Assembly: GCA_903828515.1 (NCBI GenBank)
Contig: CAIKMD010000002.1
Coordinates: 868,001-932,000, forward strand
Direction: 5' to 3'
Origin: an uncultured Rhodospirillales bacterium
GTDB lineage: Bacteria; Pseudomonadota; Alphaproteobacteria; ATCC43930; CGMCC-115725
Length of the DNA stretch: 64,000 bases
Shown: positions 1 to 64,000 of the stretch, piece after piece
How positions within the stretch are numbered: the first letter of the stretch is position 1
Layout: each line of letters starts with the position of its first letter
Notes under the pieces: generated by a model
Databases searched by the model: none
What the model saw: only the letters and a program-made list of their open reading frames with translations
What the model was told of the DNA's origin: nothing
Program-made: the position numbers and the translations under genes

Positions 1-1064
1 ATCGCGGTCGTCGCGCGGCCGGTGAGGGCGGGCGGAAAATGTTTCGACAGGATCGGATAGCAGAGCGTCGTCATGTTCGAGAGCAGGCCGAGCCCGAGGA
101 TCACGATCCAATGTCCCGCGCCCGACGGCCACATCAGCGGCGTCTGCGACAGGATCGACAGAGCGGAACCGATGAGAACGACACGGATCAGCGGCACGTT
201 GCGCCGGTTGAGTTCGGTCGCCACCACCCCGACGAGGAAATAGCTGCAGATCTGCAGCACGCTCATCACCAGAAGACTGCTTGCCACGTCGTCCGGCGCG
301 AGCTGCACGACGTCATGCAGCCAGGGGCCGGCCCATAGGCTTTGCAAAGCCATGGTGGTTCCTACCGAAGTCAGATACATCGGCGCGAAGCGCCAGAACA
401 ACCGATCGCGAAAGATCGTGGCGACGCCTTCGAGCTGACTTTTCAGCGTCAGCGTGGCCTGACGTTCCTTCTCGGGGACGACCCAGAGGAACAGGCCGCC
501 GGCGATCACGCTGATCGCCGCGACGCCGAGCAGGATATGATGCCAGTCGACGTAATCGAGGATGAACTGTGTGGGCTCGGTCGCGACCAGTGAGCCGGTC
601 GCGCCCAGGGCCATGACGAAGCCGTTGAAGAGCGGCCAGCGCGCGGTCGGAAACCAGAGGGTCACCGCCATCAGCCCGGTCATCAGCCCGCCGGCGGCGC
701 CCAGTCCCATGACGGCACGGCCGGCGAGCAGCACCGGCCAGCTCTCGCCGAGCGCGAACATCGTCGCGCCGATGCCGGCGATCATGATAAGGAAGGCTTG
801 GACCCGGCGCGGACCGAACCGATCCATCAGCAAGCCGAGCGGCGCCTGAAACAGGGCCGATACGAGGAAATAGACGGAGACGAGCAGGCCGAGCTCGGCA
901 GCGGTGAGGCTGAGGTCGCTGATGAAGTGGGGCGCCAATACCGCGTTGACGGTACGGTAGTAGTTGCACAACGCGAAGAGCAGCGCGAAGGGCACCAGAA
1001 CGGTCAGCACCAGCCGGCGGGGCGATCGGGTCGCGCCCTCGGTCGTCTGGTCCCGATCGGTCAC
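1..1064 (-). CDS. MFS transporter, C-terminus cut by window edge
   Basis: The translated frame has no stop from a GTG at 1064 down to base 1, about 354 residues without the C-terminus. After a short polar N-terminus (VTDRDQTTEGA) it shows regularly spaced hydrophobic helices typical of a 12-helix major facilitator. The loop after helix 2 reads LLMDRFGPRR, the family's motif A region. A glycine-rich helix (VMGLGAAGGLMTGL) follows. The GTG overlaps the stop of the upstream ferritin-like gene as GTGA, so the two are probably translated together. The substrate cannot be told from sequence. Membrane protein; the family call is secure and the role is unknown. Confidence 0.8.
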   Translation of the reverse strand, partial: MTDRDQTTEGATRSPRRLVLTVLVPFALLFALCNYYRTVNAVLAPHFISDLSLTAAELGLLVSVYFLVSALFQAPLGLLMDRFGPRRVQAFLIMIAGIGATMFALGESWPVLLAGRAVMGLGAAGGLMTGLMAVTLWFPTARWPLFNGFVMALGATGSLVATEPTQFILDYVDWHHILLGVAAISVIAGGLFLWVVPEKERQATLTLKSQLEGVATIFRDRLFWRFAPMYLTSVGTTMALQSLWAGPWLHDVVQLAPDDVASSLLVMSVLQICSYFLVGVVATELNRRNVPLIRVVLIGSALSILSQTPLMWPSGAGHWIVILGLGLLSNMTTLCYPILSKHFPPALTGRATTA

Positions 1065-1897
1065 CGCGAAAACAGGAAACGCGTCGTGTATTCGAGCGCC
1101 GGCTGCGCGACCCGGCCCACCGATGCGCTCAGGCCAAGCGGCTTGAGGATCATCTTGCAGGCCATCACATAGGGAAACGAGTGTTGACCGATGCGGCGAA
1201 AGCTCGCGCGGAACTTGTCGTAGTCCGCCTGGGTATAAGGCGCGCCGGGATTGGCGACCATGAAGACGTGCTTCGAGGCGACATAGGCGTCCTCGGCCTT
1301 CACCCCCGCGCCGCGAGTCCATAACGTGCGCAGCACGGCGAACTTGCTCGGCCGGTCGTATTCGCGATAGCGCAGGAAGAAATGATAGAAGTGCTTGTAG
1401 TGACGCACTTCGTCTTCGCTGATATTCGCCATGATCTGTTTCAACACCGGCTCGGGCGCGGCATCGGACAGCATGCGATAGAACGCCGACGTTCCGGTCT
1501 CGACCACGCAGCGCGCCACCATTTCGAGCGCGCGGGTCTCGGCAAGACCCTCCATCACGGCGAAGCGCGAATACTCTTCGTAAAAGCCGCGATAGGCGCG
1601 GTCCCAATCGAAATCGGGCCACACCACCTGCACATAGCGCTTCAACGCCGCGCCGTGCTGAACCTCCTCGCGTTCCCAATAATTGGCGAGCCAATCCTCG
1701 ATCTCGGCATCGCCCTCGTAAAACTCGAGCAGGTTGTGCGTATAGAGATCGGAGGTGATCTCGATGAATGACGCCGCGCAGATGATATTGAAGAGTTCAG
1801 TCTTGTCCTGAATCAGCGTGCTGTCGATCTGGTCGTAGGGAATTTCGTCCATCGACCAGTTCGCGCCGCCGACCCGGCTGGTTGTTGTTTTCGTCAT
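1061..1897 (-). CDS. Ferritin-like di-iron protein of unknown function
   Basis: 278 residues. Two helical segments carry ExxH-type motifs, EEVQH near residue 80 and EDEVRHY near residue 165, each preceded by helices with further acidic residues. This is the layout of ferritin-like carboxylate di-iron proteins. Family knowledge suggests an oxidase, oxygenase or hydrolase activity rather than iron storage, but I do not recognise the subfamily. I chose the ATG at 1897 (MTKTTTSR) because GAGGCGG lies just upstream; an in-frame start at 1981 lacks such support. The gene is coupled by a 4-base overlap to the MFS permease, which suggests shared function, for example modification and export of one compound. 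Confidence 0.65.
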   Translation of the reverse strand: MTKTTTSRVGGANWSMDEIPYDQIDSTLIQDKTELFNIICAASFIEITSDLYTHNLLEFYEGDAEIEDWLANYWEREEVQHGAALKRYVQVVWPDFDWDRAYRGFYEEYSRFAVMEGLAETRALEMVARCVVETGTSAFYRMLSDAAPEPVLKQIMANISEDEVRHYKHFYHFFLRYREYDRPSKFAVLRTLWTRGAGVKAEDAYVASKHVFMVANPGAPYTQADYDKFRASFRRIGQHSFPYVMACKMILKPLGLSASVGRVAQPALEYTTRFLFSR

Positions 1898-2042
1898 CGG
1901 TTCCGCCTCTTTCCCCGAATCATCAAGGCCTGGAAAGGTGCCCACATTATAAGCGATCGCCGACAAAAGTCTGCCCTGCAAAACGCTTGCGGGATATGCC
2001 GGGTATGCCCACCATGCGCGGGACGCATCGCGGAATGGGTCG

Positions 2043-2375
2043 ATGGCACCTCGGATCGTTTCCTACGCCGAATTCTGGCCGTATTACCTTCGCGAACATT
2101 CTCGCCCCGCTACGCGTGCCGTGCACTATCTCGGCACCACCCTCGTCCTTCTTTGTGGCATTGCCGTGATGGTGACGGGCGCGCTTTGGCTGGTCGGGGT
2201 GATGGTTGTCGTCGGCTACGCGCCCGCCTGGTTCGGCCACGCCGCGCTGCAAAAAAACCGGCCCGCGACGTTCCGCTATCCGCTGTGGTCGCTGATCAGC
2301 GATTTCCGGATGTACGGCGCCTGGATCACTGGCCGGCTTGGCGCGGAACTCGGGAAGGCCGGTGTCGACACGTAA
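2043..2375 (+). CDS. DUF962/Mpo1-like membrane protein
   Basis: 110 residues. The family pattern is plain: FWPYYLREH at the N-terminus, then HYLGTT, two hydrophobic helices, WFGHAALQKNRPATF and YPLWSLISDFRMY. DUF962 proteins are small membrane proteins related to yeast Mpo1, a non-haem iron dioxygenase acting on 2-hydroxy fatty acids. The conserved histidines (REH, HYLG, GHA) are consistent with that, but activity in bacteria is not established for this protein. It stands alone on its strand, divergent from the ferritin-like gene, and ends at a strong hairpin. Confidence 0.8.
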   Translation: MAPRIVSYAEFWPYYLREHSRPATRAVHYLGTTLVLLCGIAVMVTGALWLVGVMVVVGYAPAWFGHAALQKNRPATFRYPLWSLISDFRMYGAWITGRLGAELGKAGVDT

Positions 2376-2401
2376 AGGGCCGGCCCTACCGGGCCGGCCC
2401 T
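2376..2401. terminator. Perfect 11-bp hairpin, probable bidirectional terminator
   Basis: AGGGCCGGCCC at 2376-2386 pairs exactly with GGGCCGGCCCT at 2391-2401 around a TACC loop. It begins right after the DUF962 stop codon and lies between two convergent genes. There is no T-run on either side, so it may act with Rho or simply as an mRNA-end structure. Confidence 0.6.
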
Positions 2402-2438
2402 CCGCCGTTCGATAAGGTACTTTGCCTCGGGTTCCGGC

Positions 2439-2933
2439 TTAGTGATCCGCCTGCGGTATCGCCGGCGTGCAGGTGCCCTTGCCTTCGATACAGTTCTGCT
2501 TGTTGTCTTCCGGGGGCTTCGCCGCGGTCTGCGGCGACATCGAGCTCGATTGACCGTTCTTGCTCAAATTGCCGCCGCTCGCGAGCTGTTGCGCATTGAG
2601 CTGTTCGGTCTGCGCGCGCTCGGCCTGGTCCTGCTTCGAGCCAGTGATGACCTTGGCATCGTTGCTCTTGGCCATTTTCGCCTTGTCGATTTTGGCATCG
2701 GCCTTCGCATCGACCTTGGCGGGTTTGCCGACGGCGTTATTCATCGCACCCTGCTGGACGGGCTTCTGAATCCCCGCCTGGCCTTGCATGTCTTGGCCCT
2801 GCATGCCCGGGCTCGACATGCTGGAGGATTGGTTGGCCGAATTGAGGTTGGTCGGGGCGCTGGTCCCCGGGTCTGCGAAAGCGGCGGTCGCCGAAGCGAG
2901 GGCGATGACCGCCACAGCGGTAAGCAACTTCAT
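2439..2933 (-). CDS. Secreted low-complexity protein, function unknown
   Basis: 164 residues with a clear signal peptide (MKLLTAVAVIALASATAAFA, cut after AFA). The mature part is rich in Q, N, S, M, K and A. It has a methionine/glutamine stretch (SSPGMQGQDMQGQAG), a K/A/D repeat-like stretch (KVDAKADAKIDKAKMAK) and two cysteines near the C-terminus (NCIEGKGTC) that may form a disulphide. No domain is recognised. It is probably periplasmic and partly disordered. The start has GGGAG ten bases upstream. It converges on the DUF962 gene across the hairpin. Confidence 0.6.
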   Translation of the reverse strand: MKLLTAVAVIALASATAAFADPGTSAPTNLNSANQSSSMSSPGMQGQDMQGQAGIQKPVQQGAMNNAVGKPAKVDAKADAKIDKAKMAKSNDAKVITGSKQDQAERAQTEQLNAQQLASGGNLSKNGQSSSMSPQTAAKPPEDNKQNCIEGKGTCTPAIPQADH

Positions 2934-3035
2934 GGCGTTCTCCCGAACAGAAAAGGCGCGCCGATCGCGCCGACAAAGTATTAACCGTTGGGAGAAAGCT
3001 TGGTTCCCCGCGAAACGCGGATCGTGACGGGTCGG

Positions 3036-3194
3036 TTAGAGCGCGGTCGAAACGCTCGTGAAGGTGGATTTGAGGTTGGTGCCAACCGTGCGGACGGTGG
3101 TGATCACGACGACGGCGATCAGCGCGGCAATGAGGCCATACTCGATTGCCGTGGCGCCGGATTCGTCTTTCATCAGTTTCGCGAGGGTTCGCAT
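3036..3194 (-). CDS. Flp/Fap-type pilin subunit
   Basis: A 52-residue ORF translated from the - strand. It begins MRTLAKLMKDESGATAIEYG and continues with a hydrophobic helix LIAALIAVVVITTV. The GATAIEYGLIAA core is the signature of Flp prepilins, in which the prepilin peptidase cuts after the glycine and Glu/Tyr follow at positions 5 and 6 of the mature protein. GGGAGT lies about 8 bases before the ATG. Flp pilins are assembled by Tad machinery for surface adhesion. No cpaA/tadV peptidase or other tad genes are within the window, so assembly must come from elsewhere or this is a solitary pilin. The gene is short but the family match is strong. Confidence 0.85.
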   Translation of the reverse strand: MRTLAKLMKDESGATAIEYGLIAALIAVVVITTVRTVGTNLKSTFTSVSTAL

Positions 3195-3553
3195 TCCGTG
3201 ACTCCCTTCCACTTACGTCGTTGGGTTTTACGCCCCACGTCTAAAGACCTCGTAACTTTTGCCGTCAATTTTAGCCAAATCCGGTCAAATCATGGGCAGA
3301 AACGCTTGGTTTGGCCTCAAGAAACAGGACGATTTCGGTTGCTGGTCGCTAAGTGATAGGAATTATCGCGAAAATCTCCGAACTCCTGCCAATTTTTCAT
3401 CGATATTGCCGTAGAGGTCGCTTATTCCGAGAAGATTGCGCGAGTTTCGATGAGAATCAGGGAATGGGACCCTGCCGAACGGCCGAAAGTACGCCGGCTT
3501 TCCCCGCCGGGTGCGCCCGCCTATAGTTGCGTCGGAACAAGAGGAAAGCGCGT
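3195..3553. other. Intergenic region, no gene seen
   Basis: 359 bases between the divergent flp pilin and the next + strand gene. It is more AT-rich than its surroundings and has stops in all frames at short spacing. It presumably holds both promoters, but I cannot point to a convincing -35/-10 pair. A CCGGC/GCCGG stem of 5 bp near 3494-3510 is too weak to call. Confidence 0.4.
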
Positions 3554-3898
3554 ATGGCGACGTCGGATGAACGCCAGGCCAAGATCAATGGCCTGGTCGC
3601 CGAACTGACCACGATCTTCAACGAGACGCTGGCGAGCGGAAAGCTCGACGACGTGCCGGATGATTCGCTGGGCCAGCTTTTCGCCAGCACGCTGCGCGCC
3701 TATTCGGCGAAGATCGAGAGTGGCGAATTCCCGCGCGCTTTTGCGCGCAACAGCGGCATCACCGCGACCGACGCGATGATCGGCTGCACCGCGCTGCTGC
3801 AGGCCGCCGATCTGAAAATCTTCGACCTCGGACATTGGCAGTCGATGGAAACCATCGGCAAACGTCCGCTCGAGGACATACCCGAAGACGAAGAATAA
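3554..3898 (+). CDS. Small soluble hypothetical protein
   Basis: 114 residues, acidic, no signal peptide or membrane helix. Start at the ATG with GAGGAAAG 7 bases upstream; an upstream in-frame ATG at 3527 (MRRNKRKAR) has no ribosome site. It is helical and amphipathic (ELTTIFNETLASGKL) and ends EDIPEDEE. I do not recognise a family. It lies 20 bases ahead of the DUF4337 gene and may be cotranscribed with it. Confidence 0.6.
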   Translation: MATSDERQAKINGLVAELTTIFNETLASGKLDDVPDDSLGQLFASTLRAYSAKIESGEFPRAFARNSGITATDAMIGCTALLQAADLKIFDLGHWQSMETIGKRPLEDIPEDEE

Positions 3899-3918
3899 TT
3901 AAGAGACGCCGGGTTCGC

Positions 3919-4533
3919 ATGGCCGACGAGACGCCGAAAAAATCCATCATCAAGGACGTCAAGGCCGCGGTGGTAAAGCTCGCCACCCACGACGGCGACC
4001 ACGAACCGCCGCCGCCCTGGATCAACTACGTCGCGATGCTGACCGGCGTACTCGCCGGGCTCGCCGGATTTCTCACCGTGCGCTCGACCACGCTGACCAA
4101 CACGGCGATCTACGAGAGCAATCAGGCCATTCTCGCGCAGGCGCAATCATCCGATGCCTGGGCCGAATATCAGGCCGACAGCATCAAGGCCCGCATCGTC
4201 GAGACTCAGTTGCTGGTTGCCGGCGGCACAATCAATCCCGACGATCGCGCCAAGCTCGAAGCCGGCGCGCAGGACCTGCGCACCCGTCAGCCGAAGATTC
4301 AGCAGGAAGCCCAGGCCAAGGCCGCCGAACGCGACGCGCATCTGGAGCAGGGCCAGAGTCAGTTACAGACCCGCGACCTGATCAGCTACGCCAATCTCGC
4401 GGTTCAGCTCGGCATTGCCCTGGCGTCTGTCGCCGCCATCGTCCGCTTGCGCCGCGCCTTCGAAGTCGCGGTGGTGGTCGGCGTGACCGGCGTCTTGATC
4501 GCCGCTTATGCGTTGGGGCGTCAGTTCCTCTAG
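3919..4533 (+). CDS. DUF4337 membrane protein
   Basis: 204 residues. It has one hydrophobic helix near residues 38-55 (INYVAMLTGVLAGLAGFLTV). A long charged, Q/A/E-rich central helix follows, containing SSDAWAEYQADSIKARIVETQ. Two C-terminal helices (residues about 153-172 and 178-200) close the protein. The DAWAEYQAKSIK-like segment after the first helix is the hallmark of DUF4337, a family with no known function. The coiled-coil central part probably faces cytoplasm or periplasm. Its last 4 bases overlap the convergent haemoglobin gene. Confidence 0.75.
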   Translation: MADETPKKSIIKDVKAAVVKLATHDGDHEPPPPWINYVAMLTGVLAGLAGFLTVRSTTLTNTAIYESNQAILAQAQSSDAWAEYQADSIKARIVETQLLVAGGTINPDDRAKLEAGAQDLRTRQPKIQQEAQAKAAERDAHLEQGQSQLQTRDLISYANLAVQLGIALASVAAIVRLRRAFEVAVVVGVTGVLIAAYALGRQFL

Positions 4534-4898
4534 ACCGGGCGAAAGAACAGACCGAGAGTCAGGCTTTCGGCGATCCGTTCGGACTTCAGGCGGAAGATCT
4601 CGGCGATTTCCGGCGGGAAGATTTCGTCGGCGGTCTGACCGAACAGCGCCAGCCAGCGCGCGAACATCGGTGCCTCAATCGTTTTGTGGCGGGCATGCGC
4701 CGCCAGCGGATTCCCTTTGTAGCGTCCGGTGGTCAGCATCACCGACGACCAGAAATCGTACATCTTCGCGAGATGTACCGGCCATGAATCGGGGGCAATG
4801 GCGCGCTCGAAGACCGGGCCCAGCACACGATCCCGCCGAACCTTCGTGTAGAACGCATCGACCAGTTGGACGATCTCGGCTTCGCTGATGTCGGACAT
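4530..4898 (-). CDS. Group III truncated haemoglobin
   Basis: 122 residues, the size of TrHb3 proteins. It shows the order typical of the group: an AFYTKVRRD B-helix, VLGPVFE, a MYDFWSSVMLTTGRYKGNP segment and His68 in NPLAAHARH, the likely proximal haem ligand. MFARWLALFGQT follows. Group III globins bind oxygen or NO and are thought to help in NO detoxification or microaerobic respiration; the physiological role here is unknown. It ends convergently on the DUF4337 gene. The gene is single, with no obvious operon partner. Confidence 0.85.
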   Translation of the reverse strand: MSDISEAEIVQLVDAFYTKVRRDRVLGPVFERAIAPDSWPVHLAKMYDFWSSVMLTTGRYKGNPLAAHARHKTIEAPMFARWLALFGQTADEIFPPEIAEIFRLKSERIAESLTLGLFFRPV

Positions 4899-5038
4899 GA
4901 TGAAAAGAATATAAGCATTGTCGGAGACGACGGCCTGCGGCGGAAGCGCCCTCGTCGATTGTGGGGTTATTGCCCTTGTCCCGGCCGGTGTTCGTCACGA
5001 CATACAAAGACAAGAACCGGCGACAACCAGGAGGAACG

Positions 5039-5353
5039 ATGCAAATCACCTTCCGACAAATGTCCCCATCGCCCGCGCTGCGCGACCGCATCCAGGAACG
5101 CATCGACAGACTGGAACATCTTCACGAGCGAATAACCGGAGGTCGCGTCGTGGTTCAGGCGCCGCATCGCCACCATCACAAAGGTGGGCTCTTCTCCGTT
5201 GCCGTCGAAGTTCAGATACCGGGCGCTTCGCTCACCTCGCATCGCAGTCCCGGCCAGCACCATGCGCATGAAGACGTCTATGTCGCCATGCGCGACGCCT
5301 TCGACTCGCTGGAACGCCAACTTCACGACTATTTGCGGCGCAAAACCGCCTAG
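5039..5353 (+). CDS. HPF/RaiA-family ribosome-associated protein
   Basis: 104 residues. MQITFRQMSPSPALRDRIQERIDRL and the later EVQIPG, HAHEDVYVAMRDAFDSLERQL segments match the beta-alpha-beta fold of the sigma-54 modulation/S30EA family. These bind the 30S decoding site and silence or dimerise ribosomes in stationary phase. The domain is short and lacks the C-terminal extension of long HPF. It carries an unusual HRHHHK run in the first loop. GGAGGA sits 6 bases before the ATG at 5039. It is far from rpoN, the usual partner of hpf, so it may be an additional paralogue. Confidence 0.75.
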   Translation: MQITFRQMSPSPALRDRIQERIDRLEHLHERITGGRVVVQAPHRHHHKGGLFSVAVEVQIPGASLTSHRSPGQHHAHEDVYVAMRDAFDSLERQLHDYLRRKTA

Positions 5354-5449
5354 AAGTCGCGTTTTCGTTCTCGCCTCGCCCTGCCGTTCGTGCCAGATTT
5401 ATCGGGCACCCTCCGTCCATCGTGACGAAGCGGGCAGGGGAGGAACGAG

Positions 5450-6415
5450 ATGCGACTCATTCGTGGCGTGTTTCTACACGGGATGGTGGCCGTGGCATTT
5501 GCCGCTAGCGTCGGCGTTGGTGTCGGCCATGCGGACCCATTGCGCGTCGCCAAAGGCGCGAGTACGGCCTTCAGCTTCACCATTCTCGATATCGGCATCG
5601 AGCAAGGCATCTTCAAAAAACACGGGCTCGACATCGAGGCGAGCAGTATCGACGGCGCCGCACGGTTGCATCAGGCGATGGTGTCGAACAGCATCGACAT
5701 CGCCCTGGGCGCCGGCACCGACATCGCCTTCATCGCCAAGGGCTCACCGGAGAAGGGTATCGGCGTCCTCGGCACGACGCCGCTCAACATGGCGCTGGTC
5801 GTGCGGGCCGACGGGCTGATCAAGACGATGGCCGATCTCAAAGGCAAAACCGTCGGCATCACCACGGTCGGCTCGCTGACCGACTGGTTCGCGCGTCAGA
5901 TCAATTACCGCGAGAAATGGACCGGCGACGACGCGGTGAAGATCGCCGCGCTCGGCAGTTTCGACGGTACCAGTTCGGCACTGATCGCCGGCAACATCGA
6001 CGCACTCGCCGGCGGTTACGAAAGCGGCGTCAATCTCGAGACGCAAAATCGCGGCAAGGTGCTGTTCACCTTCGGCGAGTTCGTCAAACCCTTCATCACC
6101 CATGCGATCTATGCGACCAACATCCTGATCGCCAAGGACCCGAATTCGGTCCGCGCGTTCCTCAAGGGCTGGTACGAGACGGTCGGGTTCGTCAAAACCC
6201 ATCGCGAGGACACCATCCGCATCAGCAAGCCGCTCGGCCAATTGCCGAAGGAAGCCGCCGAGAAGATCTATGCGATCGAGATGCCGATGTTCCCGACCGA
6301 CGGGCATTACGACCCGGCGGCGCTCGACGTGGTGGTCCAATCGCTCCTCGACACCAACCAGATCGACGCCAAGCCCGACATTAAGACCTTGATTACAGAG
6401 CAATTTCTGGATTGA
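5450..6415 (+). CDS. ABC transporter substrate-binding protein, NMT1/SsuA-like (orphan)
   Basis: 321 residues with a signal peptide ending GVGHA. The mature protein has the usual order of NitT/TauT binding proteins: FTILDIGIEQGIFKKHGLDIE, then NSIDIALGAG, MADLKGKTVGI and DPNSVRAFLKGWYETVGF. It should bind a small organic ligand in the periplasm for import. The ligand is not predictable. GGGGAGGAACGAG lies just before the ATG. No permease or ATPase gene adjoins it; a 20-bp palindrome follows and the next gene is an oxidoreductase. It is therefore either an orphan feeding a remote transporter or cotranscribed with the glutamate-synthase-like gene. Confidence 0.85.
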   Translation: MRLIRGVFLHGMVAVAFAASVGVGVGHADPLRVAKGASTAFSFTILDIGIEQGIFKKHGLDIEASSIDGAARLHQAMVSNSIDIALGAGTDIAFIAKGSPEKGIGVLGTTPLNMALVVRADGLIKTMADLKGKTVGITTVGSLTDWFARQINYREKWTGDDAVKIAALGSFDGTSSALIAGNIDALAGGYESGVNLETQNRGKVLFTFGEFVKPFITHAIYATNILIAKDPNSVRAFLKGWYETVGFVKTHREDTIRISKPLGQLPKEAAEKIYAIEMPMFPTDGHYDPAALDVVVQSLLDTNQIDAKPDIKTLITEQFLD

Positions 6416-6454
6416 GGTATAAGGCGGCAACCGAACCTTCATGGATCGCGTTTA

Positions 6455-6474
6455 CCCTGCCCGGCCGGGCAGGG
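6455..6474. terminator. Perfect 20-bp palindrome, possible terminator stem
   Basis: CCCTGCCCGGCCGGGCAGGG at 6455-6474 is fully self-complementary. It sits 40 bases after the stop of the substrate-binding protein and 34 before the next ATG. There is no T-run, so its role as terminator is inferred from position only. It could instead be a processing or attenuation structure between two cotranscribed genes. Confidence 0.4.
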
Positions 6475-6508
6475 TCGATCGGCCCTAATTCGGGGGAATA
6501 GGGGAACT

Positions 6509-8113
6509 ATGCGTTACGCCGCCTTCATCATCTGCATCGTCGGCACCATCGTGTCCGCGGCGCTGATCTACTGGTCGGATTGGTTCCTGACCCCGTTCGC
6601 CGTCTTCGGCGTGCTGGCCCTTATCGGCGTGCGCGACATGACGCAGAAGACTCATGCGTTGCGGCGCAACTATCCGATCCTCGCCAATTTCCGCTACATG
6701 CTCGAAACCGTCCGGCCCGAGATCCGGCAATATTTCCTCGAAAGCGATCTCGACGGACGGCCCTTCAACCGCTCCAAGCGCGCGATCGTCTATCAGCGCG
6801 CCAAGAGCGCACTCGACAAGCGGCCCTTCGGCACACAACAGGACGTCTACGAAGGCAACTACGAATGGATCAACCATTCGCTCGCGCCGACGAAATCCGT
6901 CGGCCACGATTTCCGCATGATGGTCGGCGGCGCGCAGTGCCATCAGCCTTATTCGATGTCGATCTTCAACATCTCGGCGATGAGCTTCGGCTCGTTGAGC
7001 GCCAATGCGATCCGCGCGCTCAACAAGGGCGCCATGCTCGGCGGTTTCGCGCACGACACCGGCGAGGGCGGGTTCAGCCGTTATCACCGCGAATTCGGTG
7101 GCGACATCATCTGGGAAATCGGCAGCGGCTATTTCGGTTGCCGCGCCGAGGACGGCACCTTCTCGCCCGAGCGGTTCGTGACCACCGCGCTCGATCCGCA
7201 GATCAAGATGATCGAGATCAAGCTTTCGCAAGGCGCCAAGCCCGGCCATGGCGGCGTGTTGCCGGGCCCGAAGGTCTCGGCCGAGATCGCCGCGGCGCGC
7301 GGCGTGATGCAGGGCATCGATTGCAATTCGCCCGCCGCCCACTCGGCCTTCTCGACGCCGATCGAGATGATGTATTTCATCGCGCAGTTGCGCGAGCTCT
7401 CGGGCGGCAAGCCGGTCGGCTTCAAGCTGTGCATCGGGCATCCCTGGGAATTCATGGCGATCTGCAAGGCGATGCTGGAAACCCGCATCTATGCCGACTT
7501 CATCGTGATCGACGGCAAGGAAGGCGGCACCGGCGCGGCGCCGCTCGAATTCGTCGATCATGTCGGCACGCCGCTGCGCGAGGGCTTGACCTTCGCGCAT
7601 AACTGCCTGGTCGGCGCGGGCCTGCGCGAGCGCATCAAGATCGGCGCGGCGGGTCGTATCATCACGGCTTTCGATATCGCGCGCACCCTCGCGCTCGGCG
7701 CCGATTGGTGCAATGCCGCGCGCGGCTTCATGTTCGCGCTCGGCTGCGTTCAATCGCTATCGTGCCATACCGATCACTGCCCGACCGGCGTAGCAACCCA
7801 GGATCAACTTCGGCAAAAAGCGCTCATCGTGCCCGACAAGGCCGAGCGCGTGTTCCGCTTCCATCAGAACACACTGATGGCTTTGGCCGAACTGGTCGCG
7901 GCCGCGGGCGTCGAACACCCGAACGACATCATGCCCGAACACATTCTGAAGCGGCTGTCGTCGTCGAAGGTCGCCACCTTCGCCGAGGTCTATCCGCGGC
8001 TGACCCACGGCGAATTGCTCACCGGGGCGCGCGATCCGGTCTATGCGCGGCAATGGAGCATGGCCGATGCCGGCTCTTTCGGCATCCATAAGGAATCACG
8101 GCCGGCGGCCTGA
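6509..8113 (+). CDS. FMN-binding glutamate synthase family oxidoreductase, membrane anchored
   Basis: 534 residues. Two hydrophobic helices at residues about 3-20 and 25-42 are followed by a GltB-type FMN/glutamate synthase barrel: FNISAMSFGSLS, HDTGEGG, KPGHGGVLPG, VIDGKEGGTGAAP and IKIGAAGRI. A cysteine cluster CVQSLSCHTDHCPTG resembles the 3Fe-4S ligands of glutamate synthase. The amidotransferase and central domains of GltB are absent, as is usual for this stand-alone family. These proteins are often annotated as glutamate synthase, but ammonia-dependent glutamate formation is unproven for most. GGGGAACT precedes the ATG. No gltD-like partner is adjacent; electrons must come from elsewhere. 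Confidence 0.85.
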   Translation: MRYAAFIICIVGTIVSAALIYWSDWFLTPFAVFGVLALIGVRDMTQKTHALRRNYPILANFRYMLETVRPEIRQYFLESDLDGRPFNRSKRAIVYQRAKSALDKRPFGTQQDVYEGNYEWINHSLAPTKSVGHDFRMMVGGAQCHQPYSMSIFNISAMSFGSLSANAIRALNKGAMLGGFAHDTGEGGFSRYHREFGGDIIWEIGSGYFGCRAEDGTFSPERFVTTALDPQIKMIEIKLSQGAKPGHGGVLPGPKVSAEIAAARGVMQGIDCNSPAAHSAFSTPIEMMYFIAQLRELSGGKPVGFKLCIGHPWEFMAICKAMLETRIYADFIVIDGKEGGTGAAPLEFVDHVGTPLREGLTFAHNCLVGAGLRERIKIGAAGRIITAFDIARTLALGADWCNAARGFMFALGCVQSLSCHTDHCPTGVATQDQLRQKALIVPDKAERVFRFHQNTLMALAELVAAAGVEHPNDIMPEHILKRLSSSKVATFAEVYPRLTHGELLTGARDPVYARQWSMADAGSFGIHKESRPAA

Positions 8114-8115
8114 TC

Positions 8116-9747
8116 TTACGGACGCTTGTTGGGAAGTCCGGGCCCCATCGCGGAATCGTCGAGTTTGGCCCGCCGCATCAGCGGCAGGGCCAGGAGCGAC
8201 AGCGCGAAGAGAATGGCGATCACGATCCATGCCTCGTTGAAGGATTGGGTAAGCGCGGCGCGCTGAACCATCGGCGCGACGATCGCCTTGGTCATCGCAT
8301 CGATTTCGCCCATCGGCACGTTGTGGAAGTCGGTCAGTGGCAACCCGACGATGCCGGCGGCGAGGGGATCGCCCGCCTGAAGACGCTCGACGAGGCGCGC
8401 GACATGGTCGGGCGTGCGTTGTTCGAGGATCGTATCGATCAGCGCGATACCGATGGCGCCGCCCAGATTGCGCATGAGATTGAAAAGGCCGCTGGCATCG
8501 GCGATCTCCGCCTTGGGCCAATGGTCGAGCGCCAGCCGCGTCGCCGGCAGCAGACACAACATGACGGCGAGGCCGCGCAGGATTTGGGGCCAGAATAGGC
8601 CGGCGAAATCGGTCGCGATGGTCGAAAATCCGTTGGCGAGCAGACCGAGGCCGAACAGCGAAAAGCCGAGCGCCGTCAGCATGCGGGGATCGAAGCGGGT
8701 TTCCAGCTTGGCGACGAGCGGGGCGGCGAGCAACTGGGCCGCGCCCGACACCATCATGATCTCGCCGATCTCGAACGGCGAATGGCCACGCACGACGCCG
8801 AGAAAGATCGATAGAATATAGACCGATCCATAAATGCCGAAGCCGAACACGAAACTGAGCGCGCAGCCGAGCGAGAAGGACAGATCGCGGAACCGGCGCA
8901 GATCGACGAAAGGCCGTGTCGTGCGCAGACACTGACGGATGCCGAAACCGGCCGAGAGGGCGCAGACGGCAATCAGAAAGACGACATAACTGCCCTGCCA
9001 GTGGCGCGACGGCGCCTCTTTCAGGATCAGTTCGACGCTTCCCAAAAAAACCGAGGCGAGCAGGATGGCCGTGTAATCGATGAGCCGCAATTCGCGCCAG
9101 TTCGGTTTCCCGCCGCCGACGAACCACAGCACCAGCACCGCCACGACCGCGCCCGGAACGACGTTGATCAAAAAAATCCAGTGCCAGGAATAGGTCTCGG
9201 TGAGATAGCCGCCGATAGCGGGACCGATGGTGGGGGCAATGACCGCGAAAGTTCCCGCGATCATCGTGGCGGTGATGCGGTCCTTATCCGGGATCAGCGT
9301 GAACGCCGAGGTGAACACCGCCGGGATCAACATCCCGCCGCAAAATCCCTGGATTACGCGCAGGACGATCAGCGGCGCGAGCGCCGTGCATAACGCACAG
9401 CCGATGCTGGCGAGGGTAAATCCGATCGTCGCGGCGACGAACAGCCAGCGCAACGACAGCACACGCGTCAGCCAGCCGCTGAGTGGAATGGCAATCACCT
9501 CGGCGATCAGATAGGCGGTCTGGATCCAGCTCAAATCGTCCGCCGCGATGTGCAGCGAGGCCTGCATGTTCGTCAGCGAACTGGCGACGATCTGAATGTC
9601 GAGGATCGCCATGAACATGCCGAAGCACATGGCGCAAAACCCGATCCACATCTTGATCGTGCTCGTTATCGGACGATCGAGAAAAGCGGGATGAAGGGCC
9701 AAGTCGAGGAGTTTACCGGCGAAGCCGCGCCGATGATATGACTTCAA
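8116..9747 (-). CDS. DHA2-family MFS exporter, EmrB/QacA type
   Basis: 543 residues with about 14 hydrophobic helices, the number expected of DHA2 drug:proton antiporters. Typical segments are FMAILDIQIVASSL in helix 1, WIQTAYLIAEVIAIPLSGWL, RVIQGFCGGMLIPAVF (motif C-like region after ALCTALAPLIVL) and IAPTIGPAIGGYL with WHWIFLINV (the antiporter motif). It should export lipophilic compounds from the cytoplasm. The frame opens at a TTG at 9747; an ATG at 9651 just before helix 1 is an alternative. No EmrA-like adaptor or regulator adjoins it. It ends 2 bases from the stop of the convergent glutamate-synthase-like gene. Confidence 0.85.
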   Translation of the reverse strand: MKSYHRRGFAGKLLDLALHPAFLDRPITSTIKMWIGFCAMCFGMFMAILDIQIVASSLTNMQASLHIAADDLSWIQTAYLIAEVIAIPLSGWLTRVLSLRWLFVAATIGFTLASIGCALCTALAPLIVLRVIQGFCGGMLIPAVFTSAFTLIPDKDRITATMIAGTFAVIAPTIGPAIGGYLTETYSWHWIFLINVVPGAVVAVLVLWFVGGGKPNWRELRLIDYTAILLASVFLGSVELILKEAPSRHWQGSYVVFLIAVCALSAGFGIRQCLRTTRPFVDLRRFRDLSFSLGCALSFVFGFGIYGSVYILSIFLGVVRGHSPFEIGEIMMVSGAAQLLAAPLVAKLETRFDPRMLTALGFSLFGLGLLANGFSTIATDFAGLFWPQILRGLAVMLCLLPATRLALDHWPKAEIADASGLFNLMRNLGGAIGIALIDTILEQRTPDHVARLVERLQAGDPLAAGIVGLPLTDFHNVPMGEIDAMTKAIVAPMVQRAALTQSFNEAWIVIAILFALSLLALPLMRRAKLDDSAMGPGLPNKRP

Positions 9748-9800
9748 TGAGATTCGTGTTGCGGCATATACCCACCCTTAAAAGTCCCTTTCTGCACAAC

Positions 9801-9836
9801 TGTCCCTTTCCACGCTTGCGGGGAGAGGGAAGGGTG
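9801..9836. repeat. Short dispersed inverted repeat remnant
   Basis: The stretch between the DHA2 exporter and the nickel permease contains TCCCT..TTCC and GGGGAGAGGGA arms around CGCTTGC. This resembles the abundant small inverted repeats of alphaproteobacterial intergenic regions. A similar CTTCTCCCCGCTCG core occurs in the hfq leader near 37658. The match is by eye and the boundaries are approximate. Confidence 0.3.
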
Positions 9837-9874
9837 AGGTGTGACGGACGCTTCCGCCGTGCTAAAGACGGGGC

Positions 9875-10933
9875 ATGGGGCGGTTTCTTCATAGCGTTCT
9901 CGACGATCGACCGGGCGACGAACGCGCCGGGGTCTTCGGGCTGGGCCTGATCCTGCTGGCGGCCAATCTCGGCGCCTGGGCCTGGGCGCTGGTGGCTTTC
10001 CACGATTACCCGGTGCTGCTCGGCACCGCCGCCCTGGCCTATACGTTTGGCCTGCGCCATGCGGTCGACGCCGATCATATCGCCGCCATCGACAACGCGA
10101 CGCGGAAATTGATGGGGGCGGGAAAGCGGCCTGTCGCCCTCGGTTTTTTCTTCGCGCTGGGCCATTCGACCGTGGTGATCGTGGCCGCGATCGCGGTCGC
10201 CGCGTCGGCCGGCTTGCTGCGCAGCCGCTTCGCCTCGTTCCAGGAAGTCGGCGGTCTGATCGGAATTTCGGTTTCCGCGTTGTTCCTGCTGCTCGTCGCG
10301 GTGGTGAACATCTTCATTCTCGCGGCGGTGTGGAAAAGCTTTCGCCGGGTACGCGACGGCGGCGCCCTCGTCGACGGCGAACTCGACGGATTACTGGCGC
10401 AGCGCGGGTTCTGGTCGCGCATCTTCCGGCCGCTGTTCCGCCTCGTCACCAAGAGCCGGCACATGTATCTGCTCGGCTTCCTGTTCGGGCTCGGCTTCGA
10501 CACGGCAACCGAGATCGGGCTGCTCGGCATCGCCGCCGCCGAGGGCTCGCGCGGCCTGTCGCTGTGGTCGACGCTGGTCTTTCCGGCATTGTTTACCGCC
10601 GGCATGACGCTGCTCGATACGACCGACAGCGTGTTGATGGTCGGCGCTTATGGCTGGGCCTTCGCCAAGCCGGTGCGCAAACTCTATTACAACCTGACCA
10701 TCACCTTCGTCTCCGTGGTGGTGGCGCTGCTGGTCGGCGGGATCGAGGCGCTCAGCCTGATCGCCGATAAACTCGGTCTCGACGGACCGTTCTGGGGTCT
10801 CGTCGCCGGGCTCAACGATAATTTCGGCAGCCTCGGCTATCTCATCGTCGGCATTTTCCTGGTGAGCTGGCTCGCCTCGGTCGCGATCTATCGCTTCAAG
10901 GGCTACGACGCACTCGAAGTCGCCGGAGACTGA
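9875..10933 (+). CDS. NiCoT-family nickel/cobalt permease
   Basis: 352 residues with about eight hydrophobic helices. The signature HX4DH motif is present in helix 2 as RHAVDADHIAAIDNATR. Further family motifs are FFFALGHSTVV, LFGLGFDTATEIGLL and TLLDTTDSVLM. These secondary permeases move Ni2+ or Co2+ across the inner membrane with high affinity and low capacity. Selectivity between the two metals cannot be read here. The adjacent convergent NikR, ending 4 bases away, argues for nickel. The start is the ATG at 9875; the first 22 residues are polar and cytoplasmic. Confidence 0.92.
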   Translation: MGRFLHSVLDDRPGDERAGVFGLGLILLAANLGAWAWALVAFHDYPVLLGTAALAYTFGLRHAVDADHIAAIDNATRKLMGAGKRPVALGFFFALGHSTVVIVAAIAVAASAGLLRSRFASFQEVGGLIGISVSALFLLLVAVVNIFILAAVWKSFRRVRDGGALVDGELDGLLAQRGFWSRIFRPLFRLVTKSRHMYLLGFLFGLGFDTATEIGLLGIAAAEGSRGLSLWSTLVFPALFTAGMTLLDTTDSVLMVGAYGWAFAKPVRKLYYNLTITFVSVVVALLVGGIEALSLIADKLGLDGPFWGLVAGLNDNFGSLGYLIVGIFLVSWLASVAIYRFKGYDALEVAGD

Positions 10934-10937
10934 TCGC

Positions 10938-11414
10938 TCATCCCGCCTTGCGGACGTGAACATGCGAATGGCGGTGGCTCGGCTCGTCGCCATGCGCGTG
11001 TTTCTGCTGATCGATCTCGACCGGCACCATCACGACGCGCCCGTGGCGCACGCCGCGTTCGGCGATGACGTGACTGGCGAGATGCTGAACCTCCTCGGTC
11101 TTGCCGCGTAGCACCGTCACCTCCATGCAACTGTCGTGGTCGAGATGGACGTGCATCGCCGCAAGCGACAGATCGTGATGCTCGTGGAACGAGCGGGTCA
11201 GGCGTTTCGACAATTCGCGTGACTCGTGGTCATAGACATAGACGAGCGCGGCGACGCAGTCCTCGCTCTTGCTGTTGCTTTCGTTCATCTGACGGATGCC
11301 GGCGCGCGCAAGGTCGCGGATGATTTCCGAGCGGTTCTGATAGCCGCGCGTTTTCATCATGCGGTCGATTTCCTTCATCAACTCGTTGTCGAGGGCGATG
11401 GTCACGCGCTGCAT
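10938..11414 (-). CDS. nikR: Nickel-responsive transcriptional regulator NikR
   Basis: 158 residues. The N-terminal ribbon-helix-helix (QRVTIALDNELMKEIDRMM, then NRSEIIRDLAR) binds DNA and the C-terminal ACT domain binds nickel. The four nickel ligands align with those of E. coli NikR shifted by one: His77, His88, His90 and Cys96 in HEHHDLS and HVHLDHDSC. The C-terminus carries an extra H-rich tail (KHAHGDEPSHRHSHVHV) not found in E. coli NikR, which could buffer nickel. NikR represses nickel uptake when nickel is sufficient. It is divergent from the TonB receptor, with a candidate operator between them. Confidence 0.93.
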   Translation of the reverse strand: MQRVTIALDNELMKEIDRMMKTRGYQNRSEIIRDLARAGIRQMNESNSKSEDCVAALVYVYDHESRELSKRLTRSFHEHHDLSLAAMHVHLDHDSCMEVTVLRGKTEEVQHLASHVIAERGVRHGRVVMVPVEIDQQKHAHGDEPSHRHSHVHVRKAG

Positions 11415-11431
11415 CGGAACGTCTCCTGGTG

Positions 11432-11459
11432 TTATGCTCTTTTGAGTTAGACTTCATAC
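11432..11459. promoter_or_regulatory. Candidate NikR operator
   Basis: TTATGC at 11432-11437 and TCATAC at 11454-11459 are separated by exactly 16 bases. The E. coli NikR site is GTATGA-N16-TCATAC, so one half is exact and the other matches 4 of 6. The position, between divergent nikR and the TonB-dependent receptor, suits control of both. One degenerate half makes this a candidate only. Confidence 0.55.
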
Positions 11460-11486
11460 CACATCGCCCCCTAGTTTTTCACCGTG

Positions 11487-13604
11487 ATGAAAGCGGGGAG
11501 ATTTCGGGGGATCGTCTTGATCGCGCTGGCGGCCGGTTTCGGTGCGCCGCGCGGCGCCGACGCGCAGGTTCTCGAAATGCCGGGGCTGACGGTGAACGCA
11601 TCCACGTCCCCGCTCGGCTCGGCCGATGCCGCAAGCCAGGGCAGCGTCTCGTCCCGCCAGCTGCAGGAATTTCCGACCTATCGCCCCGGCGAATATCTCG
11701 AAACCGTGCCCGGCCTGATCCTCACTCAGCACAGCGGCGAGGGGAAGGCGAACCAGTATTTCCTGCGTGGGTTCAATCTCGACCACGGCACCGATATCGC
11801 CATCACCCTCGACGGCATGCCGGTCAACATGCGCACACACGCGCACGGCCAGGGTTATGCCGATCTCAATTTCATGATCCCGGAGCTGATCAGCGGGATC
11901 GATTACAGCAAGGGTCCCTATTACGCCGACAAAGGCGATTTCGACACGGCGGGGTCGGTCACCATCGATTACATCGACACCGTGCCGCACGACCTCGCCT
12001 CGGTCAGTGCCGGCACGCTCGGGGATTATCGCGGCTTCACCGCGATGTCGCGGCCCTTGGCCAACGGCCATCTACTGATGGCGACCGAATACGACCGCAA
12101 CGACGGGCCGTGGCAGCTCCCCGACAATTTCAACAAAGGCAATCTGCTCCTGCGCTACAGCGAGGGCACCCACGTCACCGGCTTCTCGCTGACCGCGATG
12201 TTCATGGACGATGCCTGGCACGCGAGCAACCAGATCCCGCTGCGCGCGGTCAAATCGGGCCTGATCAATCTTTACGGCCCGCTCGATCCGACCGATGGCG
12301 GCAGCGCCGAGCGCTACAGTCTTTCCGGCAAATACGCCGACACGACCGACGCGCGACAGATCAAACTGAACGCTTACGCGATCAGCAATGCGCTTCAGCT
12401 CATCAACAATTTCGACGGCAACGTCACCTTTCCGCAAGGCGTCGGCGATCAGTTCCTCCAGCAGGAACGCCGTCAATTGTTCGGCGGCAGCGCGAGCTAT
12501 ACGAAATTCGGCAGCCTGTTCGATCGCTCGTCCGACAACACGATCGGCGTCGAGACGCGGACCGATTTCAACCACATGGCGTTGAGCCAGACCACCAACG
12601 GCACGCAACGCTTCACCGTGCGCGACGACCGCATCATGGAAACCAGCGCCGGGTTTTACGGTGAGAACCGCACCCGATGGTTCGACATGCTCCGTACCGT
12701 CGCGGGCGTGCGCCAGGACATCTTCTACGGCACCGACGATAGCGGCCCGACACCGGGCAATTCCGCGTCGACCGCGAAGGGTCTGTTCAGCCCCAAGATC
12801 AACACGATCCTTGGCCCGTGGCGCCAGACCGAGATTTATCTGAGCTACGGGCAGGGTTATCACAGCAACGATCTGCGCGGAGCGGTGACCAGTGTCGATG
12901 CGTTGCAGACCGAGATGAATGCCCAGGCGGGCGGCCCCGGCGTGGTCGGCGCCAGCCGGACGCCGCTGCTGACCCGCGTCGAGGGCTATGAACTCGGCAT
13001 CCGCTCAGAGATCATCGAGAACGTCTCGGTGAGTGCCGCCTTTTTCGTTCTCAACATCGCCAGCGAAGCGACCTTCGACGGCGATTCCGCCGGCACTTCG
13101 GTCGGCCGCCCGCGCAGCCGCACCGGCATCGAATTGAGCGCAAGTTACACGCCGCTGCCATGGCTGAGCTTCACCGGCGATTTCGCCTTCACCCGCGCGC
13201 GTTTCACCAATGCCGATGACGGCTCGGCCGACATCCAGCCGGGCCACCCCGGCAGCTACATCCCTGAAGCGGCGAAGATCATCGCCTCGGCGGAAATGGC
13301 GATCCGCGATCTCGGGCCCTGGGACGGCGGGCTGCGGTTCCGCTATTTCGGTCCGCGGCCTCTCCTGGAAGACGCCAGCGTCCGCTCGGGCTCGACCGCC
13401 TTATGGGACGCACGGGTCGGATACAGCTTCAACGAGGTCTGGCACGCGCAGCTCGATATCTTCAACCTCTTCAATTCGCACGCGCACCAGATCGATTACT
13501 GGTACCAGTCGCAACTGAACGGCGAAACATCGTCGGTCTACGACCTGCACTTCAAGCCGGTCGAGCCGCTCTCGGCGCGCCTGACGCTCGCTGCGTCGTT
13601 TTAG
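11487..13604 (+). CDS. TonB-dependent outer-membrane receptor, probably for a metal or metal chelate
   Basis: 705 residues with a signal peptide ending GADA. A plug domain (about residues 50-170) contains YLETVPGLILTQHSGEG, NQYFLRGFNLDHGTD and ITLDGMPVNM followed by a His-rich RTHAHGQGY. A 22-strand barrel follows and ends in a terminal Phe (LTLAASF). Another His pair occurs near the C-terminus (NSHAHQIDYWYQ). Receptors of this class import large or scarce ligands using TonB energy. The NikR-like dyad upstream suggests nickel; the copper operon starting 73 bases downstream on the same strand suggests copper instead. A GTG 3 bases earlier is an alternative start; neither start has a good ribosome site. 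Confidence 0.85.
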   Translation: MKAGRFRGIVLIALAAGFGAPRGADAQVLEMPGLTVNASTSPLGSADAASQGSVSSRQLQEFPTYRPGEYLETVPGLILTQHSGEGKANQYFLRGFNLDHGTDIAITLDGMPVNMRTHAHGQGYADLNFMIPELISGIDYSKGPYYADKGDFDTAGSVTIDYIDTVPHDLASVSAGTLGDYRGFTAMSRPLANGHLLMATEYDRNDGPWQLPDNFNKGNLLLRYSEGTHVTGFSLTAMFMDDAWHASNQIPLRAVKSGLINLYGPLDPTDGGSAERYSLSGKYADTTDARQIKLNAYAISNALQLINNFDGNVTFPQGVGDQFLQQERRQLFGGSASYTKFGSLFDRSSDNTIGVETRTDFNHMALSQTTNGTQRFTVRDDRIMETSAGFYGENRTRWFDMLRTVAGVRQDIFYGTDDSGPTPGNSASTAKGLFSPKINTILGPWRQTEIYLSYGQGYHSNDLRGAVTSVDALQTEMNAQAGGPGVVGASRTPLLTRVEGYELGIRSEIIENVSVSAAFFVLNIASEATFDGDSAGTSVGRPRSRTGIELSASYTPLPWLSFTGDFAFTRARFTNADDGSADIQPGHPGSYIPEAAKIIASAEMAIRDLGPWDGGLRFRYFGPRPLLEDASVRSGSTALWDARVGYSFNEVWHAQLDIFNLFNSHAHQIDYWYQSQLNGETSSVYDLHFKPVEPLSARLTLAASF

Positions 13605-13677
13605 CGCGACCCGCTGCGGCGGCTTGCGGGCGCTCGCGTGCGCGCGTATCGTGAGCGCGGCATTAGGAACCTTGCTC

Positions 13678-14076
13678 ATGGCGCTCTTCAGGCGTCGATC
13701 ATCGCGAAAGACGTCGCCGCCCGGCGCGTGGCTTGCCTTCCTCGCGGTCGGCATCCAGTTCCTGTTGCCGTTTCTCGTCGCTTATGAAATCGCGCTCGCG
13801 GGTTCACCGGCCTATGCCGACAGCATCGCGGTGATTTGCTCGGCATCGGGTGCGCCAACCGCCGACGGCACAAACCCGGTCCATCACGGCATGTCGGAAG
13901 GCTGTCCGATCTGTGCCGCGATGGCGGTGGGCCAGGCCTTTACCACGCCCGGTCCCATTGCTCTGCCGCTGCCACTCATGGTCGCAACCGATGGCATGAC
14001 CATCGCGATCGAATTGCGCGCGCCGTCGATCGGCGCGACACCGTATCAATCGCGCGCGCCGCCCGCGCGGGCCTAG
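13678..14076 (+). CDS. DUF2946 protein
   Basis: 132 residues. A basic N-terminus and one helix (AWLAFLAVGIQFLLPFLVAYEIAL) precede a secreted or periplasmic domain containing HHGMSEGCPICAAM, the CxxC segment typical of DUF2946. The His/Met/Cys-rich motif looks metal binding. DUF2946 genes are commonly found beside TonB receptors and copper-handling genes, and here the gene sits between both. ATG at 13678 follows AGGAAC; a start at 13624 is in frame but unsupported. Function unproven. Confidence 0.7.
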   Translation: MALFRRRSSRKTSPPGAWLAFLAVGIQFLLPFLVAYEIALAGSPAYADSIAVICSASGAPTADGTNPVHHGMSEGCPICAAMAVGQAFTTPGPIALPLPLMVATDGMTIAIELRAPSIGATPYQSRAPPARA

Positions 14077-14153
14077 ACCGGCTTCAAACGGCGCTTCACG
14101 ACAGGATCGTGGCGTTCGTTTCTTTCCATCGTTGATTGGGCTTTCGGCAAGAG

Positions 14154-14173
14154 CATCCGTTTTTCAACGGATG
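14154..14173 (+). promoter_or_regulatory. Hairpin ahead of the copper operon
   Basis: CATCCGTT at 14154-14161 pairs exactly with AACGGATG at 14166-14173 around TTTC. It ends 20 bases before the CopC-CopD start. It could be an operator for a copper regulator or an mRNA leader structure; it matches no copper-box consensus I know. Confidence 0.35.
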
Positions 14174-14192
14174 TCTCGAGAGTGGCGCATTG

Positions 14193-15836
14193 ATGGCGAT
14201 ACGGAACTTCCTGTTTCTCGGCACGATCCTCGTCGCGGCGATGTTGGGCTCGTCGCGCGCGGACGCCCATGCCGTGCTGCTCGAGAAATCGGTCGGCGAC
14301 GGTGCAAGGCTTGCGGTGGCGCCCGCCGAAATCCGCTTGCGCTTCAACGAGAGCGTGACGCCGGTCTTGGTGCGCGTCCTCGACGCACAGGGGCATCCCA
14401 TGACGACCAGCGATGCCGTATCCGAGGTGGACTCGACCGTGATCCTGGCCATGCCAAAGGCGCTCCCGGCCGGCAATTACGTTTTCACCTATCGCGTGAT
14501 CTCGGCGGATTCGCATCCCGTCGGCGGCAGCTTCGTTTTTGGCCTCGGCGACGCGGCACCCGAGCCCGGTCTGGATGGGCTTACCGCAGGCTCGTCCCAT
14601 GAGATGCTATGGACGAGGATCGCCTCGGCATTGCAGGCGATATTCTATGGCGGATTGCTGTTCGCGGTCGGGGGCGCCTTGTTTCAAGTCATCATCGCGC
14701 GCGACGACAAGGTTCCGCGCGCGGAGCGAAATTTCATGCTGGGCGCGGCAGCGGTCGCGAGCGTCGCCATTCTCGCGGCGATCGGCGTCGAAGGCGCGCT
14801 GTCGGCTGATGTGCCGCTCACGGACATCGTCGATCCGGACATCTGGCGGATCGGGTTGCAAACCAGCCTCAGCGCCAATGCTTTCGTGACAATCGCCGGG
14901 CTCGCGATTCTGTCGGTCGGTGCCATTGGTTGGGCGCAAAAATTCGATAGGGCGGTTCTGCTGGGCGGCGGGTTGCTGGCGATTGTCGGCATCACAATCA
15001 CCGGACACGCCGCGTCGGCCTCGCCGGCATGGTTATCAGCGCCGGTGCTCGGTCTCCACGCGCTCTGCGCGGCATATTGGGTCGGCGCGCTGGTACCGCT
15101 GCATCGACGGATATGGAAAGAAAGCGTTTCAGTCGCCGCCGCGCAGGTTCGGCTCTTTTCCAGCATCGCGTTGATCGTCGTCGCGGTCCTGGTGGTCTGC
15201 GGTCTGGTGCTCGCGGCCGTGCAGGTCAGGGAATTCTCGGCACTCGTCACGACGGATTACGGACAGCGCCTGCTGGTCAAGCTTTTGCTGGTTGCCGTTT
15301 TGCTTGGCTGCGCCGCGTTCAACAAGTTTCGGTTCACGCCGCGATTAGCGTTGGGCGACACGCGTGTCGCGATGTCGCTGCGGCGCATGATCGAGGTCGA
15401 ACTGGCGCTCGTGGTGGCGATCATCGTGGCAACCGCGCTGCTGGGCGAGACCACGCCGCCGCGCGCGCTGCAGGAACAAGCCGCCGAACATCTCGATATG
15501 GATATGTCGGTGCCGGGATTTTCGGTCGCGACCTTTGCGGGCAACCGTATCGCCGTCGTCGACGTGTCGCCGGCGCGCGCGGGCAATAACACGCTCGGCG
15601 TGTCGCTGCTCGATGCCGACGGCAGCTTGATCACGCCGGTACAGGTCACCGTGTTTTTGTCCAATCCGGCACTCGGGATCGAGCCGAGCGAACATCGTGC
15701 CGTCGCGGTATCGCGCGGCCGTTACAGCGTGGCCGATGCCGGCTTTCCGACGTCGGGGAGGTGGCGCGTCGAGATCGAGGTGCTGGTCACCGATTTCGAG
15801 GCAGCAAATTTTTCGACCGAGGTACCGATACCATGA
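14193..15836 (+). CDS. CopC-CopD fusion, copper uptake protein
   Basis: 547 residues. A signal peptide ending ADA is followed directly by His26, so the mature protein would begin with histidine as in copper-binding CopC. The CopC domain runs to about residue 115 and includes the DSHPVGGSFVFGL motif. About eight helices from residue 140 to 430 form the CopD domain. A C-terminal soluble domain of about 120 residues, with SGRWRVEIEV, resembles the YtkA/FixH-like domain of Bacillus YcnJ. YcnJ-type fusions take up copper. It overlaps the following PCuAC gene by 4 bases (ATGA). The start at 14193 was chosen for the signal peptide. Confidence 0.85.
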   Translation: MAIRNFLFLGTILVAAMLGSSRADAHAVLLEKSVGDGARLAVAPAEIRLRFNESVTPVLVRVLDAQGHPMTTSDAVSEVDSTVILAMPKALPAGNYVFTYRVISADSHPVGGSFVFGLGDAAPEPGLDGLTAGSSHEMLWTRIASALQAIFYGGLLFAVGGALFQVIIARDDKVPRAERNFMLGAAAVASVAILAAIGVEGALSADVPLTDIVDPDIWRIGLQTSLSANAFVTIAGLAILSVGAIGWAQKFDRAVLLGGGLLAIVGITITGHAASASPAWLSAPVLGLHALCAAYWVGALVPLHRRIWKESVSVAAAQVRLFSSIALIVVAVLVVCGLVLAAVQVREFSALVTTDYGQRLLVKLLLVAVLLGCAAFNKFRFTPRLALGDTRVAMSLRRMIEVELALVVAIIVATALLGETTPPRALQEQAAEHLDMDMSVPGFSVATFAGNRIAVVDVSPARAGNNTLGVSLLDADGSLITPVQVTVFLSNPALGIEPSEHRAVAVSRGRYSVADAGFPTSGRWRVEIEVLVTDFEAANFSTEVPIP

Positions 15837-16294
15837 TCGCAAGACTTTCGTTGATCGCGATGTTGTTGATTCCGATGGCCGCGTGGGCGCAATCCGCACC
15901 ACCGACTATCGAGATCGCGGATGCCTGGGCGCGCGCCTCGGTCGGCTCGACGGGCGCGGTTTACCTCACCATCCGGAATCATGGGACCACGGATGATCGG
16001 CTCGAAACGGTAACGACGCCGGTCGCCGATCAGGTTCAGCCGCATATCGACGTCGATGACGGCAAAGTGACGCGCATGATGCCGCTCAACGCAATCGACG
16101 CCAAGGCGAACAGCGAAGAAGTGCTCAAGCCGGGCGGCATCCATCTGATGTTCACGGGTCTTCATGGGCCACTCAAATCCGGCACCACAATCCCCGTCAC
16201 ATTGATCTTCGCCCATGCCGGAAAGATCGATCTCATCGTCGCCGTCGAAAAGGCCGGCGCGATGGGACCCACGCAACAAGGGAGTTCGCCATGA
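15833..16294 (+). CDS. PCuAC-type periplasmic copper chaperone (first copy)
   Basis: 153 residues, signal peptide ending AWAQS. The copper site typical of PCuAC/DUF461 is present: His71 in QPHIDVDD, Met82/Met83, then His104 and Met106 in GGIHLMFTGL. These proteins carry Cu(I) in the periplasm and deliver it to cytochrome oxidase. Coupled by ATGA overlaps to the CopC-CopD gene before and the YcnI gene after. Confidence 0.88.
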   Translation: MIARLSLIAMLLIPMAAWAQSAPPTIEIADAWARASVGSTGAVYLTIRNHGTTDDRLETVTTPVADQVQPHIDVDDGKVTRMMPLNAIDAKANSEEVLKPGGIHLMFTGLHGPLKSGTTIPVTLIFAHAGKIDLIVAVEKAGAMGPTQQGSSP

Positions 16295-16809
16295 TTCGTA
16301 TCGGCCGTTGGGCCGTCGTTCTGTTTGCCGGTCTCGGGAGCGTGCCGGCCTTCGCCCATGTCACGGCAAACCCCGATCAGGGTGCCGCCGACGCGTTTCT
16401 CATGACCAGCTTCACCGTGCCGCATGGCTGCGGCGGGTCCTCGACCGTGGCGGTGCGGATCAAGATTCCCGACGGCGTATCCTCGGTGAAGCCGCAGATG
16501 AAACCGGGATGGAAGGTCGATATCAAGATGAGGAAGCTCGCGCAGCCGATAAAGGGCGAGAACGGCGCGATGCTCACCGAAACCGTCGACGAGGTGGATT
16601 GGACCGGCGGGCCGCTGCCCGACAGTATGTACGATTCCTTCGGATTCGTCATGAAGATGCCCGCGGGGGCGGGACGGACGATCTATTTTCCGACCGTGCA
16701 GGAATGCGAAAAAGGCGCCAATCACTGGATCAACATTCCGGCCGCCGGCCAGCCATGGCACGATGTGCGAGACCCCGCGCCGTTCGTGAAGCTCACGGCG
16801 CCGCATTGA
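16291..16809 (+). CDS. YcnI-like (DUF1775) copper-binding protein
   Basis: 172 residues. Signal peptide cleavage after PAFA would leave His23 as the first residue (HVTANP), the monohistidine-brace arrangement reported for YcnI. VPHGCGGSST and several tryptophans, including PGWKV and VDWTGGPLPD, follow. The Bacillus homologue has a C-terminal membrane helix, which is absent here, so this form is free in the periplasm. Its operon position between two PCuAC chaperones and behind CopC-CopD supports a role in copper hand-over. Confidence 0.87.
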   Translation: MIRIGRWAVVLFAGLGSVPAFAHVTANPDQGAADAFLMTSFTVPHGCGGSSTVAVRIKIPDGVSSVKPQMKPGWKVDIKMRKLAQPIKGENGAMLTETVDEVDWTGGPLPDSMYDSFGFVMKMPAGAGRTIYFPTVQECEKGANHWINIPAAGQPWHDVRDPAPFVKLTAPH

Positions 16810-16831
16810 TCGAGAGGGAAGGAGAAGACAC

Positions 16832-17314
16832 ATGACCGGACGCAGGACACTCGGCCTTGCCGTATTGATGCTATTGGCCGTTGGCGGCACCGCGCATGCC
16901 GATGGCGGGATGCGGATCGATCAGGCCTGGACGCGCGCGACCGCGGGCAACGCCAGAACCGGCGCCCTCTATGTGACGATCACCAATACCGGAACGGTGA
17001 CGGATCGCCTGATCGCGGTGAACACGCCGGTCGCCGATAAAGCCGAACCGCACGAAAGCAAGATGAACAACGGCGTGATGGAGATGCGGCCGCTCGGGCC
17101 GGTTTCAATCGCGCCAGGCAAGACCTTTACCTTCGCGCCGAACGCGGATCACATCATGCTGACCGGGCTGAAAGCGCCGCTTAAGCTCGGCGACCAGGTG
17201 CCGGTGACGCTGACCTTCGAACATGCCGGAGCGGTGCAAACCACCGCATCGGTCGCCAAGGCAGGGGCGATGAGCGGGGACGACATGCCGAGCATGCCGG
17301 GGATGTCGCACTGA
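16832..17314 (+). CDS. PCuAC-type periplasmic copper chaperone (second copy)
   Basis: 160 residues with a signal peptide ending AHA. Copper ligands are His74 in EPHESKM, a Met cluster (VMEMRPL), and His107 and Met109 in DHIMLTGL. It ends in a Met/His tail (DDMPSMPGMSH) that the first copy lacks, an additional likely Cu(I) site. GAGAGGGAAGGAG precedes the start. Last gene of the copper operon. The two copies are clearly diverged, so this is not a recent duplication. Confidence 0.87.
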   Translation: MTGRRTLGLAVLMLLAVGGTAHADGGMRIDQAWTRATAGNARTGALYVTITNTGTVTDRLIAVNTPVADKAEPHESKMNNGVMEMRPLGPVSIAPGKTFTFAPNADHIMLTGLKAPLKLGDQVPVTLTFEHAGAVQTTASVAKAGAMSGDDMPSMPGMSH

Positions 17315-17335
17315 CAGGCCGATAGGATCAGGAAT

Positions 17336-17683
17336 TCAGCCGCCGGCGGATTCGAGGGACCACATCAGTCCGACGATGGCCCCTTTGAAGCGGGGCAACA
17401 GTAGCAGCACCAAAGCCAGAGTCGTCGGCAGCCACAGGCTCAGCTGGAGCGCGACCGACATATCCATGCGGTTGGTCACCAGCAGCAGCGGCACCACGAA
17501 GTGCCCGACGACGATGATGGTCAGCCAGGGCGGAAAGTCGTCGGCGCGGATCTGGCTGTAGGCTTCGCCGCAGGCGGCGCAATTCGCCACCGGCTTCAGG
17601 TAGCCGCGGAACAACGCGCCCGCGCCGCAACGGGGACAGCGGCCCCGGAAACCACGCAGCATCGACGAGAATTTCAGATCCAT
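17336..17683 (-). CDS. DUF983 zinc-ribbon membrane protein
   Basis: 115 residues. The N-terminus has two CxxC pairs (RCPRCGAGALF and NCAACGEAYSQ), a zinc ribbon, followed by two hydrophobic helices (WLTIIVVGHFVVPLLLV and LWLPTTLALVLLLL). This is the DUF983 layout. In alphaproteobacteria such genes often lie near cytochrome oxidase genes, but none is close here. The ATG at 17683 follows GGGGGACC; the longer frame starting at 17755 is not supported. Confidence 0.8.
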   Translation of the reverse strand: MDLKFSSMLRGFRGRCPRCGAGALFRGYLKPVANCAACGEAYSQIRADDFPPWLTIIVVGHFVVPLLLVTNRMDMSVALQLSLWLPTTLALVLLLLPRFKGAIVGLMWSLESAGG

Positions 17684-17856
17684 TGAGGTCCCCCAAGCGC
17701 ATGATGCGCGGCAACCGTCAGCAAGCCTCATAGGATGTAGCACGATCCCCTTCACATACGAGTGCGGCGGGGCGTTACCCTTTGTCGCAGCCTATCGGAG
17801 TCGGGATCGATTCGATTGAATTGCCGAGGGCCGGGCAGGCGTGCCACGGCGGAATC

Positions 17857-17988
17857 TCACAGCAGGCCGGTCACCAGATAATAGATGCCGAGCCAGAGCG
17901 CGAGGGACGTCGCGCCGATCACCGCCAATGATGTCCGGCGGGAGAAGCGGTCTTGAGGCGACGCATGAGAAATCGGATAAAATGTCAT
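17857..17988 (-). CDS. Small single-helix membrane protein, hypothetical
   Basis: A 43-residue frame beginning MTFYPISHASPQDRFSRRTS and continuing into a hydrophobic helix SLAVIGATSLALWLGIYYLV ending TGLL. Positive residues before the helix fit an N-in orientation. Third codon positions are G/C-rich in the helix part, as in neighbouring genes. No clear ribosome site precedes the ATG, so it is tentative. Confidence 0.4.
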   Translation of the reverse strand: MTFYPISHASPQDRFSRRTSLAVIGATSLALWLGIYYLVTGLL

Positions 17989-18082
17989 AATAACAATCTG
18001 ATAGAGTTCGTTTCGGTTCTCGATTGTTGGCGTCGTTAACGTCCGTTCCTATCTTTACCATGTTTGGGACGCGCCTGTCAGC

Positions 18083-18104
18083 ACACCGCTACGCATAGCG
18101 GTGT
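18083..18104. promoter_or_regulatory. Perfect 9-bp hairpin upstream of a hypothetical gene
   Basis: ACACCGCTA at 18083-18091 pairs exactly with TAGCGGTGT at 18096-18104 around CGCA. It lies between divergent genes 90 bases before the next ATG and has no T-run. It could be an operator or terminator; position alone does not decide. Confidence 0.35.
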
Positions 18105-18193
18105 CACCGCGCCGTCGCCGAACCAGAACAAATCCGTCACGCCGCGCTGCTACGCAATCCTCACGTCGTAACCGTTGAATTCGAGGATCACGC

Positions 18194-18595
18194 ATGCAGC
18201 ACGCCGCGCTCCGACGACCCGGCAAACAGGAAAAGTTTCAGGCGGCCTTCCGCCAAGGCTGGGCGAATTTCATCGCCGTGGCGCGGCCCCGCCGACGCAG
18301 GCATCACCCCGTCGCGATCTACGCATTGCCGAAGCCCATCGAGGCGTTCGATCCAGTCGCGCTGACCATGCTGGCGGTCAACCGGCTGGGCCCGGCGACG
18401 ATGCGGACCGCCGCGATCGGCAAGCCGCAGATCGTCACCGTGCCCGATCTCCGCACCGCCGAAATCTTCCGCGCGGCGCTGATCGAAATGCGCAAGACGC
18501 GGCTGACCGACCGGCTGATCGACGTCGTCGTGAGCGCCGACGGAGGCCAGCAGGGCCTTCGAACCAAGCGAGGCATCGATGTCGATGCGGCTTGA
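18194..18595 (+). CDS. Hypothetical basic protein
   Basis: 133 residues, strongly basic at the N-terminus (LRRPGKQEKF, ARPRRRRHH), with no signal peptide or membrane helix. The middle contains a regular hydrophobic pattern (VALTMLAVNRLG, AEIFRAALIEMRK, RLIDVVVSAD). Family unknown. It is followed directly by a good intrinsic terminator, which supports it being an independently transcribed real gene. Confidence 0.55.
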   Translation: MQHAALRRPGKQEKFQAAFRQGWANFIAVARPRRRRHHPVAIYALPKPIEAFDPVALTMLAVNRLGPATMRTAAIGKPQIVTVPDLRTAEIFRAALIEMRKTRLTDRLIDVVVSADGGQQGLRTKRGIDVDAA

Positions 18596-18601
18596 CGAGA
18601 C

Positions 18602-18626
18602 CGGCGCCCAGGGCGCCGTTTTTTTT
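18602..18626 (+). terminator. Rho-independent terminator
   Basis: CGGCGCC at 18602-18608 and GGCGCCG at 18612-18618 form a 7-bp GC stem with a CAG loop, followed by eight T (18619-18626). It begins 7 bases after the stop of the hypothetical gene and ends 24 bases before the next start. Confidence 0.85.
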
Positions 18627-18649
18627 CACCCTTGCTGTCGGGGGACGGC

Positions 18650-19486
18650 ATGAAACTCACGCCCGGCACCAACCGCTTTCGCACCATCTGGATCTCGGAC
18701 ATCCATCTCGGCACGCGCGGCTGCAAAGCCGAGTTCCTGTTGGATTTCCTGCGCTACACCGAATCCGAATTTCTCTATCTGGTCGGCGACATCGTCGATG
18801 GCTGGCGGATGCGCAAATCCTGGTATTGGGCGCAGAGCCATAATGACGTGATCCAGAAGGTGCTCCGGAAGGCCCGCAAGGGAACCAAGGTCACCTATAT
18901 CCCCGGCAATCACGACGAATGGCTGCGCAGCTATACGGGCCTCGCCTTCGGCGGCGTGATGCTGCTGAAAGAGGATATCCACACGACGGCCGACGGACGC
19001 CGCCTTCTGATCATGCACGGCGATCAGTTTGACGGCGTGGTCCGCTATGCGCGCTGGCTCGCCGTCTTGGGCGATGGCGCTTATGAACTCGCGCTGAAGC
19101 TCAACAACCTCTTCAACATCGCGCGCCGGCGCTTCGGTTATCCGTACTGGTCGCTGTCGGCCTATCTGAAGTCTCGCGTGAAGAATGCGGTTCAGTTCGT
19201 CGGCGATTATGCCAATGCGATCTCGTCCGAAGCGCGCGACCGCAAGGTCGACGGCATCGTTTGCGGCCATATCCACCAGGCCGAAATCCGTACCATGAAC
19301 GGCGTGCTCTATTGCAACGACGGCGATTGGGTCGAGAGCTGCTCGGCGCTGGTCGAACATTTCGACGGCAGCCTCGAGATCCTGCACTGGATGGAGCTCC
19401 GCGCGCTCGATCCGATGACGCCGATGATCGACGAGCCGGACGAACCCGAAGAGCGCGAGCTCGAACTCGCCGATTTCGGGCGATGA
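18650..19486 (+). CDS. LpxH-like UDP-2,3-diacylglucosamine diphosphatase family phosphoesterase
   Basis: 278 residues with the calcineurin-like metallophosphoesterase motifs in order: SDIHLGTRG, GDIVDGW, PGNHDEW, MHGDQFDG and CGHIHQAE. These residues hold two metal ions. Proteins of this group are annotated as LpxH-like because of the UDP-diacylglucosamine hydrolase step of lipid A synthesis, but this larger version with a C-terminal acidic tail (DEPDEPEERE) may act on another phosphodiester. The start has GGGGAC 6 bases upstream. It overlaps the glycosyltransferase gene by ATGA; pairing with a GT4 enzyme suggests a glycolipid or envelope role. Confidence 0.82.
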   Translation: MKLTPGTNRFRTIWISDIHLGTRGCKAEFLLDFLRYTESEFLYLVGDIVDGWRMRKSWYWAQSHNDVIQKVLRKARKGTKVTYIPGNHDEWLRSYTGLAFGGVMLLKEDIHTTADGRRLLIMHGDQFDGVVRYARWLAVLGDGAYELALKLNNLFNIARRRFGYPYWSLSAYLKSRVKNAVQFVGDYANAISSEARDRKVDGIVCGHIHQAEIRTMNGVLYCNDGDWVESCSALVEHFDGSLEILHWMELRALDPMTPMIDEPDEPEERELELADFGR

Positions 19487-20493
19487 AAATCCTCCTCGCC
19501 ACCGATGCGTGGCCGCCGCAGGTGAACGGCGTCGTGCGCACGATGGTAACGGTGATGCGCGAATTGAAGGCGATGGGGCATGACGTCACGGTCCTGTCGC
19601 CCGATCGCTTTCGCACCATACCATGCCCGCTTTATCCCGAGATCCGGCTGGCGCTGAACCCGAAAGCGACGACCGCGCGGGTGATCGAAGCGGCCAAACC
19701 CGACGCCATCCACATCGTCACCGAAGGCCCGGTCGGCATCGCGGCGCGGCGCTGGTGCGTCGCGCACAAATTTCCTTTCACCACCGCCTATCACACGCGG
19801 TTCCCGGAATACCTCGCGGCACGTTTCATCGCGCCGCGCGCCTTGACCTACGCCTTGCTGCGCCGGTTCCACGCCAAGGCAGAGCGCGTGATGGTCGCGA
19901 CCGAAACCGTGCGCGCGGAATTGGCCGCGCGCGGTTTCATCCATCTGGTGCCGTGGTCGCGCGGGGTCGATCCATCGCTGTTCGATCCGCATCTGCGCGG
20001 CGAGATCGACGGCCTGAAGCGCCCGATCTTTCTCTCGGTCGGTCGGGTCGCGCCGGAGAAGAACCTCGAGGCCTTTCTCAACCTCGATCTGCCGGGCTCC
20101 AAGGTTGTGGTCGGGGAAGGCCCCGCGCTCGTCGGCTTGAAACGGCGCTTTCCCGACGCGCATTTCATGGGACGGCGCGAGAACGGCGTGCTCGCCCGGC
20201 TCTATGCCTCGGCCGATGTATTCATGTTTCCGAGCCGAACCGACACGTTCGGCCTCGTCATGCTCGAAGCGCTCGCCTCCGGTTTGCCGGTCGCGGCTTA
20301 CCCGGTGCCGGGTCCGCTCGACGTGATCGACGGCAGCGGCGCCGGCGTGCTCGACGAGGATCTGCGCCGCGCCGCGCTTAGCGCGCTCGACCTGTCCCGC
20401 GAGCGCTGTCGCGAACATGCACTGACCTTCACCTGGGCGCACTGCGCCCGGCAGTTCGTCGATCAGCTTTGCCCGGCGAAAGCACCGGCCTGA
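19483..20493 (+). CDS. Glycosyltransferase family 4 (GT-B)
   Basis: 336 residues. Typical GT4 motifs: TDAWPPQVNGVVRT at the N-terminus, HIVTEGPVGIAARR, TTAYHTRFPEY, a sugar-nucleotide region SVGRVAPEKNLEAF and the C-terminal FMFPSRTDTFGLVMLEALASG carrying the EX7E motif. The nearest known group is the alpha-mannosyl/glucosyl transferases that act on lipids. Cytoplasmic face of the inner membrane. Translationally coupled to the phosphoesterase. Its last 31 bases overlap the end of the convergent CocE-type hydrolase gene. Confidence 0.85.
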   Translation: MKILLATDAWPPQVNGVVRTMVTVMRELKAMGHDVTVLSPDRFRTIPCPLYPEIRLALNPKATTARVIEAAKPDAIHIVTEGPVGIAARRWCVAHKFPFTTAYHTRFPEYLAARFIAPRALTYALLRRFHAKAERVMVATETVRAELAARGFIHLVPWSRGVDPSLFDPHLRGEIDGLKRPIFLSVGRVAPEKNLEAFLNLDLPGSKVVVGEGPALVGLKRRFPDAHFMGRRENGVLARLYASADVFMFPSRTDTFGLVMLEALASGLPVAAYPVPGPLDVIDGSGAGVLDEDLRRAALSALDLSRERCREHALTFTWAHCARQFVDQLCPAKAPA

Positions 20494-22220
20494 ATCGGCA
20501 GGACCAATTCAGACTCGCTGAAGATCGTGTTGCGCGCCGGCATGCCGAGGCCGGTATGCGTCATGCCCTGCATCGCGAAGCCGTTGTCATCCTCACTCGT
20601 CAACGCCAGACGTAGGCGATGGCCGGAGCGGAACCGGTGCGCGGTCGGCAAGATGGCGATCTCGAACCATTTCGCTTCGCCGGGAACAAGCGCCTCGGCG
20701 CGATCATGCGGATGCTCGGGCCGGTAGGGCTTGCTGCGCACCGCATCGAGCGCGCGGTGGCTAGCGCGCAGCCAACCCTGGGTGAGGTTACGCGCGGTGC
20801 CGTCGGGCGCCACGTCCTGAAGCTTCACGATCCAGTCGGTGTCGATTGCCGTCGACACCGCTTTGAGGCGAAGCACGATGGGGCCGACGACATCGACCGC
20901 CTCGGTCGCCCGCGCCGTGTCCCAGGCCAGCACGGGCGGCAACGGGGGCGGATTGGCGTTGCGCGGCCGGTCGAGATTCTTCGGCAGATAGAAATAGGCG
21001 CGATCGCCCGGAGCATCGTCGCGCGCGGCGAGCCTGCCGTCGGCGCACAGATGCAGCTCCTCATAGCGCGTCTCCGGCAAAGGCCAGGTCTCGGCTTCGC
21101 GCCACTCGTCGGCACCTTCGAGATAATAACGGATCGGCGGGCCTTCCATGATGCCGGTGTCGCGACCCTTGAACCAATGGTCGTACCAGGCGAGGGCCTC
21201 GACATGGAGGCTCTCCCACGGCCATTGCAGCGCGCCGCGCGGCGCCATCGTCACCCGGCGCGGCGTATCCGCCGGCAGATTCTCGAGCGCGAGGAACGGC
21301 GTCTGCAAATGGACGCTGACATTTTCCCAATCCGCGCCGAGATAGACCGGGATGCGGATGCGCGACAATTCATGCGTCACGTCGCGCTGCTTCCAGTAAT
21401 CGTCGTAAAGCTGATGTTCGGCGGTGACGCGCAGATAGACGTCGTCCCACGGATGCGTGCGATAGGCAAAGCGCAAGGCGCGCGCGAGCATCGATACCGG
21501 ATTGGCATGCGGCAGCGCGAGTTTGCGATGCAGCGCCGGACGATGAAGGAACCAATTCAGGATACGGAAGAACGCACCACGAAAGAAATCCTCGTTCTCG
21601 CGGTCCACCATGCCGATGGCGGGGAAATATTTCGAAATGAATCCGCCGGTCGGCATGCCACCATGCCAGCAGATTTCGCGGTACCAATCGACGGTGCCCG
21701 ACCACGGAAAGATCGCTTTCAGGTGCGGCGGCGCTTGCAGCGCCGCGTTGAACTGCTCAATCGCGAAGTAGCTCACGCCGATCATACCGACCTGCCCGTC
21801 GCACCAGGGTTGGGCGGCGACCCATTCGACGAGATCGTAAAGATCGCGATGCTCCGCGGGACCGGCGAGCTCATACGTGCCGCCGCTGCCTCCGGTGCCC
21901 CGGCAATTCGCGATCACATGTGCGTATCCACGCGGCACGAAGAAATCGGTCTGGCCGGCCTCGATGAAACCGATCGGCAGGCCGAAATCCTGCAACTGTC
22001 GCGGATAGGGCGAGATCGCGATCAGGGCCGGAAATTTGCCGACGCTGTCGGGGCGATGAATATCGGCATGAAGCGCGATGCCGTCGCGCATCGGCACGGC
22101 CACGTTATTCGTATGAACGATGTCGTGCCTGGGCTCGGACAGATCGCGATAGGCCCGTCCCGTGGTCTGCACGCCGGCCAACTGTCGCTCGCCGGGAGCG
22201 ATCCCTGAGGCTTTTGTCAT
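20463..22220 (-). CDS. CocE/NonD-family hydrolase (X-Pro dipeptidyl-peptidase-like)
   Basis: 585 residues, no signal peptide. The alpha/beta-hydrolase domain has PMRDGIALHADIHRP, a nucleophile elbow GVSYFA with the catalytic Ser, and NCRGTGGSGGTYEL, followed by the C-terminal jelly-roll domain (AVSTAIDTDWIVKLQDVAPDG, SGHRLRLALTS) that defines the CocE/NonD family. These serine enzymes hydrolyse esters or amides such as cocaine or peptides with proline; the substrate here is unknown. The gene follows the TetR gene with an ATGA overlap, so it is probably the target of that repressor and induced by its substrate. Confidence 0.87.
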   Translation of the reverse strand: MTKASGIAPGERQLAGVQTTGRAYRDLSEPRHDIVHTNNVAVPMRDGIALHADIHRPDSVGKFPALIAISPYPRQLQDFGLPIGFIEAGQTDFFVPRGYAHVIANCRGTGGSGGTYELAGPAEHRDLYDLVEWVAAQPWCDGQVGMIGVSYFAIEQFNAALQAPPHLKAIFPWSGTVDWYREICWHGGMPTGGFISKYFPAIGMVDRENEDFFRGAFFRILNWFLHRPALHRKLALPHANPVSMLARALRFAYRTHPWDDVYLRVTAEHQLYDDYWKQRDVTHELSRIRIPVYLGADWENVSVHLQTPFLALENLPADTPRRVTMAPRGALQWPWESLHVEALAWYDHWFKGRDTGIMEGPPIRYYLEGADEWREAETWPLPETRYEELHLCADGRLAARDDAPGDRAYFYLPKNLDRPRNANPPPLPPVLAWDTARATEAVDVVGPIVLRLKAVSTAIDTDWIVKLQDVAPDGTARNLTQGWLRASHRALDAVRSKPYRPEHPHDRAEALVPGEAKWFEIAILPTAHRFRSGHRLRLALTSEDDNGFAMQGMTHTGLGMPARNTIFSESELVLPIQAGAFAGQS

Positions 22221-22759
22221 TTTTTTCTCCCGCTTCGCTTGAGCGCGTTCACCGCGACGGTCTTTGTTATCGCGAGTTCGCGCCGCGAGGCCGGTTCGGC
22301 GCGCGCCAGATCGAGGACAGCGAGACCAACCCCGAGCGCATGCATCATCGCGACGTTCGCGGCATCCGAGGAAACTCCCGACGAGGCGAGGCCATCGGCG
22401 ATGCGGCGTCGAACTTTTCGGGTCAGATCGCGAAAGAGTTTGCGCACCGCCGGTTCTCGATCCGCCGCAAGCACAAGGCTCAACAGGAGCCGCGTCTGCT
22501 CCGGCGATGCGATCTGCGCGAGATCGGGGAGCGAGGCATCGAACGCGGCCAGCAGCCGTTCGGCGACGGCGGCAAAGACCGCGGCGTGAAGATCGCTTCG
22601 GGTCGGGAAGTAATAGGTGAGGTGGCTCTGCCGCACCTTCGCGGCCTTGGCCACGCGCGGCTGGGTCAAACCCAGCATCCCGTCCTTGCTCAGGACGGCG
22701 AGTGCGCCGGCGATGATGCGGGCGCGAACGTCCTTGGGATTGGCCGATTTGGTAGACAT
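22217..22759 (-). CDS. TetR-family transcriptional regulator
   Basis: 180 residues. The N-terminal helix-turn-helix reads RARIIAGALAVLSKDGMLGLTQPRVAKAAKV with SHLTYYFPTRSDL, the standard TetR recognition helix end. The C-terminal ligand domain is unremarkable. The ATG at 22759 lies inside a perfect inverted repeat, which suggests self-repression at the level of the start codon. It is coupled by ATGA to the hydrolase gene. Confidence 0.9.
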   Translation of the reverse strand: MSTKSANPKDVRARIIAGALAVLSKDGMLGLTQPRVAKAAKVRQSHLTYYFPTRSDLHAAVFAAVAERLLAAFDASLPDLAQIASPEQTRLLLSLVLAADREPAVRKLFRDLTRKVRRRIADGLASSGVSSDAANVAMMHALGVGLAVLDLARAEPASRRELAITKTVAVNALKRSGRKK

Positions 22760-22766
22760 ACCAAAT
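22747..22766. promoter_or_regulatory. Candidate TetR operator over the start codon
   Basis: ATTTGGTA (22747-22754) and TACCAAAT (22759-22766) are perfect inverted arms around GACA. The arms include the regulator's own ATG. Size and symmetry fit a TetR dimer site. Confidence 0.5.
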
Positions 22767-22827
22767 TCTAAGCGCGGCGCGCGCGGGTGGTCAAGACATC
22801 CAAGGGGATGGGACAAGCGCCGTGCGC

Positions 22828-22901
22828 CCTTCGACAGGCTCAGGGTGAGGAAGACTTTCTTAATGCACCGACATTTTTCCTCAGCCTGAGCCTGTCGAAG
22901 G
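22828..22901. repeat. Dispersed inverted repeat with 24-bp arms
   Basis: CCTTCGACAGGCTCAGG begins the left arm (22828-22851) and its reverse complement ends the right arm (22878-22901); 23 of 24 bases pair, with a 26-base AT-richer loop. Elements with the CTTCGACAGGCTCAG core are common intergenic repeats in alphaproteobacteria. It lies between the TetR gene and the end of the next gene and may also end transcription. Confidence 0.7.
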
Positions 22902-22930
22902 CCGCAGGCTATCGATGCAGCGACCCTGAT

Positions 22931-23917
22931 TTACGGCAGCGGAATCGCGAAGTTCCTGTCGATCACGTCGGCCGCACCGAAATCGCCCTTGAGCATGCCT
23001 TGGGCTTTGTACCAGGCGAGCTGATGCTCGATGTCTTTCACGTCGATGCGGCCCTGGGGCTCGAGGTAGCCGATCGAGCGTTTGACGTCGTCCGCGCTCT
23101 GGCCGAGCGCCTTCGCAATGATCGCGAGGATGGCCGGCGCGGTCGGGCCGAACGCAGGCCGCTCGTCGGGGCCGCTGAACGCGTCGTGATAATCCTGGGC
23201 GCCGCGACGCCAGGCGACGAGAAAGCGCCGTACCGTATCGGCCCGATCCTTCGCGGTCTTCGTGCCGATGAAAACTCCGGCCACCTGCCACGGCGTGTAG
23301 TCGCCGACCCAGCCGAGCAGTTTAGCGTCGCCGCGCTGAAGCGACGGCATCGCGTATGCCGCCGGCAGGATCGCCGCGTCGGCGGTGCCGCCGACGACGG
23401 CCGAAATGCGGTTGGCGTTGTTCTGCAGCGGCAGGACGGTGACGCTCTTCAACGGAAAGCCGAAATGCTCGGCGAGCAGGCCGAGGCTGTAATGCGGCGC
23501 GCCGCCGATCTGGCTGATCCCGACCGAGCGTCCCGGCAGATCGGTGAATGCCTTGAGGCCGGTCTCGGCAGCGTGGTTCGAGATCAGCACCGCCTGGCCC
23601 TGATATCCGGCGCGCTCGAAACTGTCCGACGCGACCATGGTGAGCGCGCCCTTGCCGGCGAGACTGTAGAACCCGGCCGTCAGTCCGGTAGCGCCCATAT
23701 CGATCGCGCCTGATACCGTCGCGACCGCGACCGGCTCGGCGGAATCGAACACGACATACTCGAGCGAGAGACCGACCTCGGCGAAATAGCCGCGCTCGAC
23801 GCCGATATAGAGCGGGCTGACGCCGCTGGTCTTGAGCAGGCCGATCTTCAGCGTCTCGGCTTGCGCGCCGAAAGCCGCGCAGCAGATCAGCGCCGCGAGG
23901 GCGGCTCTAAAACGCAC
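22931..23917 (-). CDS. ABC transporter substrate-binding protein, NMT1/SsuA-like
   Basis: 328 residues from the GTG at 23917, chosen because it starts a clean signal peptide (VRFRAALAALICCAAFGAQA) and has GGA 7 bases upstream; the longer frame from 23977 has a poor N-terminus. The mature protein has LKTSGVSPLYIGVERGYFAEVGLSLE, GAIDMGATGL, DLPGRSVGIS and ADAAILPAAYA, the usual lobes of NitT/TauT binding proteins. The gene overlaps the end of the DUF3574 lipoprotein gene by 11 bases and is downstream of an LLM flavin enzyme. No permease is next to it. The LLM partner hints at an organosulfur or organonitrogen substrate, by analogy with SsuD. Confidence 0.83.
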   Translation of the reverse strand: MRFRAALAALICCAAFGAQAETLKIGLLKTSGVSPLYIGVERGYFAEVGLSLEYVVFDSAEPVAVATVSGAIDMGATGLTAGFYSLAGKGALTMVASDSFERAGYQGQAVLISNHAAETGLKAFTDLPGRSVGISQIGGAPHYSLGLLAEHFGFPLKSVTVLPLQNNANRISAVVGGTADAAILPAAYAMPSLQRGDAKLLGWVGDYTPWQVAGVFIGTKTAKDRADTVRRFLVAWRRGAQDYHDAFSGPDERPAFGPTAPAILAIIAKALGQSADDVKRSIGYLEPQGRIDVKDIEHQLAWYKAQGMLKGDFGAADVIDRNFAIPLP

Positions 23918-24326
23918 CGCATTCCAGGGCCGTGACGACCCCGACCGAGCGCTGGTTGAACTGTTTGCGATAGGCATTGATCACCGCGGCGACGCGCGCG
24001 GCCGGCTCGCTTTCGGGATCGGCCGCCGCGATGAGGATCTTGGTCGGCTCGCGCAGCAGCTTGTTGGTGCGCGGATCGAGCCCTTCGCCCTCCGCATCAA
24101 TGACCGTGAAGCCGTCGGGGAAATTCGCCACCACAACGCGCGTGACGAATTCCGACCATTCCGCGTCGCTTACCGGCTCGCGGTTGGGCACGTCGCGTCC
24201 GAAGAACATCTTCGCGATGATCAACGGCGACTGGCCTGGCAGAAGACAGGCGGAGCGTTGCCGAGCGGGCGCCGCGCAACCGGCGAGCATGAGCAAGGCG
24301 AGAAGACAAACGGAAATGCGTGCCAA
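23907..24326 (-). CDS. DUF3574 lipoprotein
   Basis: 139 residues. The signal peptide ends in a lipobox (LMLAGC), so the protein is probably attached to a membrane by Cys16. The body contains AKMFFGRDVPN, VSDAEWSEFVTRVV, FPDGFTVIDAEG and the family ending of DUF3574. Role unknown. It starts 3 bases after the LLM oxidoreductase stop and overlaps the following substrate-binding protein gene, so the three are one transcription unit. Confidence 0.75.
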   Translation of the reverse strand: MARISVCLLALLMLAGCAAPARQRSACLLPGQSPLIIAKMFFGRDVPNREPVSDAEWSEFVTRVVVANFPDGFTVIDAEGEGLDPRTNKLLREPTKILIAAADPESEPAARVAAVINAYRKQFNQRSVGVVTALECGAF

Positions 24327-24329
24327 GAT

Positions 24330-25349
24330 TTATTGCGCCGCCACGGTGTTACGGGTGAAGGCGGGCATGATCTCGCGTGCGAAGGTGCGCAGGGTCTCGA
24401 TCGAGCCGCTGCCATCGACGATCAGAACCTGCTCGACCCCGCCGGCCTCGAGCTTCTTCAATCGCGCGATGATGTCGTCGGGTGTGCCGAGCAGTGCCGC
24501 GTCGTCGAGTTCGGTGACCGGACCGGTGTAGTCCTTGAGATTGGCGTAACGCTCGGCGCCGCGCCCGCGCGCCAGCGTGCCGATGTTCTTGAGCATGCCG
24601 AGCCGGACCGCCAGGGCCTTCTCGCGTTCGTCTTTCGAGTGCAAAAGCTGCAAGCCGCGGGTCACGCCGACCATCATCGGGTCATAGGCGCGCCCGGTCT
24701 TGCCGCATTCGTCGCGGAACATGGCGACGCGCTCGCAGGTGAGATCGATCGGCGCGAGCTGATCGAGCAGAAGATTATAGCCCTCGCGCGCGGCGCGGCG
24801 GATCGAGTCCTCGCTGCCGGCGCCGAGCCAGAAGGGCGGATGCGGCTGTTGCGTCGGCGACGGCTCGACCACGACATTGTCGTAATGCCAGCGCTTGCCG
24901 TGATGCGAGAAGCGGCCTTTGCCGCTCCATGCCTTGCGGATGACTTCCATTGCTTCGTCGAAGCGTTCGGTCGCTTCGTCGATCGGCACGCAAAAGCCGT
25001 TGAATTCCTGATCGCGATAGCCTTTGCCGACGCCGAATTCGAGCCGGCCGCCCGACAGGAGATCGAGCGTTGCGGCCTGTTCGGCAACCAGCACCGGATT
25101 GTGCCACGGCAGCACGACGACGGCGGTGCCGAGCCGGATTCGCTTCGTGCAGGCGGCGAGATAGGTGAGGAGGCCGAGCGACGCCGAGACCTGACCCACA
25201 CCGGTGAAATGATGCTCGACCACGAAGACGGAACGAAAGCCAAGCTCCTCGGCCTCGCGTACATAGGCGATGTAATCGAGATAGCCCTGGCTGTCGCCGG
25301 CCGGCCCATCGCCCTTGGCGCGCGCCCCGCCGAAAAGTCCGAATTCCAT
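24330..25349 (-). CDS. LLM-class flavin-dependent oxidoreductase
   Basis: 339 residues of the bacterial-luciferase-like TIM barrel: EFGLFGGAR, SVFVVEHHFTG, RIRLGTAVVVLPWHNPV, LLSGGRLEFGVGKGY and PPFWLGAGSEDSI, with the late GTPDDIIARL segment. Such enzymes use reduced FMN or F420 to oxidise small substrates. The flavin donor is not encoded nearby. I used the ATG at 25349; a GTG at 25358 is in frame. It heads the unit with the DUF3574 lipoprotein and the substrate-binding protein, and may itself be cotranscribed from pncC, 38 bases upstream. Confidence 0.88.
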   Translation of the reverse strand: MEFGLFGGARAKGDGPAGDSQGYLDYIAYVREAEELGFRSVFVVEHHFTGVGQVSASLGLLTYLAACTKRIRLGTAVVVLPWHNPVLVAEQAATLDLLSGGRLEFGVGKGYRDQEFNGFCVPIDEATERFDEAMEVIRKAWSGKGRFSHHGKRWHYDNVVVEPSPTQQPHPPFWLGAGSEDSIRRAAREGYNLLLDQLAPIDLTCERVAMFRDECGKTGRAYDPMMVGVTRGLQLLHSKDEREKALAVRLGMLKNIGTLARGRGAERYANLKDYTGPVTELDDAALLGTPDDIIARLKKLEAGGVEQVLIVDGSGSIETLRTFAREIMPAFTRNTVAAQ

Positions 25350-25387
25350 GCGCCGCACTGTAGGCGAGAGGAGACTAAGGCGGCAAC

Positions 25388-25870
25388 TTACGATTGCGCC
25401 GCTTCCAGCAACAACTCCAGCGCGCGCTTCACCGTCGCGCGCCGCACTGCAGCACGATTACCCTTGAAGACGTGATGCTCGGCATGAACCGGCTTGCCTT
25501 TGCGCGCGAGGCCGAAATGGACGAGGCCGACCGGCTTGCCTTTCGAGCCGCCGCCCGGCCCCGCGATGCCGGTGACCGCAACGGCGAGCGCGACCGGCGC
25601 GTGCTTCAACGCGCCCGACGCCATCTTGCGCGCGACTTCTTCACTGACCGCGCCGTGCTTCTGGATCAACGATGCCGGCACGCCGAGGAGTTCGGTCTTG
25701 GCCCGGTTGGAATAGGTGACGAAGCCGCGCTCGACCACATCCGACGATCCGGCAATGTCGGTTAGCGCCGCGGCGATCATCCCGCCGGTGCAGCTTTCGG
25801 CGGTGGCGATCATCCGTTTCTTTGCGCGGGCGGCGGCGAGAACCTGTTTGGCGAGTGTTGCGTTACTCAA
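25388..25870 (-). CDS. pncC: Nicotinamide-nucleotide amidohydrolase (CinA C-terminal domain)
   Basis: 160 residues, the size of the stand-alone CinA C-terminal domain. It has the active-site AESCTGGMIAAALTDIAGSS, FVTYSNRAKTELLGV, HGAVSEEVARKMA and TGIAGPGGGS motifs. It deamidates NMN to NaMN for pyridine nucleotide salvage. The reading frame opens at TTG, 8 bases inside the pgpA gene, and the family N-terminus fits that start. Cotranscribed with ispDF and pgpA. Confidence 0.9.
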   Translation of the reverse strand: MSNATLAKQVLAAARAKKRMIATAESCTGGMIAAALTDIAGSSDVVERGFVTYSNRAKTELLGVPASLIQKHGAVSEEVARKMASGALKHAPVALAVAVTGIAGPGGGSKGKPVGLVHFGLARKGKPVHAEHHVFKGNRAAVRRATVKRALELLLEAAQS

Positions 25871-26315
25871 AGAAATATCTCCCGATCAGCAAAACCGCCG
25901 CGGCGTAGATCGCGGCAAGCACGTCGTCGGCCATCACGCCGAAACCGCCTTCAAGTTTCCGGTCGGCCCAATCGATCGGCCATGGCTTCCAGATATCGAA
26001 CAGGCGAAAAAGTATGAAGGCCTGGGCGAAACCAATGAGCCCGAAAGGAACCGCCAGCAGCGTCAGCCACACACCGACCACTTCGTCGACGACGATCCAG
26101 CCCGGATCTTTAGTCTGGGTTTCCTCCAGCGCGATCTCGCTCAACCGACAACCCAGCACGAAGACGATGAACGCCGAAATCGCGAGGAGGCCCGGACCGC
26201 CGTAATAGAGAAGGAGCCAGGCGAAGGGCAGGGCGGCGAGCGATCCCCAGGTGCCGGGGGCCCAGGGCAGCCAGCCCGTGCCGAACCAGGTGACGAACAG
26301 CGCGGCGGGACGCAT
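25863..26315 (-). CDS. pgpA: Phosphatidylglycerophosphatase A
   Basis: 150 residues. TWFGTGWLPWAPGTWGSLAALP is the N-terminal signature, followed by DPGWIVVDEVVGVWLTL and LFRLFDIWKPWPIDWAD, which carry the acidic metal ligands. Four membrane helices. It dephosphorylates phosphatidylglycerol phosphate in phospholipid synthesis. It begins 3 bases after the ispDF stop and overlaps pncC by 8. Confidence 0.93.
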   Translation of the reverse strand: MRPAALFVTWFGTGWLPWAPGTWGSLAALPFAWLLLYYGGPGLLAISAFIVFVLGCRLSEIALEETQTKDPGWIVVDEVVGVWLTLLAVPFGLIGFAQAFILFRLFDIWKPWPIDWADRKLEGGFGVMADDVLAAIYAAAVLLIGRYFFE

Positions 26316-26318
26316 GTA

Positions 26319-27473
26319 TCAGCCGGGCAGGCGCAACGTCGCGATCGCCTGCGCGGCCATGCCTTCGCTGCGTCCGGTGAAGCCCAATTGCTCGGTCGTC
26401 GTCGCCTTGACGCTGACGCGGCTCGCATCGAGGTTCAGAATTTCCGCGATGCGCGCGACCATCGCATTGCGATGCGGGCCGACACGCGGGGCTTCGCAGA
26501 CGATGGTGACATCAACATGCGCGATGCGTCCGTTCGCCTTGGTCACAAGATCGGCGGCATGGCGCAAAAACAAATGCGATGGCGCGCCGCGCCATTTCGG
26601 ATCGCTGGGCGGGAAATGCATGCCGATATCGCCGGCGCCGAGCGCGCCGAGGATCGCATCGGTCAGCGCATGCAGGCCGACGTCAGCGTCGGAATGACCG
26701 ACCAGACCCTTGTCGTGCGGCACCTTGATCCCGCAGAGCCAGATATGATCGCCGGGACCGAAGGCGTGAACGTCGAGGCCCTGTCCGGTGCGGATATCGC
26801 CCAAGGCGGCAAAGACCAGGCGTTCGGCGCGCGCGAAATCGGCGGGTTCGGTCACTTTGAAATTATCCTCGCTGCCGACAACCAGTTTGACATTCAGTCC
26901 CGCGCGCTCGGCCACCGCCGCGTCGTCGGGCAGATCCTCGCCGGCGAGTTTTTGATGCGCGTCAAGGATCGCATTAAAATGAAATCCCTGCGGCGTCAGG
27001 GCACGCCAGAGATTGGTGCGATCGAGCGTCGCCGCGATCGTCGTGCCGTCGCCGCGTTTCACCGTGTCGCGGATCGGCAAAGCGGGGATCGCGCCGGGCG
27101 CCTCGTCGAGCGCGACGATGATCCGATCGATCGTGGCATGATCGAGAAAGGGCCGCGCCGCATCGTGAATCAGCACCCGCGTCGGTTTCAGATCGGCGAG
27201 GCTCTGCAGGCCGAGGCGCACCGAATCCTGTCGCGCGGCGCCGCCCGCCACCGGCGGTAACAGATCGAGCCCGGCGGTTGCCTGCGCATAAAGATCGTGA
27301 TCGTCGGGATGATAGACCACGCGCACGGCCGCGATGCCGGGATGGCGGCTCAGGGTTTCGGTCGCATAGCGCAGCAACGGTTTGCCGCCGAGCGACAGAT
27401 ATTGCTTCGGAAGGATGCCGCCGAGACGCAAACCGCGACCCGCCGCGACCACTAAGGCAATCGTCAATTCCAT
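26319..27473 (-). CDS. ispDF: Bifunctional IspD/IspF of the MEP isoprenoid pathway
   Basis: 384 residues. IspD (about 1-225) has ALVVAAGRGLRLGG, PKQYL, ARQDSVRLGL, HDAARPF and the CTP-binding lysines. IspF (about 226-384) has GLDVHAF, GHSDADVGLHALTDAILGA and GDIGMHFPPSD, which ligate zinc. It makes CDP-ME from MEP and CTP, and ME-cPP from CDP-MEP. The fusion is usual in alphaproteobacteria. The ATG at 27473 (MELTIALVV) fits the family; the frame stays open upstream to 28184 but that part is antisense to the neighbouring gene. Confidence 0.96.
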   Translation of the reverse strand: MELTIALVVAAGRGLRLGGILPKQYLSLGGKPLLRYATETLSRHPGIAAVRVVYHPDDHDLYAQATAGLDLLPPVAGGAARQDSVRLGLQSLADLKPTRVLIHDAARPFLDHATIDRIIVALDEAPGAIPALPIRDTVKRGDGTTIAATLDRTNLWRALTPQGFHFNAILDAHQKLAGEDLPDDAAVAERAGLNVKLVVGSEDNFKVTEPADFARAERLVFAALGDIRTGQGLDVHAFGPGDHIWLCGIKVPHDKGLVGHSDADVGLHALTDAILGALGAGDIGMHFPPSDPKWRGAPSHLFLRHAADLVTKANGRIAHVDVTIVCEAPRVGPHRNAMVARIAEILNLDASRVSVKATTTEQLGFTGRSEGMAAQAIATLRLPG

Positions 27474-27554
27474 GCGCGAAGCTAGACCAGCCGAGGCCTT
27501 CTTGCCAAGAAGGCGCTCCTGGCCTATGCCGTTTGCCAAGGAAACATCCGCATT

Positions 27555-28370
27555 ATGTCCACGAGCCTCGCGCTCAATCTCACCGCGTTGGCGGCGTTGT
27601 TGCCGGCCGCTTTTGTCCGCTGGCGCCGCAACGACAGTCGCGATGCGCTCTTCTTTGCCGTGCTGCTGCTCGCGGCCCTGGGCCCGATGCTGTGGTCGGC
27701 GGCGCAGCTCGGCGGCGTGTGGCGCACCGGCTTTGCGATGTCGCTTTGGGTGACGATCGCCGCGACGATGCTGCTCTTTGTCGGGCTTGCGATCGCGACG
27801 CGACAGGCATGGCGTCTCACGCCCTTGCTGGTGCCTTATCTCCTGCTGCTCGGAATCATCGCGACGATCTGGGCGCGCGCGCCCGAGCTGCCGGTATCCG
27901 AAGCGGTGCCGGCGGGCTGGCTCGACGCGCATATCGTGTTCGCGCTGGCGACCTATGGTCTGCTTACGCTTGCTGCCGTCGCGGGCACAGCGGTGTTTCT
28001 GCAAGAGCGCGCGATGAAAGCGAAGCATCCGACCGCGCTGACCCGGCTGCTGCCCGCCATCGCCGACAGCGAAATGCTCGAGGTGCGTTTGCTCTACGCG
28101 GCGGAAGCAGTGTTGGCCTTGGGAGTCGCGAGCGGCATGGCGGCGCAGCATTTTCTCGGTGGGTCGCTGCTCGAGTTCGATCACAAGACGGTGCTGTCGC
28201 TCGCCGCCTTTGTGGTCATCGCCGCGCTTTTGGTCGCGCGTCGGGTGTCGGGTTTGCGCGGTCAGCGCGCGGCGCGCTGGGCCCTGATTGCATATTTGTT
28301 GCTGACCTTGGCCTATCCGGGCGTGAAGTTCGTCACTGACGTTTTGATGAGCGGAACTAGCAACGTTTAA
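27555..28370 (+). CDS. CcsA/YpjD-like cytochrome c assembly family membrane protein
   Basis: 271 residues, eight hydrophobic helices. WLDAHIVFALATYGLLTLAAVAGTAVFLQE and the later EFDHKTVLSLAAFVVIAALL are characteristic of the CcsA/CcmC-like family, with histidines placed for haem (DAHIV, FDHK). The canonical WWD loop is not obvious, so this is the YpjD-type branch whose role is unclear. AAGGAAA lies 10 bases before the ATG. Divergent from ispDF. Confidence 0.75.
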   Translation: MSTSLALNLTALAALLPAAFVRWRRNDSRDALFFAVLLLAALGPMLWSAAQLGGVWRTGFAMSLWVTIAATMLLFVGLAIATRQAWRLTPLLVPYLLLLGIIATIWARAPELPVSEAVPAGWLDAHIVFALATYGLLTLAAVAGTAVFLQERAMKAKHPTALTRLLPAIADSEMLEVRLLYAAEAVLALGVASGMAAQHFLGGSLLEFDHKTVLSLAAFVVIAALLVARRVSGLRGQRAARWALIAYLLLTLAYPGVKFVTDVLMSGTSNV

Positions 28371-28397
28371 ACAGTTCGCGCACCGTAACGATTCTCG

Positions 28398-28425
28398 TTG
28401 ATTTCATTGTGCAGTGCGGTATGAT
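28398..28425 (+). promoter_or_regulatory. Possible sigma-70 promoter ahead of dusB-ntrBC
   Basis: TTGATT at 28398-28403 and TATGAT at 28420-28425 with a 16-base spacer lie in the AT-rich gap before dusB. Transcription would begin near 28432, which favours the start at 28459 over the ATG at 28438. Confidence 0.35.
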
Positions 28426-28458
28426 TAAATACTGAGCATGAGGCAGTTTGCCTATAAT

Positions 28459-29442
28459 ATGAGCATATCCCTCGGAAAAATACGATTGGACGATCCCGTC
28501 ATCCTGGCACCGATGTCAGGGGTGACCGATCTGCCGTTCCGTCGGCTGGTCAAGGCGTATGGCGCCGGTCTCGTCGTGTCCGAGATGATCGCCAGCGAGG
28601 CGATGATCCGCGAGACGCGGCAGTCGCTGACGATGGCAAAGAACTGTCCCGACGAGCAGCCGATGTCGGTCCAGTTGGCCGGTTGCGAGCCCGCAGTGAT
28701 GGCCGAGGCGGCACGGCTCAATGCCGATCGCGGCGCGGCGCTCATCGATATCAATTTCGGCTGCCCGGTAAAGAAGGTCGTCAACGGTCACGCCGGCTCG
28801 GCGCTGATGCGCGACGAAATTCACGCCGCGCGCATTCTCGAGGCGGTGGTGAAGGCGGTCGATCTTCCGGTCACGCTGAAGATGCGCACCGGCTGGGACG
28901 ACAAGACCCGCAACGCGCCGTCGCTCGCGCGTATCGCCGAGGCGAGCGGCATCCGCGCCATCTCGGTCCATGGCCGCACGCGGTGTCAGTTCTATGAAGG
29001 CCGCGCCGACTGGGCATTCATCCGCAACGTCAAGGAAGCGGTTTCCATTCCGGTGATCGCGAACGGCGACATCACGACGCTCGACGAAGCGCAGACCGCG
29101 CTGACCGAATCCGGCGCCGACGGGCTGATGATCGGACGCGGTGCTTATGGCCGGCCATGGTTCCTGCAACAGGTCATTCATTACCTCAAAACCGGCGAGC
29201 GGCTTGCCGCACCGCCGATCCACGAACAACGCGATACCATGCTCGCGCATTACGACGCGATGCTCTCGCATTACGGCATCAACGCCGGCGTGCGGATCGC
29301 GCGCAAGCATATCGGCTGGTACTCGAAGGGCCTGCGCGGATCGTCGGAATTCCGCGCGGTGGTCAATCGCGTCGACGATCCGATGCAGGTGAAAGCGATG
29401 ATCGCCGATTTCTTCGCGCCGCTTCTCGCCGAGGCGGCATAG
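28459..29442 (+). CDS. dusB: tRNA-dihydrouridine synthase B (NifR3)
   Basis: 327 residues. FMN barrel with [13 protein letters not shown], the catalytic Cys in [43 protein letters not shown] and [11 protein letters not shown], plus the C-terminal helical domain. It reduces uridines in the tRNA D-loop. [10 protein letters not shown] is the usual family N-terminus; an ATG at 28438 would add 7 residues. It heads the nitrogen operon, as nifR3 does in other alphaproteobacteria: ntrB begins at the base after its stop codon. Confidence 0.93.
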
Positions 29443-30560
29443 ATGGCGACATTCAGCGCGGCCTTCCGTCGTCCACCGGCCGGCCTCGCCCCCGAAGCAC
29501 AAGCGATCCTCGCCGCCTTGCCCGATCCGGTCCTGGTCGTCGATGGGCAGGACCGCCTGCGCTACGCGAACATCGCCGCCGAAGCCTTCTTCGATACCGG
29601 CGCGATGACCTTGATGGGTCTTTCGCTGCGCGAATTGCTGCCGGGCGACAGCCCGGTGTTTGCCCTCATTGATTCGGTCCGCGTCGGTGGACACAGCGTC
29701 TCCGAATACGGCGTCGGCATCGACACGCCGCGTCTCGGCGCGCGGCTGCTGACGGTTCAGGCGGCGCCCCTGGGCGAGGAACACGACCATGTCGTGGTCA
29801 CGCTACAGGGCCGCTCGATCGCCGATAAGATCGATCGCCAGTTGACCCATCGCAACGCCGCGCGCTCGGTGACGGCGATGGCGTCGATGCTGGCGCACGA
29901 GGTCAAGAACCCGCTCTCCGGCATTCGCGGCGCGGCCCAGTTGCTGGAACAGAATGCCACCACCGCTGATCGCGAACTGACGCGTCTCATCTGCGACGAA
30001 GCCGATCGCATCTGTGCGCTGGTCGACCGCATGGATGTGTTCTCGGACCGCCGGCCGCTGGAGCGCGCGCCGATCAACATTCACGAGGTGCTGGAGCGTG
30101 TCCGTCGCGCCGCGCAATCGGGCTTCGCCCGCACCATCCGCTTCATCGAAGACTACGATCCGTCCTTGCCGGCGATCGACGGCAATCGCGATCTGCTGAT
30201 CCAGGCGTTTCTCAATCTGGTGAAGAACGCCGCCGAAGCAGCCCCCGCCGAAGGCGGCGAGATCGTGCTCTCGACCCAATACCAGCACGGCATCCGTCTC
30301 GCCGTCGCCGGCAGCGACAGCCGGGTTCATCTACCGCTCGTCGTGTCGGTAACCGACAACGGCGAGGGCATTCCCGAAGATCTGCGCAATCATTTGTTCG
30401 ACCCGTTCGTATCGACCAAGCATAACGGCACCGGCCTCGGCCTGGCGCTGGTCGCCAAAGTTGTCGGCGATCATGGCGGCGTGATCGAGTTCGAAAGCAC
30501 GCCGCGCGGCACCGTGTTCCGCGTCTATCTGCCGATGGCGCCGCGCGTGGTGACCAAGTC

Positions 30561-30564
<4 letters not shown>
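29443..30564 (+). CDS. ntrB: Nitrogen regulation sensor histidine kinase NtrB
   Basis: 373 residues, soluble. A PAS domain (about 22-125) is followed by the dimerisation helix with phospho-accepting His152 in [21 protein letters not shown]. The ATPase domain has the N box [19 protein letters not shown], and GTGLGLALV. It phosphorylates NtrC when nitrogen is short, under PII control. Starts immediately after dusB and overlaps ntrC by ATGA. Confidence 0.95.
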
Positions 30565-32009
<1,445 letters not shown>

Positions 32010-32013
32010 GGTC

Positions 32014-34221
32014 ATGAGCGGTTCGAGAGAGTTCGTGCTGTGGGCGGGGCGCGTCGGTCTCGCACGCAAACTCGCCGTCGTCCTCGGCGTTTTCGCGGTT
32101 CTGTCCGGTGCCGCGACCCTCGCGACCCTGCGGGGCATGTGGCCGGGCGCGTTGTCGCCGCATCTCGATCAACTCTTCCTGCTGCTGAACCTTGTCCTGT
32201 TGCTGCCGCTGATCGCGATCGTGGCGTGGCGGCTGGTGCAGCTCTGGGCCGAGCGCCGGCGCGGCCTCGCCGGATCGCGCCTCCATACACGGCTGGTCGT
32301 GTTGTTCAGCCTGATCGCCGTGGTTCCGACGATCTTTGTCGCGATCTTCTCCTATCTTCTGTTCAGTTTCGGCGTGCAGGCCTGGTTCAGCGAGCGCGTC
32401 AGCACCGCGGTCAACGATTCGCTCGCGGTCGCGCAGGCCTATCTCCACGAACATCAACAGACCATCCGCGCCGACGTCGTCGGCATGGCGAACGATCTCA
32501 ATCGCGACGCCAATTTCCTCAGCCTCAATCCCGAGCGTCTCAACGACATCGTCCGCGCCCAGGCGGCATTGCGCTCGTTGACCGAAGCGATCGTGTTCGA
32601 CGGGCAGGGGCGTCTCCTCGCGCGCACCGGTTTCAGCTTCGCGCTCGAACTTCAGCCGGTGCCCGACTGGGCCTTGGCCTCGGCGCGGTCGGGCGACGTC
32701 GCGGTGATGACCAACGACAATGACGACCGCGTGCGCGCGCTGGTCCGGCTCGACCGGTTCGGCGATGTCTTTCTTTATGCCGGGCGCTTTATCGATCCCG
32801 AAGTCATCAACCACATGAACCAGACCCAGAGCGCGGTCGAGCAGTACCAGCAGCTCGAAGGACAGCGTTCGGATTATCAGATCGCCTTCTCGATCCTGTT
32901 CTTCGCGGTCGGCCTGCTGCTGCTCACCGGGGCGGTCTGGGTCGGGCTTTCCTTCGCCACGCGGCTGGCGCGGCCGATCAGCTCGCTGGTGGCCGCCGCC
33001 GAGCGCGTCCGCAGCGGCGATCTGTCCGCGCGGGTGCCGGCGGGCGACAGCGACGAAGAGTTCAGCTCACTGTCGCGCGCCTTCAATCGCATGACGCATC
33101 AGTTGCAGACTCAGCAAAGCGAATTGATCGAAGCCAACCGTCAGCTCGATCAGCGCCGGCGTTTCACCGAGACCGTGCTGGCCGGTGTTTCGGCCGGCGT
33201 GATCGGGCTCGATCAGCAGGGACGTATCAATCTGCCGAATCGCTCGGCCTCGCTGTTGCTCGGCACCGACCTCGATCAGCATATCGGCCGCGAACTGGTC
33301 GATGCCGTTCCGGAAATGGCCGGCCTCGTCGAGGAAGCCGAGCGCCGCCCCGATCGCCTCGCCGAGGCGCAAGTCCAGATCGTGCGCAGCGGGCGGGCGC
33401 GGACGTTGCTCGTCCGCATCGCGGCGGAACGCCTCGAAGGCGAAGCCAAGGGTTACGTCGCCACCTTCGACGACATCACCGAGCTCCAGGGCGCGCAGCG
33501 CAAGGCAGCCTGGGCCGACGTCGCGCGGCGCATCGCTCATGAGATCAAGAATCCGCTGACCCCGATCCAGTTGTCGGCCGAGCGCCTGAAACGCAAATAT
33601 CTCGGTGAGATCAAAAGCGATCCCGAGACGTTTGCCGCCTGCACCGATACGATCATCCGCCATGTCGGCGATATCGGCCGCATGGTCGACGAATTCTCGT
33701 CCTTCGCGCGGATGCCGGCGCCGGTGCTGCGCGACGAAGACCTCGGCGAGATCGTGCGTCAGGCCGCCTTCCTACAGCGCGCCGCGACGCCTGAGATCAA
33801 GGTCGAAACCGAACTGCCGCCCGTGCCGGTGCGGCTCTCGTGCGATTCACGCCAGGTCGCGCAGGTTCTCATCAACCTGATGAAGAACGCCGCGGAATCG
33901 ATCCAATCGCGCGACAGCGATGTGCCGCCGGGCCGGATCGTGGCACGCCTCGGCGAAGCCAACGGTGACGTCGTGATTGAGGTGATGGATAATGGCCGCG
34001 GCCTGCCGGTCGAGGGGCGCGAACGCCTGACCGAGCCTTATGTGACCACGCACGTCAAGGGAACCGGCCTCGGTCTCGCCATCGTCAAGAAGATCATGGA
34101 AGATCATCACGGCGAGCTGGTGCTCGATGACAATGACGGCGGCGGCGCCTGTATGCGGCTCGTGTTCCATCGTCAGGATGCCAAGCCGGCGACCAAGCCC
34201 GTTCTCAAAGTAGAAGCCTAG
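32014..34221 (+). CDS. ntrY: Membrane sensor histidine kinase NtrY
   Basis: 735 residues. Three hydrophobic helices near 18-38, 52-75 and 92-118, an extracytoplasmic sensor of about 165 residues, a fourth helix near 288-312, then HAMP, PAS, the dimerisation helix with AHEIKNPLTPIQLSAERLKRKY carrying the phospho-His, and the ATPase domain (NLMKNAAESI, DNGRGLP, GTGLGLAIVKK). NtrY pairs with NtrX in nitrogen and redox/envelope signalling in alphaproteobacteria. It starts 4 bases after ntrC. Confidence 0.95.
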   Translation: MSGSREFVLWAGRVGLARKLAVVLGVFAVLSGAATLATLRGMWPGALSPHLDQLFLLLNLVLLLPLIAIVAWRLVQLWAERRRGLAGSRLHTRLVVLFSLIAVVPTIFVAIFSYLLFSFGVQAWFSERVSTAVNDSLAVAQAYLHEHQQTIRADVVGMANDLNRDANFLSLNPERLNDIVRAQAALRSLTEAIVFDGQGRLLARTGFSFALELQPVPDWALASARSGDVAVMTNDNDDRVRALVRLDRFGDVFLYAGRFIDPEVINHMNQTQSAVEQYQQLEGQRSDYQIAFSILFFAVGLLLLTGAVWVGLSFATRLARPISSLVAAAERVRSGDLSARVPAGDSDEEFSSLSRAFNRMTHQLQTQQSELIEANRQLDQRRRFTETVLAGVSAGVIGLDQQGRINLPNRSASLLLGTDLDQHIGRELVDAVPEMAGLVEEAERRPDRLAEAQVQIVRSGRARTLLVRIAAERLEGEAKGYVATFDDITELQGAQRKAAWADVARRIAHEIKNPLTPIQLSAERLKRKYLGEIKSDPETFAACTDTIIRHVGDIGRMVDEFSSFARMPAPVLRDEDLGEIVRQAAFLQRAATPEIKVETELPPVPVRLSCDSRQVAQVLINLMKNAAESIQSRDSDVPPGRIVARLGEANGDVVIEVMDNGRGLPVEGRERLTEPYVTTHVKGTGLGLAIVKKIMEDHHGELVLDDNDGGGACMRLVFHRQDAKPATKPVLKVEA

Positions 34222-34224
34222 ACC

Positions 34225-35682
34225 ATGCCGCAGGATATTCTCGTCGTCGATGATGAGGCCGATATCCGCACCCTGATGTGCGGCATTCTGGCCGACGAGG
34301 GCTACGATACGCGTCAGGCCGGCAACAGCACCGAGGCCCTGGCCGCGATGCGCGCGCGTCAGCCGTCGCTGCTCGTCCTCGACATCTGGCTGCAGGGCAG
34401 CGAACTCGACGGGCTCGAAATCCTCAAAGTGGTCAAACGCGAATTGCCGGCGCTACCGGTGGTGATGATCTCGGGCCACGGCAACATCGAGACCGCGGTC
34501 GCCGCGATCAAGCTCGGCGCTTACGACTTCATCGAAAAGCCGTTCAAGTCCGATCGTCTTCTGCTGATCGTCGAGCGCGCGATCGAGGCGGCACGGCTGC
34601 GACGCGAGAACGAGGAACTGAAGGCGCGCGCCGGCGGCGAGGACGACCTGATCGGCGTCTCGCATGCGAGCCTCCAGTTGCGGCAGCAGATCGACCGCAT
34701 CGCTCCGACCAACAGTCGCGTGCTGATCACCGGCCTTCCGGGCGTCGGCAAGGAAATCGCGGCGCGCCTCCTGCACGCGCGCTCGCGGCGCAGCGCCGGA
34801 CCGTTCGTGGTCTTGAGCTGCGCGACGATGCGCCCCGAGCGCTTCGAGCCCGAGTTGTTCGGCACCGACGCCGGCGTCGATGGTCCCGAGAGCCCGCGCA
34901 AGGTCGGCACCTTCGAGCAGGCGCATGGCGGCACGCTGTTCCTCGACGAAGTCGCCGACATGCCGATCGAGACGCAAGGCAAGATCGTCCGCGCGCTCCA
35001 GGACCAGACTTTCGAGCGCGTCGGCGGCACCAGGGTCAAGGTCGACGTTCGCGTCATCGCATCGAGCAATCGCGACCTCGCCGTGGAGATTGCCGCCGGA
35101 CGCTTCCGCGAGGATCTTTATTACCGTCTTGCCGTAGTGCCGGTTCTGGTCCCGCCATTGCGTCAGCGCGTCGAGGACGTGCCCTTGCTCGCGCGTCATT
35201 TCATGCAGCGCGCGGCGGAATCTGCGCGGCTCACCCCACGCGACATCGGCGAAGATGCGATGGCCGCGCTGCAATCCTATGAATGGCCGGGCAATGTGCG
35301 TCAGCTCAAGAACGCGATCGACTGGACCCTGATCATGGCGCCGGGCGGGGCGACCGATCCGATCCGCGCCGACATGCTGCCGGCCGAGATCGGCGCGATC
35401 GCGCCGGCTGTCGTGCGTTGGGACAAGGGCGGCGAGTTGATGGCGCTGCCGTTGCGCGATGCGCGCGAGATGTTCGAGCGCGAATATCTTCTGGCGCAGA
35501 TCACCCGCTTCGGCGGCAATATCTCGCGCACCGCCGCCTTCGTCGGGATGGAGCGTTCGGCGCTGCACCGCAAGCTCAAATCCCTCGGCGTGTTCAACGG
35601 CGAACGCGGCAATAGCGACGCGGCCGTCAAAGCCGACACGGCGGACATGCCGGTCAAAGCCGATTTGCCCGAAGCGGAATAA
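34225..35682 (+). CDS. ntrX: NtrX response regulator lacking the sigma-54 contact motif
   Basis: 485 residues. Receiver with Asp53 (LVLDIWLQGSELDG), AAA+ domain with Walker A GLPGVGKE (170-177) and Walker B LFLDE (238-242), and a Fis-type HTH (GGNISRTAAFVGMERSALHRKL). Between residues 211 and 230, where sigma-54 activators carry GAFTGA, this protein reads LFGTDAGVDGPESPRKVGTF, so contact with sigma-54 is unlikely. Alphaproteobacterial NtrX proteins are known to lack this motif. It starts 3 bases after ntrY. Confidence 0.94.
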   Translation: MPQDILVVDDEADIRTLMCGILADEGYDTRQAGNSTEALAAMRARQPSLLVLDIWLQGSELDGLEILKVVKRELPALPVVMISGHGNIETAVAAIKLGAYDFIEKPFKSDRLLLIVERAIEAARLRRENEELKARAGGEDDLIGVSHASLQLRQQIDRIAPTNSRVLITGLPGVGKEIAARLLHARSRRSAGPFVVLSCATMRPERFEPELFGTDAGVDGPESPRKVGTFEQAHGGTLFLDEVADMPIETQGKIVRALQDQTFERVGGTRVKVDVRVIASSNRDLAVEIAAGRFREDLYYRLAVVPVLVPPLRQRVEDVPLLARHFMQRAAESARLTPRDIGEDAMAALQSYEWPGNVRQLKNAIDWTLIMAPGGATDPIRADMLPAEIGAIAPAVVRWDKGGELMALPLRDAREMFEREYLLAQITRFGGNISRTAAFVGMERSALHRKLKSLGVFNGERGNSDAAVKADTADMPVKADLPEAE

Positions 35683-35685
35683 TCC

Positions 35686-36549
35686 ATGTCGCGGATCGCT
35701 TACGTCAACGGACGCTATGTCCCGCATCGCGCGGCGCGCGTTCATATCGAGGATCGCGGCTATCAGTTCGCCGACGGCTGTTACGAAGTCGTCGCCATCC
35801 GCAACGGCGTCTGCGTCGACGCGGGGCTTCATCTGGCGCGGTTCCATCGCTCGCTCGAGGCGCTGAAGATCAAGCCGCCGATGGGCGATGCGGCGCTGAT
35901 GACGGTGATGCGCGAGGTGGCGCGGCGCAATCTCGTCCGCGAGGGCTACGTCTACATGCAGGTCACGCGCGGTGCCGCGCCGCGCGATTTCGCTTTTCCG
36001 GCCGGGATCAAACCGAGCCTGGTGATGACCGCGCGGCGCAAGACCCTGATCGATCCGCGACTGATCGCCGAAGGGATCAAGGTCATCACCGTGCCCGATC
36101 TGCGCTGGAACCGGCCCGACATCAAATCGATCGCGCTGTTGCCCAACGCGCTCGGCAAGGAACAGGCGAAGCAGGCCGGCGCCTTCGAGGCGTGGCAGGT
36201 GGATCGCGACGGCAACGTGACCGAGGGCACGTCTTCCAATGCGTGGATCGTCACATCGACAGGCGAGGTGGTGACCCGCCGCGCCGACAACGCGATCCTC
36301 AACGGCGTCACCCGCCAGGGGCTCATCCGCGTGATCGCCGAGGCCGGCCTCAAATTCGTCGAACGGCCGTTCAGCGTCGCCGAGGCGAAGGCCGCGCGCG
36401 AGGCCCTGCTGACCAGCAGCACGAATTTCGTTCTGGCGGTGGTGCGGATCGACGATGCGCCGATCGCTGACGGCAAACCCGGACCGCTCGCGCGCCGGCT
36501 CGGCGACGCTTATTCGGCTTACGCCGCGTCGGGTGGACAGGACCGATGA
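35686..36549 (+). CDS. dat: D-amino-acid aminotransferase, class IV PLP enzyme
   Basis: 287 residues. Fold type IV aminotransferase: IEDRGYQFADGCYEV, QVTRGAAPRDFAFP, PLP lysine Lys147 in RPDIKSIALLPNAL, and EGTSSNAWIV, the phosphate-binding loop. The DIKS context and short length favour D-alanine aminotransferase over branched-chain aminotransferase. It would provide D-glutamate or D-alanine for peptidoglycan. It starts 3 bases after ntrX and overlaps the HAD gene by ATGA, so it belongs to the ntr transcript. Confidence 0.88.
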   Translation: MSRIAYVNGRYVPHRAARVHIEDRGYQFADGCYEVVAIRNGVCVDAGLHLARFHRSLEALKIKPPMGDAALMTVMREVARRNLVREGYVYMQVTRGAAPRDFAFPAGIKPSLVMTARRKTLIDPRLIAEGIKVITVPDLRWNRPDIKSIALLPNALGKEQAKQAGAFEAWQVDRDGNVTEGTSSNAWIVTSTGEVVTRRADNAILNGVTRQGLIRVIAEAGLKFVERPFSVAEAKAAREALLTSSTNFVLAVVRIDDAPIADGKPGPLARRLGDAYSAYAASGGQDR

Positions 36550-37217
36550 GCGATGCGCCGCGCGCCGTCGTGTTCGACTGGGACAACACGCTGGTCGATA
36601 GCTGGGCGACGATTCACGAGGCGCTGGTCCTGACCTTTACCGCGATGGGCCGCGAGCCGTGGAGCTTCGCCGAAACCAAACTGAAAGTGCGCCAAAGCCT
36701 GCGTGATGCGTTTCCGGTGCTGTTCGGCGACCGTTGGGAGGAAGCACGCAAGCTTTACCTCGACAGCTTCACCGCGATCCATCTCGAACGCCTGACGGCA
36801 GTGCGAGGCGCCGAGGACTTATTGAAAGATGTCAGAACCGCGGGATTCTATTCGGCCCTGTTGAGCAACAAGACGGGGAGGCTGTTGCGCCGCGAGGTCG
36901 AACATCTCGGCTGGGGCGGCTATTTCACCAAGCTGATCGGCGCGGGCGACGCGGGCGCCGACAAGCCCGACCCGCTGGCGATGGCGATGGCGCTCGAGGG
37001 CAGCGGCTTTGCCGGCAACACAGTCTGGTATGTCGGCGATACCGCGATCGACATGGAATGTGCCGCGCGCGCCGGCTGCGTCGGCGTCCTGGTCGGCGCG
37101 GTCGATCCCGCGGATCCGGGCTTCGTCCAATATCCGCCGGCTCAGACCTTCGCCGATGTCACGGCGTTGGCGCGGCATTTGACCGCAGCGGCCCCTCGAT
37201 CCAGCGAAACCCGGTGA
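36546..37217 (+). CDS. HAD-superfamily hydrolase (phosphoglycolate phosphatase-like)
   Basis: 223 residues. Motif I VFDWDNTLVDSW holds the nucleophilic Asp, motif II is LLSNKTG, the motif III lysine falls in GAGADKPDPLAM (read here as GDAGADKPDP), and motif IV is YVGDTAIDMECA. The helical cap between motifs I and II is of the Gph/beta-phosphoglucomutase type. Substrate unknown. It is coupled by ATGA to dat. Its last 59 bases overlap the end of a convergent lipoprotein gene. Confidence 0.85.
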   Translation: MSDAPRAVVFDWDNTLVDSWATIHEALVLTFTAMGREPWSFAETKLKVRQSLRDAFPVLFGDRWEEARKLYLDSFTAIHLERLTAVRGAEDLLKDVRTAGFYSALLSNKTGRLLRREVEHLGWGGYFTKLIGAGDAGADKPDPLAMAMALEGSGFAGNTVWYVGDTAIDMECAARAGCVGVLVGAVDPADPGFVQYPPAQTFADVTALARHLTAAAPRSSETR

Positions 37218-37545
37218 GTATCCCGCCGTCAAACCGGCATTCGACGCCGATCCGGCGCGCATAAGGGCTGTTGGCGGGCACGGACTTCCGGATTCCCGAG
37301 ACCTGGGTAACGATCGTGGTGCCGTCCTGGGACACTAGCGGCGTGCCCATATCCACGCCGTTTTCGGGAAATGCCCGGCGCATGATATCGGCGCAGCGGT
37401 CGGTGTAGCTGACGCTGCCGAAGGCGCCCTGAGCGTCAAATCCGAGGGTCGACATGCGCTCGCACCCGGCCAAAAGCGCCGTTCCCAGGACCACCGCCGA
37501 AATCGCTCGGCCGATTCGCGCTAAAATCCAAAAATTCATCGACAT
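37159..37545 (-). CDS. Small lipoprotein, function unknown
   Basis: 128 residues. Start at ATG 37545 (or 37539, two codons later) opens a signal peptide with a lipobox LLAGC. The mature protein has a pair of cysteines (DRCADIM and VECRFDGG) likely to form a disulphide, and short beta-prone segments. Not recognised. It lies opposite to the ntr-hfq genes in an otherwise unidirectional block and overlaps the HAD gene by 59 bases at the 3' ends, which invites antisense effects on both messages. Confidence 0.6.
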   Translation of the reverse strand: MSMNFWILARIGRAISAVVLGTALLAGCERMSTLGFDAQGAFGSVSYTDRCADIMRRAFPENGVDMGTPLVSQDGTTIVTQVSGIRKSVPANSPYARRIGVECRFDGGILTGFRWIEGPLRSNAAPTP

Positions 37546-37724
37546 TCCAGTCGATTGTGCCCCGGTGACGGACGAAAGACAAATTGCCTCATGTGACGGG
37601 CTTGTCATTTCCCTTCGACACCCAATTTTGCTATCCAAGGGAGAAGCATATCGAAGGCTTCTCCCCGCTCGTCGGAGAGGGCCGTGGTCCGATCGGCTCC
37701 AATAACTCAAGAAGGGGAATCCCC

Positions 37725-37976
37725 ATGTCGTCGGAAAAAACTCAGAATGTTCAGGACGTTTTTCTGAACAACGTGCGCAAGAACAAGACTCCGGTAACGG
37801 TCTTCCTGGTCAACGGGGTCAAGCTGCAAGGCATCATTACCTGGTTCGACAATTTCTGCGTCTTGTTGCGTCGCGACGCGCATTCGCAGCTCGTCTACAA
37901 GCATGCGATCTCGACCGTCATGCCGTCGGCGCCGATCCAGTTATTCGAACCGGGAATGGGTACCGAAGAAGTCTGA
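37725..37976 (+). CDS. hfq: RNA chaperone Hfq
   Basis: 83 residues. Sm1 motif [29 protein letters not shown] and Sm2 motif [10 protein letters not shown] are complete. It forms a hexameric ring that pairs small RNAs with messages. GAAGGGGAA lies 5 bases ahead of the ATG at 37725. Short C-terminal tail as in other alphaproteobacteria. The 180-base leader after the lipoprotein gene contains a GC-rich stem around 37655-37680 and presumably its own promoter. Confidence 0.97.
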
Positions 37977-37980
37977 GCGG

Positions 37981-39297
37981 ATGGCAGCTGATACGCGCGG
38001 AGAGCAGGGCTCCGTCGGACGCTGTCTCGTCATTCATCCGGTCCTTCGTAACGCGCCCGCGTCGCGCGGCGAGAATCTGCGCTCGCCCGAGATGCGGCTC
38101 GAAGAAGCGACCGGGCTTGCCGCCGCGATCGATTTGCGCGTCGTGCTCGCCGAGATCGTTCGCGTTGGCACCTGGCGACCCGGCACACTGATCGGGTCGG
38201 GCGCCACCCAGCGTCTCGGCGAGGTGATCAAGGACAACGAGATCGCGGTGGTCGTGGTCGATGCCACGGTCACGCCGGTGCAACAGCGCAATCTCGAAAC
38301 CGCGTGGGCGTGCAAGGTCATCGACCGCACCGGCCTGATCCTCGAAATCTTCGGCGCGCGTGCGCGAACCCATGAAGGCCGCTTGCAGGTCGAACTCGCG
38401 TCGCTGACCTATCAGCGCTCGCGCCTCGTGCGATCCTGGACCCATCTCGAACGGCAGCGCGGCGGCTTCGGCTTCCTCGGCGGCCCCGGCGAAAGCCAGC
38501 TCGAAATGGATCGCCGGCTCATCACCGATCGCATCGTGCAGTTGAAGCGCGAGCTGAACGGCGTCAAGCGCACCCGCGCGCTCCATCGCGAGGCGAGGAA
38601 ACGCGTGCCCTATCCGGTGATCGCGCTCGTCGGTTACACCAATGCCGGCAAATCGACGCTGTTCAATCGGCTGACCAAGGCCGAAGTCGTCGCCGCCGAC
38701 ATGCTCTTTGCGACGCTCGACCCGACCATGCGCAAGCTCGATCTGCCGTCAGGGCGCATCGCGATCCTCTCCGATACGGTGGGATTCGTGTCCGACCTGC
38801 CGACGTCGCTGGTCGCGGCGTTTCGCGCGACGCTCGAGGAAGTGACCGCCGCCGATCTCATCGTCCATGTCCGCGACGTGCATCATCCGGAAACCGAGGC
38901 GCAGCGCGACGACGTTCACGCCGTGCTGACCGAACTCGGCCTTGGCGAGATCGTCGAGCAGGGCCTGGTCGAGGCGCTCAACAAGATCGATCTCCTGTCC
39001 GAGGACGGGAAGGCGGCGCTGTTCAATCAGGCGCGGCGCAACGACGAGGCCGTGCCGGTCTCGGCGGTAACCGGCGAAGGATGCGAGGCGTTGCTGGAAC
39101 TCGTCGAGCGCCGGCTCAATGTCGACCGCAGTTCGGTGAAGCTCGACGTGCCGTTGAAGGACGGCGCGGCGATCGCCTGGCTCTATCAGCACGGCGAGAT
39201 CATCGAGCGCGAGGACGACGACGAGAACGCCCATGTCGAAGTCCGCCTGACCAAGGCCGATCTCGGCCGGTTCAAGGGCGCGTTTCCGGCGGACTGA
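37981..39297 (+). CDS. hflX: GTPase HflX
   Basis: 438 residues. N-terminal HflX domain with GSGATQRLGEVI and the glycine-rich GGFGFLGGPGESQLE, a helical linker, then the GTPase domain: G1 GYTNAGKST, G3 SDTVGFVSDLP, G4 NKIDLL. It binds the 50S subunit and splits stalled ribosomes under stress. The start at 37981, 4 bases after hfq, follows TGAGCGG. Normally followed by mazG in this class; here mazG is 5 kb away and inverted. Confidence 0.94.
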   Translation: MAADTRGEQGSVGRCLVIHPVLRNAPASRGENLRSPEMRLEEATGLAAAIDLRVVLAEIVRVGTWRPGTLIGSGATQRLGEVIKDNEIAVVVVDATVTPVQQRNLETAWACKVIDRTGLILEIFGARARTHEGRLQVELASLTYQRSRLVRSWTHLERQRGGFGFLGGPGESQLEMDRRLITDRIVQLKRELNGVKRTRALHREARKRVPYPVIALVGYTNAGKSTLFNRLTKAEVVAADMLFATLDPTMRKLDLPSGRIAILSDTVGFVSDLPTSLVAAFRATLEEVTAADLIVHVRDVHHPETEAQRDDVHAVLTELGLGEIVEQGLVEALNKIDLLSEDGKAALFNQARRNDEAVPVSAVTGEGCEALLELVERRLNVDRSSVKLDVPLKDGAAIAWLYQHGEIIEREDDDENAHVEVRLTKADLGRFKGAFPAD

Positions 39298-39390
39298 ACA
39301 CAGCCTTGCATAGAAATTGTTCCCTAAACGTTCTTGAAATTCCCGATATTTCTCTGGTAGCGTCTTCGCCGTCCAAAGCGGGAGGGATGA

Positions 39391-40275
39391 ATGTGGAGGA
39401 GTATCGGGGCGCTGATCGCATTGCTGGTCCTGGCCGGCTGCGCGCCGCCGGTCGATCCGAACGCGCCGCTTCAGGTCAAGGTTTCCGGCGACGCGTTCAG
39501 CAAGGACATCACGCTCACCGGTCCGCTCTTTCATCAGGAGCGGCTGGCCAGCTACGCGGGCGAAACCTGGGGCCTGCGCAGCTTCGTCGATCCGAAGGCG
39601 CATACCGCCACGCATCAGCTTTACGCCCAGCTCGATTACGACAAGAACATCGCGAACAACGTCTACTACGCCGCCGATAACAGCGCCCGCGACTACAAGC
39701 CGAAGGTCATCTATCGCGAGCGTTGCGGCCGTAGCCAATACTGCACCATCGATACGGATCACCTGACCATCGACGTCGACGAAGCGACCTTGCGCGCGAA
39801 TGCGGCGAGCGGCATGGCTTTCAAGTTCAGCGCCAATTCCGGCTATGCGGTCATCGTGAAAGTCAGTCCGCGCATGATTGCCGCCCAGCTCGATGCCGAA
39901 CAGCGGGTTCTGTCGGGTGCCGTGGTGGTCGGACAAACCGTACCGAGCGGTGAGTCGATCGTCACCGCCTCGAATTCGCCGCCGACGCCGCCACCGCCGG
40001 ACGAAAAACCCGCACCGACCGGCAACATTTTTCGCGGCCTTACGCCGCGCGATCTGCCGTCCGGCGGCGGAATCGTGGTGGATCGTGTCGACCCCGGCAC
40101 GCCGGCCGAACTCGCCGGAGTTCAGGTCGGCGACCGGATCACGGGTTACGACGGTCACCCGGTGAAGACCGTGCAGGAATTGCAGAATCTGATCGCGAAG
40201 ACGCCGCCGGGGAAACGCGTCAACATGGACCTCATCCGGCATCGCGAGCCGGTGACGGTGTCGCCACAATCGTAA
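39391..40275 (+). CDS. PDZ-domain lipoprotein
   Basis: 294 residues. Lipobox LAGC at 15-18 after a short signal peptide. The N-terminal half is a beta-rich domain I do not recognise, with one disulphide candidate (ERCGRSQYC). A proline-rich linker (PPTPPPPDEKPAP) leads to a C-terminal PDZ domain (about 212-285: GGGIVVDRVDPGTPAELAGV, VGDRITGYDGHPV). No protease domain is present, so it may be a scaffold or substrate adaptor in the envelope. GGAGGG precedes the ATG. Confidence 0.72.
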   Translation: MWRSIGALIALLVLAGCAPPVDPNAPLQVKVSGDAFSKDITLTGPLFHQERLASYAGETWGLRSFVDPKAHTATHQLYAQLDYDKNIANNVYYAADNSARDYKPKVIYRERCGRSQYCTIDTDHLTIDVDEATLRANAASGMAFKFSANSGYAVIVKVSPRMIAAQLDAEQRVLSGAVVVGQTVPSGESIVTASNSPPTPPPPDEKPAPTGNIFRGLTPRDLPSGGGIVVDRVDPGTPAELAGVQVGDRITGYDGHPVKTVQELQNLIAKTPPGKRVNMDLIRHREPVTVSPQS

Positions 40276-40332
40276 TCCTCTCTTCCGTGTGCCCGTCAAA
40301 CCTTGGATAAAGAGGGCCAAGGGAGACACGGT

Positions 40333-41199
40333 ATGAAACTGGCATTCATCGGCCTGGGCGTGATGGGATCGCCGATGGCGGGGCATCTCGCCGCCGCCGG
40401 GCATCAGGTCACCGTCTATAACCGCACGGCCGCGAAAGCGCAGGCCTGGGCGGCAAAGCACGGCGGCAAAACCGGTGCGACGCCGGCCGAAGCCGCCGCC
40501 GGCGCCGAGATCGTCTTTACCTGCGTCGGCAATGACGACGATGTGCGCGCGGTCGTGCTCGGCGATCAGGGCGCGCTGGCCGGCATGGCGCGCGGCGGCA
40601 TCCTCGTCGATCACACGACGGCCTCGGCCGAACTCGCGCGCGAACTCGACCGCGCGGCCAAGGGCAGGGGACTCGGCTTCCTCGACGCGCCGGTCTCGGG
40701 CGGGCAGGCGGGCGCCGAAAGCGGCAAGCTCACCGTCATGGTCGGCGGCGACGAAGCAAGCTTCACGCGCGCCGAACCGGTGATGGCGCATTACGGCCGC
40801 GCGGTCACGCTCATGGGGCCGCCGGGCAATGGCCAGCTCACCAAGATGGTCAACCAGATCCTGATTGCCGGTCTGGTTCAGGCCTTGTCGGAGGGGTTGA
40901 ACTTCGCGGTGCGCGCCGGGCTCGATGCGCGCAAGGTCGCCGATGTCGTCGCCAAGGGCGCGGCGCAATCCTGGCAGCTCGAGAACCGCTATCAGACCAT
41001 GCTCGACGGCAAATTCGATTTCGGTTTCGCGGTCGACTGGATGCGCAAGGACCTCGCGATCTGTCTCGCCGAGGCAAGGCGCAACAAATCGGCGCTGCCG
41101 GTGACGGCGCTGGTCGATCAGTTCTACGAGCGGGTTCAGGAACGCGGCGGCGCGCGCTGGGATACGTCGAGCCTCATCCATCTCCTGACCAAGCCGTGA
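40333..41199 (+). CDS. Beta-hydroxyacid dehydrogenase (3-hydroxyisobutyrate dehydrogenase family)
   Basis: 288 residues. Rossmann motif GLGVMGSPMAGHL, substrate motif FLDAPVSGG, and the catalytic Lys in GNGQLTKMVNQI are in their standard places. Members oxidise 3-hydroxyisobutyrate or reduce tartronate semialdehyde with NAD(P); which applies is not decidable. The start is the ATG after GGGAGACACGG. It is 10 bases from the FkbM gene, so likely an operon. Confidence 0.88.
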   Translation: MKLAFIGLGVMGSPMAGHLAAAGHQVTVYNRTAAKAQAWAAKHGGKTGATPAEAAAGAEIVFTCVGNDDDVRAVVLGDQGALAGMARGGILVDHTTASAELARELDRAAKGRGLGFLDAPVSGGQAGAESGKLTVMVGGDEASFTRAEPVMAHYGRAVTLMGPPGNGQLTKMVNQILIAGLVQALSEGLNFAVRAGLDARKVADVVAKGAAQSWQLENRYQTMLDGKFDFGFAVDWMRKDLAICLAEARRNKSALPVTALVDQFYERVQERGGARWDTSSLIHLLTKP

Positions 41200-41209
41200 C
41201 GAGCGCCGC

Positions 41210-42046
41210 ATGAGCCGACACATCGCCGGCGCGATGACCGCCGCCATTCGCGGCGTGACCGGTGTGATGACCAAGTGGCAGGGCATCGCGACGCGCGCGC
41301 AGATCGCCGCCGATCTCGTCCCGCGCGTGAAGGTCGCAACGAAGCACGGCGATCTCAGCTTCTATACGCCGTCGAAAACCGCGGTCTATTGGCCGCGCCG
41401 CGGCATGGGCACCGAGCCCGACACGCTGCGCTGGCTCGATCGCATGGCGCCGGGCAGCGTGCTGTGGGATATCGGCGCGAGCGTCGGGATATATTCGCTT
41501 TATGCTGCCGCGCGCGGCGACATGGAGGTGTTGGCGTTCGAGGCCAATCCCTATACCTATCACTGCCTGTTGCAGAACACGCGCGAGAACCGGCTCGACG
41601 GGAAACTGAAACCCTATTGCGTCGCGCTGGCCGAAACCGCGTCGCTCGGCTCGCTCTATCTCGACAGCGTCGAGGCCGGCACGGTCGGCAACGCGTTCGG
41701 CGACCCCGCCAACAGTCTCCTGCGCACGAGCGCCGGCACGATCGACGTGCCGATGGTGTCGCTGTCGATCGACGCGCTCGCCGGCGCATTCGGCGCGGCG
41801 TTCCCGACCCATATCAAGATCGACGTCGACAGCATCGAGGAACAGATCGTTGCCGGCGGCGCCAAGACGCTCTGCGATCCGCGCGTCAAATCGGTGCTGA
41901 TGGAACTGCATCGCGACATCAACCAGCCGGACGGCCGTTCGGCGGCGATCGTCGAGCGCATGCGGTCTTACGGGTTTTCGATCGACGAATCCGATTCGGG
42001 CGGCTCGGTGAACTGCCTGTTCGTGAGGCCCGAACCCCGCGCTTGA
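41210..42046 (+). CDS. FkbM-family methyltransferase
   Basis: 278 residues. SAM-binding segment SVLWDIGASVGIYSLYAA, acidic residue EAN, and the FkbM late motif FPTHIKIDVDSIEEQIVAGG are all present. FkbM enzymes O-methylate sugars or polyketides. The acceptor is unknown. No glycan biosynthesis genes are nearby, so it may be part of an imported piece. Starts 10 bases after the dehydrogenase. Confidence 0.87.
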   Translation: MSRHIAGAMTAAIRGVTGVMTKWQGIATRAQIAADLVPRVKVATKHGDLSFYTPSKTAVYWPRRGMGTEPDTLRWLDRMAPGSVLWDIGASVGIYSLYAAARGDMEVLAFEANPYTYHCLLQNTRENRLDGKLKPYCVALAETASLGSLYLDSVEAGTVGNAFGDPANSLLRTSAGTIDVPMVSLSIDALAGAFGAAFPTHIKIDVDSIEEQIVAGGAKTLCDPRVKSVLMELHRDINQPDGRSAAIVERMRSYGFSIDESDSGGSVNCLFVRPEPRA

Positions 42047-42108
42047 CAGGACGGGCCAACCTCCCGATCCTTGATCCCAACAAAATAAGACGATCAGGGG
42101 AGGGCACG

Positions 42109-43119
42109 ATGCGGCTCGGCTTGATGGGGACGGTACTGCTCGCGGGCGCGATCGCGGCGGGTTCGGTGCAGGCGCAGACACCGGCGCCGGTCAACATACG
42201 GATCGCCTGGGTCATACCGGTCGCCAATTGGGCGTCGATCCTCTACGAGAAAAAAGACCTGATGACGCATTACGGCAAGACCTACACGGTCGAGCCGATC
42301 CATTTCGCCGGCACGCCGCCGATGATCACGGCGCTTGCCTCGGGCCAGCTCGACATCGCCGATCTTGCCTATTCGTCCTTCGCGCTCGCGGTCGTGAACG
42401 CGGGCATGAAAGACCTGAAGGTCATCGGCGACGAGGCGCAGGACGGCGCCAACGGCCATTACTCCGGCCAGTATTACGTCCTCAAGGACGGGCCGATCAA
42501 AACCATCGAAGACCTCAAAGGCAAGGTGATCGCCGATGTCGGCGCCGGCTCGGCGGTCGATATCGCGATCAAGGCGATGCTCAAGCATCACGGACTGGAA
42601 ACGCCGCGCGACTATGCCGCGATCGAAGCCGGGTTCCCCAACATGGAAGCCCTGCTGCGAGAAAAGAAAGCCGATCTCGTGGCGGCGGTCGCGCCGTTCA
42701 ACACCTCGCCGAGCTTCATCGCCATCGCCAAGCCGCTGTTCAGCGCGGTCGATGCGCTGGGCGGGCCGACGCAATTCGTGGTCTGGACCGCGCACGCCGA
42801 TTTCGTGAAGACGAACCGTCCGGCGCTGGTCGATATGTTCGAGGACGCGATCCGCGCGACGCGCTGGCTGACCGACCCGAAGAACCACGACGCGGTGATC
42901 GAGATCGCGATGCGCCTGACCAAGCAGCCCGCGGTCAACGTGGCGTCGTCCTATACGATGGACGATCTCTACCGCGACCCAAACATGCTGCCCAATATCG
43001 ACAACCTGCAACGCGCGATCGACGCGCAGTTCGAGGTCGGGTTCCTCAAGGAAAAACTCGACGTGAAGCCGTTCGTCGATCTGAGCCTCGTCAAGGAAGC
43101 CGCCGCCAAAATCAAATAG
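42109..43119 (+). CDS. ABC transporter substrate-binding protein, NMT1-like
   Basis: 336 residues, signal peptide ending SVQA. PVNIRIAWVIPVANWASILYEKKDLM, ALASGQLDIADLAYSSFAL, DLKGKVIADVGAGSAVDIAI and RPALVDMFEDAIRATRWL identify the NitT/TauT type. GGGGAGGG stands 5 bases before the ATG at 42109. It is paired in the same orientation with the next binding protein, 35 bases on, but no permease or ATPase on this strand follows. Confidence 0.85.
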   Translation: MRLGLMGTVLLAGAIAAGSVQAQTPAPVNIRIAWVIPVANWASILYEKKDLMTHYGKTYTVEPIHFAGTPPMITALASGQLDIADLAYSSFALAVVNAGMKDLKVIGDEAQDGANGHYSGQYYVLKDGPIKTIEDLKGKVIADVGAGSAVDIAIKAMLKHHGLETPRDYAAIEAGFPNMEALLREKKADLVAAVAPFNTSPSFIAIAKPLFSAVDALGGPTQFVVWTAHADFVKTNRPALVDMFEDAIRATRWLTDPKNHDAVIEIAMRLTKQPAVNVASSYTMDDLYRDPNMLPNIDNLQRAIDAQFEVGFLKEKLDVKPFVDLSLVKEAAAKIK

Positions 43120-43154
43120 GCGGCGGATCGATAAAACAACCAGGAGATTGCGCG

Positions 43155-44177
43155 ATGACCCGGACAAATTTCGGTATGGCGAAGCTTGCGGCCTTGAGCC
43201 TCGCCGGGCTCATCGCACTGGGAAACCTGCCGGCCGCCGCCGAGGAGGTCGAGCACGCGACGCTCGCCATTCCCGGTGTGACGATCGGCTTCATCACCCG
43301 GTTCATCGCCGACGACGAGAAATTCTGGGCGAGGCAGGGGCTCGACGTCAAAATTCTCGATATCGCCGGCATCGGTTCGATGAACGCGGTGATCTCGGGC
43401 TCGGTCGAGTTCTCGATGTCGTCGGGTCCGTCGATCACCCGCGCCAAGGCGCATGGCCAGAACCTGACCGCGCTGGCGACCGCGATCAATCAAGCCGATG
43501 AAGACATCGTGCTGCGCAAAAGCATCACCGATGCCGGACATTTCGATCCGAAATCGTCGATCGTCGAACGCGGCAAGCTGCTGAAGGGGAAGACGCTGGC
43601 GGTCGGCGGCATCGGCGCCATTCCCGATGTCGTCCTCAAGGTGATCGCGATTCAGGCCGGGCTCGGGCGCGACGACGTGATCGTCACCGCGATGCAGCCG
43701 CCCGAATACATGGCCGCGTTCTCCCGCAACGCGATCGACGGCTTCGTCAGCGGTCCGCCGTTCATCCAGCAGGCCGTCCTCGCCGGAACCGGCGTGGTCC
43801 TCACCGATACGACCAAGGGCGAGCCCGTCGAATATTCACCGCAATCGGCGGGACTCCTCCTGGCGCGCGCCGATTACTGCCCGGCGCATCGTTCCGTCTG
43901 CACCAAGATGGTCCACGGCATCGTCGAGGCGGCGAAGTTTCTGCACGAACATCGCGCCGAATCGATCAAGATCGCGAAAGCGCATTTCGCCAATTATGGC
44001 GACGACGTGATCGCCGCTTCGGTCGACATGCTGATCGCGATGACCCCGTCGCCGCCGCTGACCACGGCGAAGATGCTGGAGAACGGCGACCTCATCAACA
44101 TTGCCGCCGGCTTCCTCAAGCCGGAAGACAAGCTCGCCAAATACGACGATTTGATCGACAACCAGTATGTGAAGTAG
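43155..44177 (+). CDS. ABC transporter substrate-binding protein, NMT1-like
   Basis: 340 residues with a signal peptide ending PAAA. HATLAIPGVTIGFITRFIADDEKFWARQGLDV, SVEFSMSSGPS, LKGKTLAVGGIGAIPDVVLK and AIDGFVSGPPFIQQAV are the diagnostic stretches. The sequence is clearly different from the upstream binding protein, so the two probably bind different ligands. CAGGAG lies 8 bases before the ATG. A dispersed repeat begins 33 bases after the stop, where a transporter core would be expected. Confidence 0.85.
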   Translation: MTRTNFGMAKLAALSLAGLIALGNLPAAAEEVEHATLAIPGVTIGFITRFIADDEKFWARQGLDVKILDIAGIGSMNAVISGSVEFSMSSGPSITRAKAHGQNLTALATAINQADEDIVLRKSITDAGHFDPKSSIVERGKLLKGKTLAVGGIGAIPDVVLKVIAIQAGLGRDDVIVTAMQPPEYMAAFSRNAIDGFVSGPPFIQQAVLAGTGVVLTDTTKGEPVEYSPQSAGLLLARADYCPAHRSVCTKMVHGIVEAAKFLHEHRAESIKIAKAHFANYGDDVIAASVDMLIAMTPSPPLTTAKMLENGDLINIAAGFLKPEDKLAKYDDLIDNQYVK

Positions 44178-44209
44178 GGCGGGCGCGCCCTTCGACGTCC
44201 ATTATTCAT

Positions 44210-44296
44210 CGTCATGCCCGGCCATGTGCCGGGCATCCACGTCTTGCGGTCTTAGCAGCAAAGGCGTGGATGGCCGGGTCAAGCCCGGCCATGACG
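44210..44296. repeat. 87-bp REP-like inverted repeat, copy A
   Basis: The element starts CGTCATGCCCGGCC and ends GGCCATGACG; its two halves pair imperfectly with CATCCACGTC and GGCGTGGATG inside. It matches the reverse complement of copy B at 48370-48456 at 77 of 87 positions without gaps, so the two copies are in opposite orientation. Repeats of this kind are abundant between genes of alphaproteobacteria. Confidence 0.8.
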
Positions 44297-44311
44297 GTTC
44301 GATTTGAGCAG

Positions 44312-45097
44312 CTACCGCTCTTCCGTCTTCGCCGTCACCCATAGCGCTTCCATCTCGTCGAGCGAGGCGGTGCCCGGCAGCTTGCCCTGTTCGGTCAGCA
44401 GCGTCTCGACCCGGCGAAACCGTCGCTCGAATTTGCGCGAGGCGCCGCGCAAGGCTTTCTCCGGATCGGTGTCGAGCTTCCGCGCCAGGTTCACCACCGC
44501 GAAGAGCAGGTCGCCGATCTCGTCCTCGATCCGCGCCGGGCCTTCGCCCATCGCGACGCAGACCTCGGCGATTTCCTCGTCGATCTTGTCGAGCACCGGT
44601 TCGACATTGGGCCAGTCGAAGCCGACGCGCGCGGCGCGGCGCTGGAGTTTGACCGCGCGGGTGAGGGCGGGCATCCCGACGCCGACCCCGTCCAAGGCGC
44701 TGGCCGCGCCCTTGGCCTGGCGCTCGCCGGCCTTCTGTTCCTCCCAGGCCACGGTCTGGGCTTCGGGCGACTCGATCGCCACGTCGGCGAAGACGTGGGG
44801 GTGCCGCCGGACCATCTTGTCCGAGATCGCCCCGGCGACATCGTCGAAGACGAACTGGCCGGCTTCCTCGGCCATGCGGGAATGGAACACGACCTGGAGC
44901 AAAAGGTCGCCAAGCTCTTCCTTCAGCGCCGGCGTGTCGTCCGCCTCGGCAGCTTCGGCGACCTCATACGCTTCCTCGATCGTGTACGGCGCAATGGTCC
45001 GAAAACTCTGCGCGACGTCCCACGGACAACCCGATTGCGGATCGCGCAACCGCGCCATGATCGCCAAAAGCCGGTCGAGTTCGGGGGAAGAGGTCAT
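44312..45097 (-). CDS. mazG: Nucleoside triphosphate pyrophosphohydrolase MazG
   Basis: 261 residues. Two MazG domains: the first has DPQSGCPWDVAQSFRTIAPYTIEEAYEVAEA with EELGDLLLQVVFHSRMAEE, the second KIDEEIAEVCVAMG with EDEIGDLLFAVVNLAR. The acidic EExxE-12-28-ExxD residues bind magnesium. It removes abnormal NTPs and lowers ppGpp. It is normally encoded just after hflX on the same strand; here it is on the other strand at 44.3 kb. Confidence 0.94.
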   Translation of the reverse strand: MTSSPELDRLLAIMARLRDPQSGCPWDVAQSFRTIAPYTIEEAYEVAEAAEADDTPALKEELGDLLLQVVFHSRMAEEAGQFVFDDVAGAISDKMVRRHPHVFADVAIESPEAQTVAWEEQKAGERQAKGAASALDGVGVGMPALTRAVKLQRRAARVGFDWPNVEPVLDKIDEEIAEVCVAMGEGPARIEDEIGDLLFAVVNLARKLDTDPEKALRGASRKFERRFRRVETLLTEQGKLPGTASLDEMEALWVTAKTEER

Positions 45098-45215
45098 CTC
45101 AGAGGCTCCGGGCTGCGTACAAAGGAATACCGTAAAACCAATGGATTAGGGTAGAAAACCTAATCTGGCGCCACGACCTAAATAACGCATAATGTATATT
45201 ATGAGAAATTATTGC

Positions 45216-45647
45216 TTATTGAGCGCCGCCTAGTGGCCTTATCCATCGGACCTGTCCGGCAACAGCCGGCAGAGAAATTTCCTGCCGAAGTGAATTCCGT
45301 AACAGCAGTAACAATGGATCGAGGCTTCCACGCGGCCTGCCATCAGGCTGCGGCCGCTGCCACTCGTCAAGAAACGCATGTACAGCCTGAATTTCTTCCG
45401 GCGTACCGAAGAGCTGTATTTTCGCCACAGCGCTTTCCATCATCCGAGCGAATTCTGGAGTTAAGTCGCGATTCGAAGCCATCGTTAGTTCGTCATAAGC
45501 TTCGATAAGATAGCCGGTCACCATCTGGTGACGCCGGTTAGTGTCGTCGCGATTGGAAGTAAGGCGGCTATTCAGGAACCAGCCTATGACCAACGCTGCG
45601 GTCGCAACAAAACCGGTTCCTAGCGTCACCCACGATTGCTCGGTCAT
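45216..45647 (-). CDS. Membrane-anchored hypothetical protein
   Basis: 143 residues. One N-terminal helix (VTLGTGFVATAALVIGWFL) and a cytoplasmic helical domain (RHQMVTGYLIEAYDEL, EEIQAVHAFLDEW). No family recognised. Its base composition is less GC-biased than its neighbours, and the 118 bases after it are AT-rich with no gene, which suggests recent arrival. Confidence 0.6.
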   Translation of the reverse strand: MTEQSWVTLGTGFVATAALVIGWFLNSRLTSNRDDTNRRHQMVTGYLIEAYDELTMASNRDLTPEFARMMESAVAKIQLFGTPEEIQAVHAFLDEWQRPQPDGRPRGSLDPLLLLLRNSLRQEISLPAVAGQVRWIRPLGGAQ

Positions 45648-45660
45648 TGTTCGATCTCCG

Positions 45661-45837
45661 TCAAAGCCCCAAGCCGCGTCCCAGCCAGTAGGCTACCACG
45701 ACGATCTGGTGGAAGCCGATGTTGAAGACGAAACCGGCGAGGGCGAGGATCCAGCCTTCGCTGAACCACAGCACGAGCAGGGCGGAAGCAATCGCAACCA
45801 GAAGGAACGGGCGGCTAACGGGGGCCAATCCCCTCAC
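45661..45837 (-). CDS. Small two-helix membrane protein at the end of the ABC operon
   Basis: 58 residues read from a GTG at 45837. The sequence begins VRGLAPVSRPFLLVAIASAL and has two helices (FLLVAIASALLVLWF and WILALAGFVFNIGFHQIVVVAYWL). The GTG overlaps the permease stop as GTGA, which strongly suggests translational coupling. Not a known ABC subunit; it may stabilise the transporter or be unrelated. Confidence 0.6.
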   Translation of the reverse strand: MRGLAPVSRPFLLVAIASALLVLWFSEGWILALAGFVFNIGFHQIVVVAYWLGRGLGL

Positions 45838-46634
45838 CCCAACGCCACCGCTTCAGGCTGCCAGAACACCGCGCGGTTTCGTAACCAGATCAGCGCGCGG
45901 TCCAGCGCGAAACCGATGATGGCGACGGCCGCTATGCCAGCCAATGACTTGGCATCATCGAACGAGGCTGAGGCGAACTGGATGTAGTAGCCGAGGCCGA
46001 CGCTTTCGCCGATGATCTCGGTCGAGACCACGATGATCAGCGCGACCGGCAGCGCGATGCGGAACCCGGTGAAGATCATCGGCAATGCCGCCGGCAACAG
46101 GACGCGCCAGAACAATTGCCGCGAATTGGCACCCATCGAGCTTCCGGCCCAGACCATGGTGTTCGGGACCGCCCGGATGCCCTGGTAGGTATGGAGCGTG
46201 ATGACGAACATGCCCTCGAGGAACACCAGGGCGATCTTCGAGGCGTCGCCGAGCCCGAAAATGAAAATGAACACCGGATAAAGCGCGATGCGCGGAATTG
46301 GAAAGCCGAACGAGAAGATCGGTTCGAACAGCGCGTCGATCGTCCGGTTGCGCGCCATCGCGGCGCCGAGCGTGCAGCCGGCAACCACCGCCATCAGGAA
46401 CCCGCCGAGCGCCCGATAGAGCGTAACCGTGGTGTGATGGATCAGCACGCCCGACAACAGATCGCGCCAGAAGATCTGGCCGATCAGCATCAGGCTCGGC
46501 ACCAGACGCGGCTGAACCCAGCCCGAATGCGATACGATTTCCCAGCACGCCAGCAGCAGCGGCACGGAGTACCAGTGCGCGAGGAAGTCGCGGAGTTTTG
46601 ACGGGAAGGGCGTCACACCGCCCTCCCCGGCCAT
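45834..46634 (-). CDS. ABC transporter permease, SsuC/TauC type (second)
   Basis: 266 residues with about six helices. The EAA loop region reads SSMGANSRQLFWRVLLPAALPMIFTGFRIAL, where the ATPase docks. The ATG at 46634 has no ribosome site; a GTG at 46616 sits 4 bases after GGGGAGGG and may be the true start. The two permeases of this operon are diverged, so the channel is probably a heterodimer. Confidence 0.88.
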   Translation of the reverse strand: MAGEGGVTPFPSKLRDFLAHWYSVPLLLACWEIVSHSGWVQPRLVPSLMLIGQIFWRDLLSGVLIHHTTVTLYRALGGFLMAVVAGCTLGAAMARNRTIDALFEPIFSFGFPIPRIALYPVFIFIFGLGDASKIALVFLEGMFVITLHTYQGIRAVPNTMVWAGSSMGANSRQLFWRVLLPAALPMIFTGFRIALPVALIIVVSTEIIGESVGLGYYIQFASASFDDAKSLAGIAAVAIIGFALDRALIWLRNRAVFWQPEAVALG

Positions 46635-46655
46635 GACGGGGAAAAGGGCAAGGCC

Positions 46656-47420
46656 TCACCCATTGCCGGCCTCGCTGCCCAGCGTCTGGCCGACCAGCAG
46701 CTTGCGGCGCGCGATGCGCATCAGGCGGTCGGCGCCGAAACCCAGCAAACCGATGATCAGCAGCGCGACATACATAATGTCGAAGCGCAGCGATTCCTGC
46801 GCCGCGCCGATGAGATAACCCAGGCCTTCGTTCGCCGCGATCAGTTCGGACGTCACCATGATGATGAGGCTCAGCGCAAGGCCGACGCGCAGGCCGTTGA
46901 AGACCTGCGGCATCGCCGCCGGCACGACAACCCGCCGGAACACCTGCCAGCGCGAGGCACCCATGTTGCGGGCCGACCAGATCAGCACCCGCTCGACGCT
47001 TTTGGCGCCATAGAACGACGCGATGAAGGTCGGATAGAACACCGCCATGATGATGATGACGAATTTCGCGGTGTCGCCGATGCCGAACCAGGTGAAGATC
47101 AGCGGCAGCAGCGCGATCTTGGGCACCGGATAGGTCAGCGAGATGATCGGATCGTAGAAATTCTCGACCGGCTTCAAGACGCCGGCGGTGAGGCCCGCGA
47201 GCGTACCGAAGAACGCGCCGACGGCGAAGCCGACCGTCGCGCGCTCGATGCTGCGGCCGGTATGCTTGAAGATCGAGCCGTTGAGCGTCATCGCCCAAAG
47301 CGTCTTCACCACCTCGGTCGGCGCCACGACATAGCGCGGCGCGATGCCGGTGCGCGCATAGATTTCCCAGGCGATCAGGAGCGCAACCGGCACGGCGGCG
47401 CCGCGCAGGAACCGGATCAT
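46656..47420 (-). CDS. ABC transporter permease, SsuC/TauC type (first)
   Basis: 254 residues, six helices. The EAA loop is RNMGASRWQVFRRVVVPAAMPQVFNGLRVGL, and helix segments YPVPKIALLPLIFTWFGIGDTAKF match NitT/TauT permeases. It overlaps the ATPase stop by 4 bases (ATGA) and precedes the second permease by 21 bases. Confidence 0.9.
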   Translation of the reverse strand: MIRFLRGAAVPVALLIAWEIYARTGIAPRYVVAPTEVVKTLWAMTLNGSIFKHTGRSIERATVGFAVGAFFGTLAGLTAGVLKPVENFYDPIISLTYPVPKIALLPLIFTWFGIGDTAKFVIIIMAVFYPTFIASFYGAKSVERVLIWSARNMGASRWQVFRRVVVPAAMPQVFNGLRVGLALSLIIMVTSELIAANEGLGYLIGAAQESLRFDIMYVALLIIGLLGFGADRLMRIARRKLLVGQTLGSEAGNG

Positions 47421-48223
47421 GCGCGGCCGTCCGGGGTCTGCGCGCGCGCGGCGATCACCTCGACATGGAGGAGATCCCAGACCTTGTTGCGATAGGCGGC
47501 ATATTCCGGGGTCTTCTTGATGTCGAGCCGGCGCGGGCGCGGCAGGTCGACGCGAAAATCCTCTTTCACTTTGCCCGGCCTTGCCGTCATTACCACGACC
47601 CGGTCCGAGAGATAGATCGCTTCGTCGATGTCGTGGGTGATGAAGATCACGGTCTTGCCGGTCTTGCCCCAGATTTCGAGGAGTTCTTCCTGCATCAGTT
47701 CGCGGGTCTGGGAATCGAGCGCGCCGAACGGCTCGTCCATCAGCAGGATTCGCGGATCGAGCACGAGGATGCGCGCGAGCGCCACCCGCTGTTTCATGCC
47801 ACCCGACAGCTCGGCCGGATAATGATCGCGGAAGCCTTCGAGGTGGACGAGATCGAGATAGCGATCAGCCGTCGCCTCGCGCTCGGCCTTGGGCACGCCC
47901 TTGATCTCGAGCGGCCACATGACGTTGCCATGCGCGGTGCGCCACGGGAAGAGCGCGTATTCCTGAAAGATCACGCCGCGATCGGGACCGGGCCCGAGGA
48001 TCGGCTTGCCGTCGAGACGCAGCGCGCCCTGGTCGACCGGCACGAACCCCGCGAGCATATGGAGCAGCGTGGTCTTGCCGCAGCCCGAGGGCCCGACGAT
48101 GGAAACGAACTCGCCCTCCTTCACCATCAGGTCGATGCCGTCGATCGCACGAATCACCCGCTCCTTGCGGGTGAACTCCTTGACCAAGTGATCGATCTCG
48201 AGAAACGGCATGCGCTCGGTCAC
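47417..48223 (-). CDS. ABC transporter ATP-binding protein, SsuB/TauB type
   Basis: 268 residues. Walker A GPSGCGKTTLL, Q loop VIFQEYALFPW, signature LSGGMKQRVALAR, Walker B ILLMDEPFGALD, H loop FITHDIDEAI. It energises import by the two permeases that follow. The GTG at 48223 follows AAGG; an ATG 12 bases on is an alternative. A 260-base gap with two dispersed repeats separates it from the upstream binding proteins. Confidence 0.93.
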   Translation of the reverse strand: MTERMPFLEIDHLVKEFTRKERVIRAIDGIDLMVKEGEFVSIVGPSGCGKTTLLHMLAGFVPVDQGALRLDGKPILGPGPDRGVIFQEYALFPWRTAHGNVMWPLEIKGVPKAEREATADRYLDLVHLEGFRDHYPAELSGGMKQRVALARILVLDPRILLMDEPFGALDSQTRELMQEELLEIWGKTGKTVIFITHDIDEAIYLSDRVVVMTARPGKVKEDFRVDLPRPRRLDIKKTPEYAAYRNKVWDLLHVEVIAARAQTPDGRA

Positions 48224-48276
48224 ACCTTAGCCGTCATGGCCGGGTTAGCCGTCATGGCATTCCGACGAAAGACACA

Positions 48277-48347
48277 CCACGGAGAAACGGAGGACACGGA
48301 GGAAGAATTCATTTCCCTTCTTCTCCGTGTCCTCCGTGTCTCCGTGG
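48277..48347. repeat. Inverted repeat with CCACGGAG ends
   Basis: CCACGGAG..ACGGAGGACACGGAGGAAGAA on the left pairs with TTCTTCTCCGTGTCCTCCGTGTCTCCGTGG on the right around a short AT-rich loop (left arm given only in part). The type is widespread as intergenic filler in bacteria. It could form a long mRNA hairpin inside the ABC operon. Confidence 0.75.
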
Positions 48348-48369
48348 TTAAAAGGGTTTGTTTATCATC

Positions 48370-48456
48370 CGTCATGGCCGGGCTTGTCCCGGCCATCCAC
48401 GACTTTCTTGCCGCGATCGCAAGACGTGGATGCCCGGCACGAGGCCGGGCATGACG
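48370..48456. repeat. 87-bp REP-like inverted repeat, copy B
   Basis: CGTCATGGCCGGGCTTG at the left end and GGCCGGGCATGACG at the right. Reverse-complemented, it aligns without gaps to copy A at 44210-44296 with 77 of 87 matches. It lies between the ABC ATPase gene and the upstream binding protein genes. Confidence 0.8.
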
Positions 48457-48485
48457 GTGAAAAAGCAAGGAGGTCATACGAACGT

Positions 48486-49466
48486 CTACGGCGTCAGCGT
48501 CGTGTCGACGATGTCGGCGATGTTCACCTTGGTGTCCTGGAAGTGGAATTCCAGTTCGACCGCCTGCTGGCGTTCAAGGATCTTGATGTCGGGTTTGACC
48601 GCCGGGTCGTGATAAAAATCCGGCGCGTCGAGGAATTCCTCGGGCTTCAGCAAAACCATCTGCGACTTCAGCAGATACTCGCGCGCCTCGTGGAGATGCG
48701 CGGTGTACCATTTCGTCGTCGAGATGAAATCGGCCAGGAACAGCTTCAGCACGTCGCGATGCTTGTTGATGTAATCGGGGCTCGCCATCAGCATTTCGAG
48801 ATAATCGTCCTCGCCCGAAATTTCCGAGGCGTTGAAAAGCTGGCGCAAGCCGCCCTGCTTCATCTCGATATAGCCGAACGGCAGCGGCAGCACGGCGAGA
48901 TCGATCAAACCGGAACGCACCGCCGTGCCCTGGCTGGGGAATCCGATCACGGTGAACTTCACGTCCTTGTCGGGATCGAGCCCGGCCTTGAGCACGGCGC
49001 GGCGCTCGGTCAATTCGGTGTCGGATTTATAGCCGTTGATGCCGAGCGTCTTGCCCTTCAGATCGGCGAGCGTCTTGATCGGCCCGTCCGCCTTGACCGC
49101 ATAGGGCGTCTCGAAACCCTTGGAGCTGTCCATTGAGATCGAGCCGATCATCTTCAATGGCACGCCTTTCGAGGCGGCGAACATCATCGACGCGGCGCTG
49201 CCGGTGCTGAGATCGATGTCGTCGGCCTGATAGGCCTTGAAGCGCGGCTCGGAACCGCGGAACAGCGTGAACTCGAGCGTATAGGCCTTGCCCTGGTTGG
49301 TGCCGAGTTCCGGATGATCCTTCATCAGCCAGAGATTGTCCTCCGCCGACGGACCGTGCCCGATCCGGATCTTGAGCGGATCGGCGCACGCGCCACCCGC
49401 GGCGAACAGAATCAGCGCCGCGAGAGCGGCCGGGGCCTTACTGCGGAACGAGGGTGTCATCGACAT
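48486..49466 (-). CDS. ABC transporter substrate-binding protein (tandem paralogue 2)
   Basis: 326 residues, signal peptide ending GACA. LKIRIGHGPSAEDNLWLMKDHPELG, SEPRFKAYQADDIDLSTGSAASMMFAASKGVPLKMI and VLLKPEEFLDAPDFY align along the whole length with the neighbour at 49438-50406. It begins within the last 29 bases of that gene. The duplication is old: the pair share motifs but differ widely. Confidence 0.87.
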   Translation of the reverse strand: MSMTPSFRSKAPAALAALILFAAGGACADPLKIRIGHGPSAEDNLWLMKDHPELGTNQGKAYTLEFTLFRGSEPRFKAYQADDIDLSTGSAASMMFAASKGVPLKMIGSISMDSSKGFETPYAVKADGPIKTLADLKGKTLGINGYKSDTELTERRAVLKAGLDPDKDVKFTVIGFPSQGTAVRSGLIDLAVLPLPFGYIEMKQGGLRQLFNASEISGEDDYLEMLMASPDYINKHRDVLKLFLADFISTTKWYTAHLHEAREYLLKSQMVLLKPEEFLDAPDFYHDPAVKPDIKILERQQAVELEFHFQDTKVNIADIVDTTLTP

Positions 49467-50406
49467 AATCCGCTACCTTTACCTTGGTGTCCTGGAAACC
49501 GTATTTGAGCAGAACGTCCTGCTGAATTTCGAGATCGGCGATCGAGGGCTTGCCCGAAGGCTTGCGATACATCTCGGGCGACGGCAGGAATTCCTCGGGC
49601 TTGAGGAGCACCATCTGCGCCTTGATCAGGTCTTCGCGCGATTCTTTGGTGTGTTCGGTGAACCATTTCGTCGAGGCGACGAAATCGCTGAGAAACGCCT
49701 TCACCACGGCGCGATGCTTATCGATGAATTCCTGATGCGTCAGGATCATCTGCAGTTCTTCATCCTCGGGGATGATGTCCTTGGTGGTGAAGATGGTACG
49801 CAGGCCGCCCTGCTTGTTCTCGTTGTAATAGAAGACGCCGCCGAACGAGCCGACATCGATCAGCTTCGAGCGCACCGCGTTGCCCATGTTGGGGAAACCG
49901 ACCACGGCGAATTTCACGTCCTTGTCGGGATCGAGCCCGCCCTTGACCGCCGCGATCCGCTCCCAGAGTTCGGTGCCGGATTTATACGCGTTGACCGCCA
50001 TGATCTTGCCCTTGAGATCGGCGAAACCGTGGATCGGCGAATCCTCGCGCACCATGAAATGCGCGTTGAAGCCCTTGGTGCTTTCCATCGAGATCGACGC
50101 GATCAGCTTGAACGGCACGCCCTTCGAAGCAGCGAACAGCGCCGACGCGCCGCTCGCCGTCGCGATGTCGAGATCGCCCGCGTCGAACGCCTTGAAGCGC
50201 GGCTCGGCGCCGCCGAAGAGATGCCATTCGAGGTTATAGATTTTGCCCTGATTGGGGGTGATGTCGGGCCGGGCCTTCATCAGCCAGAGCTGTTCTTCGC
50301 CGGCGGGGCCATGTCCGATCTGAATGAGCAAAGGCTCGGCCGCGGCGATCCGCGCGAAGGCGAACAGCGCGAGCGCGGTAACGACGCATAATCGTATGGT
50401 TCGCAT
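49438..50406 (-). CDS. ABC transporter substrate-binding protein (tandem paralogue 1)
   Basis: 322 residues from the ATG at 50406 (a TTG two codons earlier is possible), with GGGGGA upstream and a signal peptide ending RIAAA. QIGHGPAGEEQLWLMKARPD, AEPRFKAFDAGDLDIATASGASALFAASKGVPFKLI and VLLKPEEFLPSPEMY parallel the next gene. First gene of the putative binding protein-ATPase-permease-permease operon. Confidence 0.87.
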   Translation of the reverse strand: MRTIRLCVVTALALFAFARIAAAEPLLIQIGHGPAGEEQLWLMKARPDITPNQGKIYNLEWHLFGGAEPRFKAFDAGDLDIATASGASALFAASKGVPFKLIASISMESTKGFNAHFMVREDSPIHGFADLKGKIMAVNAYKSGTELWERIAAVKGGLDPDKDVKFAVVGFPNMGNAVRSKLIDVGSFGGVFYYNENKQGGLRTIFTTKDIIPEDEELQMILTHQEFIDKHRAVVKAFLSDFVASTKWFTEHTKESREDLIKAQMVLLKPEEFLPSPEMYRKPSGKPSIADLEIQQDVLLKYGFQDTKVKVADYVDDTLVPQ

Positions 50407-50463
50407 CACCAATCCCCCTGCCCCTTTTTTTATCGTCTTCGCTCGAAACTTATAGCCGAGGGC

Positions 50464-51234
50464 TCAGACTTCCACCACCAGCCCATCATAGCCAGGCTCG
50501 ACGCCGGCGGGCAGTTCGCGCCGCAACGTCTCGTAATCGAAGCACTCTTCCATATGGGTGAGAATGGCGCGGCGCGGCTTCACCCGCGCGATCCAGTCGA
50601 GCGTCTGGGCCAGATGCGAATGGGTCGGATGCGGCCGGCGGCGCAGGCAATCGACGATCCAGACATCGATGCCGGCAAGCAAGGCAAAGGCCGCGTCGTC
50701 GAGGGTACGCACATCGGTCGAATAGGCGAAGCGGCCGATGCGAAATCCGAGCGTCTTCGAGAACCCGTGATCCTGCTCGAACGACACGATATCGAGACCC
50801 GCCGCGCTGAAGGGGCCGACCACCGCGTGCGGCTCGACCGACGGCTTGTAGAACGCGACCGTCACGTCCGGATTGATCGGCGTGAAGATGTAACCGAAGC
50901 GCGCGCGCAATTCGTCGACCGTCTCCGGACTCGCATAGACCGGCAAGGGCTTGCCGGTCATCTTGTTGACCGAGCGCAGATCGTCGATGCCGTGCGAATG
51001 GTCGGCGTGGATATGGGTAAAGAGAACCGCGTCGATCTTTTTGACCTCGGCATCGAGCAGTTGCTCGCGCAGGTCGGGCGGGGTGTCGATCAGGATCGAG
51101 GCCGCCCCCTCCTCCACCAGCACCGACGCACGCCGCCGGCGGTTCTTCGGATTGGCGGGATCGCACTCGCCCCAATCGCCGCCGATGCGCGGCACGCCCC
51201 AGGATGGACCGCAACCGAGCACGGTCACCCGCAT
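50464..51234 (-). CDS. MBL-fold metallo-hydrolase, PhnP-like
   Basis: 256 residues. Metal motif THIHADHSHGIDDL, further ligands in FAYSTDVRTL and the C-terminal ILTHMEE; the N-terminal VLGCGPSWGVPRIGGDWGECDP is typical of the PhnP/RNase Z-like group annotated beside tatD in alphaproteobacteria. Probably a phosphodiesterase. It overlaps the tatD stop by one base and ends the metG-tatD run. Confidence 0.87.
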   Translation of the reverse strand: MRVTVLGCGPSWGVPRIGGDWGECDPANPKNRRRRASVLVEEGAASILIDTPPDLREQLLDAEVKKIDAVLFTHIHADHSHGIDDLRSVNKMTGKPLPVYASPETVDELRARFGYIFTPINPDVTVAFYKPSVEPHAVVGPFSAAGLDIVSFEQDHGFSKTLGFRIGRFAYSTDVRTLDDAAFALLAGIDVWIVDCLRRRPHPTHSHLAQTLDWIARVKPRRAILTHMEECFDYETLRRELPAGVEPGYDGLVVEV

Positions 51235-52010
51235 CAGGCTTCCTTCGGCGGTCGCGCCTTGCGGAACAGCCGGAAGAAATTATCCGTGGTCGCCTGGGCC
51301 AGCTCGTCGGGCGTGATACCCTTCAACTGCGCGACCAGCGCCGCGGTGTGAACAATATAGGACGGCTCGTTCGGCTTGCCGCGCAACGGTACCGGCGCGA
51401 GATAGGGCGCGTCGGTCTCGACCAGCAGCCGGTCGAGCGGCAAGTCGCGCGCGATGTCGCGGATTTCCTGCGCGGTCTTGAAGGTGATGATGCCCGAGAG
51501 CGAGATGTAGAAACCAAGCGCGACCGCGTGCTCGGCGAGCATCCGCCCGGTGCTGAAGCAATGAATCACGCCGTGCGGCGGCTTCGTCTCTTCGAGGATT
51601 TTGACGGTTTCGAGATCGGCCGCGCGAGTGTGAACGATCAAGGGCAGGTCGGCGGCGCGCGCCACCTCGATATGGGTGCGGAACGAGACTTCCTGTTCGG
51701 CGCGCGGGCTGTGCTCGTAATGGAAGTCGAGCCCGGTCTCGCCGATGCCGACGACCTTGTCATGATGCGTCAGGCCCAGCAGCGTGGCGTAATCCGCCGT
51801 CGGCTCGTCCTTGGCCTCATGCGGATGGACGCCGACCGAACACCAGATATCGGGATCGCCCTCGGCGATGCCGCGCACGGTCGCGAACTCGTCGAGCTTG
51901 GTGCAGATCGTCACCATCGTCCTGACGCCGACCCCGCGTGCCCGCGCGATGATTCCCGCCCGCTCCTCGGGCGTCGCGTAATCGAGATGACAATGGCTGT
52001 CGACGAGCAT
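51234..52010 (-). CDS. tatD: TatD-family metal-dependent deoxyribonuclease
   Basis: 258 residues. Metal site DSHCHLD at the N-terminus, GIGETGLDFHY, VHTRAAD, IHCFSTG and LVETDAPYL, in the family's order. A 3'-5' exonuclease thought to take part in DNA repair or turnover. One base after the metG stop. Confidence 0.92.
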   Translation of the reverse strand: MLVDSHCHLDYATPEERAGIIARARGVGVRTMVTICTKLDEFATVRGIAEGDPDIWCSVGVHPHEAKDEPTADYATLLGLTHHDKVVGIGETGLDFHYEHSPRAEQEVSFRTHIEVARAADLPLIVHTRAADLETVKILEETKPPHGVIHCFSTGRMLAEHAVALGFYISLSGIITFKTAQEIRDIARDLPLDRLLVETDAPYLAPVPLRGKPNEPSYIVHTAALVAQLKGITPDELAQATTDNFFRLFRKARPPKEA

Positions 52011-52011
52011 G

Positions 52012-53541
52012 TCAGGCCGGCACGGTATCGACGAAACGCGGAAAGATGCCTTCGGGCTTGGGCAAGGCGGTTCCCGGCACCAGCGCGGTGTCGAGCGCGG
52101 CGAAGTCGCGTTGGTGGGCCGGTACCGCGAGCTGGTCGAGCAGCTTCGCCATCGATTGCGGCATCACCGGCTGGGCGAGGATCGCGACGTGCCGGATCGC
52201 TTCCATCAGCACATAGAGAACCGTCGCCATGCGCGCGGGGTCGGTTTTGCGGAGCGTCCACGGCGCCTCGGAATCGACATAGCGATTACTGTCGCCGATC
52301 ACCTGCCAGATCGTCTCGAGGCCCTTGTTGAAACTCTGTTCGCTGAATTCGGCGCGGACTTTCGACAGGAGATCGCGGGCGGCTTTCAGCAGCGCCTCGT
52401 CGGTCTCTTTATAGGCGCCGGGCGTCGGGACCTGCGCGCCGCCGTTCTTGTTGACGAAGCTCAACACGCGCTGCGCCAGATTGCCGATATCGTTGGCGAG
52501 ATCGCCGTTGATCCGGCCGACCATCGCGCGATGCGAGAAATCGCCGTCGCTGCCGAAGGGCAATTCGCGCAGCATGAAATAGCGCAACGGATCGAGCCCG
52601 TATTTGGCGACGAGGTCGCCGGCGGTGAGGAAATTGCCCAGGGACTTCGACATCTTCTGGCCCTCGACCGTCCACCAGCCATGGCCGTAGATGCGCTTCG
52701 GCACCGGCAAGCCGGCCGCCATCAGGAAGGCGGGCCAATAGACGCAGTGAAAGCGTATGATGTCCTTGCCGACCATGTGCAGGTCGGCGGGCCAGAAAGT
52801 CTTGTAGTCGGGCGCATCGGTGTCGGGATAGCCGACCGCCGTGAGATAGTTGGTCAGCGCGTCGAGCCAGACATACATGACGTGCTTCTCGTTGCCCGGC
52901 ACCGGCACGCCCCATTTGAAGCTGGTGCGGGAGATCGAGAGGTCGCGCAAATCGCCTTTGACGAAGCTGACGATCTCGTTGCGGCGCGCGCGCGGCGCGA
53001 TGAAATCGGGATGCGCGTCGTAATAGGCAAGCAGCCGCTCGCGCCAGGCCGAGAGCTTGAAGAAGTAATTCTCTTCCTCGACCCATTCGACGTCGGCGCC
53101 CGTTGGGGCCTTGCCTTCCTTCAGCTCGCTTTCCTCGTAAAAAGCTTCGTCGCGGACCGAGTACCAGCCGGCGAACTTGCCGAGATAGATCTCGCCGCGC
53201 TTTTCGAGCTCCAGCCACAAGGCCTGGCTGGCTGCGATGTGGCGCGGCTCGGTGGTGCGGATGAACTGGTCGTTGGAGACGTTCATCATCACGTTCATGT
53301 CGCGGAAATTCTGCGAGACCGTGTCGCAGAAGGTCTGCGGATCGATGCCCTTGTCGCGCGCCGATTTGTCGACCTTCTGGCCGTGCTCGTCGGTGCCGGT
53401 CAGGAACAGCACCCGCCGCCCGTCGAGGCGCATGAAGCGCGCGAGCGTGTCCACCGCCACGGTCGTGTAGGCGTGACCGATATGAGGGGAATCGTTGACG
53501 TAATAGATCGGGGTCGTGACATAGAAGGGTTCGCCGGTCAC
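52012..53541 (-). CDS. metG: Methionyl-tRNA synthetase
   Basis: 509 residues. HIGH-type motif in DSPHIGHAYTTVAVD, KMSKS in EGQKMSKSLGNF, and the anticodon-binding helical domain. The zinc-knuckle cysteines of the longer E. coli enzyme are absent and there is no C-terminal tRNA-binding domain, as in type-2 enzymes. Starts with GTG overlapping the holB stop (GTGA). Confidence 0.96.
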   Translation of the reverse strand: MTGEPFYVTTPIYYVNDSPHIGHAYTTVAVDTLARFMRLDGRRVLFLTGTDEHGQKVDKSARDKGIDPQTFCDTVSQNFRDMNVMMNVSNDQFIRTTEPRHIAASQALWLELEKRGEIYLGKFAGWYSVRDEAFYEESELKEGKAPTGADVEWVEEENYFFKLSAWRERLLAYYDAHPDFIAPRARRNEIVSFVKGDLRDLSISRTSFKWGVPVPGNEKHVMYVWLDALTNYLTAVGYPDTDAPDYKTFWPADLHMVGKDIIRFHCVYWPAFLMAAGLPVPKRIYGHGWWTVEGQKMSKSLGNFLTAGDLVAKYGLDPLRYFMLRELPFGSDGDFSHRAMVGRINGDLANDIGNLAQRVLSFVNKNGGAQVPTPGAYKETDEALLKAARDLLSKVRAEFSEQSFNKGLETIWQVIGDSNRYVDSEAPWTLRKTDPARMATVLYVLMEAIRHVAILAQPVMPQSMAKLLDQLAVPAHQRDFAALDTALVPGTALPKPEGIFPRFVDTVPA

Positions 53542-54656
53542 CGTGCTGCCTCTTCAAGAGCAAAAAATGCGTTCAGCACGACCTGCTTGCGATCGAGATT
53601 GATGCCTTCCGCCTGGGCAAAGAGATGGGTCAGCTTTTCCCATACCGCCACCCATTGATCAAGGCCGCGACGCCCCGCCAGGTTCCGCATCACCCGTTCT
53701 TCCTCGGGCGACACCGCCTGACCCTGGGCCGCGTTGATCGCGACCATCCGCGCCAGAAAGTCGGGCAGCAACTCGCTCAAGAGGCTGAACCCGTCCTCGC
53801 CGCCACGCCCGCCGAGCTTTTCGGCGAAGCCATGCAGTTCCTCCGCATCGAGATCGGGAAGCCCCTTCAAGATTTTGAAGATACGGGAATAAAGCCCCAT
53901 CCCGTCGGTGGCGGCTAGATCGAGCGCGCGACCGATACTGCCGTCGGCCAGGCGGGTCAAAATAGTTCTGTCCTCAGGTGAGATATTCGGCTGATATTGC
54001 TGTAATAGCTTGATAATTGTCTCTTCATGTAACGCTTTAAGTGGCAGGAGCCGACAGCGCGACCTGGTGGTCGGCAGGAGCCGGCCGGGACTGTCGCTGG
54101 TCAGCATCAGCACGGTCCGTTTAGGCGGTTCCTCGAGGATCTTGAGGAGACTGTTCTCGGCCGCCTTGCTCATCGCATCGGCGCCATCGACAATCACCAC
54201 CCGCCAGCCGCCGAGCGCCGCGGTCTTGTGGAGGAATTCGGCGACCTTGGCCGCGTCCTCGATCACGATCACGCTGCGCTGGCGTTTGCGCTTTTCGTCG
54301 AAGGCCCGCTCGACCACCAGCAGGTCCGGATGCCCGCCCGATACGACCAGCCGATAGGCCTGATGGGCCGGCGCCACGGAAAGCGACGTCGGCGCCGCGG
54401 CGAAGAGGCCTCCACCCCCGCCCGTGCCCTCGGCGAGCAGGAACCGGGCGAAGCGGTAAGCGAGCGTCGCCTTGCCGATGCCGCGCTTGCCGGTCAGCAG
54501 CCAGGCATGCGGCAGGCGACCGGAGTTGAAAGCCTGAAGCAGGATCGCCTCTTCGGCCTCGTGACCGAGCAGCAACGGGTTCTCGCGCGGGGTCGGAACT
54601 TCCGCTGCCTCAAGAGCGACCTCTTCGTCGTCCTCGTAATCGTCGTCCTCGGCCAT
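53538..54656 (-). CDS. holB: DNA polymerase III subunit delta'
   Basis: 372 residues with an acidic N-terminus (EDDDYEDDEE). Clamp-loader AAA+ core: HAWLLTGKRGIGKATLAYRFARFLL, SKAAENSLLKILEEPP and TTRSRCRLLPL (arginine finger SRC). The four zinc cysteines of the E. coli protein are absent. It loads the sliding clamp. It follows tmk by 2 bases and overlaps metG by GTGA. Confidence 0.93.
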   Translation of the reverse strand: MAEDDDYEDDEEVALEAAEVPTPRENPLLLGHEAEEAILLQAFNSGRLPHAWLLTGKRGIGKATLAYRFARFLLAEGTGGGGGLFAAAPTSLSVAPAHQAYRLVVSGGHPDLLVVERAFDEKRKRQRSVIVIEDAAKVAEFLHKTAALGGWRVVIVDGADAMSKAAENSLLKILEEPPKRTVLMLTSDSPGRLLPTTRSRCRLLPLKALHEETIIKLLQQYQPNISPEDRTILTRLADGSIGRALDLAATDGMGLYSRIFKILKGLPDLDAEELHGFAEKLGGRGGEDGFSLLSELLPDFLARMVAINAAQGQAVSPEEERVMRNLAGRRGLDQWVAVWEKLTHLFAQAEGINLDRKQVVLNAFFALEEAAR

Positions 54657-54658
54657 GG

Positions 54659-55300
54659 TCAGACCGCCACGCCGAGCCGCTCGCGGATCGCCGCGCGGAT
54701 CGCGTCACCAACCTCGGTCAGCCCCACACTCGCATCGATGACGACGCAGCGTTTGGGTTCGCGGCGCGCGATGTCGAGAAAACCCTGGCGCACCTTTGCG
54801 TGAAATTCGGCGCCCTTGCGCTCGAACCGCGTCTCGCCGCCGCGCCGTGCCTCGGCGCGCGCCAGACCGATGTCGACGGGTACGTCGAGGATCAAGGTCA
54901 GGTCGGGCATGAACACACCGGCGATCATCCGATGCAGCGCCGCGAGCTGATCGAGCGGCACGCCGCCGCCATTTCCCTGATAGGCCGTGGTCGAATCGAC
55001 GAAGCGGTCGCAGACCACCCAGTCGCCTTTGGCGAGCGCCGGCAGGACCGTTTCGACGAGATGCGAGCGCCGCGCCGCGACCATCAGCAGAGCCTCGCTC
55101 ACCGCGTCCCAGCGATCGGGCGCGCCGTTGAGCAGAAGGTTGCGGATTTCCTCGGCACCCGCCGCATCGCCGGGCTCGCGCGTTCCGATCACTTTGCAAC
55201 CGGCGAGGACCGGCCCCAGCGCGGCCACGATGGTTTTTTGGTGGCTCGACTTGCCGGCGCCCTCGCCGCCTTCGAGGGTGATGAACTTGCCGCGAGTCAG
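54659..55300 (-). CDS. tmk: Thymidylate kinase, apparent CTG start
   Basis: 213 residues if read from CTG at 55300. P-loop EGGEGAGKSSHQ, GTREPGDAAGAEEIRN, DRFVDSTTAYQGNGGG and the LID region ARRGGETRFERKG. The family N-terminus MTRGxFITLEGGEGAGKS corresponds here to LTRGKFITLEGGEG, where the first residue is encoded by CTG; GAGG stands 8 bases before it. No ATG, GTG or TTG occurs in frame between the dacC stop and the P-loop. The nearest ATG in frame, 55423, would overlap dacC by 113 bases and add 41 unlikely residues. It makes dTDP. Confidence 0.93.
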   Translation of the reverse strand: MTRGKFITLEGGEGAGKSSHQKTIVAALGPVLAGCKVIGTREPGDAAGAEEIRNLLLNGAPDRWDAVSEALLMVAARRSHLVETVLPALAKGDWVVCDRFVDSTTAYQGNGGGVPLDQLAALHRMIAGVFMPDLTLILDVPVDIGLARAEARRGGETRFERKGAEFHAKVRQGFLDIARREPKRCVVIDASVGLTEVGDAIRAAIRERLGVAV

Positions 55301-55310
55301 TGTCGGGGCC

Positions 55311-56459
55311 TCAGTTGCGGCGTCCGAAGACGAGATAGCCGGCGGCGAGCGCGGCGCGCGAAAAGCCGCCGATGCGGTCGACCGGCTGAGTCGCGACGAG
55401 CGGAATGTCGACTTGCGCGGCATCAGGCGCCGTCACCGACAGCGTGCCGATCGATTGTCCCTGCTTCACCGGCGCCTGGGCGGCGTGGTCATAGCTGACG
55501 ACGACCTTCATCTGGGGACGCGAGCGGCGCGGCAGGGTGACGACGACATTGGCGTCCGTGGTCACCGGCACATTTGCGACCGAGCCCAGCCAGACCGGCG
55601 CATCGTCGACCTTGTCGCCGGCGGTGAACAGCTTGTAATTGGCCCATTCGCGGAACGCCCATTCGAGGACTTTCTCGCTCTCCTGCGAGCGCTCCTTCAT
55701 GCTCTTCATGCCGGTCAGCACCTCGATCACGCGACGGCCGTTGCGGATCGCCGAAACGGTGATGCCGTAACCGGCTTCCTCGGTATGGCCGGTCTTCATC
55801 CCGTCGACGCCGAGGTCCTTGTAGAGCAGCGGATTGCGGTTGCCTTGCTTGATGTTGTTGTAGGTGAACTCTTTCTCGGAATCGTAATGGTAATATTCCG
55901 GGAAGTCCTTCGTCAGCGCGCGGGCGAGCGTCGAGAGATCGCGCGCGGTCACGTATTCCTCGGGATCCGGGAGCCCATCGACATTGGCGAAATGGCTGCT
56001 CTTCAACCCGAGCTTCTGCGCCGTCTCGTTCATCTGATCGACGAAAGCCTGAGTGCTGCCGGCAAGTCCCTCGGCAAGCACGACACAGGCGTCGTTGCCC
56101 GACTGGATAATCATGCCGCGGATCAGGTCTTCGACCTTCACCTGCGCGCCCAGGGGCACGAACATGTTGCTCTCGTCGCTCTTGTGCTTGGCCCAGGCGC
56201 GTTCGCTGACGGGCAACGTGTCGTCGAGCTTCACCCGTCCGGCCTTCAGATAGGAATAGACCACGTAAGCCGTCATGATCTTGCTCATCGAGGCAGGCGG
56301 GATGCGCTGGTCCGCGCCCTTGTCGAGCAGAATGGCGCCGGTGTCGAAGTCGACCACGATCACGTTGCGCGCGCTGGTGTCGATCGTCGGCGTCGCCGCC
56401 ATCGCAGCGGTGGAAATCATCGATAACGTCGCCACGGCGACAAGAGCGGATCGCTTCAT
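55311..56459 (-). CDS. dacC: D-alanyl-D-alanine carboxypeptidase (PBP5/6 family)
   Basis: 382 residues. Signal peptide ending AAMA; SxxK motif Ser57-Met-Ser-Lys60, SGN in IQSGNDACVV, KTG in MKTGHTEEAGYG, then the C-terminal beta-rich PBP5 domain and a hydrophobic end (RAALAAGYLVF) that may anchor it. It trims peptidoglycan pentapeptides. The ATG at 56459 follows GGTGATCC. The gene symbol follows usual usage for this cluster; dacA would be as fair. Confidence 0.92.
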   Translation of the reverse strand: MKRSALVAVATLSMISTAAMAATPTIDTSARNVIVVDFDTGAILLDKGADQRIPPASMSKIMTAYVVYSYLKAGRVKLDDTLPVSERAWAKHKSDESNMFVPLGAQVKVEDLIRGMIIQSGNDACVVLAEGLAGSTQAFVDQMNETAQKLGLKSSHFANVDGLPDPEEYVTARDLSTLARALTKDFPEYYHYDSEKEFTYNNIKQGNRNPLLYKDLGVDGMKTGHTEEAGYGITVSAIRNGRRVIEVLTGMKSMKERSQESEKVLEWAFREWANYKLFTAGDKVDDAPVWLGSVANVPVTTDANVVVTLPRRSRPQMKVVVSYDHAAQAPVKQGQSIGTLSVTAPDAAQVDIPLVATQPVDRIGGFSRAALAAGYLVFGRRN

Positions 56460-56539
56460 GCGGATCACCCAGGAAAACGAGAAACGGTTACCAAGCATAG
56501 CGGGATTTACGTCGAAAATGCGACCGGTCAATCGTCCCG

Positions 56540-57529
56540 TCAATTGACGACGATTCGCGCTTCCGGCGAATTGTTCACGACCTGCGACAGTAGCGCATCG
56601 GCCTGATCGACCGACCCGATCGGGCCCAGCCGCACGCGATACATGATCGTGCCGTTGACCTTGGTATCGGTCACGGTCACCGAGCCCAGCTTGTCCAACA
56701 ACGTCTTCAGCCGGACCGCGCGATCGATGCTGGAGAAGCTGCCGGCCTGAACATAGATATTGGTCGGCCCGACCGGCACGACCTTCACGGTTTCCGGCAA
56801 CGGCGGCGCCTCGACGAGCGCGACCTGTTCGGGCGCCGGCGGCGGCGCGGGCATCGTCGGGGTCGGCGGCGGCGCGACGGCGACCACGCCCGGCGGCGGC
56901 GGCAAGGCCTCAGCGGCGACTTTCTCGACCGGCACGGCCGGCGGCGGCGCCTCGGCGACATTTTGCTGCTGCGACTGATCGCCCGGCGCCTTCGGGGCGA
57001 CCGCGGCCAGCGCCGGCTCGTTGCCGCGCCGTCCGGCGAGGCTCGCCACCTGGATCGATGCCGGGACATCGATCTGCACGCGGACCTTCGCCGTGCCCTT
57101 CCCCTCATAGCCGAGGAGCTGCGCGGCGCGGCGCGACATGTCGATGATGCGGCCGCGCGCATAAGGACCGCGGTCGTTGACCCGCACCTCGATCGAACGG
57201 CCGTTCTCGAGGTTGGTCACGCGCACGACGGTCGGCATCGGCAAGGTACGATGCGCGGCGGTCATCGCATTGAGATCGAAGGTCTCGCCGTTGGCGGTGT
57301 ATTTGCCGTGGAACTGTTCGCCGTACCACGAGGCGATGCCGGTCTCGTCGTAACTCCAATCCTCGTTCGGGTAATACCACGTCCCGTCGATCTGATAGGG
57401 ATTGCCGACCTTGTAGCCGCCATGGCTGTTCGCGGCCGATGCCGACGGCTTGGGGGCGGTCGAGGAGCACGCGGCCAAAGTCAGGGCAAGCGCGCCGACG
57501 CCGAATACCGACCAGAACCGACGCGCCAT
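56540..57529 (-). CDS. rlpA: RlpA septal ring lytic transglycosylase with SPOR domain
   Basis: 329 residues. Lipobox LAAC at Cys21; double-psi beta-barrel (about 62-150) with GIASWYGEQFHGKYTANGE, NPHRT-like AHRTLP and NDRGPYARGRIIDMS, which includes the catalytic Asp; a long Pro/Ala/Val linker (PPPPGVVAVAPPPTP); C-terminal SPOR domain (YVQAGSFSSIDRA, YRVRLGPIG) that binds denuded glycan at septa. ATG at 57529 with AAGGA directly upstream. Confidence 0.93.
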   Translation of the reverse strand: MARRFWSVFGVGALALTLAACSSTAPKPSASAANSHGGYKVGNPYQIDGTWYYPNEDWSYDETGIASWYGEQFHGKYTANGETFDLNAMTAAHRTLPMPTVVRVTNLENGRSIEVRVNDRGPYARGRIIDMSRRAAQLLGYEGKGTAKVRVQIDVPASIQVASLAGRRGNEPALAAVAPKAPGDQSQQQNVAEAPPPAVPVEKVAAEALPPPPGVVAVAPPPTPTMPAPPPAPEQVALVEAPPLPETVKVVPVGPTNIYVQAGSFSSIDRAVRLKTLLDKLGSVTVTDTKVNGTIMYRVRLGPIGSVDQADALLSQVVNNSPEARIVVN

Positions 57530-57549
57530 ATCCTTCGTACCTGTCCGTT

Positions 57550-58518
57550 TCAATTGATGCTGTCGGCCAGCGTGCCGACCGCCGTCGCAAAATAACTAGA
57601 GTTATTCCAGCGCAAAATCACGCCGTAATTATCGTAGACGGCATAGCTCGGGCCGGTGGCGCCGCCCGGCTGCATGATCGCCGCGCGCTGCGTCCCGTCG
57701 CCCAACGTGCTGCCATCCAGGCGGCGAACGCCGAGATTCGTCCATTCGCCGACGCTGCGTTTCTGCGGCATACCGATCAAATTGGAATCGAAACCGGCCG
57801 GCAGAGTCACCGTCTCGCCCCAACCCTGATCGGCCTGCCAACCGACCTTCGCCAGGTAATTCGCGATCGAGGCGAACACGTCCTGCGGCTTCGACCAGAT
57901 ATCGGGCGACCCGGTTCCGTCATAACTCACCGCATAAGCGAGGAAGCTCGACGGCATGAACTGGCTCTGACCCATTGCGCCGGCCCACGAGCCGATCATC
58001 GTCTTGGGATCCACCTTGTCGTTCTGGACGATCTTCAGCGCGTTGATGAGTTCCTTGCGGAAGAACGCGGCGCGCCGTCCGTCGAACGCCAGCGTCGCCA
58101 AGGAGGCGACCACCGGATAGGTGCCGATGGTGCGTCCGAAATCGGTCTCGATCCCCCACAGCGCCACGATGAAACGCGGCGGCACGCCATAGCGCTGCCC
58201 CACTGCATCGAGCAGCGCCTTGTTATCGGCGTAACGCTGACGCGCGTTGTCGCGCCGGCCCTGGGAGACAACGCGATCCATGTATTGCTGGAAGGTGAGC
58301 GTGCTCTCGGGCTGGGTATGATCCAACTCGATGATGCGCGGGATGGGTTTGACGCCGGCAAACGCGCTGTCGAGCGTGTTCGCGGTAATCCCTTGCCCGA
58401 TCGCATCCTGGCGAAAACCTTGCAGCCACGCGTTGAAGTCGCCCGGCGCCTGAGCCAGGGCGGGCCCCGCCAGGAGGAGCAGGACGAGCGGCAGAAACCG
58501 AAACCAGAGACGATGCAT
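57550..58518 (-). CDS. Lytic murein transglycosylase, MltB family
   Basis: 322 residues. Signal peptide ending ALAQ, no lipobox, so soluble in the periplasm. Catalytic Glu124 in LWGIETDFGR, followed by MGQSQFMPSSFLAYA and a C-terminal small domain (YDNYGVILRWNNSSYFATAVG). It cleaves peptidoglycan glycan with anhydro ends. 20 bases ahead of rlpA; together with dacC the three handle cell-wall remodelling. Confidence 0.93.
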   Translation of the reverse strand: MHRLWFRFLPLVLLLLAGPALAQAPGDFNAWLQGFRQDAIGQGITANTLDSAFAGVKPIPRIIELDHTQPESTLTFQQYMDRVVSQGRRDNARQRYADNKALLDAVGQRYGVPPRFIVALWGIETDFGRTIGTYPVVASLATLAFDGRRAAFFRKELINALKIVQNDKVDPKTMIGSWAGAMGQSQFMPSSFLAYAVSYDGTGSPDIWSKPQDVFASIANYLAKVGWQADQGWGETVTLPAGFDSNLIGMPQKRSVGEWTNLGVRRLDGSTLGDGTQRAAIMQPGGATGPSYAVYDNYGVILRWNNSSYFATAVGTLADSIN

Positions 58519-58554
58519 CGCTCATGCTTACAAAAGAGCGAGGGGGTACGCCAC

Positions 58555-59400
58555 TTAATCCGCCGTAATCACCAGACGACTCGCATTCACCCGCAATTCG
58601 TCGGGGAGCGCGGACGACCGGCGCGCCTGGAGGTCGAAATGGACCCCGGCCTGGTAATATCGCGCGACTCGCTGTCCCCGCTGCAATCGCATCTCATGGA
58701 GGATCTTCACCGAGGAGCGCCCGACCTCGAGCATGCCGCTATTGGTCGACACGCCTTCGCCCAGCGCGGGCGCCGGCCCAAACAGCTCGAGTCGAGTCTC
58801 GAAGGTGGCGAAGCCGCGATTCTGCTCGCGCATATAGGTGCTGGTCATCCCCGCCGCGTTCATGTTGACAAGGTTGGCGGTCGAGAAGCGGTTGACGAAA
58901 CCGAACAGCGAGAGCCGCCCGTCATCGCCCGCCTCGTTGGTCTTCACCCGGGCAAGCCCGGTCGCGACCGGCCCCGATTTCTCGGGCAGCTTCACCGGAT
59001 CGAACGGCATTTCCGTCCACGCGGCTTTCGACGCGTCGAGCGAAGCGCGCAATTCCGCCCACGCCTCTCCGTCCGGCGCATCGAGCGCGACGATCTCTTC
59101 GGCGACGGTGGTGGCAGGGCCACCCATACCGTTGGTCGCGACATGGCCGAGGGTGAGCGTCGCCGCGTCGATCCGGATGATCCCGCTCGCAATCACGATC
59201 GGATCACCGGCGCGCAGCTCGGTCACATAGCGCGTCGCGATCGCCCGCGTGGTCCAGCGCGCGTTCGGCGCCAGACGCTGCAGCAGCTCATAGCCGGCGT
59301 CGGCGAAACGCTCGATGTAATAGGCGATATTGAGATGGCCGAAGGCGTCGCATTCCTGAATCAGAACGCCGCCGCGATAGCACTCGACGAGATCGGTCAT
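58555..59400 (-). CDS. Double hot-dog acyl-CoA thioesterase family protein
   Basis: 281 residues. First hot-dog repeat: RGGVLIQECDAFGHLNIAYYIERFADAG with the DAFGHLN active-site motif typical of 4HBT thioesterases; second: NRFSTANLVNMNAAGMTSTYMREQNRGFATFE. Substrate unknown. It overlaps the class II aldolase stop by ATGA, placing it last in the bicupin operon. Confidence 0.8.
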   Translation of the reverse strand: MTDLVECYRGGVLIQECDAFGHLNIAYYIERFADAGYELLQRLAPNARWTTRAIATRYVTELRAGDPIVIASGIIRIDAATLTLGHVATNGMGGPATTVAEEIVALDAPDGEAWAELRASLDASKAAWTEMPFDPVKLPEKSGPVATGLARVKTNEAGDDGRLSLFGFVNRFSTANLVNMNAAGMTSTYMREQNRGFATFETRLELFGPAPALGEGVSTNSGMLEVGRSSVKILHEMRLQRGQRVARYYQAGVHFDLQARRSSALPDELRVNASRLVITAD

Positions 59401-60158
59401 CGCCGCTTGCTCATCGCCTGTTTTTTCCACATCGCCCAGGTCCGCAGATTGGTGTTCTCGACGCTCTCGACGCAGAGCGCGACTTCGTCGTCCGACAGAT
59501 AGGTGATCTCACCGCCGAGACGCAGCGCGTCCATCTGCAGCTTGGCGTTCATCGCCGCATAGATCGCGCGATAGACCGCGAGGGTCAGCGTCGGCGCGAC
59601 GATGGTCGCGCCGTGACCGCGCATCAGCACCATCGGCTTGTCGGCGAGCACGCCGGCGAGCGCCTGGCCCATATGTGCCGAGCGGATCAGCATCTGGCCT
59701 TCGTTGGAAAATCGCCTGATCTCGAACACCGGCACGCCCAAGCCGACCATCGCGCTCATGTGATACATCGGCCGCAGCGGCGCACCGGTGGCGCCGAACG
59801 GAATGAGCGGCGGCGCGTGGGAATGGATCACCGCCATCACGTCGGGCCGCGCCTTATAGATTTCGCCGTGGATGAAACGTTCGCTGTAATGCCGCTCGCC
59901 GCGATCGGGCACCGCCTCGCTGTCGAGGTTGAATTCGCGGATGTCGGCGCGCGTGACGATGCCGGGCGCGACATAGGACGACATCACGAACAATTCGGGG
60001 TTCCGGTCGTTGCGCGCGCTGACATGCCCGAACCCGTCCAGGATGTCGTGATCGAACAAGATCAGGTTCGCGGCAACCACATCGTCGATCAGTTCGCGCG
60101 ACGCGGTCAGGAGGCGGGAGGCGGGCTTCTTGGGTTTGGTCTTGGGTTTTGCTGGCAT
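59397..60158 (-). CDS. Class II aldolase/adducin family protein
   Basis: 253 residues. Zinc site His in AVIHSHAPP and later MRGHGATIV, catalytic acid in ERFIHGEIYKA. The N-terminus is lysine/proline-rich (PAKPKTKPKKPA). Such enzymes split or decarboxylate phospho- or hydroxy-acids; no kinase is adjacent, so a phosphorylated sugar is not implied. The start at 60158 is preferred to a TTG at 60197. Confidence 0.85.
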   Translation of the reverse strand: MPAKPKTKPKKPASRLLTASRELIDDVVAANLILFDHDILDGFGHVSARNDRNPELFVMSSYVAPGIVTRADIREFNLDSEAVPDRGERHYSERFIHGEIYKARPDVMAVIHSHAPPLIPFGATGAPLRPMYHMSAMVGLGVPVFEIRRFSNEGQMLIRSAHMGQALAGVLADKPMVLMRGHGATIVAPTLTLAVYRAIYAAMNAKLQMDALRLGGEITYLSDDEVALCVESVENTNLRTWAMWKKQAMSKRR

Positions 60159-60227
60159 GATGCGTTCGAGATTAGCGGCGGCGCTCCGCGGTGCCAACCG
60201 CGGAGGTCGGTCCAGCCGATCTTTGAC

Positions 60228-61370
60228 TTAAAGCACCTTGCGCTTCGTCCAGTCGACCAGCACGTCGGCCAGTTCGTTGACGAGGCGCGGGCCTTCCTTT
60301 TGCTTGAACGGGAAGTGGCGCGAGCCCTTGAGCGTGTAGTCCTCGCAGCGCGCGCCGCAGACCTGGCTGTAGATCGCCGTCTCGGTCGGGAACGTGCCCT
60401 CGTCGGCCGAGAAGCGAACATTGATCACCGGCACGGTGGTCTCGACGATCCGTTTCGGCCCGTCCGCGACCGTGAGATCGCTCCACTGGCTGAGATAAGA
60501 GGTCAGCGTGGTGAAGCGGCCATACATCGCGGCGGAATAATTGACCGATTGGGCGTTGCCGAAAATCGTGCCGGTCGGGCGGTCGTTGGGATCGATCGTG
60601 CCGTCGAGCGTCGCCGGGTTGGCATAGGTGCGATAGATCACGAAGCCCAGATCGCGGGTCAGTTGCGGCCCCTTGGAATCCCGCAATTCGCGCAGCTTGG
60701 CCACCGCCCAGTCGGTGATCCGCTGGTGCCGCGCCTTCTGCGCCTCGCGATATCGCGCCAGCCACGCCCGGTCATAGGGCGCCTTTCGGTCGGGATGGAA
60801 CATGTTGAGTTCGGGATCGGCACCGAACGGATCCAGTTCGTTCAGGATCGACGGATCGAGCGTCACGCGGAATTTCTGCGCGCGGCCAAGATGCGCGCCG
60901 ACCAGCGCGATCGCATCGGCCTTGGGCAGGTCGTCCGGAATGATGTCGTAGGGGTCGCCGTCGGGCGTCGACTTGATCGTCAGGTGTTCGGCCTGCGACT
61001 GATAAAGCGACATGACCGGGCCACCCGCCGAATTGGCGATCAGCACGATCTTCTTATAACCCTCTTCGCGCAGGAAGCGGACGCCGGCGCCGACGTCTTG
61101 AATCACGCGCTCCATCATCAGCGTGCTGTCGTTGTTCACCGCGCGCGTGTTAAGGGCGAGGATCGCGCTCTTGCGCTCGTTCAACGGCTCGACGAGGTAG
61201 TGATGCCAGAAGCTCACCGCCGGATGCAGCACCAGATAAGCGACGTCCTTCGAACAACCCTCATCCGAAAACCGGCCATAGACCTTCGGGTTGATCATCT
61301 CCTGCACGCCCTGGCCGATCTCCGGGATGTTGCTCGCGCGCATGCCGATCGTGACAAGTCTTCCTACCAT
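60228..61370 (-). CDS. Alpha/beta hydrolase
   Basis: 380 residues, no signal peptide. Nucleophile elbow IANSAGGPV with the likely catalytic Ser, a late acid in the PVINVRFSADEG region and His in KGSRHFPFKQ. The lid between them is long and helical. Not close to a named esterase. GGAG lies 10 bases before the ATG. Third gene of the operon. Confidence 0.78.
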   Translation of the reverse strand: MVGRLVTIGMRASNIPEIGQGVQEMINPKVYGRFSDEGCSKDVAYLVLHPAVSFWHHYLVEPLNERKSAILALNTRAVNNDSTLMMERVIQDVGAGVRFLREEGYKKIVLIANSAGGPVMSLYQSQAEHLTIKSTPDGDPYDIIPDDLPKADAIALVGAHLGRAQKFRVTLDPSILNELDPFGADPELNMFHPDRKAPYDRAWLARYREAQKARHQRITDWAVAKLRELRDSKGPQLTRDLGFVIYRTYANPATLDGTIDPNDRPTGTIFGNAQSVNYSAAMYGRFTTLTSYLSQWSDLTVADGPKRIVETTVPVINVRFSADEGTFPTETAIYSQVCGARCEDYTLKGSRHFPFKQKEGPRLVNELADVLVDWTKRKVL

Positions 61371-61406
61371 ACCGACAACTCCATCTTCGTAAGGAACGCG
61401 CCGCGA

Positions 61407-62438
61407 TCAGCCGCCGAGGAAATCGTTGGTCATGACTTCGGCCGGGGTCGGCTTGCGGGTCATTTCCGTGTCATAGGTCTTGAGCAGATCGGTCATCTTC
61501 ACCCAATCCTCGGCGTTCGACCAACCGACCGGCTTTCCCTTGGTGGCCGGGGAAAGCATCCGGTCGGGAATCATCTCATAAGCATATTCGCTGATGATGT
61601 CGGCCGGCGGCGTTTCGTCGAACTGCTTGTGAACAATCGCCGACGCCTCGGGCACCGCTTTCTTCGGGTCCTTCTCCATGTAGTCCCACGCGCGTTGCGT
61701 CGCCTTGACGAAGTGCTTGATCAGGTCGGGATCCTTGGTGAGAAGGTCGGTGCGCACGATGATGCCGCTGCCCAGGACCGGCAGATAATCCGAGAACACG
61801 AATTGATGGACGATCTCGCCCTTTTGCTTGAACAGCCATTCGCCGGTCGAACCGAGCGTGAAATTGCCCGAGGCATCGACCTGCTTGGCGCCAAAGATTC
61901 CGTAATAGCTGCGGAAGTCCCAGTTCACGAGCTGAACCTTGTTGACGTCGATACCGTTTGCCTTGGCGAAACTCGGCCACAGCAGGAACGCGACCGATCC
62001 CGGCACGATCCCCATTTTGCGGCCCTCGAGGTCCTTCGGCGTCTTGATGCCGGTGGATTCGAAATAGGCCATCGAAAGACTGTCCTTCTGGCCGAACAAG
62101 GCGACCATGCGCAGCGGCAACTCGCCCTTGCCGGCCGCCTGAACCAATGACGACGCGGCGACATTACCGAATTCGGCCTGGCCGCCGGTCACGAGCTGCA
62201 TCGCCTGGGTCGAGCCGCTGCTGTTCTTGATAGCGACGTCGAGACCTTCCTCGGCATACCAGCCGCGCTCCTTGGCGATCCAGAAGCCGAAATGCTGCGG
62301 CTGGAAGCCGGTCCATTCGAGCACCAGCGTCACCGGCTTGAGCGGCGCCTTTTGTTGCGCCAGCGCCGCGCCGGAAATTCCTACCCACGCCATCGAAGCC
62401 GCGAGGCCGAGCCGCGTCAGTGCGCCAAGTTTGCTCAT
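61407..62438 (-). CDS. ABC transporter substrate-binding protein, NMT1/ThiY-like
   Basis: 343 residues, signal peptide ending GAALAQ. TLVLEWTGFQPQHFGFWIAKERGWYAEEGLDV, GQAEFGNVAASSLVQA, DLEGRKMGIVPGSVAFLLW and DPDLIKHFVKATQRAWDYM are diagnostic. The LEWTGFQPQH start resembles pyrimidine/aromatic binders of this family, but the ligand is unknown. Overlaps the bicupin gene by ATGA, and the divergent ABC ATPase gene likely serves it. Confidence 0.87.
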   Translation of the reverse strand: MSKLGALTRLGLAASMAWVGISGAALAQQKAPLKPVTLVLEWTGFQPQHFGFWIAKERGWYAEEGLDVAIKNSSGSTQAMQLVTGGQAEFGNVAASSLVQAAGKGELPLRMVALFGQKDSLSMAYFESTGIKTPKDLEGRKMGIVPGSVAFLLWPSFAKANGIDVNKVQLVNWDFRSYYGIFGAKQVDASGNFTLGSTGEWLFKQKGEIVHQFVFSDYLPVLGSGIIVRTDLLTKDPDLIKHFVKATQRAWDYMEKDPKKAVPEASAIVHKQFDETPPADIISEYAYEMIPDRMLSPATKGKPVGWSNAEDWVKMTDLLKTYDTEMTRKPTPAEVMTNDFLGG

Positions 62439-63427
62439 CGGATGATCCCATCTCGCAGTTTGACGCCGCCCTTGGTTTCGAACAGCAGCGTGGCCGGCGT
62501 GGTCTCGCGCGTGCCGAATGTATGTTCGATGCCGTAGGGCATGCAGTAGAGCGTGCCCGCCGGTGCGTCGATGTAGCCGAGTTCGGTCATCTGATCGGCA
62601 TCGCCCGCATGGACGAAATGAATCTCGTTGCGGACATTGTTGCGGTGATAGAAGGGCGGGCCTTCGCCCGCGCCCTGCCGGCTGATGTCGAGGTCCAGCA
62701 CGTCGTTGGTGAAGAGGCGCAGCGGACGGTGCGTGCCCGGAATGTCGTTGGGGATGTCGGCCATGTCGATCGCATAGGCGAGTTCGTGGGGACCCACGAC
62801 TTCCTTGATGCGCAGGGGATCGTAGCTGCGCTCGACCCGCGCCGACCAGTCGTGACCGCAGATGCGTTCTTCCCAGGAACCGGGCGTCGTCGTTTCGGGC
62901 GGCAGCGGAAATTGCGGCATGGTGGTCTTGAGATCGACCGTCTTCCAATGTTCGCTCGGCCGCAATTCGACTTCGCTTTCGAGGATGAAGTCGAACAGCT
63001 CGCCGCCCTCGGGCACGACGCGATAGCGGATGCCGCGCGCGAGATGGATGAAGCGGCCCGGCATCGCATCGATCACGCCGAGTTCGGTGAGGAAGCGTCC
63101 CTTGCCGCGATGAATGAAATGCAGTTCCTCATGCGCGGTCGAGCGCCATGTATAAGGCATCGGTGCGGCGCGCTTGCTGAGCTTGAAACGCATGCGGTCG
63201 AGATCGGCAACGATCAGCGGCTCGGCCGCCGGGTCGAGCGCATCAGGCGTCGCGACCTTGTCGAGCGCGGCCTGCCAGAATGGAATATTGCCCGAGAAGG
63301 ATTCCGCGCCGAAGAAGCGCTTGTCCTTCACGTCCATCGCGATGCGGTCGCCGCAATCGATCTTCTCGAGCATCTCGCCCGCTTTGATCTCGTGCCCGCG
63401 CGTCAGTATCGTCCGGGAAACTGCCAT
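62435..63427 (-). CDS. Bicupin, homogentisate 1,2-dioxygenase-like
   Basis: 330 residues. Two cupin domains: the first around HEELHFIHRGKGRFLTELGV, the second around NEIHFVHAGDADQMTELGYIDAP and PYGIEHTFG, which keeps the His/Glu set for iron better than the first. Length and layout recall the homogentisate dioxygenase superfamily, which opens aromatic rings, but it is shorter than HmgA (about 430-450), so another substrate is likely. GGAGG before the ATG at 63427. First gene of the - strand operon. Confidence 0.7.
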   Translation of the reverse strand: MAVSRTILTRGHEIKAGEMLEKIDCGDRIAMDVKDKRFFGAESFSGNIPFWQAALDKVATPDALDPAAEPLIVADLDRMRFKLSKRAAPMPYTWRSTAHEELHFIHRGKGRFLTELGVIDAMPGRFIHLARGIRYRVVPEGGELFDFILESEVELRPSEHWKTVDLKTTMPQFPLPPETTTPGSWEERICGHDWSARVERSYDPLRIKEVVGPHELAYAIDMADIPNDIPGTHRPLRLFTNDVLDLDISRQGAGEGPPFYHRNNVRNEIHFVHAGDADQMTELGYIDAPAGTLYCMPYGIEHTFGTRETTPATLLFETKGGVKLRDGIIR

Positions 63428-63655
63428 CCTGACCTCCAGTGTCGACCGGTTTTCAGTCTTCGATGAATGTCGGCCTGTGCCGACCACCCGCAGGGATAGA
63501 GTGACGCCTGACCGGGTCTGTCTTCAACGATTAGCCCTCGCGTTGTCGCATATTTCGTGTTGCAGTAGAAGGGGTTTTAACTCAAGCTGCACCGCGTCTT
63601 AGCGATATCGTCGTTCGCCGTTGTCCCGCTCTCGATCGTGCAAGGCCGGTCCGCC

Positions 63656-64000
63656 GTGGCAGAACAAACTTCGGCGCAGGAACCCCCGTTTTCGGCGTCC
63701 CGACCCTTCATCGAAGCCCGCGGCGTGCGGATGAGTTTCGGCAGCACGCAGGCGCTCGACAAGATCGACCTGACGATCCGCGAACACGAATTTTTCACCA
63801 TCGTCGGACCGAGCGGCTGCGGCAAGAGCACTTTGCTGCTTTTGGCGGCAGGACTCCTGCAACCGACCGAGGGCGTCATCGCGATCGACGGCCGGCCCAT
63901 TCACGCCGCCTATACCAATGCCGGCATCGCGTTTCAGCACCATAACCTGCTCGAATGGCGCTCGATCCTCGGCAACGTCCTGCTGCCGCTCGAAATCCGC
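63656..64000 (+). CDS. ABC transporter ATP-binding protein, cut by window edge
   Basis: 115 residues seen from a GTG at 63656; the frame is also open a little upstream (another GTG at 63638). SFGSTQALDKIDLTIREHEFF, Walker A VGPSGCGKSTLL and the Q-loop FQHHNLLEW are present; the signature and Walker B are beyond the edge. SsuB/TauB type. Divergent from the bicupin operon across a 228-base region that must hold both promoters. Confidence 0.88.
   Translation, partial: MAEQTSAQEPPFSASRPFIEARGVRMSFGSTQALDKIDLTIREHEFFTIVGPSGCGKSTLLLLAAGLLQPTEGVIAIDGRPIHAAYTNAGIAFQHHNLLEWRSILGNVLLPLEIR

Follow-up and report, generated by a model that had tools for sequence, protein, structure and literature searches.

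A gene run in a Rhodospirillales genome that probably combines an import-and-ring-opening cassette with two older genes

The gene run at the right end of the window (the whole 64,000-nucleotide stretch of DNA analysed, from an uncultured Rhodospirillales bacterium) is probably a composite of three strata, in which the functional unit is a cassette of an alpha/beta hydrolase (ABH), a periplasmic binding protein (SBP) and a bicupin (CUP), together with a divergent pair of ABC transporter ATPase and permease genes. The more likely arrangement is a three-gene import-and-ring-opening cassette beside two older, unrelated genes, one of the class II aldolase fold (ALDO) and one thioesterase-like (THIO), which would make the locus a catabolic island of a rather common sort that contains one little-known pair of enzymes. 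The first stratum would be THIO, a neighbour of SLT-RlpA at the family level. The second would be ALDO, which adjoins THIO in the genus and has its own promoter-like motif, and the third the cassette itself, which lies elsewhere in the sister genome, G001.

Within the cassette, SBP with the ATPase and permease would import an aromatic-like acid. CUP, judging from its superfamily and ligand positions, would use Fe(II) and O2 in the C-terminal cupin to open a dihydroxylated ring, and ABH, with its Ser-Asp-His triad, would then hydrolyse the ring-fission product, a lactone or acyl compound. A pathway drawn earlier from gene adjacency is thereby corrected, two of its five steps probably lying outside the pathway.

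Gene layout and intergenic signals

An earlier, sequence-only reading had described five named genes on the minus strand facing an ABC ATPase gene on the plus strand, and these are present as described (Table 1). The two ATGA overlaps that it reported are real: in one the ATG of SBP lies over the stop codon of CUP, and the other joins ALDO and THIO. A permease gene, which it had suggested seeking to the right of the window, follows the ATPase gene directly.

Table 1. Positions of genes and intergenic features (window coordinates)
Feature	Position	Strand	Description
CUP	62435-63427	-	divergent bicupin, homogentisate dioxygenase superfamily by alignment, 330 aa
SBP	61407-62438	-	NMT1/THI5-like periplasmic binding protein; signal peptide by eye
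ABH	60228-61370	-	alpha/beta hydrolase, 380 aa, triad S114-D323-H352
ALDO	59397-60158	-	class II aldolase/adducin fold; judged a separate module
THIO	58555-59400	-	double hot-dog 4HBT_2 thioesterase-like; judged outside the cassette
ABC transporter ATPase	63638-64000, running past the window end to about 64465	+	
Permease	about 64462-65247 (L002:1462-2247), right of the window		directly after the ATPase gene
Divergent intergenic region	63428-63637		stretch around CCCCTTC...AAATATGCGAC common to G001
Promoter-like TTGGCA-N17-TAATCT	60169-60197	-	upstream of ALDO

The stretch shared with G001 between CUP and the ATPase gene is possibly regulatory. The motif TTGGCA-N17-TAATCT also precedes ALDO in G001, with equal sequence and spacing; in its exact form it occurs once in the 64-kb window and once in the 20-kb stretch of G001. 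A consensus sigma-70 scan of the region gave no promoter, the motif itself not passing, and we call it promoter-like solely for its sharing and rarity. In the 69-bp gap between ABH and ALDO, no terminator-like site was found on the minus strand. A hairpin considered there is not significant (z -1.2; equalled in 20 of 200 shuffles) and lacks a T run, so that no terminator is claimed between the two genes. Transcription may read through from ABH into ALDO, and the junction of the two (60158-60228) may be a misassembly. A foreign origin of the cassette was considered from composition, but the GC3 of the cassette genes is similar to that of their neighbours and thus gives no sign of one.

Conservation of the gene run

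Orthologues of all five genes were found in only one further genome, G001, which belongs to the same genus. There ABH, SBP, CUP and the divergent ATPase-permease pair are kept as a block at one site, with identities of 73% (CUP, SBP and ATPase) and 78% (ABH and permease) to their counterparts. ALDO and THIO lie on a different contig from this block, between SLT and the nucleoside transporter gene CNT, and the adjacency of ABH and ALDO is missing. In the window genome, the cassette is located between ALDO and CNT. Since the cassette was found in two genomes only, calling it a conserved unit amounts to one comparison.

Six of the seven best outgroup loci were read, all from more distant members of the family. 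THIO stands beside SLT or one gene off in every one, and the SLT-RlpA genes next to it are the same as in the window. No ABH, SBP, CUP or ALDO gene was found near THIO in the stretches read of these six. Either the window genome or G001 may be the one rearranged at ALDO; the outgroup loci are without ALDO, and in two of them (G021 and G026) the sequence extends past THIO, on the side where ALDO would lie, by just 0.6 and 2.3 kb.

These comparisons bear on the view that all five genes form one functional operon, running from import through ring opening and hydrolysis to C-C cleavage or decarboxylation and, last, thioester release, with an adjacency that was selected recently. The common strand, the short gaps, the two ATGA overlaps and the lack of a terminator-like site in the ABH-ALDO gap are what such an operon would have, and G001 also holds the five genes, though split. 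That split argues against it, as do the six outgroup loci where THIO is at SLT-RlpA with no cassette, and the promoter-like motif before ALDO common to both genomes. A single operon with its gene order kept in related genomes was not found, the genes occupying two places in G001, and we consider this view unlikely. Of the two genomes with the full set of five, one has them contiguous; as far as can be tested, they are thus only occasionally adjacent, the outcome that the sequence-only reading itself had named as speaking against its single unit. Of the route which that reading proposed, import, ring opening and hydrolysis are supported, the ABC system, CUP and ABH being together in G001. Aldol cleavage and thioester release are not supported as parts of it, with ALDO-THIO away from the cassette in G001 and THIO an old neighbour of SLT-RlpA. 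Under the preferred composite reading, the most likely roles of ALDO and THIO lie outside the process served by the cassette.

The bicupin

By alignment, CUP falls into the homogentisate dioxygenase (HGD) superfamily, as a rare and divergent bicupin that keeps the C-terminal 2-His-1-Glu positions. Its Pfam matches are to generic cupin models only, one just above the cut-off and one below. Residues H261, E268 and H302 of the C-terminal cupin are invariant in 10 of 10 aligned bicupins, although the E268 column hangs on gap placement, being invariant in the 10-row alignment but not in a 7-row alignment with HmgA. We take the metal ligands of HGD to be two His and one Glu. In the N-terminal cupin, W94 and Y135 occupy the corresponding His positions, as read by eye. 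A profile search led to the HGD structure 3zds (E 1.6e-9) over profile positions 84-275, so H302 lies outside the match. The profile was built from five non-HmgA rows (A6); alignment A3 was set aside because it contains two HmgA rows, which would make the PDB search circular. A single-sequence phmmer search with CUP found no solved HGD, and direct comparison of the CUP and HmgA profiles was weak, with just 45 columns aligned, all N-terminal, at a probability of 50. AlphaFold models from two-row alignments had pLDDT values of 29 (CUP) and 35 (ABH), and neither was used for fold search. The assignment to an HGD-type bicupin in the sequence-only reading is borne out in superfamily and metal positions by alignment only.

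CUP could be a second dioxygenase for homogentisate or another 2,5-dihydroxyphenyl acid, with ABH serving a side product. The superfamily relation and the ligand positions agree with this, as does the range of annotated HGDs, down to 358 aa. However, both genomes have a true HmgA away from the cassette, to which CUP is only 17-18% identical. The HgmA C-terminal model PF04209 had one match in the window genome (G000), HmgA on contig 3, and none at CUP, and among the 17 L002 proteins scanned there was no fumarylacetoacetase or maleylacetoacetate isomerase family. A second HGD therefore seems improbable to us. CUP is distinct from the housekeeping HmgA. The earlier argument that homogentisate is probably not the substrate because CUP is shorter than HmgA is weak: annotated HGDs, for what annotation proves, measure 391 and 394 aa (Streptomyces, Rhodococcus) and down to 358 aa (Cupriavidus).

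The importer and the hydrolase

SBP matches NMT1 (PF09084) with 139.9 bits against a cut-off of 20.5. The ATPase (ABC_tran) and permease (BPD_transp_1) genes beside it are kept together with it in G001, and from these family matches the three are predicted to form an NMT1/THI5-like ABC import system. SBP stays below the curated cut-offs of the SsuA family (74.3 of 163.5 bits), the taurine SBP (35 of 304.25) and SaoX (38.9 of 300).

ABH has no Pfam family at E<=0.01. Its triad residues S114, D323 and H352 occur in order and are invariant in 14 of 14 aligned ABH sequences, by which it is a predicted serine alpha/beta hydrolase. A bicupin or VOC-fold protein is encoded nearby in 19 of the 29 ABH loci examined: five loci, three of these from Rhodococcus, have a bicupin within 2.2 kb, and 14 have a VOC protein no more than 4 kb away. 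The other 10 loci have neither partner close by. Some ABH relatives lie near cysteine hydrolase or maleate isomerase/racemase genes. In the window genome, a luciferase-like gene is 7 kb away, but it is not near the cassette in G001. ABH may tentatively be seen as a member of a little-described family that is a common second step behind unrelated ring-opening oxygenases (an HGD-type bicupin, a VOC-fold protein or a luciferase-like Baeyer-Villiger monooxygenase) and hydrolyses their lactone or acyl ring-fission products; the window cassette would then represent the bicupin form, which has an importer of its own and acts on a new ring-fission substrate. ABH also points to a hydrolase family lacking a Pfam match of its own, often near ring-opening or flavin oxygenases, and occurring on plasmids as well as chromosomes.

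ALDO and THIO

THIO belongs to Pfam family 4HBT_2. ALDO has the class II aldolase/adducin fold (PF00596, 89.3 bits against 22.2) and its best PDB match is 2z7b (Mlr6791; E 3e-43), which we take to be 3-hydroxy-2-methylpyridine-4,5-dicarboxylate decarboxylase. The best NCBIfam model is also a decarboxylase, with a score below cut-off. No equivalog cut-off was reached, that of PhtC 3,4-dihydroxyphthalate decarboxylase (NF053537) included (82.1 of 200 bits). In its matches, ALDO resembles decarboxylases more closely than aldolases.

This resemblance to Mlr6791 allows a route for an N-heterocycle. A hydroxypyridine-like ring would be opened by CUP or a partner, the cleavage of an amide or formyl group would fall to ABH, and ALDO would remove a carboxyl group from a pyridine dicarboxylate, as happens when vitamin B6 is broken down. 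The cysteine hydrolase and maleate isomerase/racemase genes near some ABH relatives would fit it as well. Against it, ALDO is away from the cassette in G001, and neither of those two kinds of gene is annotated within 8 kb of ABH at the R. oxybenzonivorans and AntQ-1 loci. We know of no pyridine ring opening by an HGD-type bicupin, and hold this route to be the least probable of those discussed.

Comparison with known systems

No paper on a bicupin-SBP-hydrolase cassette was found among the titles and abstract beginnings listed in searches of the open-licence PMC literature. The PDB match of ALDO, the 2z7b fold, is a likeness of a gene that is away from the cassette in G001. HGD superfamily bicupins, represented by 3zds, share with CUP two cupin stretches, the C-terminal HRN...NE...H pattern and, as read by eye, an N-terminal site without His ligands. 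CUP differs from them in its 330 aa, the lack of a PF04209 match and its neighbours.

In Rhodococcus opacus, R. oxybenzonivorans and R. sp. JS3073, a bicupin gene immediately precedes ABH, and a gene for a luciferase-like monooxygenase lies no more than 7 kb away. Their bicupins, however, have 394-410 aa and share only 15-16% identity with CUP, and for one of them a pairwise BLAST paired the wrong halves. The transporters differ too: a linkage in Rhodococcus was looked for and rejected, the ATPase match being just 26-27%, with no match to the permease or to SBP (L059, L061, L062). The work on strain JS3073 referred to in two papers concerns 4-nitroanisole and not this locus (PMC12442393; PMC11173547).

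The sphantq_4473/4474 pair of Sphingobium sp. AntQ-1 is described as a luciferase-like monooxygenase and a hydrolase, with lactone hydrolysis proposed after the oxygenase (PMC9836352). The ABH homologue there (39% identity over 345 aa) is probably the proposed anthraquinone-lactone hydrolase, whose gene is reported as up-regulated on anthraquinone (PMC9836352). Its partner, unlike that of ABH in the cassette, is given there as a proposed type II Baeyer-Villiger monooxygenase and not a bicupin.

Gene arrangement

The window ends within a contig of 1,016,212 bases from a 4.83-Mb genome (G000), and its GC content is 0.61-0.65. Five minus-strand genes lie towards its right end: those for a bicupin (CUP), an NMT1 binding protein (SBP), an alpha/beta hydrolase (ABH), an aldolase-fold protein (ALDO) and a thioesterase-like 4HBT_2 protein (THIO). 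The sequence-only reading placed these genes and their two ATGA overlaps, at CUP/SBP and ALDO/THIO, correctly, and the permease sought beyond the window is present. The genes left of SLT, the lytic transglycosylase gene, we take to be RlpA, a carboxypeptidase, Tmk and HolB.

Genes at the right end of the window and just beyond it
Gene	Position	Strand	Remark
CUP	62435-63427	-	
SBP	61407-62438	-	
ABH	60228-61370	-	
ALDO	59397-60158	-	
THIO	58555-59400	-	
ABC ATPase	start 63638		divergent from CUP
permease	just beyond window		directly after ABC ATPase
SLT			left of THIO

Conservation of the gene order

A full-length CUP relative is found in 2 of 39 family genomes, both of one genus; another of the 39 (G015) has a partial match (positions 55-164). 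Beyond the window's own copy, none is detected in 398 phylum genomes (E<=1e-8) or 385 class genomes (E<=1e-10). Scanning of named genome contigs with a pattern, a method whose range is close relatives only, returns one locus, CAIJOA010000011.1 of an uncultured Rhodospirillales MAG, which is the same-genus sister genome G001. More distant bicupins, 26-28% identical to CUP, occur on plasmids.

G001, the sole genome able to test it, does not uphold the proposal that the five genes form one uptake-plus-catabolism operon. There, the cassette of ABH-SBP-CUP and the divergent ATPase-permease pair is kept in order (78, 73, 73, 73 and 78% identity), and its flanks are other genes, one metH-like by eye. 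ALDO (82-84% identity) and THIO (70-71%) are on a separate contig, in the order HolB-Tmk-x-RlpA-SLT-THIO-ALDO-CNT, CNT being a nucleoside transporter gene. In the window genome CNT (81% identical to that of G001) is some 20 kb to the right of ALDO, past the cassette and 13 further genes, so that the block between ALDO and CNT is absent from this place in G001.

Of the 39 family genomes, 23 contain matches to THIO at E<=1e-20. At six of the seven best loci outside the genus (G018, G009, G007, G023, G021 and G026; G028 left out), THIO adjoins SLT in three and is one gene off in three, and RlpA follows SLT in all, so that THIO is a long-standing neighbour of SLT-RlpA. ALDO, ABH, SBP and CUP are not detected by tblastn (E<=1e-3) in 5.8-14 kb at these six loci; in G021 and G026 the contigs extend just 0.6 and 2.3 kb past THIO on the ALDO side. 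ALDO is beside THIO in both genomes of the genus, whereas the cassette is beside ALDO in the window genome only. We therefore favour, with moderate confidence, the explanation that THIO, ALDO and the cassette are separate strata, the cassette being the functional unit. Short contig ends at two outgroup loci and the shift of the Glu column between bicupin alignments take a little off this confidence. The working unit is most likely importer, bicupin and hydrolase, with substrate and reactions inferred.

The RlpA-SLT-THIO neighbourhood (window 56540-59400), kept in the six outgroups, connects a thioesterase-like protein of the hot-dog type with murein genes. Against a carnitine dehydrogenase model THIO scores 30 of 592 bits, a weak resemblance to the model's C-terminal part. 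The best solved relative of ALDO is 2z7b (E 3e-43), presumably a decarboxylase from the degradation of vitamin B6. PDB chains named aldolases follow (~1e-8), and the top NCBIfam model is a decarboxylase, with a score under cut-off. ALDO paralogues are plentiful, since the window genome holds 16 matches, ALDO included. TTGGCA-N17-TAATCT precedes the ALDO start by 10 bp in the window and 6 bp in G001, with one exact copy in the 64-kb window (both strands) and one in a 20-kb G001 stretch; before ALDO it fails a consensus promoter scan.

Right of the cassette, on the continuing stretch L002, 2249-7383 (about 933249-938383 of G000:C2) holds two pairs of NMT1_3 and NMT1 binding proteins, one on either side of a luciferase-like monooxygenase gene; the NMT1_3 proteins of these pairs have no evident signal peptide. 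A third NMT1_3 is at L002:11522-12559. The island at L002:7675-18743 carries flavin monooxygenases (two acyl-CoA-dehydrogenase-like, one FAD_binding_3), an amidohydrolase, an MFS protein and a nucleoside transporter, and is not next to the G001 cassette.

The bicupin

CUP matches generic cupin models only, and a single-sequence PDB search finds no relevant chain. A profile that leaves out homogentisate 1,2-dioxygenase (HGD, HmgA) and combines CUP and its orthologue with three relatives, either annotated or predicted in this analysis, picks up HGD 3zds (1.6e-9, profile positions 84-275). Compared directly, the profiles of CUP and of the HmgA of G000 and G001 agree weakly, over 45 N-terminal columns with a probability of 50. 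H261, E268 and H302, presumably the HGD ligand positions, are invariant in an alignment of 10 bicupins that includes the same two HmgA; in a smaller alignment the Glu column is off by one in HmgA. The N-terminal counterparts, read by eye, are W94 and Y135, and the N-terminal metal site is therefore likely lost. Both G000 and G001 have HmgA genes elsewhere. Plasmid pBB2 of Cupriavidus necator N-1 (L048:1-14825) encodes a 358-aa bicupin, annotated homogentisate dioxygenase and 27% identical to CUP; genes of the fumarylacetoacetate hydrolase family and for FAD monooxygenase share this stretch.

The hydrolase and its partners

Pfam yields no match to ABH at E<=0.01, and none to one relative at E<=0.001. 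All 14 aligned members share S114, D323 and H352, and a profile gives weak matches to monoacylglycerol lipase-like PDB chains, the best at 1.9e-6 in the C-terminal part. Counting the window genome, 13 of 398 phylum genomes carry the family at E<=1e-8, as do 50 plasmid records. The 29 loci searched for partners by tblastn (E<=1e-6) comprise the window and G001, together with 9 of the 12 remaining phylum genomes and 18 of the 50 plasmid records. A bicupin is within 2.2 kb at 5 loci, a VOC protein within 4 kb at 14, neither at 10, and an FAD monooxygenase within 5 kb at 10 (one match weak); these counts are not independent, the queries being partly drawn from the same loci and some plasmid pairs being near-identical. 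By coordinates, a bicupin directly adjoins ABH in at least 6 of the 50 plasmid records, all six from Rhodococcus. Among the best 60 of 165 and the best 60 of 103 bicupin records, most have no adjoining ABH.

A functional hint comes from plasmid pANTQ-1 of Sphingobium sp. AntQ-1, where a homologue of ABH, with 39% identity across 345 aa, adjoins a luciferase-like monooxygenase. From plasmid, gene order and annotation, we infer that this locus is sphantq_4473/4474, although the tags differ in form. According to the AntQ-1 report, 9,10-anthraquinone raises the expression of this contiguous pair (fold changes 4.05 and 3.49), the homologue has an alpha/beta hydrolase_6 domain, and Baeyer-Villiger oxidation followed by lactone hydrolysis is proposed, the hydrolase activity being deduced from expression and metabolites (PMC9836352).
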